Positions 1-64,000 of a stretch of 64,000 nucleotides of DNA are shown piece after piece. The translations under genes were made by a program, and so were the position numbers. The DNA comes from Punctularia strigosozonata HHB-11173 SS5 (taxonomy: Eukaryota; Basidiomycota; Agaricomycetes; Corticiales; Punctulariaceae). Each line of letters begins with the position of its first letter. Within the stretch, counting starts at the first letter, position 1. The notes under the pieces are model-generated. The model had not been told where the DNA came from and made no database searches. It worked only from the letters and a program-made list of their open reading frames with translations. The stretch is taken from the NCBI RefSeq assembly GCF_000264995.1, contig NW_006767433.1, positions 3,653,538-3,717,537 of the forward strand, in the 5' to 3' direction.

Positions 1-3000
1 TTCTAACGGTCCTCATCCTAGCGACCGTGCTAGGCGTGCTGTCAGAAGGCGCATTGGCTTTCGGGGCAGGCGACATCCGTACGCGGCGTCTGCCTACCTT
101 CAGTGGCACACTCACAGAATCTCTCTCCGTTGTATAGCCGATTTCGCTTTCTTAAACGGTAAACTCCTATCATAACCCGTCCGTGCCGTGGCTGAATCTG
201 AGTGAATGAAGATAAAGCATTCCGTCACGGTTGGTGCATCCATCACTAGCTATCAATGATATACCAGCTGATTCTGACCAGGTGACATCGAAAACGTTCT
301 CACTAATCTCGCCAAAGCTGCGGGAGCTGCATCGGGTGGTGGAGGAATCCTTCAGTTAGCACAATCCGTGCTGAACGCCGCCTCTGGTGGTGCTACGTTT
401 ACTAGTGGAGACGTCAAGAAAGTCTATTTTGTGAGGTTATTCTGGTGATATGTAGCATGCTTTCTGACGAGTTTGTCAGGGAAACTGGCTTCGTGATTAT
501 TCTCAGGCTAGTCATATGTAGTAACGTACCTTAGAAGCAACTCACGTCGAATACAGGCAATGGATATCGCCGGCTTGAGCAAGTTGTCCGCGGACACCCT
601 CGTACTCGTGGTTGCGGTCGGTGCCGCCTTCTGATTATACCGTACTTCCCATAGCCCTTATCGTTGTTAGGTTCTGGGTTTCATGAGCTTCGGCTTTGCA
701 ACCGGAGAGTTTGAAGTGACGGCGGATCGACTAGGTGTATACCTTCCCGTGGTGAGTGATACGTGAAGGTAATTATCGTATACCGGATATTTCACATTCT
801 TCTCGTAGGAGCACATAGACAACCCGAAGGGATACGCGGTCAGTAATGATGATTGCAACGAGGTCCCGAACGCACTGCTGAAATACATAAAAAGGAGAAA
901 GAGGAAGATGCTCGCCAATTTCATCCAAAGCTTCGTCCTCCTGTGGATCCGCGTGAACTTGAGATTGACGAAAGAACAGGGATGAAGGTTAGTCTTCGTT
1001 ACCCTTTGTATACCTTTGACTTCCCTCACTATTGCTAGAATTATATGGCCACCGAAAACCGAGGGTGGGATACATCTACTGCTCATATTCGCCGGACATT
1101 CAAGCAATGCATCGAGCGTGGACGGCGTGCTCATGGCCGCGATGGAGCGGATCTTTGGGAAGCGTACAGGCTTCTTGGCACTGGGTTACATACTCTGGAG
1201 GTGATAAAGCTGGCCGATCTCCTAGCGAAACTCTGTTAACGCGACAATCAGGATCTTCTCGCCCATAGCAATTGGTGCGAGATTGCTCTGCGGAGAATGG
1301 GTCACGAGCAGGTGTTTTGCCATGTAGGCGATAATGGTCAGATGCTTTTATCCTAAACCCCCCCGAAAGAAATTGACTTGCTGTCACAGTGATCATTCAG
1401 ACGCCCAACGGACCGGCTCCTCCCCTTGTCACCGGTACATTTGGAAGCGCCGACTTCTTTCACTCCGTCCTTGGGGAAGCTACCGAGTATGAGTTTTTAT
1501 TTTATTTTTGAGGATATACGTAATGTTTATCATAATGGGATGCAGCCATCTGTCTCAGACCTCGATGACGGATCTGTCTCAGAAGATGAACGATGCAAGT
1601 CATACACAGTTGATCTCCCGCCACCACTGACCAATCGTGTTCCGGCGTACTCCAGGCTAAGCTCGGGAATCAGAACGAGAAATTTGACGCTCTCAAGTCC
1701 ATACTCGGCAAACTCGGCGGGGGTGACAGCGATGGCAAGGTTTCTGAGGCCGAAGATATCAACCAGAAGAGTAAGGCATATAGTTTTGACCCTGGTGATA
1801 TTGCACCCCCCGAGGTTCAGCAACAGTTATGGGAAATTCTCAAGTGGAGGGACAGTATCTTCAAGACCGTGCTTGAGAAGATAGAGATGATACCTGGCCT
1901 CTCGGAACTGATCGACAACCTCACCGATGCGCTTAATGCATGTAAGTTCTTATGCTTGCGCTCAAGCTATTCTTCACTCATGTAAATCAGATGTCTATAC
2001 ATTGTTGACCCCTTACCTGGAGGTGAGTCAAGGATATATCGCAGATAGCCGTTTAACTCATCATTCCCACCAGCCCATAGTCACGCAGGTCACCGCTGTA
2101 CTTGGAGAAGGCAGCAAAGCTGTGATAGACTCCGATGATCAATACGAAGTGATGATATCATTTGGGATCCGCAGTTATTGATCTCACACATTGTACTAGA
2201 CATTCGACAACCCGGATGCATCTGATCCATCACACAGTCTCCTGTCCAAGGTGGGATCACTTTGCATTCAATCACTCCCGCACCAGGTTGACGAAATTAT
2301 CAGGACCATTTCGCCCTCATACTAAACGAGCCGGCGGGACGGGTTGCTATGGTGGTTGTGGAGCACACGGTCAACCTTATCGTGAAAGTCAGTCCAACAG
2401 GTACAATCCCAGGCATCCTGCCACTAATCAATATTTGACCCGTAGGCTTGGTTTGACGGTGGCCAGGACGAAGATCATGTCATAGATGAGGTACATGATC
2501 GCAGTCACGTTTGTGTCATGTATGACTCATTGGGGGGAGATAGATTCTTGAAGCGTTCCATCATCCATACTACAATATTGGAAATTCTCGTATTCAGCAC
2601 GATATGTTCCAAACCTTCGACAAATGGTTCGGAAGCCTCGGTTCAGAGGATTCGGCAAAGGTCCTCGACGGTTTGACCAAGGTGTGTGGCAGTGAACAAG
2701 CAGAACAACATGCAAGGTCAAGTTCGATTCGCAACAGGATGGTGTGCGCAACGGACGTAACAAACGGCTTAGCTCAGAGGAGGAGGAGATCGCCGCGGGA
2801 GGTAGTGGCTACTATGGACCTGACGGTCAGGCCCGCATGAAATCCGGATCTCATCGAGGACATTCGTTCGATGCCGACGAAGAAGCTAACCTGACTCGCC
2901 AAGGTGAGACAACATCAGAACTCGAAGTAGGACCCCCCTGAGTTGACCCCTTCTTCAGGCCACGGGTCATCCTACTCCCGTCATGACGATGATAACCAAA

Positions 3001-3854
3001 TCCCCCAAAGCCAGACCACTTACCAGCAGGAATCCGACTATCCTCAGCGTGGCTACAATCCTTCTTACACCCAGACGGAAACCTCGTCATTCGCAAATAG
3101 CTATGGATCTTCTGCTCGATACCCTCAACGTGATGACCAAGGCAGGGAGGAATACGCGGATGTTGACAACGATGGAGCCACAGGAACCGAATATCGCAAC
3201 ACTACCTTTGGCCGCGAAAATCCTGATAACTATGGGTACACCAGCGGTCCTGCGCCCCGACGTGAACAACTGTTATACGAAAGCCGCCTAGATGAGTACA
3301 GAAGTAGCCACAGGCCGCGCAGTGACGAATCATACGGAGAACCTCCGGCTATACCTGCTTATGAAGAAGTGTCCGAGCGTCACGAATACGAAGGAAGGGA
3401 AGATGCATCTGGTTTCTACGGCAGCGCAACGCTTGGAGATCAAGCCAACGAAGACGGGGTCGACCAGCAAGCCCGATACGGAGAGGAAGCGCGTCTGTCT
3501 CACCATAGCGGGCGTAGTCACCGTCACCATCCAGATTCGGGAATGTCCCGTTGTGTGGAGGGTTATGGGGACAACCAGGAAAGGTCTGCCCTTGACCAGA
3601 CTGGTTATGGAGGTCGCGAGTTCGCTGGCGAGGGGTACAATCCAGCGTACGAAGTACCTCGTCGCGATGATGACTACCAGCGTACGGAAGGGTACGGAGA
3701 CGGAGAAACCTTTGGTGCAGAGAGGCTGACCATTGACGACGAGGGCGGAGACTACCATCATCCATTTCGCATGGACCGGAGGCACCACGGACAGGACGGC
3801 TTTGGTAACGAGAATGATGAGAAATATGGCGGAGGCTACGGCAGAGATTACTGA
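1..3854 (+). CDS. het-C: Het-C family protein (heterokaryon-incompatibility protein C), start codon just outside the window
   Basis: The gene is read by splicing about a dozen short exons. From base 3 the first exon encodes a hydrophobic signal-peptide-like stretch (LTVLILATVLGVLS) followed by AFGAGDI, so only the first codon or so lies to the left. Hallmarks of the Het-C N-terminal domain follow: GDIENVL, YFGNWLRDYSQ (470-510), FMSFGFATGEFEVTADRLGVY (670-750), RPPVDPRELEIDERTGMK (940-985), ENRGWDTS (1050) and the HSNWCE block (1270). A helical middle part (1660-1920) leads to a long Tyr/Gly/Asp/Arg-rich, probably disordered tail ending at TGA 3852-3854. In Neurospora, het-c is a plasma-membrane allorecognition protein; a role here in non-self recognition is inference. 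One intron (about 509-557) seems to use a GC donor. Exon joins in the middle are approximate. Confidence 0.9.
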
Positions 3855-5495
3855 AAGCCACTGGTCACTCCAGAGTGTCCGGCTGTCCTTGTACTGTAGT
3901 ATGATGATATGGGTGCTCCTTCGCACTGTTATGATACGAACATGATTCGTGTTCTTTCCGTGTCACGCACACGTTCTATATGCAAAGACGTTTTTGAGAC
4001 AAACCTAGCGTTTCACGGTGTTCATATAGCTCTCTCGCCTCAACATTAAGTGCCATTCTTGAGGGCCCTTTGCTTTGTTCATATTATTCTGACGATACGG
4101 TGGTACCTTGGTGAGAATCGGGATAACATTAAAATCCCGGCACAACATGTCGCAATTGCCAGTCAGGGTTGGCTTTGGGGTGTCTCGCTGACTCGTGTGG
4201 CATCCGTAGGCATGTAAAGCGGATGCTCGTACGGGTCGGTTCGAAGAAATTCGGAGCGCAATTTAATGCATACTTGAGAAGTCAAATGAGTCCCATCTCC
4301 GATAGGACGAGCTCCGTTATAGGAACTAATTCGGTGAAACATGCAAATTCTGAGTGGATTCAAAGAGCTTATGCCGGTTTGATGCCCCTCCCGGTGCAGA
4401 TCAACGATTTCGCGCGGTTATATCGATAGTGAACACATCGAGGTTTTCGACGAAGCCCGATGAAGATTTGCCAGGGCATCTTGAACCAAAAAAAGGACCG
4501 AGGTTTCATTTGGATAGTCCAACATTGTACGAACCGCGAATTTCCCAACGCCAATGACGGCTTAAGGGTTCAAGCCCACCGGTTAGACTGCGATAGAGCA
4601 TGAGTAACTGGCATATGCCTGAGCGACATGCGTATATGCCATACGTGTCCTCTGGTATATCCTTGCGTGACGGAGCACTGTGCTCCACTAAGTGAACGTG
4701 CCTTTCTTTCGGAACCTACGAGGACCTTGGCCCTAGAAGGTCGCGGGGAAACAGATACAATCTCCGGCGGAATCTGTCAGGTGCTTCGGATGGAGCCCTC
4801 AGAAGGCTCAAGGTTGAGATTTGAAGCTTCAAGACCATCATCTGCGCAGTGGAATAGGGTGCTTCGAGCGCGGCAGTTAGTAGGGCACATGTTAACCAAG
4901 CAGACGGTCCAGTACGTCGCGAAAGCTTCGCGGATATCATGCGGCAGCCGATCCGAGATACGGTGGCATGTTTTCCGATGAGGGTAGGTGTCTCCCAAAC
5001 TGATCTTCTGAGTTGAGCACGAGGGTAGGGGGTGGAACCAGCTGAGACACATCGATACAGACCTGCCGCTTGTATTCGCAGAGATTTTGGAGATCCCGGT
5101 TGTGGTCGTGCGTGTGAGGTACAATAAAGAGAGGCTCAAGCCATGGCTCCAGCCTAAGAGCGGACCGCTCAGTAACCGTAGAATCCAATAGATCCAAATC
5201 ATGAACAACCGACGCGACCCTAGAGAGAAGCACGCGTGTCACCAATCAGCGTGCGCTGTGACTGACCGTGACGCAGCGGTAGAGCCGTCATGGTGACAAT
5301 TCCCGGTCCGTTGTCGACGACCTCGGCGCCCCTGCTATCGACTGCGAGCCTATCGTCCTAGGCGGCGCTTGATTGCGGCATACTATACCTACCTGTTCAT
5401 TATCCCATTTTCTCTGTAAGTCGACCTATGTGACTCGAAAATTGCACGAACTGATCCCAGCTGCGCATCTTGCAGGGCGATACCTATTTACGACG
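3855..5495. other. Intergenic, no recognised gene
   Basis: This stretch holds the het-C 3' flank and the 5' flank of the following membrane-protein gene. I recognise no conserved family. The only protein-like reading is on the minus strand at 4937-5245 (102 codons, with words such as LDLLDSTVTERSALRLEPW), which has the feel of an exon of an F-box-like basidiomycete protein but lacks neighbouring exons I can join; it may be a gene relic or chance. Confidence 0.5.
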
Positions 5496-6749
5496 ATGTG
5501 GTGCGATAACTGTCTGCTCGTATTCCCGCTGGTAAGCTACTAGTAAGCGTACTCGCAAAGTACACCGATGGAGATATCTTTTCAGCGTGCCGGAGCCATG
5601 GCATGGGCTGCCTTGTTAATGGTAGGCCTCGAATCTTGGTCAAAACGGAGCCGTATTTGATGAACGAATCATGCAGCTGTACAGCGCCATCGGAGGCATG
5701 TTCCTGATACTGTGGGGTCAATGGTTTCTCTTCACCTTCCCGGAGTGGTTCGTACGATGCTCGGCCGCTCTACCCATGACCGGCCCTGACAAATGACATC
5801 GATCCTATCAGGTTCATCTACGGGGGCATCGGTTTGGCGGTTGCGGCTATAGCGCTGATCAACATATTCGCGCTCTCGAACGTATGGTCCATATGGAATT
5901 GCGTAGTGGAGAATGCTAATCCAGCTGCGCAGCGGTCATATATCTGGACACGCGTCTGCAAATCGACCTGGCCGTTCTTGATTGTCATCAGCGCGGTCCG
6001 CGCGATCCTCATCTTGGTAGAACTCCAGCGAGGGTGAGTCTTCGACAGGTTTCCCGTGGAGTTCGACGCTCCGCTTTATGCACCCGATTCGTTCGGGGTA
6101 GCACCTTCTGATATATTTCTTCGGCCCTTGATGGATCTTCTGACTCCGTTCTTCATGCAGCAAGGGGAAGATCGCTTGGGAATGCGACAACGGCCGGCAG
6201 ATATGGCCTGAGTCAGAGAGCTACGCCAACGCGTATGGATTCCCAGCAGGGTTCTGCACACCGATGAATGCTCTCTTCATCATCTGGTTTGTCGCCCTAG
6301 TGATAGACCTGGTGTGGCAGGTGCGTAGTTTCCTGCACAATTATGACCATCCCTCTTCGTTCGCTCGTTTGAGGATCACGGTTCCCTTCGGATGTGTCGC
6401 TCCCCACTCTTCTCCAGTCTTCACTTGGTTTATCACCCTTTCACGCGCCAAACCAATTTGCGCTGTGGTTCTTTCATGGCAGTGTTCTTTGTTGATGCAA
6501 GCTCATCAAATTGACGCTTCTTGTTTCGGCGTTTTCGCAGATTTACATGTTCTTCCTCACCTGGCGCTTCGCTAAGCGTTTGGAGCACTACCGCGGCATG
6601 CAAGGTCCTTTCAATGGAGGTAAGGGGATCATTAATCTCAGCTTCTGGCTGTTTCCGTCCTCGTGTCCTCCATACCGACGGAACCGTGCACAGCATGTCG
6701 ACATTTTTCTGATCCACATGTTTTGTTCGTAGGCTACTACAAGGCGTAA
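5496..6749 (+). CDS. Small four-helix membrane protein of unknown function (MWCDNC family)
   Basis: Seven short exons join into about 215 residues. ATG 5496 opens with MWCDNCLLVFPL, then RAGAMAWAALLM, LYSAIGGMFLILWGQWFLFTF, a second helix (YGGIGLAVAAIALINIFAL), a third (WPFLIVISAVRAILILVEL), a loop with two cysteines (WECDNG, PAGFCTP), a fourth helix (LFIIWFVALVIDLVW) and the tail MQGPFNGGYYKA, stop 6747-6749. Introns fall near 5515-5576, 5622-5676 (55 nt), 5754-5820, 6030-6160, 6320-6540 and 6622-6732. The reading frame is intact: an apparent break near 5622 is a normal intron (GTAGGC..CATGCAG). I recall similar proteins in other Agaricomycetes but no assigned function. The N-terminal CDNC pair could bind metal or be acylated, which is speculation. 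Confidence 0.75.
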
Positions 6750-8565
6750 ATGTGCTGTGGCTTACCGGACGCTGTCAAGCGGCGGTGAAGGGCCGAGTCG
6801 GACGCAACTCTGGGTCTCTCCCCGTTCACCTGGACGTTCAACGCCGCGCAGATCGCGGATTCACGGACACCTGCGTTGGCTCAAAGACATTTTACTTCTA
6901 TCGCCCCTCTGCCACCTCGTAACGTATTTCCGTATTTATTCCTTATCCTTACGATCCATTACGACCTTACGAAACCGCTTACGTCTAACGACCTGTTGTA
7001 TCGGCTTTTCTTTCTTTGGTCCCGTGCGCTGTACGGGACGCTGCTTCCGGAGTTTACCGCTTGTGATTTGTTCGCCGTCTGCTTGGAATGTTCACGTTAC
7101 CGAGTATCGGGCGCTCGTAGCTTGCAATACTATTGTTGTATGGCTTTCAAGAACGCAAGTCGTGGGCACTGTAAGGATACGCATCTGTAGGTCCTGGTAA
7201 GAGTATGCCGTGATCCGATCCCAGCGAAACAAGGTTCGTCGCCTCGAATGACAATATGGGCGTTTCCGTGGCCGGGAAAGGGAGAAAGCTGTCCATATAT
7301 CAAGGGGAACCATACGCGTGAGTGGGCCGAACTGTGCTCCTTTGCATGAAGCCGTGGAAAAATGAAAAGCAACCGAGGGGTTCCCAGCTTCTGTCGGCCC
7401 TTTCACCCGGGTCATTCTGCGCACTGGCGCTGAGAAGGATAAGACGGTTATGTAGACGTTGTGGATTGCCAGAAGCCAAGGCTGTTCTTATGCTGCGGCC
7501 ATGACATGTACCATGTTCTCCACCGACGCCGTACAGTACGACGGTTATCGCTCGAACGGAAAGCTGTGAGATCACCGCGGACTTTGGCTGGCCACTCGCG
7601 AGAAGGGAAGGGGGAGAAAGTCGTTTAGGTTGGGGTCCCGCAGACGGAGCAGAATCGTCATCCCCCGGGATCACAAGCCAGGGCTGAGTCGTGTGGTCGC
7701 AGGCCTCGTGTATTTAATGGGAGAGCAAAGAACGGCCCAGGTCGAGGAAGGGCGGATCTAAGTTGAAACTCTCGTCCGCACCGGCGATATATTGATCGAG
7801 CGGGGGCAAAGTGCGGCCGGCGAGGGCTGCTCGTCGGATGAAGAGAGAGAGGGAGTGTGCTGCTGGATCAAACAGGAGGGGGCGGCGAGGCGTGGTGATT
7901 GGCGGGGACCGTCGAGAGGGGGTCTGTGAACGGTCGGAGAAACAGGGCGAGAGGATGAGATCGGACGAGTGATTTCCGGTGGGCCGATGGGGCGGGGGGA
8001 ACTGATGTGGAAGGCGGGAGCAGAAAGAACAGGGCCCGGGTGGTGGGCCCGGCGGAAGAGGGGCTCCTCCCATCTGCGGTCGGCGTTCACTCGCAGAATG
8101 AAGGGCGATCTGCGTATCAGCTGCGTCTGCGGTGATTATGGCATTCTCAGGCCTCCGAGGGCTGGCGGCTCTCTGGGTTCCTGGGCCGACACGAGGTTGA
8201 TGGCGCCCTCCGCCGAAATATATAGCTCGACACCCGGCCTGCTTCCGCTCCCCATCCCTTCCTGGGTCCCCCTTCCTCCCTTCCCTCCCGAGTAGCCTCT
8301 GCGCCGAGTACGCGACACCACCTTTCTTCTTGTACTCGTAACGTACGTCTTTCCGTCTCCCGCTCATTTCCGCCCGCTATTGTACTCCACGACGTTGTCG
8401 CGACGCGACGCTTACAACAAACCTGCTTCTTCTCAACAGGGCGTTTATACGTTTTCATTTTTTTGTCGTCAACCGCGCAGCAACACCGCGCCTTTTCCTT
8501 TTGGTTTATATCCTCCTCCGGGAACCTTCTCGTGCAACAGTACACCACATCTCGCAGTCGCAGCA
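6750..8565. other. Intergenic: 3' flank of membrane gene and long promoter/5' leader of bHLH factor 1
   Basis: No gene recognised. The right half is strongly G/A-rich then C/T-rich on the plus strand, with a pyrimidine tract at about 8242-8292 just after a TATA-like site, typical of a highly expressed agaricomycete promoter. The 217-codon minus-strand reading at 7714-8367 is proline/arginine filler produced by this skewed composition and is not supported as a gene. Confidence 0.6.
8219..8224 (+). promoter_or_regulatory. TATA-like element upstream of bHLH factor 1
   Basis: The sequence AAATATATAGCTC places a TATATA core here, followed 20-70 nt later by a long C/T tract where transcription commonly starts in these fungi. 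It would give a 5' leader of roughly 300 nt before ATG 8566. Functional use is inferred. Confidence 0.4.
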
Positions 8566-9699
8566 ATGGACGCTACCCTCGTCGAAAGCCCTAAGGACTT
8601 CATGGACGGCTCCGTGCCGAACTTCTCGTACGACCCCCTCTTCGGGATCGACTACATGCACGGCTCCCAGCAGATGGCCGTCTCCTCCCTGGGTCGTGAG
8701 CATTTAACATGTTTCCCGCCTCCCGCGATCGAAGCTGATCACTATCTCCAGTCCACGGCCAGGCGTCGTCCCCGAGGTTGAACTTCGATACGCTCAACCT
8801 CGCCAACATGGAGCCGTACTCGTTCCCCGTCAACCCGTCGTACACGACGTCGCCCTCTCCCGGGCGTCCATACACGCCTCCGGACAACGCCGGCATTTAC
8901 CCCGCGGCCCTCTCCGGCCCGAGCGCCGGTGAGCTCTCTTCGGACAGCATGTCCCATCGCCGCCGGGGCAGCGGCACCGCCTCGCCCGCGTCCTCCGCGC
9001 ACGGCGGCTCGAACCTTTCGGCAGTCCCGCGCTCCCATCGTTTCAACCCGCTCGGTCCGTCCGGTATCCCCAGCAGGGCCGTCCGTGAACGCAAGAAGCG
9101 TACCAAGACCGAGGACTTTGGCAGCGACGACGAGGATGACGTCGAGTTCACCCCTTCCAGCCTTCCCGCTGGTTCCGATATGTGAGCATCACCATCCGTC
9201 AACTTGCCCACGCGCGGCGACTTAAATGGCACGCTTTGCTAACTCAGGTCTATTGAAAGGCGTCGCGAGGAAATCCGTCGCCAACGTATCGAGTCGGAAC
9301 AGCGCCGGAGGGATGAACTCCGCGACGGCTACCGCAGGCTCAAGGACGCGCTCCCCGTGTCCAACCAGAAGTCCAGCAAGGTTTGCCTGCTCGACCGCGG
9401 TATGCTTCTGTTCATGTGATCTCGGTCATCAGAAACGGCAACTGACGTGCGCCTCCAGCGACGACCCACATCAAGTACTTGGAGATGACGAACCAGCAAC
9501 TGCAGACCCGTGTTCAACAGGCCGAGGCCGAGGTACAGCGGCTGCGCCAGTCAGTAGCACCTTGCTTTCTGCGCTTTGTATAGTTTCGCTGACGACTATC
9601 TTTCTCAGGTTCAACGAGGCGCTCATGCTCGGCACCGCTGAGCAGCGCCACGCAGCAGCTGCCGCTGCCGCCGCCGCGTCCACCACCAACGTATACTAA
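8566..9699 (+). CDS. bHLH transcription factor 1
   Basis: Starts MDATLVESPKDFMDG at 8566. After an intron (about 8693-8751) comes a Ser/Pro/Gly-rich part, then RKKRTKTED with an acidic run (GSDDEDDVEF), and after an intron at about 9181-9247 the basic region RRQRIESEQRRRDELRDGY, helix 1 (RRLKDALPVS), loop NQKSSK and helix 2 (VCLLDRATTHIKYLE), continuing into a coiled coil (NQQLQTRVQQAEAEVQRLRQ). The tail has nine alanines and ends NVY at TAA 9697-9699. The Glu that contacts E-box DNA is kept, while the usual His four places before it is Arg. The A-T-T-H junction in helix 2 is split by a phase-1 intron (about 9401-9458). A close relative lies at 13687-14788 on the other strand. Targets are unknown. 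Confidence 0.88.
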
Positions 9700-11696
9700 G
9701 CGGCCTGTTCGGACATCAAAAGTCGCGTTGCACCGACGACATGGAAGGCCGCGGCTTAGCCGCGCGCCGAATGATCACGATATTTACGCCTGCCTGGCCG
9801 CAGGTTCTGCATGCTACCACGGACCTCACGCATCCTCCTCATCGCATCATTGTATCCTTAAATCCCGCATTGCTCCTCATTTCTCTAATCACCTGTTCTT
9901 TACACCGTTACGACCCTCGCCTTCTACTGCATTCACGCTCGATGCTTTTTTTGTTGTGGAGAGCTTGGTCACTTTTAGCGCGTCCGCGACGCTCCCAACG
10001 TTCTGTCCTGCGGGTCCATCGGTCGCGCACCAGGCCGTGCCCATCGCTTCCCGATGACCCAACGCTCCCCGCATATATGCGGAGCCCCCGTTGTTTCGAT
10101 AACGACACCCAACCGATGATTATCCTACCCAACACGACGGCCCCTCCTTGGAGGATGCTCGGAGAAGACACCACACGACGCAAGACTGCTCGTCCGAGCT
10201 TGAGGCGCATCGGTCCTAGCGGCCGCACCTTACGCACCTATCGTAGGTGTAACGCCTCGCTGGCGGCAGCTCTATCTTGTCTCTTTTAGAACTGTCGATG
10301 TCTCCCATCCACCCCCATCGAAGTACTCCCGTCTGCGCCATGGAGGCGACGACCACTTCACTGTGGTTCCGTGCCCCGGCGTGCCAACACACTGGCTTTT
10401 GGCGGTCCGACCCTCTCCCGGTCATCACCGGCTACGCAGGCTCTTCACGAACGTTCAACCAAGTCACTTGCCTTGAGGCATCCACATCAACAGCATTCAT
10501 CATGTCCTTGTACACGTTACTTATTGCACGAACGTCATTTATGTCCTGTCACGTCCACCCCTCTCCCCATCCACAACACAGTCCATACTGAGCGTCTCGA
10601 CATTTGTCCTCGCTCATGCCATCGACTACGCCGACTGACCCCCACGTCCACCTTACCGCTCCCGACACCTCGACGAGAGCTCGCGAGCTTTGCCTCTTCC
10701 CTTTCCCTCGCGAACGACAACCACTCCGATCGACCGAGCTGGGCTGCTACCGCCTACGCTCCACGGGCCTTACCAAGCACGGCTCTGTGTCGCATTTCAC
10801 ATTGGAGGTCGCTTCTGGCGGATACATGGCGGATGGCGCGTCCTAGTATTCGTAGATGGCTTCAAGCCGTCGAAGGCTTACTCGATGCCCGGCGGACTGT
10901 TTCGATTCTTCCTTCCGTTTGCATGCAGCACTCGGCGATGTCGCTCACGACATTCCTTCTCGCGCTTTCGTCAGTCCTCGCAGGGGGCGTTGCTGGCTAG
11001 TCCACCGCCCACACGCGTGGCCACCCGTTGGCCTATGAGAAGGTTTGTTCGTTCGAGCAAGGGCTCCCCGTTTTCGCGACATGTCGACGATCGGTCGATA
11101 ACGCAGACTTTCCTCCGCGCAGGCTGTTCGCTTTGTCCGCCAGTCGGGCGCAGCGTTCCGCCCCTGTTTGCTCTCGCAGGCCTGCTGCCACACCTACATA
11201 GTACTCCGTATGCTCCGCACGCCGTTCCGTCCGCCTTGGACAACCTCCTTCATGCGATGGGCTTGCTTTGCCCGGTCGGTCTGGTCCTCGTCACGCTTTT
11301 TGCTTGATGGACGATCGGCTTTTTTTAATTTCTTTCAGAATCGGTGGGAGTAGACTACGTCTTAGCGATTTGTTAGACAGACGACTTCGACACGTCCATA
11401 GTCACATATCTACCATCCGAGTTGAATGGATGATTCATTGATATATACTGGATTTCGGCGCATCGAGTCCGCTACTGCCCATCAGTGCTATTCTAAGGAG
11501 GCTTGTGTACGATGTGTGGGGGGTCGGGAGTCTAGGGTCTTGGTGCAGGATCCAGATTCCGTTTCGGATCCACGATCGAATCGATGCTCGAGTAGCGAAG
11601 TTCAAGCTGGCCCTTGCGTCACCGGCGCGATCTTCACATCTTGGGCCCGATCTACTACAATCTTGTACACTCTTTCGTCTTCCTTCAAACGGCAGC
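9700..11696. other. Intergenic, 2 kb, no recognised gene
   Basis: Carries the 3' end of bHLH factor 1 and the promoter of the TBCA gene. The plus strand is C/T-rich through most of its length and keeps several frames open (9741-10289, 10371-11000, 10690-11307), but the readings overlap one another in different frames, are full of Ser/Pro/Arg/Leu and resemble no family. A long 3' UTR or a non-coding transcript is possible; the sequence alone does not show which. Confidence 0.5.
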
Positions 11697-12221
11697 ATGT
11701 CTGATACAGCGACCCTGAAGCGCCAACTGAAGATTAAATCAGGAGCAGCGAAACGGTCAGCCGCATGCGCCTGAAACACGGGCATGTACGAGAGCACGCA
11801 TGCTTATGAGGACACGATCCGATAGGTTACTCAAAGAGCACAACTCGTATCGCAATGAAGCGGAGCAACTACAGCTGAAGCGCGATAAACTGATAGCGGA
11901 CGGCGCGGAGGAATGGGACGTGAAGAACGCAGTGAGCTCTCTCGACATGTGTTGCCCCTTATGGCCAACTTGATGGAAGGAATGACCAGGGTCGGCTTGT
12001 GGAAGAGTCGAACAAGATGGTGGTGGACACTGCCCATCGTCTGGGCAGCACGGTGCAAGAGCTTCGCGAACTTGTCGTGAGTTCAGCATGGCCGTTCCAT
12101 CGTACTAAAAGGCTTCACGGCTCCATCCACGCTGTAGGTCGACGCGAAGAAGAAGACAGAGTTGGCAGGAGACGACGACTTGTTGAAGGCCGAGGATGCG
12201 CTGGAAGAGGCCAGCGTCTGA
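11697..12221 (+). CDS. TBCA: Tubulin-specific chaperone A (tubulin cofactor A)
   Basis: Four exons give about 110 residues: MSDTATLKRQLKIKSGAAKR at 11697, then (after about 11757-11825) LLKEHNSYRNEAEQLQLKRDKLIADGAEEWDVKNA, an exon at about 11997-12076 with MMEESNKMVVDTAHRLGSTVQELRELV, and a last exon DAKKKTELAGDDDLLKAEDALEEASV ending at TGA 12219-12221. This is the all-helical three-helix bundle of TBCA/Rbl2, which holds beta-tubulin during alpha/beta-tubulin dimer assembly in the cytosol. Length and the ADGAEEWDVKNA signature match fungal members well. It converges on the MED11-like gene, whose stop codon is 110 bp away. The odd phase around the second exon joint (12076-12137) is the least certain join. 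Confidence 0.9.
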
Positions 12222-12331
12222 AGAGTGTCTGTCAGCAATCGATCATGAATCAAGCCGTGTTTGATTACGATATGTGTACATACTTTACCATACGGTTGAT
12301 TTTATTTAGCGTCGATGAACGCTCGTAGCGA

Positions 12332-12974
12332 TTAGCTTGTGTCGTCGAAGACCATTTGATCTTTGCTTTGGGCATCATCCGCCTCCTTCGCTTCTTTCAG
12401 CCGTTTCAAGGCGTCCACAACGAGCAGCCAAGCATCGCGTTCCACGCGTTCTTCTTGGAGCCCGCGACTGCGCTTGCCTGCGGCCAGACCGACAGAAGGG
12501 AGACCAACGCCCAGAGGGGGCGGCACGAAGCCCGGCGGAGGGGCCTGGATGGTCGACGGTGCAATGCGAGACTGTCTTATGTGTGCCAGCGTGGAGCGAA
12601 TGGCAAATTGAATCGACTGTATCAGAACATCGGTCAGTATGGGTAAGGGGCAAGGGATTTGACGACATCCTTACATCCAATCGTTCAAAGTACTCGCTGA
12701 CCTCGAGTACTAACTGCTCAGAACGCTCTTCTCCGCGTGGGAGGGAGTCCCCCTCCGTATCTGTTTGAGGGAGAGTCAAAAGTGAGATACTCGAAGCCGC
12801 TAGGGACAATAGACGGCTGATATCCTGAACGTATAGCTTATGAGTAGGGTAGCCCAGGGGAATAGGGTTGCGTACTTTCTCAACTTCCCCGAGTACATAG
12901 ATCTGCCGCGATGTACGACTGCTAGTCCATATTGGATCTATCTCGTCTTCTATTTGTTGCGTAGGCGCTGACAT
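12332..12974 (-). CDS. MED11: Probable Mediator complex subunit 11
   Basis: Read on the minus strand from ATG 12974: MSAPTQQIEDEIDPIWTSSR, then TSRQIYVLGEVEK, an intron (about 12824-12878), DISRLLSLAASSISLLTLPQ, an acidic linker, LEVSEYFERLD, a second intron (about 12617-12675), and IQFAIRSTLAHIRQSRIAPS followed by a proline-rich piece (APPPGFVPPP) and a C-terminal charged helix ending FDDTS, stop 12332-12334. The pattern of two helices (LGEVEKDISRLLSLAASSI and YFERLDSIQFAIRSTLAHI) is that of MED11, a head-module subunit pairing with MED22 in RNA polymerase II initiation. The C-terminal extension is common in basidiomycete members. About 180 residues. A different small coiled-coil protein cannot be excluded without an alignment. 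Confidence 0.68.
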
Positions 12975-13686
12975 TGTGGACTTAGTCAAAAGGCTCAGTG
13001 CCGCCCGCCGATCACGACGACTCGCCACTTCCAATCCCGACGAGCGAATCAGAGAAGCGGTACAATTTCATTGCATTCGGGGCATCAGATAGTCTATTAC
13101 ATTGCTTACATAGGTGGAGACCACTGCAAGGAGCAAGAACAAGATTGTCGTCACGGTCCATCCCTACGTTGTACTGGCATGAGAGAAACAGCCACAACGT
13201 ACAACAATCACCTAGTGCACGGAAGACCGAAGCCTATCAGAAAGTCAGTTGATATCTCGATGCATTCTTTCCGTGTCCACCCCGGATCATCGCCAGTCGT
13301 GTGTAGGTCGTAGCCGTCGTAAATATGTTGGATGCATGCGATACAAGGTACATTGCTTGCGATGAGTTGAAAAGAAGCATGAGAACGGCGGTTGCGGAGA
13401 TTATGGGGGCGAGTCGGATGCCGCGAGGGTCGTCGGCCAGCAAGTTCGATCACGCTCGGATTGATTGCAGGAAAGTGGCATGCAAAGTCATCGATGGGGT
13501 GCTGCGGCACTTGTAATACGACGATCCGGCGTCGACTACGAGGGCCATGCACATCGGAGGAACCCAAGGCGACAAGGCGTCTGCTGGGGCAAAAGCATGG
13601 CAAGAAAAGGAGGGAATAGAAGGGCAGGGAGGAGAGCGAGAGGAAGCAGTACGATGGTCCGACGAGCAAAGAGAGAATGGATGCAA
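12975..13686. other. Intergenic: MED11 promoter and 3' flank of bHLH factor 2
   Basis: No family recognised. Open readings on both strands (for example 13208-13690 on minus) show no domain and probably reflect the 3' UTR of bHLH factor 2, whose stop codon is at 13687. Confidence 0.5.
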
Positions 13687-14788
13687 TCAATATCCGGCTT
13701 CGGAACCGCTGGACTCCTCATTTGGAGGATTCTGCCCCTGCACAGACGTGAGGGAGTGCGAGGACGGGTTTATCTCCGGAGGAGGCGACAATGGACGACT
13801 GTCGATAGGATGGACGGGCTGTCCAGGCGAAGGCGTATCGACCGCGAGCGATATCTTCTCGTTCAGCGCGCGGAGGCGTTGAACTTCTTGATCTAGCGCG
13901 GCGAGACGCTGGTTCAGCTGCTGGTTTTGCTTCTCAAGGTGCACAATGTGATTGGTGGCTTGAGGGAGAAATCAGAGACCAGATGGCTACGCAGAGACAG
14001 TGAAGTACCTCTTTCCAAAAGAGACACCTTGCTGCTTTTTTGGTTTGACACAGGCAAGACGTCCTTCAGTTTTGCATATCCATCACGTAGTTCGTCTCGC
14101 CGGCGTTGTTCCGCCTCTATCCTCTGGCGACGAGTGGCCTCCTTCCTCGTGCTAGCGATAGCTTCAGCCAGGGAGACGTGTCCCATGTTGTCTCCTTCGT
14201 CGTCCGAAAGCGATCTGTCGCGGCTGCGCCGACCTGACGAACCTGACGGTGATGGCGTTGGGTGATACCCACGAATATGCCGATGAACAAGACTGTGGCC
14301 CCGAGAGGATACAGGTGAGCCGGCGCCGCTACTATCCCTGGAATGGGTTTGATATAGGCCTTCCCCAGAAGTGTCTGAGCCCGAGACGGGGGGAGACAAT
14401 GGATCGTATATGCTGGGCGAAGCAGGTGGGGGCGAGGCAGCAATCGGCAATCCCACGTGTTGGGGGGGCGTTGCGGTGGGGTTATACATGGGTTGTTGCG
14501 GATACGGGGGTGGCATGTTCATGGCACGGTACTGGAGGCCTTGCATGTCTGCCGCCGACAGGGAGCCTAGGAACGTGATCTTTGAGATCGACATGAGGAC
14601 GGGAGAGAGCGAGTATGAGACACACGAGGTGGTGCTCCAGGATGCACAACAGGGAATCCCCCCTGCATCTGCTGGGCATATTGCAGGCCGTATTGCCCTT
14701 CAGTATGCTGTTGCTGGTCGTAAAACCCGTAAGGGTTGTTTACAAGATTCTGACTGGGATCATCATGGATATGTTGCCCTCCATCCAT
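13687..14788 (-). CDS. bHLH transcription factor 2 (paralogue of factor 1)
   Basis: ATG 14788 gives MDGGQHIHDDPSQNLVNN and a Gln/Tyr-rich N-terminus; an intron (about 14543-14620) leads to MQGLQYRAMNMPPPYPQQ and a Pro/Ser-rich middle with the charged block SGRRSRDRSLSDDEGD. The bHLH follows: EATRRQRIEAEQRRRDELR, helix 1 YAKLKDVLPVS, loop NQKSSK, helix 2 VSLLERATNHIVHLE, then a leucine-rich coiled coil (KQNQQLNQRLAALDQEVQRL). The tail is Pro/Ser-rich and ends GSEAGY at TAG 13687-13689. A phase-1 intron (about 13961-14010) cuts the Ala codon of RAT, exactly where factor 1 is cut, so the two genes share ancestry. The basic region keeps the E-box glutamate. Probable nuclear dimer; partner and targets unknown. 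Confidence 0.88.
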
Positions 14789-15589
14789 GTTAAGTCGTGG
14801 GGGTCGTAAATCGTATAATCGTATACACGATAAGATGTAGAGAACCGGACACAAGACACGGGGAAAGAAGGGGGAACGCGACGGGGCACGCCTCATACGT
14901 GCAGGCCGCTTGCTCAACATACTGTCCACGTGCCTCGCGCCTCGCGGTCACCACGAGGCAGCGAGCTAGCGCAGCTTTTAGCCGGGCCTGGTCCGCCGCA
15001 TTAATCGTTTTATGGAAGTGCTGGTATGCGGAAGAGGTAACGGCAGCCCCATCGTCCCAGGAGAAGCTTCAACGAGCCGACTGTGGCACTTTGGTGGCGT
15101 CTCAGAGTCATCTCCGCCATTACAGTATAGCGCGCGATTACGGTACGCCTCTGAGGGACATGATAGTATCAAATACATGTCTTACCTCTCCAATGTGCGT
15201 TGTACTCCGGTCCTCAAGTTCGCCGACAAACGAGCACCGTATTCGGGAACCCTCGGATATCTCAGGCGCAAGTATCAGTAGATTCGGTCTCCGACTGTCC
15301 AAACTGCAAGGATCTGAACTTCGCGCCTTCGTGTCCGTGCGTGAACAAGTTGTTGGATTTAGCACGAAAAGTCCGTGTTCAGCGTGTGAGGAAGCAGTAC
15401 ATCTCCGTACTAGTACGCAGCACCAGCGGGACATTCGCGGACTCTCACAGCGTTTTCTGACCAAACTGAAGGACATTTGTTTTGGGTTGTCAGGAGACAT
15501 ATAATGGCGTGCGTCCGGCTGCATCATACGAGAACGTTCAGGTAACAGTCGTATTCCGGGCTATCCGATCCTTTCCAGCCGACTGAAGG
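14789..15589. other. Intergenic with an unexplained 235-codon open frame on plus (14797-15504)
   Basis: Sits between the 5' end of bHLH factor 2 and the 3' end of the FAD oxidase. The plus strand is open for 235 codons from ATG 14797, with no recognisable domain. An overlapping plus frame (15200-15460) contains CPNCKDLNFAPSCPC and a basic helix, reminiscent of short N-terminal Cys motifs in some fungal HET proteins. Neither reading is strong enough to call a gene. Confidence 0.35.
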
Positions 15590-17611
15590 TTATTGTTGAG
15601 CCTTGTGTTTGATAAACAATACACCGTTGTAACTCTCACCGCATTGCCAACAATCTAGGATCCCGTGCGGATCGTATTTCTGTTTGATCTGCAGGAGTGT
15701 TTGGTAGTTTGCCCCCCAGTATGCCTGCTCGTGGTCTGTCTCGTAGACATCACCTTCATTGAAATAAGCCCCCGATTCGGGAGCGATGTCTCTGTAGGCT
15801 TGGGTTACATTATGCACCGTCGAGTAAATCAACTTTTTGTCGTTCAGGGTAGCGTTGTAATTCCACGATCCACGACTCACGCCGAGCTGATGGTGACGAG
15901 AATCGTCAATCTCAAACCCGAAGATAGAATACCGAATGATGACACTAACATGCCACAGTGAATTGTACCATGCCGGTGTGATACTAGTAGCGTTCCTCGA
16001 CCCTTTGTATAGGAACGGTGTGCCTTGGATAATATACGGGCCCGCGGTTGTAAGGAATTTAATCATGTTGGAGGAAATTTTTGTGCGACCATCAGCCGAC
16101 TGGAACAACTGGGTGGGCATGAGCCGGGTGCCAAGGATGGTTGGCACGCCTACAGCGGCTTCCGCCACCAGAACGTATTTGTTGAAGAATGCTAGCCAGG
16201 TAAGCGTTTCGATAACCGCCGTGCCCCCGTTCCGGAGCGCAAATGCAACCGCCGGTGCAACACTTGCGTGCGCTTCTTCAAGCGACAAAAGCGGTGTCAC
16301 GTTGATCAGGGATGTGGCCTAGGACATACCGTGAGTCAAGACGAAGTTCAGCAGACATGGCGCACTTGCCGTCATATGACCGCCCCAGCCTTCTGTTCCC
16401 CAGCCGAGAGCCTTATCAACCAGTAACTCAAGCCAATCACCTTGGGCGGTCAAATTCCCGGTATGTTTGATGGAGGCACTGGAGGTATTCGTTAAGCACA
16501 CTTGTGGAGGGCAAGGCTACTGCTAGCAACTAACACCTGTAGCAAAATGGAGGTGGGCTCCACAGCATGAGAACTCTCGAGCACGACACCGAAAGTCGAA
16601 CCTCCGCCACCCCTTAGCGCCCAGAATAAGTCTGCGTTTTCGCATTCGTTGACAGTACGATATACGCCATCTGGCGTGACCACTTTGAATTGGCGTACGC
16701 GATCGACTCCGAGGCCGTAAATGGGTGATAGCACGCTGTGGCCACCTCCCTGGGAGTAAACGTTGACATGGAATGAGAAAGATGGGCGAGAACCTGTCTT
16801 ACCATCACCCAGCCGCCACTGGCTGCAATGGTCTGGTGATATCCGCCGATTGCAGTTAAGTTATTCAGGTCAGCGAATTGGTATATTTCCTGCCAGCTGA
16901 CACCTGCTCCGACGGTGATTGCATGGTACCTCACCGTATCTGGGCAACCGGATGGGGTGAAGGAAGAGGAGTAGGTAATCCCTTTGAGATTGTGCACCTG
17001 ATAAGGAGGACGTTCGATATATCCACAGGCCAAAAATTTGCAAACACTTACCCAGAGACCAAGAGCACCCTTCTTGGAGGAACGTCCCTTGTAGTCGTGT
17101 CCACTGTTCTTGATAACCAAAGGAACGCCATGCCTTGAACTGAATTCATAAGCAGAAACCACATCCGATGCCGCTTGAACGTCGATCTGATTGTCTGACG
17201 CGTTTAAGGGCAATGGAACAGCAAATTTGCATAGGAACGTACATAGCGCGGTGCGATACTACCCTGTGAGCAGTTGAACGAGGTCCATGCATCCGGGTTC
17301 GTGGGGTTGGTATCATCAAGGAGGCACTGTTTAGACTCGCTTTGACAGCCTTCCCATTCAGATATCATATATGCGCCAAATTCGGCTACTCTGAAAGATG
17401 CATTGGTATATCCCGCCTCTATCGCTGAACAGGCGGACGCGTCCCTGACAACATCATGGCCATTCACGATGGAGAAGCATGAACCAGCCAGAGGAAAGGC
17501 ACTATAGAGACGTCCGTCGACACTGTTGTTGAGTGCGTGCCATGTTTGTTCGTCTGGTGTGACACCCCAAGCCGACGATGCAAGGCCGAGGAAGAGGAAA
17601 CTAGCGATCAT
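15590..17611 (-). CDS. Secreted FAD-linked oxidase, berberine-bridge/VAO type
   Basis: ATG 17611 begins [16 protein letters not shown], a signal peptide. The mature protein has the PCMH-type FAD-binding domain: [16 protein letters not shown] (about 17080-17130, His is the expected 8-alpha-histidyl FAD link), [30 protein letters not shown] and [18 protein letters not shown], then [15 protein letters not shown] (16570-16620). Many N-x-S/T sites suggest glycosylation. The C-terminal BBE segment ends with [14 protein letters not shown]; upstream is [18 protein letters not shown], the usual Y-x-N signature region. Stop 15590-15592. At least five introns (about 17207-17230, 16984-17050, 16742-16802, 16505-16545, 16318-16330). 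The second covalent-link cysteine seen in bicovalent members is not visible. Substrate unknown (alcohols, sugars or alkaloid-like compounds are all oxidised by relatives). Divergent from ADE2. Confidence 0.87.
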
Positions 17612-18036
17612 GCTGGCAATCGTATAAACCGCGATTTCGGGGATACCGCAGTACACGCAGGTAGTAGGAGGTCGGAAGCATATATGCGCACGATAAGAGA
17701 TTATGACCCGGTTGCTGAAGAAGACGGTCGGGTTTTGACCCGATGTAAACGCTTGAATCCAAGCTCGCATGCCGAGAAGACCGGAACTCTACGTGCCTCA
17801 GCTTGCCCCTTCATGAGGCCAACGAGAATGGCATAGGTGTCCAAGAACATCCCATGTACGTGATCCAGTGGAGATGATATACGACTCTGGGGGTCGTGGG
17901 GGCATGTACCGTACCAGTCCGTTAACGCGTACCCGTTGCCTGTCAAGGAGCGTGCGAAACAGGAGAGACAGGGGTTAATCTCTCCGCCTCTCCAACTATT
18001 TTATCTTCCAGCTTCACTCGGCTCTCTGTACATCGG
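17612..18036. promoter_or_regulatory. Divergent promoter region between FAD oxidase and ADE2
   Basis: 425 bp separate the two start codons, which point away from each other. No operator-like repeat or clear TATA box stands out. The sequence just before ADE2 contains the C/T-rich stretch CTCTCCGCCTCTCC (about 17979-17992), typical of a fungal transcription start area. Confidence 0.4.
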
Positions 18037-19982
18037 ATGGAGTTTAAACGAGTTGGTGTACTAGGTGGGTACGTTTTCTTTCAACGCTTGTCTGGAACTG
18101 CGTTGATAGCCGAATGTCCAGGTTCTCCGCTTGTCACCCTATGCGATCCGCGACAACAATGACATCCATTGCATAGGCGGTGGCCAGTTAGGCCGCATGC
18201 TGGCAGCTGAAGCATCGCTGCTCACTGTCCCAATCGTGATCCTCGATAAAGGCGACGCCGCTCCAGCCAAGCAGGTTGTCTCATCCTCAGAGCACATCGA
18301 CGGTGCCTTTACCGACCCGGAGAAGATAAAACAACTCGCTGGCAAGGTCGATGTCCTAACGGTTGAGATTGAGCACGTTGGCGTGGATGTGCTCGAGGAG
18401 ATACATAATGCGGGAAAGGTCCAGGTTCATCCGAGTCCGACGACTATCCGAACGATCCAGGACAAGTTCCGGCAAAAGGAACATCTGCTGAAGCATGGGT
18501 GCTCCATCGGCGAGTTCTGTGCCATTGAAAGCAGCGTGGAAGGCATCAAATCCGTTGCCGAACGTTTCGGGCTGCCGCTCATGATCAAGAGCCGTACGCT
18601 TGCTTATGACGGTCGCGGGAACTACGTGCTCAAAGATCCGTCCGCCGCCGAACAGGCGCTATCCTTCCTCTCCGACCGCCCTCTTTATGCCGAGAAATGG
18701 ATGCCGTTCGACAAGGAGATCGCGGTAATGGTGGTTCGTTCCGTCTCCGGAGAGGTTATATCGTACCCGGCTGTGGAGACCGTCCATAAGGAAAACATCT
18801 GTCACTTGGTATTTGCTCCACTGCGTGTTCGAGATGCCAGTGTCGCCACGAGAGCGCGCAACGTCGCCGAAGCAGCAGTCAGGACATTCGATGGAGCAGG
18901 CGTCTTTGGTGTGGAGATGTTCCTCATGCATGACGGTGAGTCGCTCTCTTGCACTATTCAGCGGCCGTGAACGGACGGACTCCCAGGCTCAATATGCATC
19001 AACGAAATTGCACCGCGACCTCACAACTCCGGACATTATACCATTGAGGCGTGCGCCACGTCGCAATACGCGAACCATCTCCGCGCTATCCTGGACCTCC
19101 CTCTCGGATCCACAGAGTTGATCCACCCAGCTATCTCCACTTGCATGCTCAACATCATCGGGGCGTCCTCTTCCTTCGACGATATCAACTCCGTCGTTGA
19201 CGCTGCTCTCAAAACACCCGGGGCCCGCGTGCACATGTACGGCAAGAGCGAATGTAGGAAAGGTCGCAAGATGGGGCACATCACTCTCACAGCCGATTCG
19301 GATGCGCAACTGCGATCGCGGCTACGGCCACTTCTCCTTGCTCTACCGGGTACCTCCGAAGATGAAGCGAACTCCTTCTGTCCGCCGACACCCGCTCCTG
19401 CTCATAACCATGCCTTGCCTCTCGTTTCGATAATCATGGGATCGGATTCAGACTTGCCCGTCATGATTCCAGCTGCTCGTATCCTCGAGAAGTTCGACAT
19501 TCCCTACGAGCTCACAATTGTTTCCGCGCATCGGACGCCCCATCGCATGGTTGACTTCGCCAGGTCGGCGGCAGCAAGAGGTGTAAGGGTGATTGTCGCA
19601 GGCGCGGGTGGTGCTGCGCATCTGCCTGGAATGGTCGCGGCATTGACCGCATTGCCTGTCATCGGTGTACCCGTCAAAGGCAGCTCACTGGACGGCGTGG
19701 ATTCACTGCATAGTATCGTGCAAATGCCCGTGAGTAGGCTATCTGCTTCAGTCAGGACGCGCTCGCTAACTTGCTTTTCAGAGAGGCATCCCGGTCGCGA
19801 CCGTGGCTATCAATAACGGGATGAATGCTGGTCTACTAGCAGTACGCGTTCTATCGGCGGGTTTGCCGCAGTTAGTCACTGCGATGGAAGGCTACATGAA
19901 GAACATGGAGAACGAAGTCACGGGCAAAGTCGAAAAGCTCACTGAGATCGGATGGCAGGATTACAAGGTCATCAAGACCTGA
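18037..19982 (+). CDS. ADE2: Phosphoribosylaminoimidazole carboxylase (PurK-PurE fusion)
   Basis: ATG 18037 starts [19 protein letters not shown] with an intron (about 18066-18160) inside the glycine loop. The N-terminal PurK-like ATP-grasp part shows [53 protein letters not shown], and after an intron (about 18934-18988) [19 protein letters not shown] and [11 protein letters not shown]. The C-terminal PurE part has [13 protein letters not shown] (19425-19460), [12 protein letters not shown] and [16 protein letters not shown], and after the last intron (about 19730-19781) [17 protein letters not shown], ending WQDYKVIKT at TGA 19980-19982. It makes CAIR from AIR, step six of purine synthesis, in the cytosol. 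All catalytic blocks look intact; loss of this gene usually gives adenine-requiring, pigmented strains in fungi. Confidence 0.96.
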
Positions 19983-20688
19983 ACAGCAGCACCACCGCTA
20001 CTGCACTCAAGTCAATCGAGTTGGTTCGTCTACAGTGATACATAGCATAGAGAAAAGGCGGATAGAAGATCAGTTGTGCTTTCCGGTCTTTACCGCAGCG
20101 ATCCACCGAACTGGTGAAATGCCGGAGTGCTAGCAATACCCGCATCTGGACCGAATACCCCTTGACTAAATCTCACGAGTCGAAACATTGATGAGGACGG
20201 CGAGAATCGCGTCAAACCGTCTGATGCGTTGAGCACAGCGGTACTTGATGATCAGAGGACGGAGCAGACTGCAGCCACGAAGAAGTCCGTAGCCCGAAGA
20301 GCTTTGTCGGGCTTCACAGGCGGGCAGAGGATCTCCTCTTCGTTCCATCGTCGACTCTCCCCTTGTCTGCTTTTCTGGCCACCAGGCACGCCCGGGCCCA
20401 TAATTATTAAATTCAGACGCGCCAACGCTTGCAATTGACTGCGGCTTGCGTTACGGCATTACACAACCCCACGTTCACGGCCTGCAAACCCGTTTGCTAC
20501 ACCAGCAAGCGACATTCGTGACACTGACGACGGCTGCAAACCTGCAGAGTACGAATTGGCGACGACAGTGTATGGAGACATTACACAGCAAGGCATAAAC
20601 CCTCCTCGCTTACGAACAGGCCAGTGGACTCATCCAGAGAAGGTCCCGCCTGAAACGACTTACCTTCGTCGTTGTAGACTAGTATACG
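19983..20688. other. Intergenic between two plus-strand genes
   Basis: Contains the ADE2 3' flank and the promoter of the next gene. Short open readings on both strands near 20166-20438 overlap each other and show no domain. Nothing else stands out. Confidence 0.5.
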
Positions 20689-23600
20689 ATGAACGACGCT
20701 CAGAATGCAGACCCTAACGATACACCCCGTTCGTCTCTATCACCGAACCAAGCCCCCCAGTGGGCACCACCACGGTCCCCATTACCTCCCCATCGCCTGG
20801 CCAAACTCGCAAACGCGCTCGGCATATCAACACCCCTACCATACCACCACTCTCCGTTCTCCGCATCGTCACCGAACCTCGCGTCGCCATTCCTGCCCGG
20901 CTCTTCTCCCTCCGGATCGGACTTTCACCGCTCTCCGACCCCGTCTGCACTATCCTCAACCCCATGGTCCGCGTCCACAGTCGTAGGACCCACTTCCAAA
21001 TACTTACTGCACGTCATTCCTCCTCCCGACCTTCCTCATGCTACCGACGACCTAACACCACCACCACCAACGGCATCAGGGTACCATCCGCAATTTCGTC
21101 GCGGCGTCGTGGTCCCATTGCACCAATCATTGCAATTGCAGCTTGCAGCCATCGCCAGGGAGTATGCTCTGCCCAGCACGTCGGGACTGGTGCTATACTT
21201 GGTGCTGTCCTCACCAGGAGCAGCTTTCGAGGGAGTCCCGGACGATGAACCTGGTCCCCGCGTATCCGAAGACATGTGGAAGCACGTCTGGATTCGAGCG
21301 TTGAAGGCTGAGCGAGAGGATTTCGGCCCTTCTCGTAGCGCGACACCTATGCTCGGTCGTGCCTCGCCTGGACCTTTGTCCCCTCAGCCGACGGGCTCCA
21401 ATTCGCAGCTCCGTACGCTGATGAGCCCCAGAACCATAGATCTCTCGCATTCGTTCCAGTTTCCACCTACCCCATCACCCTCAACACCCTCCTCGGCCAG
21501 TGCTGCCTCGCACCTCCAGCGAAACCTGTCGTCATCCACCAGCGCTCGTTCACGATCTCCCATTCCCCATTCTCACCGATCCGACTCTGACCCCATCGCT
21601 CCATCACTTACACGACGACCCTCGTCGGCTTCGTCGACGAACCCGGACGCCGACCTCTTGGGCTTCGATCTCCCCGGCCTCACCTCGCCTTCCTTCGTAC
21701 CAGTCCTAGCGAAGGTCGAGTTCGATATCGACAAACGCAAAGCGACTTGGTTCGACCCCTGGATACGGAGTCGCAGGCTTAATCACAAGAAACGCAAGGC
21801 TTCTGCGGCGAGCTCGATGCCTCCCAGTAGTCTTGGGAGCAGGGAACAATCTATTGCGGAGGGTGAGGAGGGTAGGGAGGAGAGGAAACCACCATTAGAA
21901 CTGGAGATCCTGCGAAATCAAACGTCCAGTCCCTCCTCTCTCTTTTCTTTGGCCAAAACAGCCGACGAGAGTCAACCAAATGAGTATGCACCGTTGGAGG
22001 ACGAGGACGGGGACGGGGACGAGGTTGATGCAGGCGATGCAGATCCCACTATAGTTGGTCCTGGTGCCAAGGATCCCCTAACGGATGTGTTTGGTACAGA
22101 TGAAGAGACTTGGGCGACCATGCGGGCTGAGGAACAAGCGGACGATGACGAAGGTCCAGATTCCCGCCGAACCACCATACGGCGAACAGTTACTCAGAAC
22201 GAGAGCATCGTCCAACTTGCGATCAGTGCCGGCGACCTAGGCTCATTGCCGGAACCAGAGGAGGTGGTGGTGGTCGAGGACGAGACAGAGAAAGAGGTGG
22301 AAGAGGTACAGCACATCTTGAGGCGGATGTCGAAAGGTCCTGAGGGAGAGCCGGGCACCGGAAGCGTGGAGGCGTCGCCCGGTCGGAGTCGTAGTCCAAC
22401 GGGCGGTACGCCTAAGAAGCGCGTACCACCGCCGTTGAAGCTCGAACCCACTAGCTTGGGCTCTAGCGGAGAGGCTGCCGTCCCGCTCAATGCCTTGGGA
22501 TCAAGTCACTTGCCGTACCTGACAGGCGAGCAGCCGGACACACCGGCTGTCACGGAACCGGTTGATAACAGCAGTGGTGAGAAGGCTCTCGGGAAGATGA
22601 CAAGTCCGGTAGAGAGGAGGGGTGGAGCCTTCTATGAGGATCTTGACCTGGGTTTGGAACCGAGCGTTGAAGCCGAAGACGAAGAGGAGGTGAGATATGG
22701 TCATTTTCGTCACTAAAAGTCTCTGACACATATCCGTTGTAGTGGGATTCTAGCGACCCGGATGATCACCGACGGAGTCAGTACATCATGAGAGCGCAAT
22801 TAGATGAGATTGAAAGGGTGCGCTATCACAAGTGATGAATTTTGTGGCGCCGGCTAATTCCCTGATAGACACTGAACCAGCTTTCGCCGAGCACGCTCCA
22901 ATACGACCTCCCAGAGACTGGCTCCCCGAGCCTCGATCGAGGATCAGGCTTGAGTCCAACATCGTCTCTGGGTAATTCTCTTGCGGTGCCTTCGACCACA
23001 GGTAGTCCCGCTCTAGGGAACGGACGCGGGTCCTCTCATCGTATGGCGACAGCTCGCAGTGCGAGCATATCAGGCTTTTCTGTGAAACCTACCATGTCCA
23101 TTGCTCAGGAAGAAGAGGTACCACAATGGCCTGCTGTCCCGTTTTCCATGGCTCGCACTCCTTCACCTTATTCGGAAGCATCGGATCGAGACATCAGCGC
23201 ACCGCCCTCCCCGCCGGGGCCGCCCCGACTGGCCATCAACGGAGTAAGCAAGGAAATCCCTTACTCAGGTCGTAGGTCTGCTTCTGGCCAAATCTCCGAA
23301 GAGACGAAACGCCGGCAGCGAGAGCTCGAGGAAGAGCAAGGGATTTACCCGCCGCTGACGCCTAGCGTGGCTCGAAGTGCCGAATCTCCCGTCATCCCGC
23401 TTTCACCTGACCCTTTCGGTCGCTTCTCGTCCACGGAATCAGGTACGACCGTTGCCAATGACGAGCATGCATCGTCGCGAATGACTAGTCGCGCGAACTC
23501 GCAGCTTTCGATGGTGGACGACGACATCTCTGAACCTCGTTTGCCCCGCGCGTCCAGTCGATTCTCTGCCGATTCTATCGACCAGAACTTGCAGTCAGCG

Positions 23601-24485
23601 TCGAAGGCCCCCAAGGGATCCACTCCCCTTGTAAGCGTGAAAGGTATCAAGAAACTGTGGCGGAAGAGCAACAAGAACTCCATTTCCTCCACCGCCGACC
23701 GGCCTCCGCGCTCACCGTGGCCTGCGGACTCCTTCCAGGACCAAGCAGATGCTCCACCGCTCCCGAAATCGCCGCAGGTCACTTCGGCGACGCTCTTGCA
23801 GCATCAGAACGGATCTCCCGCCGAACAGAACGGACGCGACAGTGGCGGCGGGATAAGTACCGGACATTCGCCACAGCCATCCATATCGTCAAGACCTGGT
23901 ACGTCTATGTCCAACGGCCCGCGCAGCTCTGCGCCACCGCCACCAGCAGCTGCGGATGAGAGGAGAAACACTGCGAGAAAATCTATTCTCAAGACATGGA
24001 AGTCCGCGGCCAGTAGTTTGGCGCAGCAATCGCGCGAGCAAGGTTCTGATGGAGGCTCTGATGCCTCTGGATCTCAGCGAGGGAGTATGGACGCGTCAAA
24101 GAGGAAGAGGCGGCCAAGCATGTTCGAAGTCGCGAACGCCGTTCTCAACCGGGGTTCGAACGTCTCGGAGATCCCTCCCAGCCCTATAGTGCCGGAGCAA
24201 TTCCGTGCAATGCAAGCGAACGGGCCGTCGCCACTGACACAGTCACCGCCGCGCGTGAGCTCGCTGTCGCAAAGCAGGATGTCCATGACTGCCTCCAAGA
24301 CCTCCAGCTCGTCAGCGTTGGCGGCCTCGCCACCAAGGAGCGGATCAGTTGTATCAACATCTCCGCGACCATCCTATGACAGCAGTTTCGATACGAGCGA
24401 GTTCGAAATGGTGGATACGCACGGTCTCCCGCGTTCGCAAACCTATCACCATGGGATGGACCACTCTTTCACATCCCATTCATAG
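20689..24485 (+). CDS. Large disordered Ser/Pro-rich protein of unknown function
   Basis: Three exons (20689-22689, about 22743-22818, about 22870-24485) encode about 1,230 residues, ending SFTSHS at TAG 24483-24485. The middle exon is small (WDSSDPDDHRRSQYIMRAQLDEIER). Most of the protein is Ser/Pro/Arg-rich and predicted disordered. More ordered islands are residues about 100-205 (KYLLHVIPPPDLPHA, RRGVVVPLHQSLQLQLAAIAREYALPSTSGLVLYLVL, MWKHVWIRALKAE), FVPVLAKVEFDIDKRKATWFD with basic RSRRLNHKKRK, a helix VEEVQHILRRM, KRRQRELEEEQGIYPPLTPS and VKGIKKLWRKSNKNS. The first island looks like a small beta/alpha module repeated in many basidiomycete orthologues I cannot name. Many SP/TP sites suggest phosphorylation. 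No function is assigned. Confidence 0.8.
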
Positions 24486-24749
24486 CAGTGTCGTTGTACT
24501 AATCTTCATCTTCATGTTGATATCAATTTATGCTGATATATATTGCTCTCTTCATGCACATAATTCATCTTGTTTCCTTTTCTTCAACCACCCTCTTACC
24601 AACCGGGTAGTCGTTATTGTCTTGGTACATATGTATTCTACTCACTGCGACGTGAAATCCCTCACTATGGTCACTCAGTATCGCTAGCTGGATGAACTCA
24701 GCGGAGGTCGCCAACTGTACAAGAATAAAACATATCCTAGCATACTGAA

Positions 24750-24761
24750 CCCCCCCCCCCC
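24750..24761. repeat. Homopolymer of 12 C in a 3' flank
   Basis: Twelve consecutive C lie between the convergent ends of the disordered-protein gene and isocitrate lyase (24486-24771). The remainder of this gap is A/T-rich 3' UTR-like sequence. The run is a probable length-variable site and a place for assembly error. Confidence 0.7.
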
Positions 24762-24771
24762 GCACGGACTC

Positions 24772-26912
24772 CTAGAATGAGTGTTCCGTAGAGTCTTTGC
24801 CTGTAGAAGAGGTGCTGGAAGAACCGGAGGACACCGTTGTCAATATGCCGTCGATGTAGTTCGCTCCACTCCTGTACACCCCCGGATCAGGTTTTCCATG
24901 AGATGCAGATGAGTGAGCCCTTCACGTACCATTTCTGATGGGTAAGCACGTCACAGCCGATTTCCTTCTCCTTGCGCTGTATCAGTTCCACATAAGCTAG
25001 CATGCCATCATCCTTATACCGAGCGGCCAGCTCGGCCGTTGTGACCGCCCCACTGTGCAGGCCCGCCAGCGAGATCAGTTGAAGTACAAAACCCTCCTTA
25101 GCAAGCTCCCAGATGAAATTCTTGAGATCCGCGTCCGAAAATCCGTGCGCCGACCAATTGAAGGATGGAGACAAGTTGTACACAAACATCCTGCGCTCAA
25201 CCATTAGACTTGCAACCCGCTGTGATTATGTGTCGCCTCACTTCCCGGGGAATTTCTCCCTGATCCGACGAGCGAACGTACGCGCCTGCTCTAGGTTGGG
25301 TTCCTTGGTCTCGAGCCAGAGCAGGTCCGAATGCGGTGCGAAGGCCATGCACCGCCGAATCGCAGCTTCCAAGCCGCCAGTGTAGTGGTAATAGCCCTCT
25401 CGTGTTCGCGGCACTGAACAAAACCGCATGATAAGCGATAACTCGGACTACTACACGGACAACTCACGATCCCAGTCCCATTCCACGTCCCGACCAAGAA
25501 TCTCTTTGGCGATCTGACGAGCTTCAGAGTTACTGCCCCCAAACGCTGCACTGAGATACTTCTGGTACGTTGCTGCCTTGTCAGCAAAATGCGTTGCAGA
25601 TATAGCCTTCTCCACCGCTACCAGGACTAGTTAGAGAAGTAAAAGCCAACTCAATTACCAAGCTTCACCTTCGTGAAACGTGCACAGAGTGTGTTCCTCC
25701 GTCCATTTTTGTTCGAGCTCGTCTATCTGCGCCCCTGTGGCACCTTGAGCCTCTGCTTCCGCAATAAGAACAGATAATGGCTTCTCGTGGCCGCTGCCAA
25801 TTCGTCAGCATCAAATGCTTTTGTTGTGAATATGGAAATGCGCGTACGAAGTAGGGCATCCCTTGATATAATCATGATCCGATACGTCCACCGTACTGCT
25901 GATAAGTTTGCCAGACTCCGAGTCCGTTCTGGCAATGAGGATCATAGGCACCTAAATGTATTTGAGTTGAACTGGTTTTGCTCGCGAGGATAGCAATTGC
26001 TACCGTACCTCCATCATGTCCAGCTGAAATCTGCTAGCTACAAGACGGGAGACATGTGTAGATGCTGGTACAAGCACTTTGCCTGCGAGGTGCCCGCATT
26101 TCTTGCCACCATGAAGTTGGTCCTCCATGTGAATTGCTGCAGCGCCCTGAGATCGCAATACTCAGCGGCAAGTGAGCAAATACGAGGGAGAAAACGTACG
26201 GACTCGGCGAAGAGCTTGACGAGTTTCATGACGGAAGTCAGGCCGCCGTGTCTGCAATGGTCACAGCGGATTCAATATAGAGCCTCGTAACAATACCGTC
26301 TCTTACCCTGTATCTGCATCCGCAATGATAGGCCGGAGGTAATCTATCGCTTCCGGAGGTTGCTTGCCTGCGTTAATGGCCGCGATCCGTTCGTCGTAAT
26401 GCTTCTTATCGTGTAATTGCTGGGCACGGCATATGCGCTGCACTTGATTGGGAACGGTGGTATAAGGGTAATCCCTGTCGCATTATGGTCACGCTCCGCA
26501 TTGGAGAAGTCAAGTTATGCAGTGCTTACCCGAAATCAGGGCCGACTTCGTTGGACGCAGTTGTCAGAACGCTGCTACAAGCCCAACCACTAATATACAC
26601 CACTTCTTGATGCTTTGCCATCTGGGTCATCTGGACCGGGTCAATCGCACCCATAGTGTGTACGGGCTTGCCCTCCTTGGCACGTTCCTCCAGCAACCGC
26701 CATAGCTTATCTGACGCTAAACTCGCGTACTGCTGCAGGGGGCGGAAGCTGCCTTGTTTAGCGACTACCTGGCCGGCGGTGTACGTCCTCGAGACATTGG
26801 TGAACCGAGGAGAGTTGAAGTAAGAATCTAGCGAGGACACTCGAGACGCAAACTCTGCGGACTGCGACTCGGCCGACGGTAGGGTCAATGGAAACGCAGG
26901 CGTAGCGGACAT
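24772..26912 (-). CDS. ICL1: Isocitrate lyase (glyoxylate cycle)
   Basis: From ATG 26912 the protein begins [16 protein letters not shown] and runs through [81 protein letters not shown] (catalytic KKCGH, about 26090-26140), [57 protein letters not shown] and YNLSPSFNW, to GKDSTEHSF, stop 24772-24774. At least eight introns. It splits isocitrate to glyoxylate and succinate, needed on acetate, fatty acids and in oxalate-producing wood decay. The HLAGKVLVP loop resembles isocitrate lyase more than 2-methylisocitrate lyase. The frame stays open upstream through Met codons at 26975 and 27041, adding up to 43 residues with many Arg and no acid, which would look like a mitochondrial presequence. 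Exon joins at 25600-25870 are approximate. Confidence 0.88.
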
Positions 26913-27161
26913 AGCACGGGAGTAGAGCAAGAGATGGCGACGACCTCCTAGCCTGGTGCACCCTCGTACAAACATCGTGTTGAGTCCTCGCTGCCCCAGA
27001 TGGCAGAGTGCGGGGTAAAGCGGCAGCCCGAGACGTATCATATACCATCTCCGGCTATTGCCGGCTCATTCGGTGACCGGAGGCTTTGTTGCACTTAACA
27101 TGGGATCCATTACTCGAGCATTATTACTGATACATTGGTCAGGACTGACATTCACCAGTGT

Positions 27162-28165
27162 TAAGCACCACCAATACTGGTGGCTAAATTAGTCTTCTTA
27201 CGTTGTTTCCTGGGCTTCTTCGAGACAGAACTCGGATTCGCTGTGTCAGACTCACGGATGGCGGAGCCATAACCTGGACACGGGATAAGCGTAAGGGTTT
27301 GGAGAACCGCTGCTTGGACGTACCTGTGAAAGGATCGACTGGTCTTCTCCGTTTTTCGCCTGCACGCGAAGCGGTCTCCTCAGGGGTACCACTCTCATAA
27401 TCGTCAGCCTTGGCTTTACCCTTGTCTTGCGGTATGCCAGACGCCTCCTCTTCATGCTCCTCTTCAGATTCGTCCTCTATAACCTTCAAAGCTTCCCCAT
27501 CTTCACTCCCGTCCTCGTCTTCTTCTGTGAGCTTCTTCTGGTAGTCGGCCCTTTCGCGCATTTTGCTAGTAACCTTTACGGGGACTTCCTCGTTGAATCG
27601 TATGTGGGTGTTCTCTTGCCTCGTGGGCGGATCAACTCGTGCTTGGGATATTGCATGTTTGATGAACCGGCTTGCGACGCCCTTGTCCACAACGAGAGAA
27701 CCTGGAAGGGGCAAACATGAATCTTGATGAAGAGACACGCGAAAGATGATGCGGACGTCTAGCAGGATCCTCCGCCTCCTTGATCTTTTCGAAGTATTTC
27801 TTCACGCGTTCCTAGTGAACTGTGAGCGCTTGGGCTGAAGTATCTTCCGAAGACATGTACCAGCTCTTGTATTATGGGGTGGGCCATTGGATCAATCCCC
27901 ATGGCTCTCAGGTATACTACGGGGCAAGGAAATAAACTCAGGGATGAGCAGTGCAAGAATCCGCAATCTGCAATATGTACTGACTGAATATGAGGTCGTA
28001 TGTCACATATGGGACTAGCACATGCAGCTTCGCTTGCTGTATAACATCCAAGCCAAGGGACGTCTCTGGTAAACTTTGTGCTAACAGAGGCTCCAGCTGC
28101 GCCTCGAGCTCATCGAGAGATTTGTTCAGTCCGGAAACTTTCGCCTTGAGCTTGCTCGTAGACAT
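27162..28165 (-). CDS. LRP1: Exosome cofactor of the C1D/Lrp1 (Rrp47) family
   Basis: ATG 28165 starts MSTSKLKAKVSGLNKSLDEL, then EAQLEPLLAQSLPETSLGLD, AKLHVLVPYVTYDLIF (intron about 27915-27985), YLRAMGIDPMAHPIIQELE (intron about 27810-27860), KKYFEKIKEAEDPARR, an intron near 27700-27745, VDKGVASRFIKHAISQA, then a long acidic/basic tail with EEDEDGSEDGEAL and a terminal basic segment KKPRKQRKKTN, ending SIGGA at TAA 27162-27164. This is the Sas10/Utp3/C1D domain that binds Rrp6 and structured RNA to help the nuclear exosome trim rRNA, snRNA and snoRNA. The charged tail is typical. It is transcribed away from SF3B5 through a 138 bp shared promoter. The last join (about 27260-27322) is approximate. 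Confidence 0.85.
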
Positions 28166-28303
28166 AGTGAGGTCGGACGAATCCTGCGCCGAGTGGGTCT
28201 TTCGATTCAGAAGGAGCACCGAGATGACGAGTGTCGTTGTTGATTTCTGTCAACCGAGAAAAGTTGACGCGAGAGAAGCGGCTGGTTAACGCGCTCCTTG
28301 ACA
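28166..28303. promoter_or_regulatory. Short bidirectional promoter between LRP1 and SF3B5
   Basis: Only 138 bp lie between the two divergent start codons, so both core promoters and leaders must fit here. No TATA box is seen. Both products act in RNA processing, so co-regulation is plausible but inferred. Confidence 0.6.
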
Positions 28304-28843
28304 TGGTACTTCACCTCATTCGCTCCCAGAAGCGCTCGCTAACGAATATCGTTCTAGTCTTCGGAGCTACGATACACGGCCAACACTCAACTTGAGCATT
28401 GTATGTTATTACAAGCTATCCTGTGTGCAAGGGTCGATCGTTGACCGTTCTCTAGTGCATGCTCGCTACACAGGCACAGGTGGATATCTCCATTACGTCT
28501 GACGGAATCGGCAGCTGATCGTTTTCATCCTTCAGGACATGCGGATTTGACGAAGTGGTATGTCTGTTCTCCTCTGCCTCGCGAGTCTCGCCTTGTCTGA
28601 CGCACAGGTCAGGGAGTGGCTCACCCACCAGCATCGCGATACACTGTCGTCCATAGTCGGCCATCCCACTTTGCTCTCGTACTTGGCTATTGCTGATGGG
28701 GAGGCGACCGGCCGTGTCAAGTTTGAGATGACCGAGGTGCGCCCACTTCGCTGTCCCTTATGCAGTCTTGATCTCTCACCGTATCGACTTCATAGCGCAT
28801 GTTGCAACCGTGCGGTCCTCCACCTAAAAAGGACGAAGATTAG
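28304..28843 (+). CDS. SF3B5: Splicing factor 3b subunit 5 (SF3b10)
   Basis: Spliced protein of about 87 residues: M, SSELRYTANTQLEH, LHARYTGTGHADLTKWEWL, THQHRDTLSSIVGHPTLL, SYLAIADGEATGRVKFEM, RMLQPCGPPPKKDED, stop TAG 28841-28843. This aligns from end to end with SF3B5, the small SF3b component that packs on SF3B1 near the branch-site adenosine of the U2 snRNP. Introns lie at about 28307-28358, 28401-28457, 28481-28530, 28558-28610 and 28736-28794. The first exon would carry only the ATG codon (28304-28306), followed at once by GTACTT, with a good CGCTAAC branch site before TTCTAG. No other in-frame Met fits the family start, but this exon is the weakest part of the model. Confidence 0.88.
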
Positions 28844-30391
28844 GACTTTGTTCATGGCGTCTCAAAGTGTTTGGTGTCGTGCATCTCTACATACCATCGC
28901 TTGTACTGGTGTTCCTGAATCCAATCAACGTTACAGCTGCTGCATTGCGTATACTACCCCTCAGATAGAACAGACGACTCTATGCGTGATACTCACCGTC
29001 ATTTGATTCAACGCTTGAGAACGGGCGGAACAGCGACGTTGGCTAGTAGACTTTGTCTCCTGTCTCACTCATCCGTTTTATCAACTCTGACTGGATTCAA
29101 ACTGTCCTGCAACCTTGGCCACCTACCCCGACGAGCGGTCGAGCTCCAGCTCGCAGACGTTGCAATAACCCCACGAGTTCTTCACCTCTGACCTGAACAT
29201 CCATGAAACATAGGGTATCATCACGACTCCGACCCGCTGGTCCGCTTCAGCGCTGCAGCCCCGCCCCCGCACTTCAATATGGGTGTTCCCTTCGTCCAGC
29301 CGAGCACCACCGCACGGCCTTGCTAGTACACCGAGCCTATGTCGCCTTACGCCCGCGCCTGCTATCCCTGCTTCGCTTTTGCAAGCGTCTCAGAAATCTC
29401 GTGCGCGTGCCGTGGCTGAGACAAACACCGGTGTGGTCTATCCAAGACGTCTTATCGCGAGTTTACCTACCACATTCAGCCGGCCCCGCCCTCATTGTCT
29501 TGCACGACGATATGCTGTCGGTGCTGGACGGCACAGTCAACGTCGAACCCCGCGGCCGCCATCCACATTCGCCCACCGCATCGTCGGTGATCCCACCGGC
29601 GTCGTACTTCTTTCATTCTCTTGCCGGCAATCCCACTCTTTGAATGGACGTATATGTCATAGATTGTTCATACCGCATACTGCATACGCAAACGAGATAT
29701 CACGAAACACAAAAAACAAATGAAGGTCGCACTCGGAAAATGCATAAATTCCGAGCGAGCGGGTTTTGTAGAACAACGACAGTGAAATGCGGATTAGGAA
29801 CTATAAACCGTGCGGAGGGGACCGAGAGAGATATATACACATATGATACGGAAGAAGAAAAAAAGGTCAAAACAATGCATGCGAGGGGTGTACACAGATT
29901 ACGGTTCCGATAGAGACAGGAAGGGTTATACGAGAGAGACAGGAGTGGGTAGCGCATAGGGCTCGGGAATTATGAACGCGCCGAGCGAAGTGGGGTGCCA
30001 AAGAGCTTGTATGCGCATGTGCACCGAAAAAAAGTAGATAAATAGAGGGAGACAAGCGCGCCCAACGTGCGTGTGGTGCAGGGCGGCGCGACGAGGAGGA
30101 GACGCAGAGAGGTTAAAAGTCGGTGATAGGTAACATACTTTGTCCAAAGCAAGAGCAGACAAGAATAAGGCCTGAAGGGCCGGTGCCGGGGGTGAGCCGC
30201 GGGCCGGAAAACTATATGCAGCGAACGAGGGGTGGAGAATTATAGAACATTAAAACGGAGGATCTGTAGTCTCGATCAGCGTTACCGATCTACTTGCGCG
30301 CTCCGGCGAGCCAATAAGAAAGCGGCTGACTCACAGAAACTTTTTGAACGCCGTGTCGCACGGCGGATGACGACGCCGACCGCCTCGTGCC
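28844..30391. other. Intergenic between convergent SF3B5 and the homeodomain gene
   Basis: Contains 3' flanks of both neighbours. The left part (29000-29650) is C-rich with a 147-codon plus-strand reading (29203-29643) of Arg/Leu/Pro-rich character and no recognisable domain. The right part (29700-30300) is A/G-rich and probably belongs to the 3' UTR of the homeodomain gene. No gene is called. Confidence 0.45.
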
Positions 30392-32015
30392 TCATGCCTC
30401 CAGACGGCGCCCGGTAAAGGTCAGTAGGAGGAGCGCGTCCTCGACGCGGACCCCGGCAACCTCGACGGCGCTGATCGTCTTCAACGTCTCCATCTCCATG
30501 TCCTTCATGCGCGCAAGGTGCTCGAGCGCGGCAAACGTGAGCTCGCGCGGCGAAAAGTGCGACATGTCGTAGTCATCGTCGGCCTCGTCGCGCGGCACGC
30601 TCGAGGGTGGGGGTGGCGAGGACGAGGGGGTGAGCGCCTCGTGCTGCTCGTCGTCCGTTCCGGCGCTGGTGCTGTGCCGCTCCGCGTCGTCGACCTCCAT
30701 CTTGTGCTCCCGAGAGGCGTATGCGTCCTCGTGCCCGAACATGGACGGCGTGCCGTCGCGCGAAAAGTCGATGCCGACGCTCACGTCGTCGTCGTCTCCG
30801 TCCGCCTCGTCGTCGTCCGCCTCGCCGGAGGCGAGAATGGCGTGGTGCCGGAGGCCGCGCTTCTTGGCCGTCTGGCGGAGGTTGCGGAACCAGTTGGTCA
30901 CGCGTCCGAGTTCCATGCCGATCTCGAGCGCCAGCGCGCCCCGTTCCTCGATGCTCGGATTCGGTGTCTTGGCGTACAACGCCTTGAGGGCGTCGAGCTG
31001 GTACGGCTCGGGTCGACTGCGGCGCGGGCGCGCCTGTTGGCTAGAGGCCGTCGAGGGATACGGCGAACGAGAGCGCGAGTGCATCGAGGTGAGCGACTCG
31101 GAGCGGGCGAGCAGGGACGACGAGCTCAGGGATGGGTGGCTCGACGCGGGCGGGAACGCGGCGTACTCTCGCTCGCGAACGTCGGACGCTTCGTCCTCGC
31201 GGCGCTTCTTGGCCAGGCTGCGCTGGTTCTGGAACCAATTCGTGATGCTCTGGTAGCGCCTGCATCGCCGATAAGATCAGAACGTTGATCGAAATGCAAA
31301 AGTCTGATAGCCAAAACGGACGCACATCCCGATGCGCTCCCCGAGACGCTCGCGCTCTTCGCGTGACGGATGGGGGTTGGCGCTGTAGAGGTTGCGGAGC
31401 TCGTCGTGCTGGGCCTGCGTCGGGCGATTCCGGACCTTGCGGGCGAGACCGGCGGCCGCGTCGTCGGCGAACTGCCACGTGTGCCTGTCGTCCGAATAGG
31501 CGGAGGGCGCGGGAGAGAGGACGATGCGCTGGTTGGGGCGGGGAAGCTCGTCCGAGGTCGTATACGAGCCCTCGTCGTCGTCATCGTACGCGTAAGAGGA
31601 CGGCGCGGGGGACGGCGGGCGCGAGAAGAGGGCGAGCGAGCCGTGGCCGGGGTGCGCTGGCACGTGGTACGCGGTCGGGGCGACGGCGGCGCGCGAGGAC
31701 TCGCGTTCCGCCCTCTTGCGGAGGGCGGCGCGCCTGTTTTGGAACCAGGCGTTGACCGTCCTGGTGGGCCTGCGTTTCGAGAACAACGAGGGACGGTGAG
31801 GCGGTGTAGCAGATAAGGTTTGGAACGGTCGCGTACATGCCGATGCGCTGTCCGAGCGCGGTGCGGTCCTCGAGCGACGGGTGGTCGTCGCGCTCGTAGA
31901 GGGCCATGAGCTGCTGGACCTGGTCCGGGCGGTGGCGATGGCGGGGGCCCTTTTTGGACGCGTCCGAGTCCTGGACGGGAGACGCGGGAGGTGCAAACTC
32001 GGGAGTTGAATCCAT
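30392..32015 (-). CDS. Transcription factor with three homeodomains
   Basis: ATG 32015 starts MDSTPEFAPPASPVQDSDAS. Homeodomain 1 (about 31950-31690): RHRHRPDQVQQLMALYER, DRTALGQRIGM, TVNAWFQNRRAALRKR. A linker with Pro/Ser and acidic DDDDEG follows. Homeodomain 2 (about 31440-31190): RNRPTQAQHDELRNLYSA, RERLGERIGM, SITNWFQNQRSLAKKRR. Homeodomain 3 (about 31030-30850): RSRPEPYQLDALKALYAK, RGALALEIGM, RVTNWFRNLRQTAKKR. Each keeps the W-F-x-N-x-R core of the recognition helix, so all three could bind DNA. The tail is acidic (EADDDEADGDDDD) with a helical end (LEHLARMKDMEMETLK), stop 30392-30394. Introns at 31770-31836 and 31260-31325 cut homeodomains 1 and 2 at the same Met codon and phase; homeodomain 3 is uncut. 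About 490 residues. Role unknown; relatives in mushrooms affect development. Confidence 0.9.
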
Positions 32016-32487
32016 GGGGGCGCGGGAGGCCGATTAGTCTAAGGGGGTATCGGGCAGATTAGGGAGGGGGCGGGGCGAAAGGAGGGTCGGGGGAGGGACA
32101 GGCTGATTAGGGCGGCGTCGTCGGGGTTGGAGGGAAGGGGAGGGGAGGCATGACAGGTGGGCGGGCGTAATGTAATATGATGGTGGAAAATTCAGAGTTT
32201 GGGGGTCTCGGTCGTGGCACGAAGGGAATGTGCCGGTGTGTGTCTGATCAGATTGCTCGGCGAACGCGAACTGCCCTGGCCGCTATCTCTGTCTCTGTCT
32301 CATACATACAACAACGGCGTGCATTGCCTCTGGCCGTCGCAGGACGGCGCCACGTGCGCGCACTATGACCGTATCCGTCGTGCGTCTGGCCTCGCGACCG
32401 GTCCCACGCCCTTCCCCACGCCGCGGAAGCATCCGTCGGCGACCAGAGCCCAGCCTAATCTACTCAACCGGATATCCTCTGCGACAC
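32016..32487. other. Intergenic: promoter of the triple-homeodomain gene
   Basis: Holds the promoter/leader of the homeodomain gene (its reverse strand is C/T-rich between about 32020 and 32160) and the 3' flank of pantothenate kinase. Nothing else recognised. Confidence 0.5.
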
Positions 32488-34230
32488 CTACGCATGCCGC
32501 CCCTCGTCGCCGCCGGGGCCGATGTGCTTGATCCACGCCCCGATCGATCCTCTGCGCACCCCCCGCTCAGCCCAACGACCGCGCGCGAGACAGCGGAGGG
32601 ACTCACAGGAAGCCCTCGTGGCGCAGGAACAGCGCCCGCTTCGTGCCCTTGCTCCAAAACCGGATCGCGTACGACAGCGTCCCGATCGTTGCCGCGTGCC
32701 CCCGGATGAAGCAGCCCCCAAAGTAGATGCGCTCCAGGTCGTACTTTTCCGCGTTCATGTACGCGATCTGCCCGATGTTGTTCGACACCGCGTACAGCAG
32801 GCTCTTGCTGATGTCTTCCGGCGAGAACGCACGCTTCTCGCCCTTCTTGAACACCTTCCCGAACGAGCTCGCGATCGTCGTCGACTTGAGCCCCAGCTTC
32901 CCGTAGTCTTGCCCGTAGATGTCCCCCACCAGCATGTCCACCGCCGCGTTGTCGCCTCGCTCGGACAACGACAGCATCTCTGCGCAAACAAATAAGGATC
33001 GTCCATCAGCACCGTTTTCTCTTTCACAGCGATCGCAGATGCGCGCCCCCACCGTCGAACGACGTCGCGGGCGTGAGCAGGCTCAGCAGGCCCCACAACG
33101 TTCCACCGCCCAGACTCGTCCCGCTCACTCGCTCGAACGAGCCGTCTTCGTCCACCTTGATGATCGACACCCCCGATCCGATGTTCACGAGCAAACACGG
33201 CAACTGCCACGTCGGATCCTGCTCGAACGCGATAGCGTACTTGGGCGGGTTCGGACTCGGTCGTTCCAGCCCCCCGTCCCCTCCGCTCGCGCCGCCGCCG
33301 CTGCTCTCCGGCACGTCCGAAAAGTAATACACCTCGTCCGGGATGAGCGTGATAAACTTGAGCCCCTCGATCAGACACTCCATCTCGTCCTCCCTCCAGA
33401 CCTCCACCCCGAGCTCCTCCTTGAACATGTCGTAGAACCGGTGCGCGCCTCCCCCGGTCGCGACCATCTTCACGCTCTGTCGCATCGCCTCCTCGCTCAC
33501 CCCGTTCACCTCCGCGCTGCTCCGGATCAGCTCTCGCACGAACGCGACGCAGTCCCCGATGTGCTCCGTCTCGAATCGCGCAAAGTTGAGCGAGCCGCCG
33601 GGAAAGTGTTGCAGCGACGCCCGCCGTCGGAGCCGCTTCCGGATGCTGTCTTCCAGCGGGTTCGACGCCGCCGACTCGAGCACGAGCGGCGTCAGCGCCC
33701 CGTTCCGCTTTGCGAGGGACGAGCCGGCCGTCGGAGGCGACGAGGGCGGCGACTGGGATGATGTCGATGCGGCCCCGTTCACGCGGCCGTTCAATTCGGG
33801 CGAGGGAGGTGGGTCGGGCGAGCGGGTAAAGTAGACGACCTTGGCCAACGAGCCACCGACCTGTCGTAGCGCCGCATGAGTTGAGCCCGAGCCATCGGCC
33901 AAATTCCAGGTCGCACTCACATCGACAGCTATATGAGACACCGGTTCGATATAGTTGGGCAGATAGATCCCTCGGCTATCCCGCGTCTGCGCATATCCGC
34001 CCAGTCAGACGAGATGACACCACACCCAGAGAGAGAAAGTGAGTGAGTGAGTGAGAGGAAAGACGGCGGCCAGACGGGGTGATATGACGGCAGAATGTCG
34101 ATAAAGCTCGAACACGCAGTAGAAAGGAACCCACCTCGGGCGATTCCTCGACGAGGATCTTCGCACCGCGCGTGTCGACATGAATAGCCTTTGGCCCAGG
34201 CAGTCCTGACCCGTTCGACGTCGACGCCAT
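32488..34230 (-). CDS. Pantothenate kinase, eukaryotic type
   Basis: ATG 34230 gives MASTSNGSGLPGPKAIHVDT, then exon IYLPNYIEPVSHIAVD and, after an intron (about 33861-33920), VGGSLAKVVYFTRS, the phosphate-binding start of the acetate/sugar-kinase fold. About 60 residues of Pro/Ser-rich insert follow (RSPDPPPSPELNG..). Next come HFPGGSLNFARFET, VKMVATGGGAHRFYD, LIEGLKFITLIPDEVYYF, LPCLLVNIGSGVSIIKVDED, RVSGTSLGGGTLWGLL, then MLSLSERGDNAAVDMLVGDI, YGKLGLKSTTIASSFGK and YFGGCFIRGHAATIGTLSYA, ending GPGGDEGRHA at TAG 32488-32490. These are the conserved blocks of eukaryotic PanK, which phosphorylates vitamin B5 as the first step of coenzyme A synthesis. Introns near 33951-34135, 32980-33055 and 32540-32606. 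An upstream Met in frame at 34314 is less likely. Confidence 0.92.
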
Positions 34231-34713
34231 CGCCAACGATACAGTGTCGTTTCTCTGAGGGAACGTTTTGCGAGGCAGATAAGCGCACACGAGCACACAC
34301 GACGACCGGAGCACAGACAGGGGGGAAAGGCGCTCGAACGGCCTACAAGTAGCCGACTCGAGTGAGACGCATGATACGATAATCTCGAGGATATTTGGGC
34401 CTGGGATCGCACACTACATCGCAATTGGGTGAACGTCCGTCGTCCTCGCTCGCTCAAGTCCGCGTCGGCCGCACGCCACTCGGCCAAGCATCCAAGAACG
34501 AGCGTCGCGTTCGCATTGCGCCGACGCTTTTCGCCTCGCAGCTCTCATCCGCCACCGCGGCACACCCCGGCTAAACTCGCCCCACCCACGCGCGACAAAC
34601 CCCGGTCTCCACGAAACGACAACTCCTTCCGGTATGTATCCAGTTTCAACAAATCCAAATAGGAACACGACTCCGCTTCGAACGCAAACATGCGTAATGC
34701 CAACCGTTAGTCT
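34231..34713. other. Intergenic: pantothenate kinase promoter and coatomer gamma 3' flank
   Basis: No gene seen. The plus strand has short AG-repeat stretches (34035-34060, GTGAGTGAGTGAGTGAG) just inside the pantothenate kinase first intron edge, and purine-poor sequence toward 34600. Small open readings here show no domain. Confidence 0.45.
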
Positions 34714-37700
34714 TTAGCCGCCGATAGCGGACACGACGAGCTCGCAAGCCTGCTGCTTCTCCGCCCTCACGCCCAGTTCGAGCGTGACGCCCTGCCCTTT
34801 CGCAAACGTCATCCGACACCGCACCAGTACCTTGCCCCCACCTCCCGCAACGAGCCCCGAGAGCTGCAGCGTATGCACCGTCGGATTCGCGGGCGACTGC
34901 GTTCCGCCTAACGGCTCCATGTTTAAGATCTCGATGATCGAGTCGCACGCCGCTGTCCGAGAGTGAGATGCGATCCGACGTGCGGCAAAAGACGGTCTCA
35001 CCCTGAATGCTGTCCATTGCGGATAGCGAGAACGTTTCCGTCGCCGACGCCGCGTCCGCGAGCTGCTCCCAGTCCGTCGTGAACGTCGAGTAGCTCGGCA
35101 CGATGTAGTCCGCCGCGGCGAGCTCAAGCTCCTCCAGCTGGTACTCGTCTTCGTAGCCCTCCTCCTCGGGCTCGCCTGTCGAAGGATCGAGTTCCTTGCT
35201 GACAAACTTGAGCGCTGCGGCGAACGAGGCCATCGCGTACTGCTCTGGCGAGTCGCGCGTGAAGGACACGTAGACGAGCCCGGGAGACGTAGCCGCGGTA
35301 AGCGACGGCAAAGGGATCACAAAGTCCTCCGTCAGGCCCGAATCTTCGGACGGTTGCAGTATCACAGCCACATTCTCCAACACCGTGTCGGTAATGGTGT
35401 TGGATATGTTGCACTGCGAACGTCGGTCAGGATTGCATGGACATGGCCATGACGTTGCCGATACCGTACCTGGAATACGATGTGCTCCTTGAAGATGTGC
35501 TTGACACACGATACTTGATACTCTGTCTCGCTTTCCGTGAGCGGGGTCGATTTCGTGCTGCTAAGCACTGGTCCATAGTCCGCGAACTCGGGAACCTCCG
35601 CCAACTGTTGCGCGTATTGAGACTGAGCCTCGGCCGCCGTCGGTGGAGGCGGACCGGTTGCAGCCTGGGACGGTCCAGCGACAGCGACGGTCTCCAGGGC
35701 GCTTGGGCCTGGCCGTACGTCAGCGAGTGTCGTAACTTACAAGAGACCGGACTTACGCGCAGACTCCTTCGCCGCCTGCTCGCGGCTGATCTTGGGTATG
35801 TCCGAGAGGTCAAGAGGCTCATCGGCAGCGCTGTTGTTGTTCACATACGCGACGAGTTTTGACTCGAGCGCGGCGAGCGAGAACGTCGATTCTGTGGGGG
35901 ATCAAATCAGTTCTTGGTCCAGCGCATGTATCATCGGACGGACCGTCTTTGACATAAGCTTGCGCTAATGGCTCCTCATCCAAAGTCTTGAGGTACAGGG
36001 CAGCTCGGTCCCGTACTTCGTCATCGACGTCGTCAAGGCAGCTGGCACCGAAGCGCTTAGTCGTCGCAGGGCTGAACCGAGAAAAGAGGGACCCACCGGT
36101 TGAGGAGGACTCCGATGCTCTTCTTCATCGAAGCGTCCGGCACATTGACACCAAACTTCGCCATGGCTGCAACGGCGGCCGCCCGGACGGTGGCGTTCTC
36201 GAGCACAACACGATTGTAGATGTACCGGATGTACTTCGCTGGCTGCGGAGATTTGGGTCCTTCCAGGCCGAGGAGATGGAGGATGCGAACGGACAGCTTG
36301 GTAAACTCGCAGTCCTCAATGAACTCGCAGAGGTGAGAAAGCGCCTGCTCCTTGCACTCGCCAATGAACTTGATCATGTCGAAAATGGCCTCGACAACCG
36401 CGCGCTTGTAGTCGTATCCGCCCTCATCACGGAGAACGCCGGAGAGGAAGGCGAGCATGGACGCGTGCTTGGCCGGGAACTTGAGGCAGAGCGAGCGGAT
36501 AGCGTCGACGATGATGACCTTGAACTCGTCGCTGATCTCGTTCATGAAGCCTGTGATCTGCTTCATAAGGCGATCTACGGAAGCTTCATTGCCGGTCTGT
36601 GCAATGACGTGAGTTGCACGAAAGGTAGATCAATTGCAAATACCATACCTTGAGAAGAGTGGTAATAGCGTAGGTCGCGATGCTCCGATTGGAATCCGTA
36701 ATCAAAGCCTCCAAGTCGGGGTTGCAAGGGATGACCACGTTGGGATGGCTGACAGCAAGGGACGCTAAGGTGCGCGCGGCAGCAAATTTCAATGTGCCGC
36801 GAGGTGACGACAAGAATAGCTGCAGAACTAGGGACAGGACAGACGTCGTTAATACCAATAAGTAAAGATTCGCCGCGACGGCGTACCTGCAACAGGCTTT
36901 GAGAGTTGCGCCGGAGTGACCCCCTTCATATCACAGATAACACGCGCCGCTTCTAGGTTGACCATATCGGATTTGTGCCGTAACCATCCCTCAAGGAGCT
37001 CAAGCATGGGTCTCTGGGAGCTGGGAACAGTCAACGCAACGCGTGAATCCGATAGCGAGGCAACTTACTTTGGATCATCCTCCATGATCTTAGCAGCATA
37101 ACGTATGAGCATGCAAAGCGCCATTGGGTTCTTGAGCGTAGCTCCGGATGAACTTCGCCCGCCTCCCATCTGCTGGATCATTTTCGTAACAGCCATCCGG
37201 TCCTGCTGGCGAATGAGGTAGAGCAGCCCGACGGCGTGGTATTGTGTGATATGGCTCGTGGAGGTAACCGGCTGGTAGCCAGAATTCGCCGGCGTAGGGG
37301 ATGATCCCCAGCCTCCGAGATAGCCGCCGCCAGTGCTGCTACCGAAGAGCGAGCCTGAACTTTTAGGGTTGATGGCTTCCTGGGCCTCGTTCACCCAGCG
37401 TTTGACCACATCTTTCGCGGCGGGGAACAGGTGGTAGGACGATACGAGTGCTGCAGAAGATATGGATGGCGTCTTGTCCACAATAGCTGCCTTGAAGAAC
37501 CGCTCCACGCCTTGAGCCATGGACGGCTAAATGCGCTTTGAGAACATCACACGGAGGTATGGGACGGCACGAGAACCCACGTCGATGATCCTGCACAAGG
37601 CCCGGATGGCGTTCGGACGATATATGACCTCTGAGTTGGGCTGCATGTCCTTCATGATGCTACTGGTCACCATGATGACATCTTCGGCGGTGGTGGCCAG

Positions 37701-38019
37701 CTCCTTGATGGCCAAGTAGACCATCTGCCTGAGCGCGCTCTGCAACGAGATGAACATCTATATAGTCGGCGCGACGGTTGGAGCTCACATCCTTGTGCTG
37801 GAAGAGTTTGGTCGTTCCGAAGAACAGAGTAGTAGCCTCTTGGGTACCGAAGGTCTCGCCGACATAGAGCAGGTAGACTACACGAGTGAGCAGCGCCCTG
37901 CATTTCCGCGGACTGATGGGCGAATCGTTGAAGACACGAGCTTCCTGGATAATCGTGGTCTTATCGTTGAAGTAGGAGCTCATGAGGCTATCCTCCTCCT
38001 TTTTGCCAGCGAGAGCCAT
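34714..38019 (-). CDS. SEC21: Coatomer subunit gamma
   Basis: ATG 38019 starts [20 protein letters not shown], then [40 protein letters not shown] and [13 protein letters not shown], the start of the adaptin-like helical solenoid. Further blocks: [85 protein letters not shown], then [20 protein letters not shown]. The C-terminal appendage has [32 protein letters not shown], and a last exon [19 protein letters not shown] ending VVSAIGG, stop TAA 34714-34716. About eleven introns. Gamma-COP is part of the F-subcomplex of COPI, which coats Golgi-derived vesicles returning to the ER. All expected segments are present, with a Gly/Ser-rich linker ([16 protein letters not shown]). Confidence 0.94.
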
Positions 38020-38389
38020 GGCTGGCTGGAAATGTGGTAGCGGAGCGTTGGTTGCAGAGCTTTCGCAACGTGGTCGGATGTGGCGCAGCGAACTCGGCGC
38101 CGCGGCGCGTTTGCGACCGTCACCCCTGGGCTTGCCTCTCATTTGCACCCGAACCACACACGGATCGTTATATCCTGCATTGCAAGACTGGAATCGATGC
38201 AAACTACTTGAACGGACTGCCGGAAAGGCCCAGAACCTTCAGAGGCTTGCGCAAGCCACGAGTCTTACGCGTCGTCCTGAATCAGCCGCCTCGATACGCA
38301 TGCTCAAGTACCCGAGTATCTTGGGATTCCGTGTCTGCCTTTGAACCGTACCGCTCTGGATTGTTCGAGTCACTGGACTCCATTGCACG
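38020..38389. promoter_or_regulatory. Divergent promoter between coatomer gamma and WSS1
   Basis: 370 bp between start codons of genes pointing apart. No clear TATA box or repeat. Short plus-strand open readings (from 37982 and 38034) are leader or chance. Confidence 0.45.
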
Positions 38390-39855
38390 ATGTCCGAGAC
38401 TTTCGTAGCGTCCTTCACGCATTTGAAAGACCGGCCAAGAGCCGATCGAGCTCTGGAGCAGCTCAAACGGCTCGCATCCCTCGTCAAACCGATTATGCGA
38501 AAGCATGGCTGGAAGCTGCCCGTTCTCTCCGAATTCTTCCCCGACAATCCGTCCTTGTTAGGCAAGTTGCAGGATTTGGCCAAGCGGTTCATCACTGTGG
38601 CTTACGTTCTGTCACACGCTCGTTCATAGGTCTCAGTGAGTGAACTATATGTGTCTCTCCACCGACGCGAGATTGACACGGAGGAACAGATGTCAACGCA
38701 GGCCAGAAGATCTTGGTCCGCCTACGGCCCGCCTCGGCGCCTGACACATTCTATGATGAAGACGATCTTGTGCATACTTTGCTACATGAAGTACGTCGAT
38801 CTTCCTGCATTCTTTTCGCTCGACTCATCATTCCATTGCGCCATCGCAGCTCACACACAACGTCCACGGTCCACACGATGACAAGTTCTACAAGTTTCTG
38901 GCCGAACTCGAAGGGGAATACGACGCGCTCAAGCGGTCGGGTTACGCCGGCGAAGGCTTCTATTCACTTGGACATAGACTGGGCGTGAATACCTCTCACA
39001 ACCTGCCACCGCATCTCGCACGGCAGAAAGCCGTGGAGGCTGCAGAGAGAAGGGCGCGTATTGGAGGCATGATGTCCGGCGCTAGGCGATTGGGCGGCGG
39101 CGACCTGACGGCCGTCAGAAGAGGAATGTCTCCCCGAGAATTGGCCGCCGAAGTGAGTACCATCTTCTACAGCTTGGTAGCTCTTGAGATAGGCTCATGT
39201 CGTAAACAATGTACAGGCCGCTGAACGCCGGGCGAGAGATGCCGTGTCATGCGGCCAGGGTTCGCTCGCCCAGCAGGAAGCTGAGAAAGCTGCAAAAGAG
39301 AGCGCCGCGACTGACGCCGACATTGACCTTACCGTAGAAGACGATGACGATATCGTGATCCTTGACGGACCCGCGTCAACCCCGAGTTCCTCCAAGATCG
39401 CCGCGCGTAGACCAACGGCATCGGCTACATCAGCGGCTGGTGGATCGACATCTGCCAGCCGTAACTCAGGACCTGGCACCCTCGATGGAGAATGGGCTTG
39501 TCCCACATGCACCCTACTCAATCCACCGGCGTCCTCTCAGTGCACTGCCTGCCTGTCACCTCGGCCCAAACCGAGAGCTGTGATCGGCAGTGGATGGAAC
39601 TGTCCGTCCTGTACATTCGAAAATACTTCCGGCGCCACTCGATGCGTGATGTGCGACTCACCGCCTTTCGCTGGTGCACCGCGTGCAACCCGGCCGGTCA
39701 GGAGCAGAGGGGATCCGGCGAAGCCGAAAACGACCCAATCGCGTGTACCCCCCGAAGACGAACGGAAGTGGTCCTGTCTGGTCTGCGGAGAGTCGGACAT
39801 GCCTCACGAACTCTGGAGCTGTCGATTCTGCGGGACAGTCAAGTTCAGCAGCTGA
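38390..39855 (+). CDS. WSS1: WLM-domain metalloprotease for DNA-protein crosslinks (Wss1/SPRTN type)
   Basis: ATG 38390 starts MSETFVASFTHLKDRPRADR, then LVKPIMRKHGWKLPVLSEFF and NPSLL. After a long intron (38562-38683, GC donor AG|GCAAGT) come VNAGQKILVRLRPASAP and DLVHTLLHE, and after another intron LTHNVHGPHDDKFY, so the zinc site HExxHxxxxxH is complete but split between exons. SLGHRLGVN and a basic/Ala-rich helix follow. The tail has an acidic hydrophobic patch (VEDDDDIVILDG) like a SUMO-interacting motif and two or three RanBP2-type zinc fingers: WACPTCTLLNPPASSQCTAC, WNCPSCTFENTSGATRCVMC, WSCLVCGESDMPHELWSC. Stop 39853-39855. Wss1 cleaves proteins trapped on DNA in SUMO-rich chromatin. 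About 400 residues. Confidence 0.92.
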
Positions 39856-40301
39856 ACTTGAGTGTTCAACTAGGCCAGTTCCACCTATGCCGGAGGGGAC
39901 CTGTTCGCTTGCTTATCTGTCCCGACCTCTCCGTGCTCATCTCCAATGGAACCTGTGAAGCCAACGTATCGTTTATGTGCTATTCCATTCGCGTTTAGAG
40001 TGCTATTCGAATGCTACAATTACAAGTACAAAACGAGACCAGTGGTTGATTATGTCCAGCGGCCGGGCCAGCGCCGAGGTTGAATGGCGCGGATCTGGTC
40101 GCTGGTCGTGGAGCTGGCACTGCGGGACAACAACGACTTAGCGTAGCCTCGAATATCGCAAGTCCGGACATGGACTCACCCGAGTCCCGATGCATCGAGG
40201 CCACCAATGCATCGACGAACTAGGGTCAGCTACCGTTGACCTTACGCCCGGTTCCCATCAGGCCCCGCAGGACCGCGGGATCTGAAGAGAACCGGTACCG
40301 C
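39856..40301. other. Intergenic between convergent WSS1 and dsRBD protein A
   Basis: 3' flanks only. A 70-codon minus reading (39995-40207) and the unspliced extension of dsRBD A down to a stop at 40226 have no recognisable domain. Confidence 0.45.
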
Positions 40302-40732
40302 TCACTACCAAGGCGAGATTGAGGGATGTCAACACAAAAAACAGAGAGAGGAGGTCGTACGCAATGGCCAGATAGGGCCAGAGCCTTGGAAGCCAGCTCA
40401 CGGGCGCCCTTCTTGGTTGTTGCCATCCCCTGGTACTCAGAGAGCTCTTCTCCGTTCACTATAATGTTGCTCGGTGAGCGATAACTGATCGCAACTGAAT
40501 TGCTTTACTGAGGGGCACGGCCACGTATGTCGGCGTGTGGGGGGGTCCACTGCAGTCGAATCGCCACTCTACGAACTAAGTGAGCACCACGAGATAGAGT
40601 CGGAGAATGAAGCCGCGTACCCAGAGTGAAATGATTTTTAGCGGCCCATTCGTGGACCTGTTGGAAATAACCCCATTGGGGAATCGGATCCGTGAATATC
40701 TGGGTGCCAACGCGATCTCTGAAGGAAGACAT
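40302..40732 (-). CDS. Mini dsRNA-binding protein A (single dsRBD)
   Basis: About 92 residues. ATG 40732 starts MSSFRDRVGTQIFTDPIPQW, then GYFQQVHEWAAKNHFTL (helix 1), an intron (about 40564-40616), EWRFDCSGPPHTPTYVAVPL (beta strands with the GPPH-P-T/Y core typical of dsRBDs), an intron (about 40456-40508), and NGEELSEYQGMATTKKGARE plus LASKALALSGHC (helix 2 with the KKxAxxxA pattern that grips the RNA backbone). A 56 nt intron (40305-40360) lies after the Cys codon, followed immediately by TGA 40302-40304. Without that splice the frame would run to 40226. The protein is almost nothing but the domain. A paralogue with the same layout lies at 44428-44866. Role unknown; small dsRBD proteins can modulate RNAi or act as RNA chaperones. 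An upstream Met at 40795 is possible. Confidence 0.75.
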
Positions 40733-42808
40733 CGATGTATCGTCAGACCTCTTGGAAGGTGGGTGGATCTGGGCAAGACGTAAGTCATCCATACGCAGAG
40801 GCCGCAGTTTATATATGTGAGGAGAGCGCCTAGCCAACGCCTCGCGGATCGATGAGGCGATTGGCGCTCTGATACCGTATGGTGATTTGCATGGGCGCAA
40901 GCGTTTTCAGCAGCAGCAGCTGTACATGAGGTCTGTCTGACTCGTCTTCGCATGCAGCTTTGTCCGCGAGAGGCGGCGCGAACGCAGCCCATTCCGAGAG
41001 AGGCTATAGAGAGGGTGTCCCCGATGCGCTCAGCCTACAGAGCCCGTATACGGGAGTGGTAGCCTAGATTGGCTACATACAGGCAGCCTGATGAGCTTCC
41101 GGACTTCGAAGACAGCCTGCGAGCGCGTCATGAGTCTATGGTTGACTGACTGCTGTATGAAGACCGAAACCGGCCGGGGTCTCGGTCTGACCGGTCATGT
41201 ACATGGGAGGACTGCATTCGTGGTGAGCGCTCGGTTTGTGGCGTCATAGCACGCCGGCCGAGCCCTCGAAAGATAAGTGTAAATTCAGGGCTTGCATTGA
41301 CAGCATCTTGCAAAGAAGATAAAGAAGAGCCAGATTCTGGGTCCGCGGAAACTCCGTACGTAGCTTTGACTATTATCGGCGCACATGGATGCTTATCTGC
41401 ATGGGTGGGAGAGCATCGACAGATGTGTGCGCGCATGTATGTATGTGCCCCGGGCATTCACTTACGACGACGGTTCGCCCGTTCAGCACTGAAGTTGCCG
41501 TCGACGCCTGCGTACCGAGACGTTCCGCAAACTGTCCGGGCGAGCCAAGAGACCGTTGATGAGACCGGAAACCCTGCGAAAACGAGCTTCGCGTTGACAG
41601 CAGATGAGCGTCCTTGGGAGAATGAACGTGGGAAAGACGCCGGCTGCAACGTCGAGGTTGAGGGAGAAGAGTCATCTCGAACGATCCGGCGAGCAGCCCA
41701 CGACATATGAAAGCTCTGCATACGTACGGTAGCGTAAGGACTAGTAAACTCGGAAGACGAATGAAGTCATTCATCCATGTATACTGCTGTACACGCATAA
41801 ACCCAAAATGGGTGCCTTCGGTCCTCGGAGAGCCCGGCATGCGCGCGCGCAGAAGCAGCTCGGAGCCAACGCAGCAACTCTGCTTGTACTCACTTACATC
41901 GTCGCCGTCGTCACTGCCACCACGCCCCAGTCATGTTCCGCTCAGGACGGGGCAGGACCTTGCCCGAGGATAATTTTTTTTGCAGGACCGACGCGTCGAC
42001 GGCGTTTCAATATCCTGTCAACGTCACGAGAACGTGGCCGCTGTCACGCCGCGCACGACGACCGCTTAGTCGGTGCATTGGCAATTGGCCACGGACGGTC
42101 ATGTATCAACTATCATATCACGGATCGCATGCCCACGGCCGGGACAATAGGATGCCATTGTCCACCCGAAAATGGAACCGGAGGACGAAGCGTTCGTATT
42201 TTGAGACAGAGTTACTCAGAAAACAATAACCTGTGAGATCTCCCACGCGGAGATTAAGCGTACCCATAGGAGCGAGCGGTGGGACGCGCGCATATATGCA
42301 CGCCGGTGTCGTCCCTGTGCAATGTGGCCGGCGCGGAATGCGAGGCGTGGGAGTGTGGCGGGGCGAGCGGTTACCGCTTTGACGCGTCTGTCGGTTGGCT
42401 ATTCTTGCACGTTTCGTCTCGGCGGTGGGCCGCTCTGACTCCTCCTGGGGTTTGCACGCAGGCCGCCAATGGAAGCCGCCGGATCTGCGCACCAAGCCGT
42501 CACAAAAGGCGCGAACGTCCTCCTGATTGGATCACCATGCACGGAGAGCGGCCGGGTGACGAGCAGCCAACATATTTGTCCTCTCTCATATCATTTCGCC
42601 GTGCCCCTTCTCGTTATATATAGGCGTCCCCACCCTCCCGAGGCCGCGCTGCCCCTCTGTCAAGCACGACGACTCCCCGTCTGGCCGCCCACCCAGCCTG
42701 ACAGCCGTCATCAGGCCTACGACCCGTTACGAACATCCTCGTAGTCTATCCGTTCCGCTGTTCTCACACCCACCCACCGACCCGTCCTCACCGTGGTCCC
42801 CAGCAGCC
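40733..42808. other. Intergenic, 2.1 kb, no recognised gene
   Basis: Lies between divergent genes. The best open reading is minus 41458-41721 (87 codons, MQSFHMSWAARRIVRDD.. to SAERANRRRK), basic and mitochondrial-presequence-like at its N-terminus, without a domain I recognise; it may be a small gene or chance. The right end (42600-42800) is the C/T-rich promoter of the next gene. Confidence 0.4.
42615..42622 (+). promoter_or_regulatory. TATA box upstream of the 42809 gene
   Basis: TATATATA followed by AGGCGTCCCC and a C/T-rich stretch leading to the ATG at 42809. It is a strong match to a core promoter with a leader of about 150 nt. Use is inferred. Confidence 0.5.
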
Positions 42809-43786
42809 ATGTCTTCTCCAAACACCATCGCCGTCTCCCCGTCGCATCTCATGCACGCCTGCCTCGCCTACCTCAGCGCCGAGCTCGTCACCTTCGATCG
42901 AATCATCGCCCTCCGCTCGCGCCACGCCCTCCGCGTCGCGACCCCGACCCCGGCCGCTTCTCTCGTGTCTCTGCCCAGCGAGGTCCTTCTCGAGATCCGA
43001 TCCCACCTCACCGCTTTTGTCAACGCGGACCTCAAGACCGCGACCGCCTGCGCGCTCATCGACCACGAAGCCGCCGTCCGCACGTCCCTCTGCCCCGACT
43101 GCCTCACGTACAACCGCGAGGTCTTCGGCGAGGACTCTTGGGGCTGGTCCAACTTCAGCGGCGGATGCGACTGCGGCCAGATCGGCTCCGGTGCCGTCGC
43201 CGCCTCCCCGGACAAGAAAGAGGTGGTCGCGTACAAGGACAAGCACGCCTGGCTCGAGGCCCACCTCTCCGGCCAGTCCCCGTCCGGCGTGCATATATGG
43301 GACGTGGTCGAAGGCGTGCTCGACGAGTTCGGATGCAGACTGTCGAGGGAAGCCCCGCGCGGGCGTGTGGAGGTCATTCCCGTCGCCGTCGGGGCCGTTG
43401 AGCAACGCGTAGCTCTCTGGCGTTTGGACGCAGAGCTCGGATTGAGCGCCGGCGAGGACGACTCGGGTACGTCCTTTCTATCTTCTCTCGGCGGTCGAAT
43501 ATCGCGGTCTGACGTGCACGTAGACGCTTTTCCGTCCGAGCCTCCCTCGCCATCGCCGTCAAAACTTGCTCCCATCAGGCGCTCGGTCAAGCCCATGACC
43601 GTGAACCTCCCCTCCGTCCCGGCTACGGAGTGTACTTATACACCACGATTCACGACAATCGCCGCCGCGGCTCTCCTGGCGCCGATCTCGTTCGTGCGCA
43701 AGGCCGCGAGCAAGGAACCCGTTCTGCTCGCTGGCTTCGTCTCCGCGCTCGCCGTTCGTGTCGCCATCGGCTGCCTCATGGCATAA
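42809..43786 (+). CDS. Unrecognised protein with F-box-like helix, Cys cluster and hydrophobic tail
   Basis: A single open frame of 325 codons from ATG 42809 to TAA 43784-43786. Residues 54-67 (LPSEVLLEIRSHLT) resemble the first helix of an F-box. Cys 95 and 98 (CPDC) and 120 and 122 (CDC) could bind zinc or an oxidisable site. A Ser/Pro-rich linker is followed by two hydrophobic segments near the end (IAAAALLAPISFV and LLAGFVSALAVRVAIGCLMA), suggesting a C-terminal membrane anchor. Inside the frame, 43467-43523 has a good intron structure (GTACGT, CTGAC branch, ACGTAG) of exactly 57 nt; splicing it keeps the frame and removes 19 residues around SGTSFLSSLGG. Codon use is strongly GC-ending, as in highly expressed neighbours. 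I recognise no function. Confidence 0.8.
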   Translation: MSSPNTIAVSPSHLMHACLAYLSAELVTFDRIIALRSRHALRVATPTPAASLVSLPSEVLLEIRSHLTAFVNADLKTATACALIDHEAAVRTSLCPDCLTYNREVFGEDSWGWSNFSGGCDCGQIGSGAVAASPDKKEVVAYKDKHAWLEAHLSGQSPSGVHIWDVVEGVLDEFGCRLSREAPRGRVEVIPVAVGAVEQRVALWRLDAELGLSAGEDDSGTSFLSSLGGRISRSDVHVDAFPSEPPSPSPSKLAPIRRSVKPMTVNLPSVPATECTYTPRFTTIAAAALLAPISFVRKAASKEPVLLAGFVSALAVRVAIGCLMA

Positions 43787-44427
43787 AGCAACCCTGTCCC
43801 GTTCTCTTACGTTTCTTATCTCTCTCCACGCTCCTCATCCGTACTCACTCATCTGCAATAACCTTCGTTCTGCATCCTCGCCTTCAAAACGGCGTTCACG
43901 TCCCCAATCGTACACTCTTATAATTATCGCATACTGCTTGAACGTAGACCATCGCATCGTCACTGTAGCATGACCATCCATTCATCCATCCCCCCACTTA
44001 TGTTCCGACCACTGCGCGCATCTTACTATTCCGAGCCCGTTATACCTAATACAGTCGTCTACTTGGCCCGTACCTTCTGTATTCACCGTAAACCGGTTCT
44101 CGGAATCGAATATTGGAGTCCTTAATTCGGCGCCGCAAGTACTGAATATATCACGGTATATTGTTGGTGGGCTCTGTCTTGAGAACGGATGCTCTTTGCA
44201 AACACATCTGAATATTCATAGAACATACAATTGCATAAACATATTGCATGATATCAGTACTCGTAGCAATGCAGACACAGAAGCCTGCGGCATGTGCATG
44301 AACTCATGTTGCATGAATTTCATGATGAAAGCTTCAGAGGCTGTCAATGGTGGTGTTTAGGGTGAAAAGGGAACATGGAGGTTGGGAAAGGCTTTGTAGT
44401 TCTGTTGACGAGATCCTGAGGGATTGA
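43787..44427. other. Intergenic, convergent, becoming A/T-rich to the right
   Basis: 3' flanks. From about 44130 the sequence is visibly richer in A/T than surrounding DNA and contains clustered CATG/GCATGA words (44225-44330). No element ends, inverted repeats or coding remnant were recognised. Confidence 0.4.
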
Positions 44428-44866
44428 TCACTAATGTGATATTGTGAATAAGCTCATCAACATGGTGAAATGTATCATCATATTCACACAATGGCCCGAG
44501 AGAGCCATGGCTGCAGCTGCAGCCTCTTTTGCAGCCTTCTTCTGATAGGCAGAGGCTGCAAAATCAGTCAGCAATTCACCATCGACTATATAAAAATACC
44601 AATATTAATTTCAAGTTCACATGATAAGATATCAAGGACATACAGATGGGTGTAGCTGTAAAAATGGTTTGGTGGGGAGGCCCTTGGTGGGAGATGTGCC
44701 ATCCTATGTCAGGTAATTTCATTGAGCTACATTGCATAGTATAGAAGAAATACTTCTGATCATACTGAGCCGTGAGCCTGCCCACTCATTCAATTGGGGT
44801 AAATAGCCCCACTGGGGAGTGGGTGGCTTGAAGGTCCGCGTTCGCTGACGGTTGGCAAATGCCATT
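44428..44866 (-). CDS. Mini dsRNA-binding protein B (single dsRBD, paralogue of A)
   Basis: ATG 44866 starts MAFANRQRTRTFKPPTPQW, then GYLPQLNEWAGSRL (helix 1), an intron (about 44706-44775), RWHISHQGPPHQTIFTATPI (beta strands with the GPPH core), an intron (about 44588-44645), DGELLTDFAASAYQKKAAKE and AAAAAMALSGHC (helix 2). After the Cys codon a 57 nt intron (44431-44487) precedes the stop TGA 44428-44430; if not spliced the frame ends at the TAG of the intron end. About 87 residues. It shares the PxPQWGY start, three intron positions and the ALSGHC end with protein A, so they are duplicates that have diverged. Gene and introns are more A/T-rich than neighbours. A 16-base perfect palindrome (GGCTGCAGCTGCAGCC) encodes part of the alanine run. 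Confidence 0.7.
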
Positions 44867-45386
44867 GAAAAGCTTAGGTAGGCAGGTATATTCACGGTGA
44901 AGTGCAAGTTACGATGATTTGAGGGTGCAATAGCACACAAGGTCACGGAGGCGTGTTTTCGTCAGAGACAACTCTTATATATACATTCACATAGCTCGAC
45001 AGCTTCCTAGAGCCACGAGTGATAGGGTCCAACATCTCGAAACTTAAGATAACCAGGCCGAGAGCGGAAGATCTCGTGCGTGCGTTTAGGCGAAGGGATG
45101 CTACAGCAGTGAACGAGAAAAGCTGATGACGGGCCAGCGTTGTTTCCCTAGAATATAGGGTGCGCTTCGACTTCACATTCCGAGTCACCGAGTTTGTGGG
45201 CTTCCATGCCATATCAGCCGCGCGAGAAGTCGTATCCTGAGAGAAAATGTCCACTTGACGCTAGGAAAATCATGTCGTAATGCACATTGCTTGAAGGGTT
45301 CATTGCCTACAGTACGCAGCGCGGCATGCGAGAGACGGCAGTCGATTGTCATTATTAGACCGCGATGGCCTTGTCGCTTTCCATAT
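44867..45386. other. Intergenic between dsRBD protein B and NTE1
   Basis: Promoter of dsRBD B and 3' flank of NTE1. A 103-codon minus reading (44943-45254) has no recognised domain. Confidence 0.45.
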
Positions 45387-48300
45387 CATATGGAATTGCG
45401 GCGTTCGCGGCGGCCTTGCTTCTTGGTTTTGTGCATCGCGTCAGCTCCCTCCGCGAGGATCGATGGCAGTAGTCCCTCTTGTCCCCATTTGGTGAGGAAG
45501 TCGGATGCGGCATCATATCCTCTCCGTTGGATCTCCTCGAATTTTCCGAACTGAAGCGTGCCGTACTATAGACGGTCATTATCGCGTCTAGATGACATGG
45601 GCAGGATATACTTACTTCATGCACAGGCATCTGCATGTATAAACATCCACGCGCAACCTTCGCTTCTTCCAGAGTACGGACGCCGGACGCGCTTTCCCGC
45701 AGTCAGCCATGCACATTAGAGGGAGTACAGACATGACTCACTATGCGAGTCGACTCTGTATTTCCGTTATCGCAGGTACGGTGCGAGCATCCGAAAATGG
45801 GTTCCATCGATTGATGAGCAACCACCACCCAGACACATAATCGCCGAAGTTACGAGGCGAGTTATCGTCAATCTAAGGAATCATATGAGGCATCGGCCCG
45901 GAACCAAGGTTCAATCCTCAACTCACGGATCCGACATCGCACGCGAAGACAGCGCTCGCGCCCATGCTGAACATAGCGGAGACCTGTCATAAGGTCAGTG
46001 ACAGCGCTCGGATAGGTTGCCTTGAGGCGAACCGGTAAATTATCCACTGGGGAAAACCATCAGTCCTCGTTGTGATGGTTGAACAATAGATATCCTTACT
46101 GTACCCTCCGTCCACAAGCATATTCCCATTGTCACACAGCGGAGGCAACAAGCCAACCAGCGTCATGGATGCCCCTATTATCCCGGTGCTCAGTCGTCGC
46201 CACACGAACTATTTTCAAGGCGCGAACTCACGGATGAAACGCCACGCGTACCCAGTTTCATGAATCTCCATTCTGGATGTCATGATATTAGACGTGTTAC
46301 AGAAAAACGGGAGCCACATGTCTTCAATGTGGAGATCATAGAACGCCTGGACGGAATCGTTAACGGTCCCGTTGAGCGTATCGCGGTCGACTTACTTTGT
46401 AGATCGAGCGATTGAACTCGTGACCCTGAAATTGCGTCGTTAGCAAAGCTAGCCACGTTCAGCGAAGCTGGCGGTACCGTAGTATATGCTACCAAGGGGT
46501 ACGTAACATCTGAAAGCATTCTCCAGATATTACCCATTCTTCCGCTGAACTGTTTGGCTCGACCAGAGCTCGAGATCAAATCGCCTTCGCGAGCATACAG
46601 ACCGCCAATGAATGCACCGATACTGGTTCCTATTGTTCCATGAGCGCTCGAATGCATTTGCCTACGACACCGAAACTGTACCTCCGACATGATCGACCGG
46701 TATTGCGTGCTCTTCCAAGGCCTTTAACAAGCCCTGATACCAACAGAGTTAGGTCAACCATCTTCTCGAAACACATGTGGTTCACCAAATGAGCTATGCC
46801 TCGAGCCCCGCCCCCTCCTAAAACAATACCTATAGACTTCCCACAAATTCGTCGCGCCAGACGAGCGAAATCGCTGCTATGTTGCGGTCGCTGTGGTCGA
46901 GGACCGGAATGTCCACCCCTGTACTTCTTGAACTCGCTCTGAACGCGGTCTTTCAGGTTCCGCAAAGCGGTCACGGCCGATGGATCGTCTTGAGTTGCCG
47001 ACGGAGCTTTCGTAGGCGGTAGAATGAGACCCTATTTGGTCTAAGATCTGCTGCTGGGTTTGTGTAGTCATGAGACTCACGGGTAGCTCGACGTGTATGT
47101 GTTGGTGTATCCACGGCCGGTTCTATTCGATTGTGAGGGCGGAGCTGTCCGTCGAGGGAGGCGACCTACTTTCAACCATGTTCGAGTGCTCCCTGGCGCA
47201 ACGCTGCGATACGGATGCAGCAAGACCAACTCTTTCCGTGCAGTCGTCTTCAGAGACAACAAAAGCCGTTCATATTCACCAATACCGGGGTCCTCTCCCA
47301 TACCGACTACCATAATGCAGTCGGCCTGCGGAGCACATTGTTCGGTCATTCGCTGAGAAGGGTGATATTCTATGATCCACTGCCACTCACCTGGCGAATG
47401 CAGGTTTGGGTCCACGCGCTGCTCACCGAAGAGTCAGCCACATACAGGACCACACGATACCGTTGTTCTTGATCAGCCAGCCAGCCAGCTGCCTTCAACT
47501 TGCCCATGCGAGTGAAGGCATGTCGACCCAGATGGCTGCTCATCGATGCTTGATTCAGATAAGCGGTAGGCGCATCCATAGTCTCCAACGCAGCATGGAG
47601 CTTCCGAGCAAAAGCGTCGACGGGGACCATACGAGATACCGGAAGGATAGCAACGGTCTTCAGATTCGAGTTTGCTCTGCTCCTTTCTGTCGGTTCACGC
47701 GGAGAGGAAGATATGTTGAGTTCCTCCCTGACACGGGACGCTATTGTTCGTAAGAGGCTACGAGCACAGGTAACTGAGATGCGCAGCAGGAGGAGAAGGC
47801 GAATGGCTTACTGGGTAGTCGCCTTCGGATTGCTGTAACAGGTGGGGGGTAAATAGATCAGCAATTTACGCATCAGCCGAACACAGATCCACGCTGCTCA
47901 CCGAGACGAAACGGCGTTGAACAACGTTTGGGGCATTCGTATCAACTCCGTGTCGCGAATGGCGTGCACGGTATTCCGCCGGGGTGAGGTGGTGATCACG
48001 TCCAATTCTCCGACTGTGTCACCTTGGCCGTATTCTCCAAGAATCGTCACATTACCGCTCTCGCTCTCTGCTATTGCTCTCAAACGGCCATTGATAACGA
48101 TGTAGAAACTGTCGCTGTCATCGCCGGTTCTCCAAAGCACGTGTCCTGCATCGACATGTGTCCAGTCCAAGGCGGCGTCAATATGGAGAACTGAGCGGAG
48201 TGTAAGGATAACGTGAAAGGGGCATTTGTATATGACATTACCAAGGGGCGAAAGCAAGGAAATCAAACGCTTGGCGAGTGTCAATAACACAATCGGTCGC

Positions 48301-50876
48301 TTCTCTAGTAACCTTTCGAGAGCGTTGGATGGAAGGAAACCAAGGTATGAATCTGTCTTAGCCTTGATGTCGACGTACGACGGCATGTCGCAAAGGGAGG
48401 CTATACCCGGGGGTTAGTAAGCAATAGAAGGGATTGCTAGAGCTCACTCGCCCAGATACCCCGCTATCCCTCCCGGTTTCACCGTAAACAAGGGTTTACT
48501 GCCATCCCTATCATCCCGGGTCCGCCGACCATCCGAGAACTTTTGGCCAGATGCTGCGTGGTCGCTCGACGACCCATCCGCGAATGACACTGAGGCTTTG
48601 CCTTCGCTTCTCGTCTTGCGAGCCTCATTGCTAGGTAGATATATGTCCAAAAAGCCATCAATGACGTAGAACAGACCTGCAATTGAGAGCGTATCAGCGA
48701 GCGACTAGGGCACAGAGCTTGATCGCGACGGGCCTGCGTTCCTCTCTCCTGCGCGTGCCAGAGTAGAGCCGGCAGGAAAAAAGAGAATTTCCACCTCATT
48801 GTCCAGGCCACTCATACCGTCGGTACCGACAACAGATGACGCTGTCCCTCCAGTAATGCTTGATGTGTCATCGCCCATATCGAGCAGGGATAAAGATCCG
48901 AAAGAAGATGGGAAGGGCGTCATTCGGGACTTTCCTCCTTCGGTAGGAGGAAAAGCGGGCGACGTGGGCCCTGATGCTTCCCCGCTCAAAGGTGGTTGGA
49001 GAAGGCCAATGGACTTTGCGATGCATGACATGACCTCGTCGCGCAGATCGAAATCATCGTCTCCTCCTTCCATTTGCGCGCCCTTCTTATGCGCTGCGTG
49101 GGATCTCGGGAGTTGGCTTTGAGGTACACGTGGTGTGCTCCTATTATTCCTACCGGAAGGTCGATAATTGGCATTTCCCGAACCAGTGCTATGCAAGTCC
49201 CCGGCCTGGACAAGATATCGAGATAAATGCCTCCTCAGTGCAGGGGTAGAACTCGAAGGCCGGTCTGTGACATCGTGGCTAGGGATGCTGGTCGACTCAG
49301 ATGACGTCCGACTAATGCCATTGAGATTGCTGGATCCTATATCGATAGGAAGGGTACCCGGAGAGTCGGTGTACGCATGTCCATAACTGAAGTAATCGGT
49401 ATCGAGTTCTGCATCCCCTTCGTCAAGCTTCACGTCGAATCGATGTCGAAGCTCTTGCAAGCCTCCGCCTTCATAGAATGATGGAGGAAGTGGGTGGCAT
49501 GCCAGCTCATTGATGGCTTTCTCCGTCCTTAGTACTTCGGCGGTGAGACCAAGGTATCGATGCGCAGCGTGGAACGTCACCCTGGAGAAACGAGTGAGGA
49601 TCACTAGATCATTGATCAGAAACTGGTTGCTGAAAGTGCACGTTCGCCTTACCCTGCACGATATGTGCTGTGGCTTTGGGGAATTTCTTCGTCAACCTGC
49701 GAAATGCCTCTGCAGGAATGACCGCTAGCGTCGCATCCTCTGTGGCTCGAACCACCATACCATAATGTGCGTCGCCTCGGATTGTGGATGGGGTGGAACG
49801 ATCCTGTGAGGCAAAGTTGTCACTCTCCCTCGCTTTTGGAACTTCCGCCATCGGGGTTTCCGGAAGTCCCGGGCCACGAATTGTCGAAGAACTTGACATG
49901 GTCGAGAACCGACGCTTGTGCGCGTCCGTCTCAAGATTGAAGTGCGAAACGTCCGAGTCCGCGCGCGTGAATCGTTGACGAACCGTCTGCATCGGACCGA
50001 CCAGCTGAAGAGCATCCTGTGAATCATCCTCTTGCCAACTGATCTTCACATCCTCCGTGAACAGACTCAGGATCGTAAACAAGCTCGAAAGCGTTCCTCC
50101 AGTCCCAACCTCGTTTACCAGTTGATATCCATTCATATCTTCTTCGTCCCATGCACCAGACGGAGCTTCGGAGGCTTGTCCTGTGTGAGCGAAGACCTGA
50201 ACGACACCATCCACTACGCAATAGAAGCTCTTGTCCTGGTCCAGAGCGATACTGTCTCCCGCAATCAATCTGCGCGTCTGGAGGTGTCTTGCGAGTTCGT
50301 GGAACACCTAGCTTGCTACGGGTCACAGGCAGATAACTCGTAGTCACGCCGCGTGCTTACCGGTTTCTCCAAGAAGCCAAACACCCGAACGGCTTGCAGA
50401 AATTCGTCAAGGTAATTGTGGAAAGCAGGAGGCGCCTGCGGGGCATTGACATCTGGGTGAAGCTCTTCCGCGGTCGCCTTGGCCAGAGGGGGTTCTTGCA
50501 GTTGCACATAAACGTCGAGATATCGCCAGCGCACGTAGTAATTGAGCGCAACGGCCAAGCATACAAACATGAGTGCAAATGACCAGAAGTTGAGCTGCGG
50601 ATAGTTGTCAACAATGGCGCGAAAGACGGCTGAATCATCGCATACCGTTAATGTCATTGAGTAGGACACGATCGCGTATAGTGTTCGAGGGAGTGTTATG
50701 GTCACGATGGCAGCCAGGGACTTGATCCACGACAGCAGCCATACTAGACCTCAGTTAGTGCTTACAACCAAGAGCTTTCTCGCGAGCCACGCACAGATGA
50801 CCCAAAAGCATGCCGAAATGAGCGAAACAACAGGATGGGCGTGGACGCCGCCGGGATTTTCATGGGCGGACTCCAT
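45387..50876 (-). CDS. NTE1: Lysophospholipase NTE1 (patatin-like phospholipase with cyclic-nucleotide-binding domains)
   Basis: ATG 50876 starts [15 protein letters not shown] followed by hydrophobic segments ([14 protein letters not shown], then [15 protein letters not shown] and [19 protein letters not shown]). Cyclic-nucleotide-binding modules follow: [20 protein letters not shown] (50230-50290), [16 protein letters not shown] with [15 protein letters not shown] (48620-48790), and [20 protein letters not shown] (48100-48170). The catalytic patatin domain has [15 protein letters not shown] (46790-46840), [13 protein letters not shown] with the nucleophile Ser, and LVDGGY with the Asp partner (46090-46120), then [16 protein letters not shown]. 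It ends [12 protein letters not shown] at TGA 45387-45389. About 1,500 residues and over fifteen introns. NTE1 sits in the ER membrane and deacylates phosphatidylcholine and lysophosphatidylcholine. All catalytic parts look intact; the N-terminal join near 50709-50760 is approximate. Confidence 0.93.
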
Positions 50877-51921
50877 ATTGGTGGTGTCGGTGCAAAGGAG
50901 TAAGCGCGTGGAACGAGCGAATGCTAACTATCTGCTCATGAGGCAGCAGGATTGAAGTTGAGACGTCTCGGTCACGGTTAAGTCGCGTTGGGTGCACTGG
51001 TGACGTTATGGTCCTCATGCCATTCGTAGATCCATGATAGCTGTGTACTCGCGGTTGCAGCTACCAAGACACGTTTATCATTGCGGGACGTAGGGTCCCA
51101 AAACACGGGAATACATCTCCTGTCTATTAAATCCAATACAGTGATGAACGATGGCAAGGACGATATCCGCGACTACTGATGAAAATCATGGGGCCAACAT
51201 GCGTCGCCCAAAACTGTGACTGTCCTGTATGGGTATTCCTTCATTCTCGACACCAGATGCCCGACAAGTGGGGGCGCAAGTGAAGTCATAACGAAGGGCG
51301 TGAATGTGAGGATGGGGAGGATAGGAGCAAAGACAGTAAGGAGGGTGTGGTGAGTGTTGGAATGCACGTCGCAGTGCGTATGATGGTGGAGATGGAAAGC
51401 GATGATCAATATTACAAGTAGAAGGGAACTCAGCACGACAAGGCGACTTCCGGTCAACACGGCGCAAGGGGACACAACACAATGGCGATGAAGGAATAAG
51501 CAGCCATGCACCCCTTGCGCGAGGCAGGGGAAACAGGCCTGAAAAGAAAGAGCGTCCGTGCTCGATATTCGGAAGTGCAATCGCTAACAAACGTCGAGAA
51601 CCGGGCCGAGGCGACGCCTGAATATGAGCGCGTATTGTTCGTTCGTTCGTTCGCCTCGAGTGCGCGGCCGATGACGGTGTTGATGACCCGCTCAGTTGTA
51701 GCCCCTAAAAACAATGTAGCCACGGCGAGCGCTCCAGCCCGGCATGCCCCAGCAATCCTTCTCTCGGCGGGCCTCGTTGTGACCCTGCACGAGTGAAGAC
51801 CATGGAAGCAGATCTTGGCTCGATCACTTCAGTTCAAGCCGACGCGAATCCTCTTCCTTCCACCCCCAGGCTCGGGACGCGCGCATATGAGACAAAGGCA
51901 CACATCAGCCTCGGTGCACAT
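50877..51921. other. Intergenic: NTE1 promoter and casein kinase 3' flank
   Basis: No gene recognised. Minus-strand readings of 89-135 codons (51173-51723) overlap in different frames and lack domains. Confidence 0.5.
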
Positions 51922-53173
51922 TTACCACATATCGCCCTCCCTGCCGCGGCGCTGCTGGCCAACAGCACCGGGAGCAGCAGCGGCCTGCTGCTGCTGGCGA
52001 GTGTGGGAGCGCAGCCTGCACGGAGCGGTTAGATTTCAAATTTGCCCAGAAATAGGTTATTCACCTACATTCTGTCGCTGGTGCGCGGCTCTTCCTCCTC
52101 CTGGACGACCTTCCTGCGTCCTCCGGCAGCAGCCTTGGTGGAACTGCCTTCCTCCTGGGCACCTCTCTGGACGCTCCAATCGAAGACATAGTCGTACTGG
52201 AAGCCCTCGCGGACGAAGAGGTCGCGGAAGAGCTTGCGGAGGTAAGAGTAATCGGGCTTGTCGTCGAAGCGCAGAGCGCGGGTGTAGTTAAGGAAGATGC
52301 CGAATTCATTGGGGAAGCCACGGCATAGCAAATCAGTCGGGGTCGTCATCTTCTTCTCCATGATTCTGTCGTACTTCTGCTTCTTGGTAGCAGCCTTGAG
52401 ACCCTGCCACGGCAAGGCACCTCGGAGGAAGTACATCAAGACATATGCCAGCGACTCCAGATCGTCACGACGAGACTGCTCGACACCCAAGTGGGTGTTG
52501 ATCGATGTGTAGCGAGCCGTGCCCGTGAGGTTCTTGTTCTCCCTGTAGGGAATATGGAGGTGGGTCTTCGGATCGCGGAACTTCTTGGCAAGACCGAAAT
52601 CGATGACATTGACCTGGTTGCCGCGCTTGCCAATGCCCATAAGGAAGTTGTCGGGCTTGATGTCACGATGGATGAAATTACGAGAGTGGATGTACTCGAT
52701 GCGGGAGATCTACATAGACACATCAGCAGAACGACGCGCGCGGACCTTCTGCACGACTCACAAGCTGATCGGCGAGGAGTAGCACAGTCTTCAAGCTGAA
52801 CTTGCGGTTGCAGAAGTTGAAGAGGTCCTCGAGCGACGGCCCCAGGAGATCGAGGACCATGGCGTTGTAATCGCATTCAGTGCCAAACCATCTCACGAAC
52901 GGGATGCCGACGCCACCAGCGAGCGTCTTGTACACCTTGGACTCGTACTCGAGCTGAGGGTGCTTAGCCTTGACCGATTCCAGCTTGATGGCAACCTCCT
53001 CGCCGGATATGATGTTAATGCCAAGATAGATGTCACCTAGAGGTAACAAGATGAGCTATACGGAACTTCAAGAGCGATGACGACTCACCGAACGATCCTG
53101 AACCAATCTTCTTTCCGAGCCTGTATTTGCCGCCAACACGGAGGTCCAATCGATGAGAAGAAGAGTCGGCCAT
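51922..53173 (-). CDS. Casein kinase 1 (delta/epsilon-like, Hrr25/Hhp1 type)
   Basis: ATG 53173 starts [20 protein letters not shown], then KKIGSGSF with the glycine loop (intron about 53040-53088), [20 protein letters not shown] (catalytic Lys), and after introns the exon with [14 protein letters not shown] (catalytic Asp), [31 protein letters not shown] (CK1-specific activation loop), [20 protein letters not shown] and [21 protein letters not shown]. The last exon adds [19 protein letters not shown] and a basic end ([11 protein letters not shown]), stop TAA 51922-51924. The last intron (52016-52068) begins within the Met codon of SDRM, so keeping it gives an immediate TAG and a kinase without the Gln/Ala tail. 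About 340 residues. CK1 controls DNA repair, vesicle traffic and clock proteins in fungi. Confidence 0.95.
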
Positions 53174-54635
53174 TGTTATCGCAGGAGAGGAAGAGTATGA
53201 GGTCTAGAAGGAAGTCAGTATGTGGTGGGTGAGAGGGAGCAATGCGAGACGGAAGACGCAGGCGCTACGGAGGCGGTGCGACCTTATACAGCACGAGAGG
53301 GCAGGCAACCGTGCGGATCAAAGTACGGTAGGGATTACGCAAAATGCCCGGAGTGCAGCGCGGAGGTAGACAAAGAGCTAGTCCGAGTCCGCTCTGAAGC
53401 GTAACAAGGGAGGACCTAGGGCTTGTTCGTCATCTCTGCAGACCGTGGTGCCACCTGAACGTTGGTCTCCAACAAGGCGCCCGCAATCCAACCAACAGCA
53501 CATCGCAAGCACATCGACCGCTCCTGCGTAAGCTAAACAGCTAGACACTCACAAGTATGAAACAGAGTAGCAAAGACGAGGGTGGAAGTGGAGAGCGGGG
53601 CTTGAGAGAGGAAGGCCGCAGAGGAACAAGGTCAACAAGGGCGGTGAACACGTGAGAATTCACAATCGGATCGGTTTTGGCCCACAATGCTGAGTCAGCG
53701 ACAGTCCCTTGATGGCAATGCTCCCATACCTGGCTCTCCGGCAACTCCAGCTGTTTGGCGAGTGTCCGCCTCGGCTCTCGTCCAGCGGCCGGCCTCGCCG
53801 CTCCTCGCGCTTTCCTTGCAACTCTTGTGCAGTGATACACGCCGTCTATGTCACTACACGAAACTGCGCGTACCGCAGTTCAATAGGAAGCCGCCTATGC
53901 TGCTTGCGAGCGCCTCGTTTTCGAGCTGTTATTGCCGTTTCTCCACGTCAACAGAAGGGTTCGAATCGATATGAAGCCCCCATCGATCACACAGGGCCCG
54001 GTTTCTGTTTCTCCGATATCCAGCGCTGGCCCTCCTGTGACCTTCCCTTCGGTGCTATACCAGTACTACTCCAGCGCCGTCCTCGCCAGCTGTTCGGTGA
54101 GGAGCCTGCTGGAATCCGACCCCTTAGCTTCAACTCCCACGTCACATGTGTATTGAAGTCTACATACTCAGCATGACGCACCATCGCAACTAAGTTATCA
54201 CTACTGTTATTACAAAACATTCGCATCTGACGGATTTTGGCCTCCGCAACGACGTTAACCCCACAACAACACTGCCCAGAGATCGATATATGTTTCCGTC
54301 TCGACTGAGGTGTATCGCGTAGGACATAGTACACGTCTCGAGTGCGATAGCTGCCGTCGATATTGATCCTCTCTCCATCCGGCGAATGCGCAGCCAAGCT
54401 GGCACAGCCACGGACGGCAAGCCAACACCTTAGTGTGAGATCAGCGTTTCCGGTGATACCCAACAACAGTCTCAGCTGCCACCCCCCTCCCCCCCAGCCC
54501 CGGTTTCTCCTTCGTTTCGCTCAGCCTGTTCGACAGGCGTCCACTCGCTCTGGACCTATACCCATACCCAAACGGTTGTAGTCACATTTGAAGGCTGTCT
54601 CGCTTCGAATCTATACCCGAGCATTTCCAGCAATC
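53174..54635. other. Intergenic between divergent casein kinase and chitin synthase
   Basis: Two promoters share 1.46 kb. The part near 53180-53420 is G/A-rich, the reverse complement of a C/T-rich start region for the kinase. C-rich tracts (54481-54500) sit about 140 bp before the chitin synthase ATG. Short open readings on both strands have no domain. Confidence 0.5.
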
Positions 54636-57600
54636 ATGGCTTACAACCGTGATCCCTATTATCAACAGCAACCCAGCCAAGGACCTGGTGTAGGACCGGG
54701 CCAAGTCTTCCAACATTCTGGGCAACATCATGTCCAGTACGCACCCGCAGGCGGGTACGTCGACCACGACCCGAGGGCGAATTGGGAGTCGAAATCCGGG
54801 GACGGACATTCCAACTGGGACGCCAAGTCCTATTCCAGCACCTATGCGGGCTCGCAAGTCCATCTCAATCCACACAACGAATACGAGATGCGCGAGGCCG
54901 CTCCACCTCTTCCCTCCATGCCATACAACAACAATGCGTATCAGCATCAACCCGACTATCCCCCGCCCCCAATGGGCGGAGCATATGGCGGCAGAGCAGG
55001 TATGATGTATCGCCAGGAGAGCGCTGGCGGATACGCGACGGCACGGGACAAGATGATGAGGCGTCGCTCGGTTCGCAAGGTCGAACTCTATAATGGGAAC
55101 CTGGTATTGGATATGGCGGTGCCGTCACATATCGTGAACAAGCAATACGGTGATAGCGAAGAGCACACCAAGATGCGGTACACTGCAGCGACGTGTGATC
55201 CTGATGATTTCATGTCCTCCAAGTACTCCCTCCGCCCTTATCTGTACGGACGCAAGACCGAGCTGTTCATCGTGCTCACGATGTACAATGAAGACGAGGT
55301 GTTATTTTGCAAGACCATGAACGCGTGAGTAGATGCAGCGCTTGGCTGTATATATGCGCCTTCCAACATCCACCTAGGGTTATAAAGAACATCGCACACT
55401 TGTGCGGTCGCACGCGCTCTAAGACGTGGGGACCTCAGGGCTGGCAGAAGGTCGTCGTTTGCGTCGTGTCGGACGGCCGCAGCAAGATCAACAAGCGGAC
55501 ATTGCAAGTCCTCTCACTCATGGGCTGCTACCAAGAAGGCGTTGCGAAAGACTCGGTGGCTGGAAAGGATGTCACAGCGCACATCTTCGAGTGCGTGCAA
55601 ATGTTGGTTGTGATGATCGTGGACTGATTTTTTGCTAGGTATACTACCAGTGTTATTGTCTCAGATACCGGCGAGGTTTCGCAAGGAGCCTGCCCGGTGC
55701 AAGTTATCTTCTGTCTCAAGGAACAGAACAAGAAGAAGCTCAATAGTCATCGCTGGTTCTTCAACGCCTTCGGTCCATTGATTCAACCCAATGGTATGGA
55801 TTCGTACTATGATGAACCGCTTCAGCTGATCATCACGTATCAGTGTGCGTTCTTCTTGATGTCGGTACCAAGCCAACCGGCACATCCATCTACGAACTGT
55901 GGAAGTGCTTTGACAAGCATTCCAACGTTGGTGGTGCTTGCGGAGAGTAAGATTGAGTATCACTGGCCTGGGAGTATTTGCTAATGACCTGGATAGAATC
56001 TGTGTTGACACCGGACGAGGATGCAGCCTCCTCCTTACTAGCCCTTTGGCCGCTTCGCAGAACTTCGAGGTTCGTATGGAGATTCACCACTATGATCGCT
56101 CGCCTCGGAATTTAACTGCGTTCTGAACAGTACAAGATTTCGAATATCCTCGACAAGCCGCTTGAGAGCGTGTTCGGGTACATCAGCGTATTACCCGGTG
56201 CTTTCAGTGCCTACCGCTATCGTGCGCTACAAAATGGACCCAATGGCAAAGGCCCGCTCGCGTCCTATTTTAAGGGCGAGACTATGCATGGCGGTGGTCC
56301 CAACGGCGCAGGACTGTTCGGTAAGCCAGCGCCCCTGATCCCTTTCAAGGGCGAATGACTCACCGGTTTGATCAGAGCGCAACATGTACCTCGCTGAGGA
56401 TCGTATTCTATGCTTCGAGATCGTCACGAAGAAGAACGAAGGCTGGATCTTGAAATACGTCAAGTCTGCGAAAGCTGCAACCGATGTGCCAACCACTGTT
56501 CCTGAGGTGAGTAATGCGCATGCGCGCTCGAGTCGATGAAAGGCCAAGTCACCGACTAAACCTCGCTCTACTCTATCAGTTCATTTCCCAGCGTCGTCGG
56601 TGGCTCAACGGCTCCCTCTTCGCTTCCATCCATGCCACCGTCTTCTGGTTCCGGATATGGACGTCCGGCCAGAACTTCTTCCGGAAGATCGCGTTGCAAA
56701 TCGAGTTCATCTACAACGCGGTAATGACCCATCTTGCCCGTTGACGAGGCTGAACTGAAGAAATTCTGGTTATTCAGATACAATTGGTCTTCTCATGGAC
56801 ATCGATAGCAAATTTCTACCTAGCGTTCTTCTTCGTGAGTCGGACATTCGCCTGCGTTGACACCGGTGGCTCATCCACTGGACAGCTTGTCTCCTCCGCT
56901 ACTTCGGACAAGAAAACGGATGCGTTCTCCTTTATCCAGACTGGCGCGGGTACCAAGGTTCGCCGTTGCAGTTGCGTATGCGAACCTCACTAATCTCACC
57001 AAACAAGATATTCGAAATCTTCCTCAAAGTATACGATCAAATACATCAGAATGAGAGAATTTAAGCTGACGTAGTCTTCAGTTGTATATCGCTCTCCTGT
57101 TCGTCGTCGTGGTCTGCTCTCTTGGCAATCGTCCGCAGGGTTCGAAGTGGACGTACTCTCTCGCTATGGTCCTCTTCGGTCTCTGTAACATGATCACTTT
57201 CTGGTGTGCTGGATACACCGTCTATCTGGCTGTCCCGCATACTGTGGCAGGGTGGGAGAACATTGGCTCGTAAGCACCTACGTTTAACCTTTCCGACGGT
57301 CTCAGATATTGACAGCTTGATCAGGCTTTTGGAACACAACAAAGCATTCCGAGACATTGCTATCTCCTTGGCTGGAACGTACGGCCTTTATCTCTTCGGC
57401 TCCTTGCTGCATCTGGAGCCTTGGCACATGATTACGTCTTTCGTTCAGTACATGTTCCTTCTTCCAAGTTGTGAGTGGATCAACCGGGTGATGAACCCTG
57501 ACATCATAAATTTATTCATTGACGCCGTTATTCGCTAGACATCAATATCTTGAGTACGGCCTCGCGTTCGTATGTTGTCCCGTGATGCTCATATTACACA

Positions 57601-58231
57601 GTGACGTACGCCATGTGCAATCTTCACGATGTTTCCTGTACGGTTTTCGTCTGTCATTGCTCGGCCTTTTCTCACCTTTTGTTCAGGGGGCACCAAGGGA
57701 GACAACGGTGCAGCCAAGGATCTTGGTGGTGCCAAGAAGGTCAAAGGCGAAGATGGCAAGGAGGTCTATGAGGTCGAGGTACCTACCGCCCGTGAAGACG
57801 TGGACCAGCTTTGGCAAGCTTCCCGCAACTCTCTACGGCACAAACCGGAAGAACAGAAGGAACACCGTGACGCCGCGACGAAACAGGCTGATCATGACCG
57901 CAACAGCCGTACGAACGTCGTGCTCGCCTGGTTTGGCACCAACATGTCAGTGCAACATGAAGTGTAGATATCCACTCTGACATACATGACAGTGCCATGA
58001 TCCTCGTCTTCACATCCACCGCATTCACCGACTGGGTCCAGGAACACGTTGACAAAAGTGATAACTCGGCGTTCAACCCCTACCTGACGTTCTTGTTCTA
58101 TTCTCGTGCGTATGAGCTGCTCGCTGCTTAAGACAACTGTCCTGATCTCGCCGCTCGCAGTTGCTGGTTTGGCTGCGTTCCGGTTCATCGGATCGACCTT
58201 ATATCTGGTACTTCGTCTCATCGGCCAATGA
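54636..58231 (+). CDS. Chitin synthase, division 1 (class I-III type)
   Basis: ATG 54636 starts [18 protein letters not shown], a Gln/Pro/Tyr-rich cytosolic N-terminus, then the typical preface [20 protein letters not shown]. Catalytic domain exons: [108 protein letters not shown] and the product-binding motif [19 protein letters not shown] (56577-56640). About six transmembrane segments follow ([62 protein letters not shown] and two near the end), finishing [10 protein letters not shown] at TGA 58229-58231. Some fifteen introns. It makes cell-wall chitin from UDP-GlcNAc at the plasma membrane. All motifs are intact; about 900 residues. Confidence 0.95.
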
Positions 58232-58647
58232 TCCTCGCGGACCTGCAGGCCAAGTCCGATAACGAGGTCCTGGGCGTGCTATAGGATATTTAAGAGTTGT
58301 ATATCTATCATGGCGCAATAGTGCTTCTTGTAATGTCTATTGATGCGCTGGTTTCGACCCGACGTTCGAAGACTCGGCGACAGCTTGAAATATCCCATTG
58401 ACTATCTCACGTGCTCTCAGCGGAAGGCCGGGCCTGCTTTACCCGGGCCCTCAACCCCTCGTCGTCCCCTCCTGAGCGCGACAATCCAGCTTTGTACACC
58501 GGCTACGATTTAGATGTGAATCCTGAGATCGTTGTCAACGCCATCTGGGCTATCTCCCATCCAGCACCGATCTCACGCCCAGGTTCCCAAACTGCGAGCA
58601 TTCCCGCCTGTCCGCCCGGCTCCTGCTGAGAACGCGCTGCTTCCGCC
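58232..58647. other. Intergenic: promoter of the F-box/LRR gene
   Basis: 416 bp between two plus-strand genes. C/T-rich from about 58440, typical of a promoter and leader. A 72-codon reading (58411-58629) lies in the leader and shows no domain. Confidence 0.5.
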
Positions 58648-61600
58648 ATGAACCAGCCTCAAGGACGTCCTATCGATAACGAGCCCATGGACCCTCTCTT
58701 CCACTTTGACCCTTTTGAGGCCTCCACGGATCGTAGTGCTCCACCAGCGGCGCCCAAGATGCAGCTGCCCTCGTCGTCGGCCTATCACTACACATGGTCT
58801 CCCTTGATCCTACCCATGTTTCACGCAGAAGGCAGTTCTACCACGCGCGACATCTCCTATGTCTATGACATGGATGTAGAGGCATCCGAGGCAACGATGG
58901 ACAGCAAGGGCAAGGCGGTACAGAGGAGGGCACCATCGGATGTCGGGGACGATGTCTTCTCCACGTTAAATGCGGAGCTCAACTCGCCCGTGGCAGACAT
59001 GTCCAACTCATCATTTCCCGACTTCTTCTCGTCGCACGAGTCCAACAACTCCTGTTTCATCCAGGGATCGTCTGCTGACGAAGAGCAGGAAGCGTTCCTA
59101 CCGATGGCTGGAGCGTCGTCGCCCGTCTCAATCGGCAAAGGCAAGGGGCGGTCGGAGGATCCACCTGTTCTTCCACCTCTTGCTTTCACGCCAATGGAGG
59201 TTGGGTACGGTCGTATCGACTGGCCGAGTCCATCTAGCGCATCGGGTCCCTCTCCTTCATCCGTGGGTTCCGGCTATCTGTCCACTCATCACCCTGTTAC
59301 CTCAGAAGAGCACCCCAGTAGTCCCGGAAGCCCTTGTCAGCCCTCCATCCCCCGCCACAGACGATCACTCTCCGACTTGTCGATACATTCCGCTCGTTCC
59401 TTGTCAGCGCTGTCGCTGTCGAAGATTCGCGTGAAGCTGGGTTCGTCCCGGAAATCGGGTACAACCAGGATGGCCTTGTTTGGGAGGCCAAAAGGTTACG
59501 GATCCCCGTCGAATCTTGCCACCTCCACTCCAGGCTCTCCGGAGATCGTCAATCCTGAAGGGATTCCTGACGACACCTTCACGATTGAAGTAGGACACGG
59601 CGGGGGCTGCTTTTCACCATGTATCGGAGACCTCAGGGTCAGCCCTAACATTGAAGGCCTCATAACGTCCGTTGGCGAATCTCCCTATCCGCCTTATCGA
59701 CCTTCCCACGAAGTTGCTGTGCTGAAGGGAAAGACTCGCTCTTACTCCTCTCCATTTCCCTTGTCGGCTGCGCAATCTCCCTTGCTATCAGTACCAGCAG
59801 CAGAAGTCTCGGTCCCTGTACCGGTTCCAGTTCACAACTACTTCGAGGAGTGGCTTCCCCGAGAGTTGCAGCTATATGTCTTGTCCACTGTTGTCGATCT
59901 TCACGAGATGGAACGAAGGAGACTGGAAGGAGGTAAAACATGGAGTGTTCGCAGGGCCGAGTCTCCGAAGTATAGATATATGGGCAGGGATAAGGGAATC
60001 CGTGAGCTGGTCAAGTTCAGCAGGGTGAGTGGAGCTTCCAGCTTACCTAGAAAGACCCTGTTAACGCGGTTATCATTGCGAAGGTTTCCAAGTATTGGCA
60101 ATCACTGGTGTTCGATGGGGCCCTCTGGAAGAATTTCGACTTCCATTCCTTCTCGAAAACAACAGCGTCTGCACTACTGCGCGTGGCGCAGATGGCCGGC
60201 ACGTTTACTACGAGAGTGGATCTATCGGGTCATGCGCATTTATCTCCTTCTACTCTCCAGGCCGTGACGGATCATTTTTCTCTTCGCCCTGCGCATATCA
60301 CAGGAGTCGCGTATACCAGACTCACTCACGTCAAACTGTTCGGGTGTTCGTCATTGACGACCAGATCGTTGCAAAACCTGTTAATGCATTCCCCGTCGCT
60401 GGAGCATCTCTGCGTCAAAGGTATTGCGGCGGTGACGGACTTCATCTGCGACCTCCTCGCCGTGTATTGTCCCGCGTTGATGTCGCTCGACATGAGCCGA
60501 TGCCCGAACCTTAGTGGTGCCGGCATCCGAAGAATGTCGGACTCCGTTATCATTCGAGGGGAGCGTTTGCGCTTGAGGGAGCTGCGTTTGTCTGGCATCA
60601 ACTTCGTGGACGACAACGTTATGGAGGCTCTCGGGAGGGCTGCGCCTAATCTGGAGGTTCTCGACCTTAGCTACGCTCGGCATCTCCACAACTCAGCGAT
60701 CGCTGCATTCGTGAAGGTTTCGGAGGATGATGACATTGATGGACAGCATTCAGTCTTGCTCACTCCTCGAGAGGCAGGACGGGATCCAACCGAGTCCGCG
60801 AAGTATAGGAGACGTGTCACAGCACTCCGCCACCTCAACCTCTCATCCTGCATGTGGTTGACGGATGTTGCCTGTTCGAACCTTGCCCATGCCGTTCCTA
60901 GACTCGAGTTCCTCGAAATCGCCGGCATCGGCGCTGAATTGAAAGAGGAGGGTCTCATCCACCTTCTGAAGACGACTCCTCTCATCAGGAAACTTGACCT
61001 AGAGGACGCCTCTGCGGTCACGGACAATCTGATTGACGCCCTCGCACCCGATGCCGAGGGTTCATCGCAGAAGACCGGAACGACATCCCCACCACGCACA
61101 GGCGAGCGGCTTGAGCATCTCATCATCTCGTACGCATCCGCCGTCACGGACGAGGCTCTGCTCAACCTCATCCGGCGATGCACCAAATTGCGCGTGCTCG
61201 AGGCCGACAACACTCACATCTCTCGGTCGGTTATGCAAGAGTTTGTCCGACTGTCTCGTCAACGTCAAACGGTAGACGCGAAGTTGGTGGCGGTCGACTG
61301 TCGTCACATTGCCGAACGTGATGTCAAGGATCTGACGCCCCTGACCCGACCTCGCATGGGCTGGCGGGGATATGATGCGAGGAAACTCGGGTTCCTGGAT
61401 GAGAGGGACGATGAGGGCCTGGATGTCGGTCAAGACGAATGCGACCAACAACGGGTGGTCTTGAAGACATTTTACTCGTGGCAAACGGTCGATGCAGTCA
61501 GGGCGGCGAGGGAGAAGAAGCGCAAGGGCAAGTCGAGGCGGAACATCAACAATTCTGATGGCAGTATCGATGGTGATTCTACAATCGGCAGGGATGGGAC

Positions 61601-61697
61601 TCGCACCAGGTGGTGGTCGCCAGGAGGTAGGCGGAACGGTACGGTCTCCCCGACATTTCTCGATCTCAACGATCGTGAGGGCTGTATAGTAATGTGA
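58648..61697 (+). CDS. F-box protein with leucine-rich repeats (Grr1/Amn1-like architecture)
   Basis: Two exons: 58648-60026 and about 60085-61697, with an intron after KFSR. About 400 N-terminal residues are Ser/Pro-rich and disordered (MNQPQGRPIDNEPMDPLFHF..; RHRRSLSDLSIHSARSLSAL). An F-box follows: LPRELQLYVLSTVVDLHEME, a roughly 30-residue insert, then LVKFSRVSKYWQSLVFDGAL. Leucine-rich repeats run from TTRVDLSGHAHLSPSTLQAV through LTHVKLFGCSSLTTRSLQN, LMSLDMSRCPNLSGAGI, LEVLDLSYARHLHNSAI, LRHLNLSSCMWLTDVACSN and LEHLIISYASAVTDEALLNL. A basic tail (KKRKGKSRRN) ends REGCIVM at TGA 61695-61697. Such proteins are substrate receptors of SCF ubiquitin ligases. The target is unknown. The C-terminal CIVM resembles a CaaX prenylation box. 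Confidence 0.88.
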
Positions 61698-62181
61698 GGG
61701 AGCGGTCACGCATTGGGTGGCATCCCCATAACTCTTCATTGGTCGACAACAGATTGATTCCTGCCTTGTAATTGCAGAAAGTGTAGCAGCAGCATTCGTT
61801 CCATATGTATTTCATGTAAAATAGATGTATGATGGTGTACAGTAAACGCGGGTCTGTATATCTCGTTCGTTGACTCTTCCTGATCATTGCCGAGCCCATT
61901 GCACATCATAGTGAAATACTTTCATGCCAGTACGGTAGCAGCGTGACATATTTTCATTGATAAATCGACTTAACCATACTCATAATATTACGACGAACGA
62001 TCAGAGCAATGATAGGGAAATATAGAGCAAAGCATACAGTGGGAAAAGCAAAGGTGGTAGCCTAAGCATCGAGACATGAAACGGGACAGATGCGAAGCGA
62101 ATATCGAAGGAAGGCATCTGCGTTTCAAAGAACCATGAACTGTCCAGAGAGATGATTGACAGCAGGTAGTGGTCGTGATGT
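61698..62181. other. Intergenic, convergent, A/T-rich 3' flanks
   Basis: 3' UTR-like sequence of the F-box gene and of the HMG/YABBY-like gene. No gene or repeat recognised. Confidence 0.5.
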
Positions 62182-62509
62182 TCATGCATTCTTCGGATTC
62201 TCCTTAGAGGTCTTCCAGTTGGAAGTTGCCTTCTTGAAGCTGTACATGCATTATACGCGATGAGCAACTGGAACATGAAGTAACGAATAGAACTGACCGG
62301 TCCTTGTGCTCGAGCTCCGGCTCCTTCTCTTTCAACCTGGCCATCTCACTCTGCATGAACTTGTTGTATGCCGTGAGCTTCTTCTTGGCTCCTCCAGTCG
62401 ATGTCTCTGAGTACCACCGAAGTCAGTCTCAATGGATATCAAAAAGGCTTTTGCGTACTCTTCTTTGCGGGCTTGTCGGCGGTCTTTGTTTGAGTTCCAG
62501 CACGAGCCA
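62182..62509 (-). CDS. Small HMG-box/YABBY-like protein
   Basis: ATG 62509 starts MARAGTQTKTADKPAKK, then after an intron (about 62412-62460) a Gly/Lys segment (GGAKKKLTAYNKFMQSEMAR) and LKEKEPELEHKDR, and after an intron (about 62242-62296) FKKATSNWKTSKENPKNA, stop TGA 62182-62184. About 70 residues. The Y-x-K-F-M-x-x-E...L-K...P.......F..A...W signature is that of the HMG-like fold shared with YABBY domains, so a non-specific chromatin protein is likely. Basidiomycetes have very similar short proteins. Function beyond DNA binding is unknown. Confidence 0.82.
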
Positions 62510-63198
62510 TAGCGTATTATATTGAGCTGTTAAACGCGGGCGTTAGTGATAGGGGCAATGAGACGCGTCAAGCGACATACGCGACCTGAAACGCGTCAAA
62601 GACGCGTTTTTATGGAGAAGTAAAGTGAGCGGGGGGGCGTAGTACATGTTATGGACCAAATGCAATACTTACAAAGACAATGGAGACAGAAAGGTGTTGC
62701 GAGTTTATGAGGGTAAGGGGCAAAGAGAGATGAGGTGCATGGTTTCTGGTCGGCCGCTTTTTACTACGAATTCAATTGACGTGAACACCGTGACTGACCA
62801 ACCAGATCTCATCTACGCTTCGCTTCGCCCCGGGGACCCCCGTTGCGGGAAGCCGTCAGATGTCCATCCCTGAACCACACTCCAGCACGCAATCCCCTCT
62901 CAAACTGAGCGTTTAGAGGCTGCAAACCACTCACGATGCGGGTACGTTCCCTGTCTTTGGCACTGCTGGCGCAAAATTCCTTCTCTCTTCGGTCTCTCAG
63001 GTCGCCGTGGACGAAGAACAGACCGCGTTCGGTTGATTGTGTTTCCCGCGTGACATTCCGTGACAGCGCGTCTCTACCAGGACCCCGAAGACTAGCTACG
63101 ACTAGGCCAAATGCGCACGAAACTAGCAAGATCATGATTCTCCAATGCGTATCAGGAATGAGGCTCTGTACGGTAAACGAACGCGGCCTCTCACATGC
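62510..63198. other. Intergenic: promoter of the HMG/YABBY-like gene and VPS33 3' flank
   Basis: No gene recognised. A minus-strand reading of 108 codons (62809-63135) has a hydrophobic start (MILLVSCAFGLVVAS) but no domain and lies where the VPS33 3' UTR is expected; the opposing plus reading (62936-63322) runs into VPS33 coding sequence. Confidence 0.45.
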
Positions 63199-64000
63199 CT
63201 ACAGTGCCGCGTCCTTACCTCCCGCCGGCGCACCCGTTTGTGCCGTGCCGCCCAGACTGCTCACGAGGGACCCGCCACTTATTATTCCCGTCGTCGCTAT
63301 CAGGAACCGACGGCCTGTCTGATGGTCAAGCAAAGGAAGGATGATAAATAAGAGCGAACGTTTACCTCTATTCTGCCTCCCGACCCAGCGTAGCGCTGCT
63401 ATCTCCGTGTACGTACAGCCGCCCAAGAAAAAGACGACCGTGGTCCTCGTCCGCTCTGGGCCTTGAGCTAGCCCACCTTTTTCAGCGACAGCTTTCGGCA
63501 CATTGAAGGAAGGGACACTTACATATGGAGGGAATCAGCGGCACCGCACCATCCCCGCCGTGCGCAGTTTGCGTAACGTCCACAGTTTCGCCCGGTATGC
63601 TGGCCACGACGTCCTCGAACCCTCTCCAACCGACGATGGGGTGCGCTTGCACTTGACCAACGCTTTTGTTCTTTCCGCCGTCGGCCGCAGAACCGTCCTT
63701 GTCCTTGTCTGAAGCGGGGTTGCTAAGCACCCCGCCTTTCTGGGCCACGCACTGCACCAGTCTCACGCTGATCGGCGCAAACCCCGAGTACACGTAGCTA
63801 ATGTCGTTTTCCAGTTCTTCTGGCGCGTCAGGATCATCGTTCATCAACCGCAATGATTTCCGTAGCGTTGTGTACGGGTATTTTGTCCCGGCGAGGGTTG
63901 GTGGAAGCGGATTCGGCAAGAGCATTGCGAGAGATGGAGAGGCGAGCGATAACAGCAACGGCAGGAGGTTATACCCGTACGCCTGCTCCCAGAGATCAAC
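63199..64000 (-). CDS. VPS33: Vacuolar sorting protein 33 (Sec1/Munc18 family), C-terminal part
   Basis: The gene enters from the right edge on the minus strand: WEQAYGYNLLPLLLSLASPS, then YPYTTLRKSLRLMNDDPDAP, YVYSGFAPISVRLVQCVAQK, HPIVGWRGFEDVVASIPGE, an intron (about 63486-63522), AEKGGLAQGPERTRTTVVFF, LGGCTYTEIAALRWVGRQN, an intron (about 63315-63367), and RRFLIATTGIISGGSLVSSL, ending GGKDAAL at TAG 63199-63201. The FFLGGCTYTEIAALR motif and final FLIATTGI strand are characteristic of Vps33, the SM protein of the HOPS/CORVET tethering complexes that drives SNARE assembly at endosome and vacuole. Only about the last 230 residues are visible; the N-terminus lies beyond base 64000. Confidence 0.9.

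Follow-up and report, generated by a model that had tools for sequence, protein, structure and literature searches.

The Dicer partners Loqs, R2D2 and TRBP and the plant DRB proteins are non-catalytic binders of double-stranded RNA (dsRNA) that carry two or three dsRNA-binding domains (dsRBDs). In dsRBDs, the RNA is contacted from the positions of a GPxH loop and of a KKxAK motif in helix 2. Dicer itself has a layout of paired Ribonuclease_3 domains, and the fission-yeast enzyme includes a zinc-binding extended dsRBD with a Cys/His set. Passages of two articles (PMC4469406 and PMC3427163) mention the dsRBD as a component of Dicer. Among the openly licensed matches listed, as far as their accessible text goes, neither small single-dsRBD families of basidiomycetes nor exons reduced to a lone stop codon are described.

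The window, i.e. the whole 64-kb stretch analysed (C1:3653538-3717537, C1 being contig 1), includes two small genes on the minus strand, A (40732-40302) and B (44865-44428), for which in-silico splicing gives products of 90 and 86 residues, respectively, free of internal stops. Splicing reproduced the coordinates proposed in the initial annotation, together with terminal introns of 56 and 57 nt that start with GT directly after a Cys codon and end with AG directly before TGA. It also agreed with the matching intron places noted there, as exons 2 and 3 measure 60 and 98 nt in both genes and the introns lie in phases 1, 1 and 0. The features below follow the splicing model, all junctions of A, B and the third copy described further on being predicted from the DNA.

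40808..40815, minus strand: gene A TATA box TATATAAA, 83 nt upstream of the ATG
40621..40732, minus strand: gene A exon 1, 112 nt, encoding the N-terminal block, PQWGY and predicted helix 1
40569..40620, minus strand: gene A intron 1, 52 nt, phase 1, GTACGC..GTAG, at a matching position in B and copy C
40509..40568, minus strand: gene A exon 2, 60 nt, predicted strands 1-2 with the GPPH loop
40459..40508, minus strand: gene A intron 2, 50 nt, phase 1
40361..40458, minus strand: gene A exon 3, 98 nt, predicted strand 3 and helix 2 (TKKGAR...), SGHC end
40305..40360, minus strand: gene A terminal intron of 56 nt, in phase 0, with a branch-like TTGAC whose A lies 25 nt from the 3' end
40302..40304, minus strand: start of the last exon of gene A, the lone stop codon TGA
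44974..44983, minus strand: gene B TATA box TATATATAAG, 118 nt upstream of the ATG
44766..44865, minus strand: gene B exon 1, 100 nt
44704..44765, minus strand: gene B intron 1, 62 nt, phase 1
44644..44703, minus strand: gene B exon 2, 60 nt, GPPH loop
44586..44643, minus strand: gene B intron 2, 58 nt, phase 1
44488..44585, minus strand: gene B exon 3, 98 nt, predicted helix 2 (QKKAAK...), SGHC end
44431..44487, minus strand: gene B terminal intron of 57 nt, in phase 0, with a branch-like TTGAT whose A lies 27 nt from the 3' end
44428..44430, minus strand: start of the last exon of gene B, the lone stop codon TGA

The two proteins share 45% identity (39/86 aligned residues). Both had been said to begin with PxPQWGY; as a small correction, the PQWGY block stands at residues 18-22 of A and not at the protein start.

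Both proteins match the dsRBD profile PF00035, with A just under its curated cut-off of 23 bits (21.6 bits, E=3.3e-4) and B just over it (23.1 bits, E=1.1e-4), while the third copy, copy C, falls below (18.5 bits, E=3e-3). The match covers 2-61 of 66 in A and the second two thirds in B and copy C. Searches of solved structures at E up to 1 returned seven sequences with protein A, all of them dsRBD proteins by name (PKR, ADAR, DRB), and 14 with a profile of the three copies, among which a single one is not a dsRBD (7zq8, E 0.19); the top matches are the dsRBDs of PKR, ADAR and DRB4. A and B are thus regarded as carrying weak but credible putative dsRBDs. The GPPH core and the KK-A-rich second helix initially described in A and B are borne out by the alignment, in which the loop histidine and the helix-2 KK are invariant in all three copies. 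The loop reads GPPH in A and B and GEPH in copy C, which therefore has no loop proline, and the helix-2 motif is KKGAR in A and KKAAK in both B and copy C. Outside the canonical domain, the three copies have in common an N-terminal F, R, T, F followed by a P-x-W-G block, and the SGHC end. No conserved Cys/His zinc set is present in the three-copy alignment, the sole invariant Cys being the C-terminal one.

Querying all 33.57 Mb of the assembly (32 contigs) with the A and B proteins revealed copy C, through exon-by-exon matches at C1:3573188-3573552 (minus strand). The full gene spans C1:3573552-3573123 on the minus strand, on the same contig as A and B and about 120 kb away from them. Its exons of 100, 60, 98 and 3 nt encode 86 residues ending in TSGHC with the same intron phases, so that exons 2 and 3 measure 60 and 98 nt in all three copies, and its 62-nt terminal intron is directly followed by a lone stop TAA (TGA in A and B). 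The proteins of B and copy C are 63% identical (54/86). The initial proposal of a diverged duplicate pair was thus right about duplication and divergence and incomplete about the number, as there are three copies; the original observation is real and stronger than first reported.

Genome protein searches with A, B and copy C gave no further convincing copy. Beyond the three loci, weak matches lie at C24:30171 (E 0.152) and C5:1644282 (E 0.061). In a local tblastn on 16 records, run without composition correction, the C24 stretch matched B with E 7.4e-4 and 31% identity over 48 residues; it is treated as probable noise because its sequence, read on both occasions, has no helix-2 part. A match at L043:3161-3211 was likewise set aside, as its sequence looks by eye, from its motifs, like part of an SKI2/MTR4-like helicase. 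Relatives were confirmed neither among 399 pattern stretches in viral contigs nor among 32 in bacterial and archaeal genomes.

Silent differences per silent site amount to 0.84 (A-B), 0.63 (A-C) and 0.87 (B-C), which after correction correspond to infinite, 1.37 and infinite distances, whereas replacement differences per replacement site reach 0.37, 0.40 and 0.24, respectively. Divergence at silent sites has reached or almost reached saturation, protein change is restrained, and the genes look real and under selection. Intron similarity between copies is low, with z from -0.6 to 1.2 in eight of nine comparisons. A TATAWA box stands 81-118 nt upstream of the ATG in each copy (250 nt searched each), against a window background of 822 out of 18214 stretches of 250 nt (4.5%) and 287 out of 18260 stretches of 86 nt (1.6%). 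A, B and copy C, each predicted to encode hardly more than one dsRBD, would together constitute a small and long-established subfamily of stand-alone single-dsRBD proteins, putatively a new one within an old domain family.

When the genome was scanned in six frames with PF00035 (E up to 10), 12 places were listed; A, B and copy C are missing from them, so that the scan is not exhaustive. Ten places were read, and the other two, one of which was also read, lie in a DEAH-helicase-like frame at C1:1879 kb. The ten include a two-dsRBD gene, dsRBDs of larger proteins and six single-dsRBD-like loci:

C2:593461-593715, single-dsRBD-like locus
C3:1578138-1578386, single-dsRBD-like locus
C7:1095429, single-dsRBD-like locus
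C1:2272588, single-dsRBD-like locus
C1:3638073, single-dsRBD-like locus
C4:743111, single-dsRBD-like locus

In all six, an in-frame stop follows soon after helix 2 within the same open frame, no intron being needed; one of them sits in an open frame of 328 codons. An additional locus of this kind at L049:5900-6200 (C1 ~3639.4-3639.7 kb) brings the number of such other loci in the genome to at least seven. This locus and L049:4440-4680 (C1 ~3638 kb) are dsRBD-like loci of a different type placed between copy C and A/B; in one of the two, helix 2 appears to be interrupted by an intron. Contig 1 thus carries a loose cluster of five small dsRBD genes or loci (copy C, the two at 3638-3640 kb, A and B) over about 125 kb.

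A tree was built from 12 domains, leaving out the L049:5900 locus and the C11 and C1:1879 kb dsRBDs; in it, the three SGHC copies form one group (support 84/82). The neighbours of this group, with weak support (73/78), are the two-dsRBD gene and the dsRBD at C4:2175375. The C4:2175375 protein resembles by eye the end of an RNase III protein and is not listed by the PF00636 search. By eye as well, the last intron of the two-dsRBD gene (C1:2389087-2389738) may lie within two codons of its stop, which might reflect an ancient intron following the dsRBD.

The gene families of RNA interference (RNAi) are represented in this genome by 14 Piwi matches in six regions (C16, C1, C10, C4, C12), 16 RdRP matches in five separate regions (C12, C1, C24, C9, C6) and six Ribonuclease_3 matches spread over four regions, of which two show the paired-domain layout of Dicer, these counts referring to matches and not to intact genes as many of them span frame breaks. 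By match counts, the RNAi set appears well stocked. Eleven Peroxidase_ext matches suggest a white-rot-type Agaricomycete. Around A and B, five of seven neighbouring window frames have Pfam matches (Adaptin_N, WLM, RanBP zinc finger, cNMP-binding and, below cut-off, NTE_Ploop), and frames 42560-43786 (plus strand) and 46280-46723 have none. The former is a long open frame lying between genes A and B, with no match at E up to 0.01.

The isolation of the stop codon is more than chance, because an AG followed by a stop at 45-70 nt is found for only 376 of the 7494 GT dinucleotides on both strands of the window (5.0%) and because the third paralog was found independently and uses a different stop codon. 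The proportion is similar when the background is restricted to GT after TGY (11/207). Genome-wide, a DNA motif for SGHC followed by GT has eight sites, namely A, B, copy C and five unrelated ones, against one for the reversed control pattern. An AG|stop roughly 40-90 nt past the GT occurs at the three family sites and at none of the five unrelated ones. As this pattern requires GT, it is blind to intronless copies, a limit from which the protein searches are free. Each of the three terminal introns holds a branch-like YTRAY, whose A is 25 nt (gene A), 27 nt (gene B) and 37 or 30 nt (copy C) away from the 3' end. Two of the six other introns of these genes have one as well, the remaining four having no recognizable site by the pattern used. 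From the sharing of the terminal intron by three copies out of three versus none of five unrelated sites, from silent saturation and from restrained protein change, it follows that this intron is old and has been kept.

What the terminal intron does is less simple. It had been suggested initially that its retention could yield longer C-termini, and it may be conceived as a regulated switch by which retention bypasses the stop and gives a longer, perhaps unstable or re-targeted protein. The conservation of its position in all copies across a long divergence fits such a switch, for which there is also a fungal precedent: according to passages of PMC9549241 that cite Freitag 2012, alternative splicing or read-through gives rise to a peroxisomal GAPDH isoform, and read-through to an extended Pgk1. 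However, the retained readings add 44, 18 and 10 residues in A, B and copy C with no common sequence, and no SKL-type peroxisomal signal (PTS1) was seen by eye at the end of the retained products inspected or of those inspected from alternative acceptors 40-160 nt downstream. Intron 3 itself is not conserved between A and B or between B and C (z 0.0 each), the A-C value of 2.7 coming with a T-rich tract common by eye. A functional extended C-terminus therefore finds no support, since the tails are unrelated and by eye show no classic signal, and a regulated switch is judged improbable. The same open frames past SGHC would also allow the terminal intron to be absent, translation simply continuing into copy-specific tails. 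This requires that a GT right after the Cys codon and an AG|stop at 56-62 nt coincide three times out of three, against the background and the unrelated sites given above, that each supposed intron holds a branch-like site by accident, and that tails are unrelated next to an invariant SGHC; such an account is very improbable. The boldest version, in which the stop of a dedicated single-dsRBD family is supplied only by splicing, the terminal intron persists since retaining it gives a mis-tailed protein, and splicing efficiency sets the dose of a dsRNA-binding RNAi inhibitor, possibly with dsRNA feedback on the transcript, is speculative and given hardly any credence. The terminal intron is better seen as an inherited quirk than as a proven switch, in a gene structure that is unusual and probably neutral.

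For the proteins, the alternative to RNA binding is that of degenerate dsRBDs acting by protein contacts, such as dimerization or association with a Dicer or helicase partner. The predicted pI values (6.4 for A, 9.7 for B and 6.2 for copy C) make A and copy C slightly acidic, which weighs somewhat against strong RNA binding. Since these two are not basic and copy C has GEPH, some copies may bind RNA less strongly or no longer. The weak profile scores, the missing loop proline of copy C and the conservation of an N-terminal block and an SGHC tail outside the usual domain point in the same direction, whereas the loop histidine and helix-2 KK kept in every copy speak for RNA contact; this alternative is considered unlikely. 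The most likely reading, held with moderate confidence, would be that of stand-alone proteins that bind dsRNA and either accompany the RNAi enzymes or compete with them. The role as RNAi regulators or RNA chaperones proposed at the outset is compatible with the kept loop histidine and helix-2 KK and with the RNAi families predicted in the genome, the link to RNAi being one of co-occurrence in a single genome.

The combined reading, that of an old single-dsRBD subfamily whose members serve as dsRNA-binding accessories or competitors to RNAi enzymes and have inherited an ancestral intron before the stop, is given somewhat better than an even chance. According to it, the pre-mRNA would be spliced three times, the last event joining the terminal Cys codon to the stop and so fixing the C-terminus as SGHC. 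The protein would then bind dsRNA via the loop histidine and the helix-2 KK and, because it has no catalytic domain, would act as accessory or competitor for dsRNA handled by RNAi enzymes. Most likely, an ancestral intron stood behind the dsRBD and, already ahead of the divergence of the copies, the stop had come to open the next exon as its first codon; the lone-stop arrangement would have been inherited since, with a terminal intron probably spliced constitutively. Should they bind dsRNA, the proteins would be candidates for modulating RNAi or antiviral dsRNA sensing in a wood-decay fungus. The analysis documents a compact fungal dsRBD subfamily that escaped the six-frame PF00035 scan and whose members gene finders could mis-model, as a lone stop codon makes up their last coding exon. 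This conserved exon also offers a clean natural case for setting neutral relics against introns that control dose.

Compared with the other single-dsRBD-like loci of the genome, the SGHC genes are alike in having one dsRBD and, by eye, an intron between strands 2 and 3, whereas those loci are devoid of SGHC and of the PQWGY block and stand on a separate tree branch. The two-dsRBD gene has a helix-1 start (YLPLFNQ) resembling WGYLPQLNEWA, but differs by its two domains and by a stop that is not directly at an intron. Splice-switched peroxisomal GAPDH and PGK isoforms end with a PTS1, which by eye the inspected alternative C-termini of the family do not. The zinc-binding extended dsRBD of fission-yeast Dicer differs by its Cys/His set, of which the three-copy alignment of the family shows no conserved counterpart. 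With the PF00035 dsRBDs of PKR, ADAR, plant DRB and RNase III, the family shares the profile match, the GPPH/GEPH loop and the helix-2 KKxA(K/R), while being distinguished by stand-alone proteins of 86-90 residues, weak scores, an extra N-terminal block of about 17-20 residues and the invariant SGHC end. Like Loqs, R2D2, TRBP and the plant DRBs, its members are non-catalytic and predicted to bind dsRNA, but they would do so with a single dsRBD.
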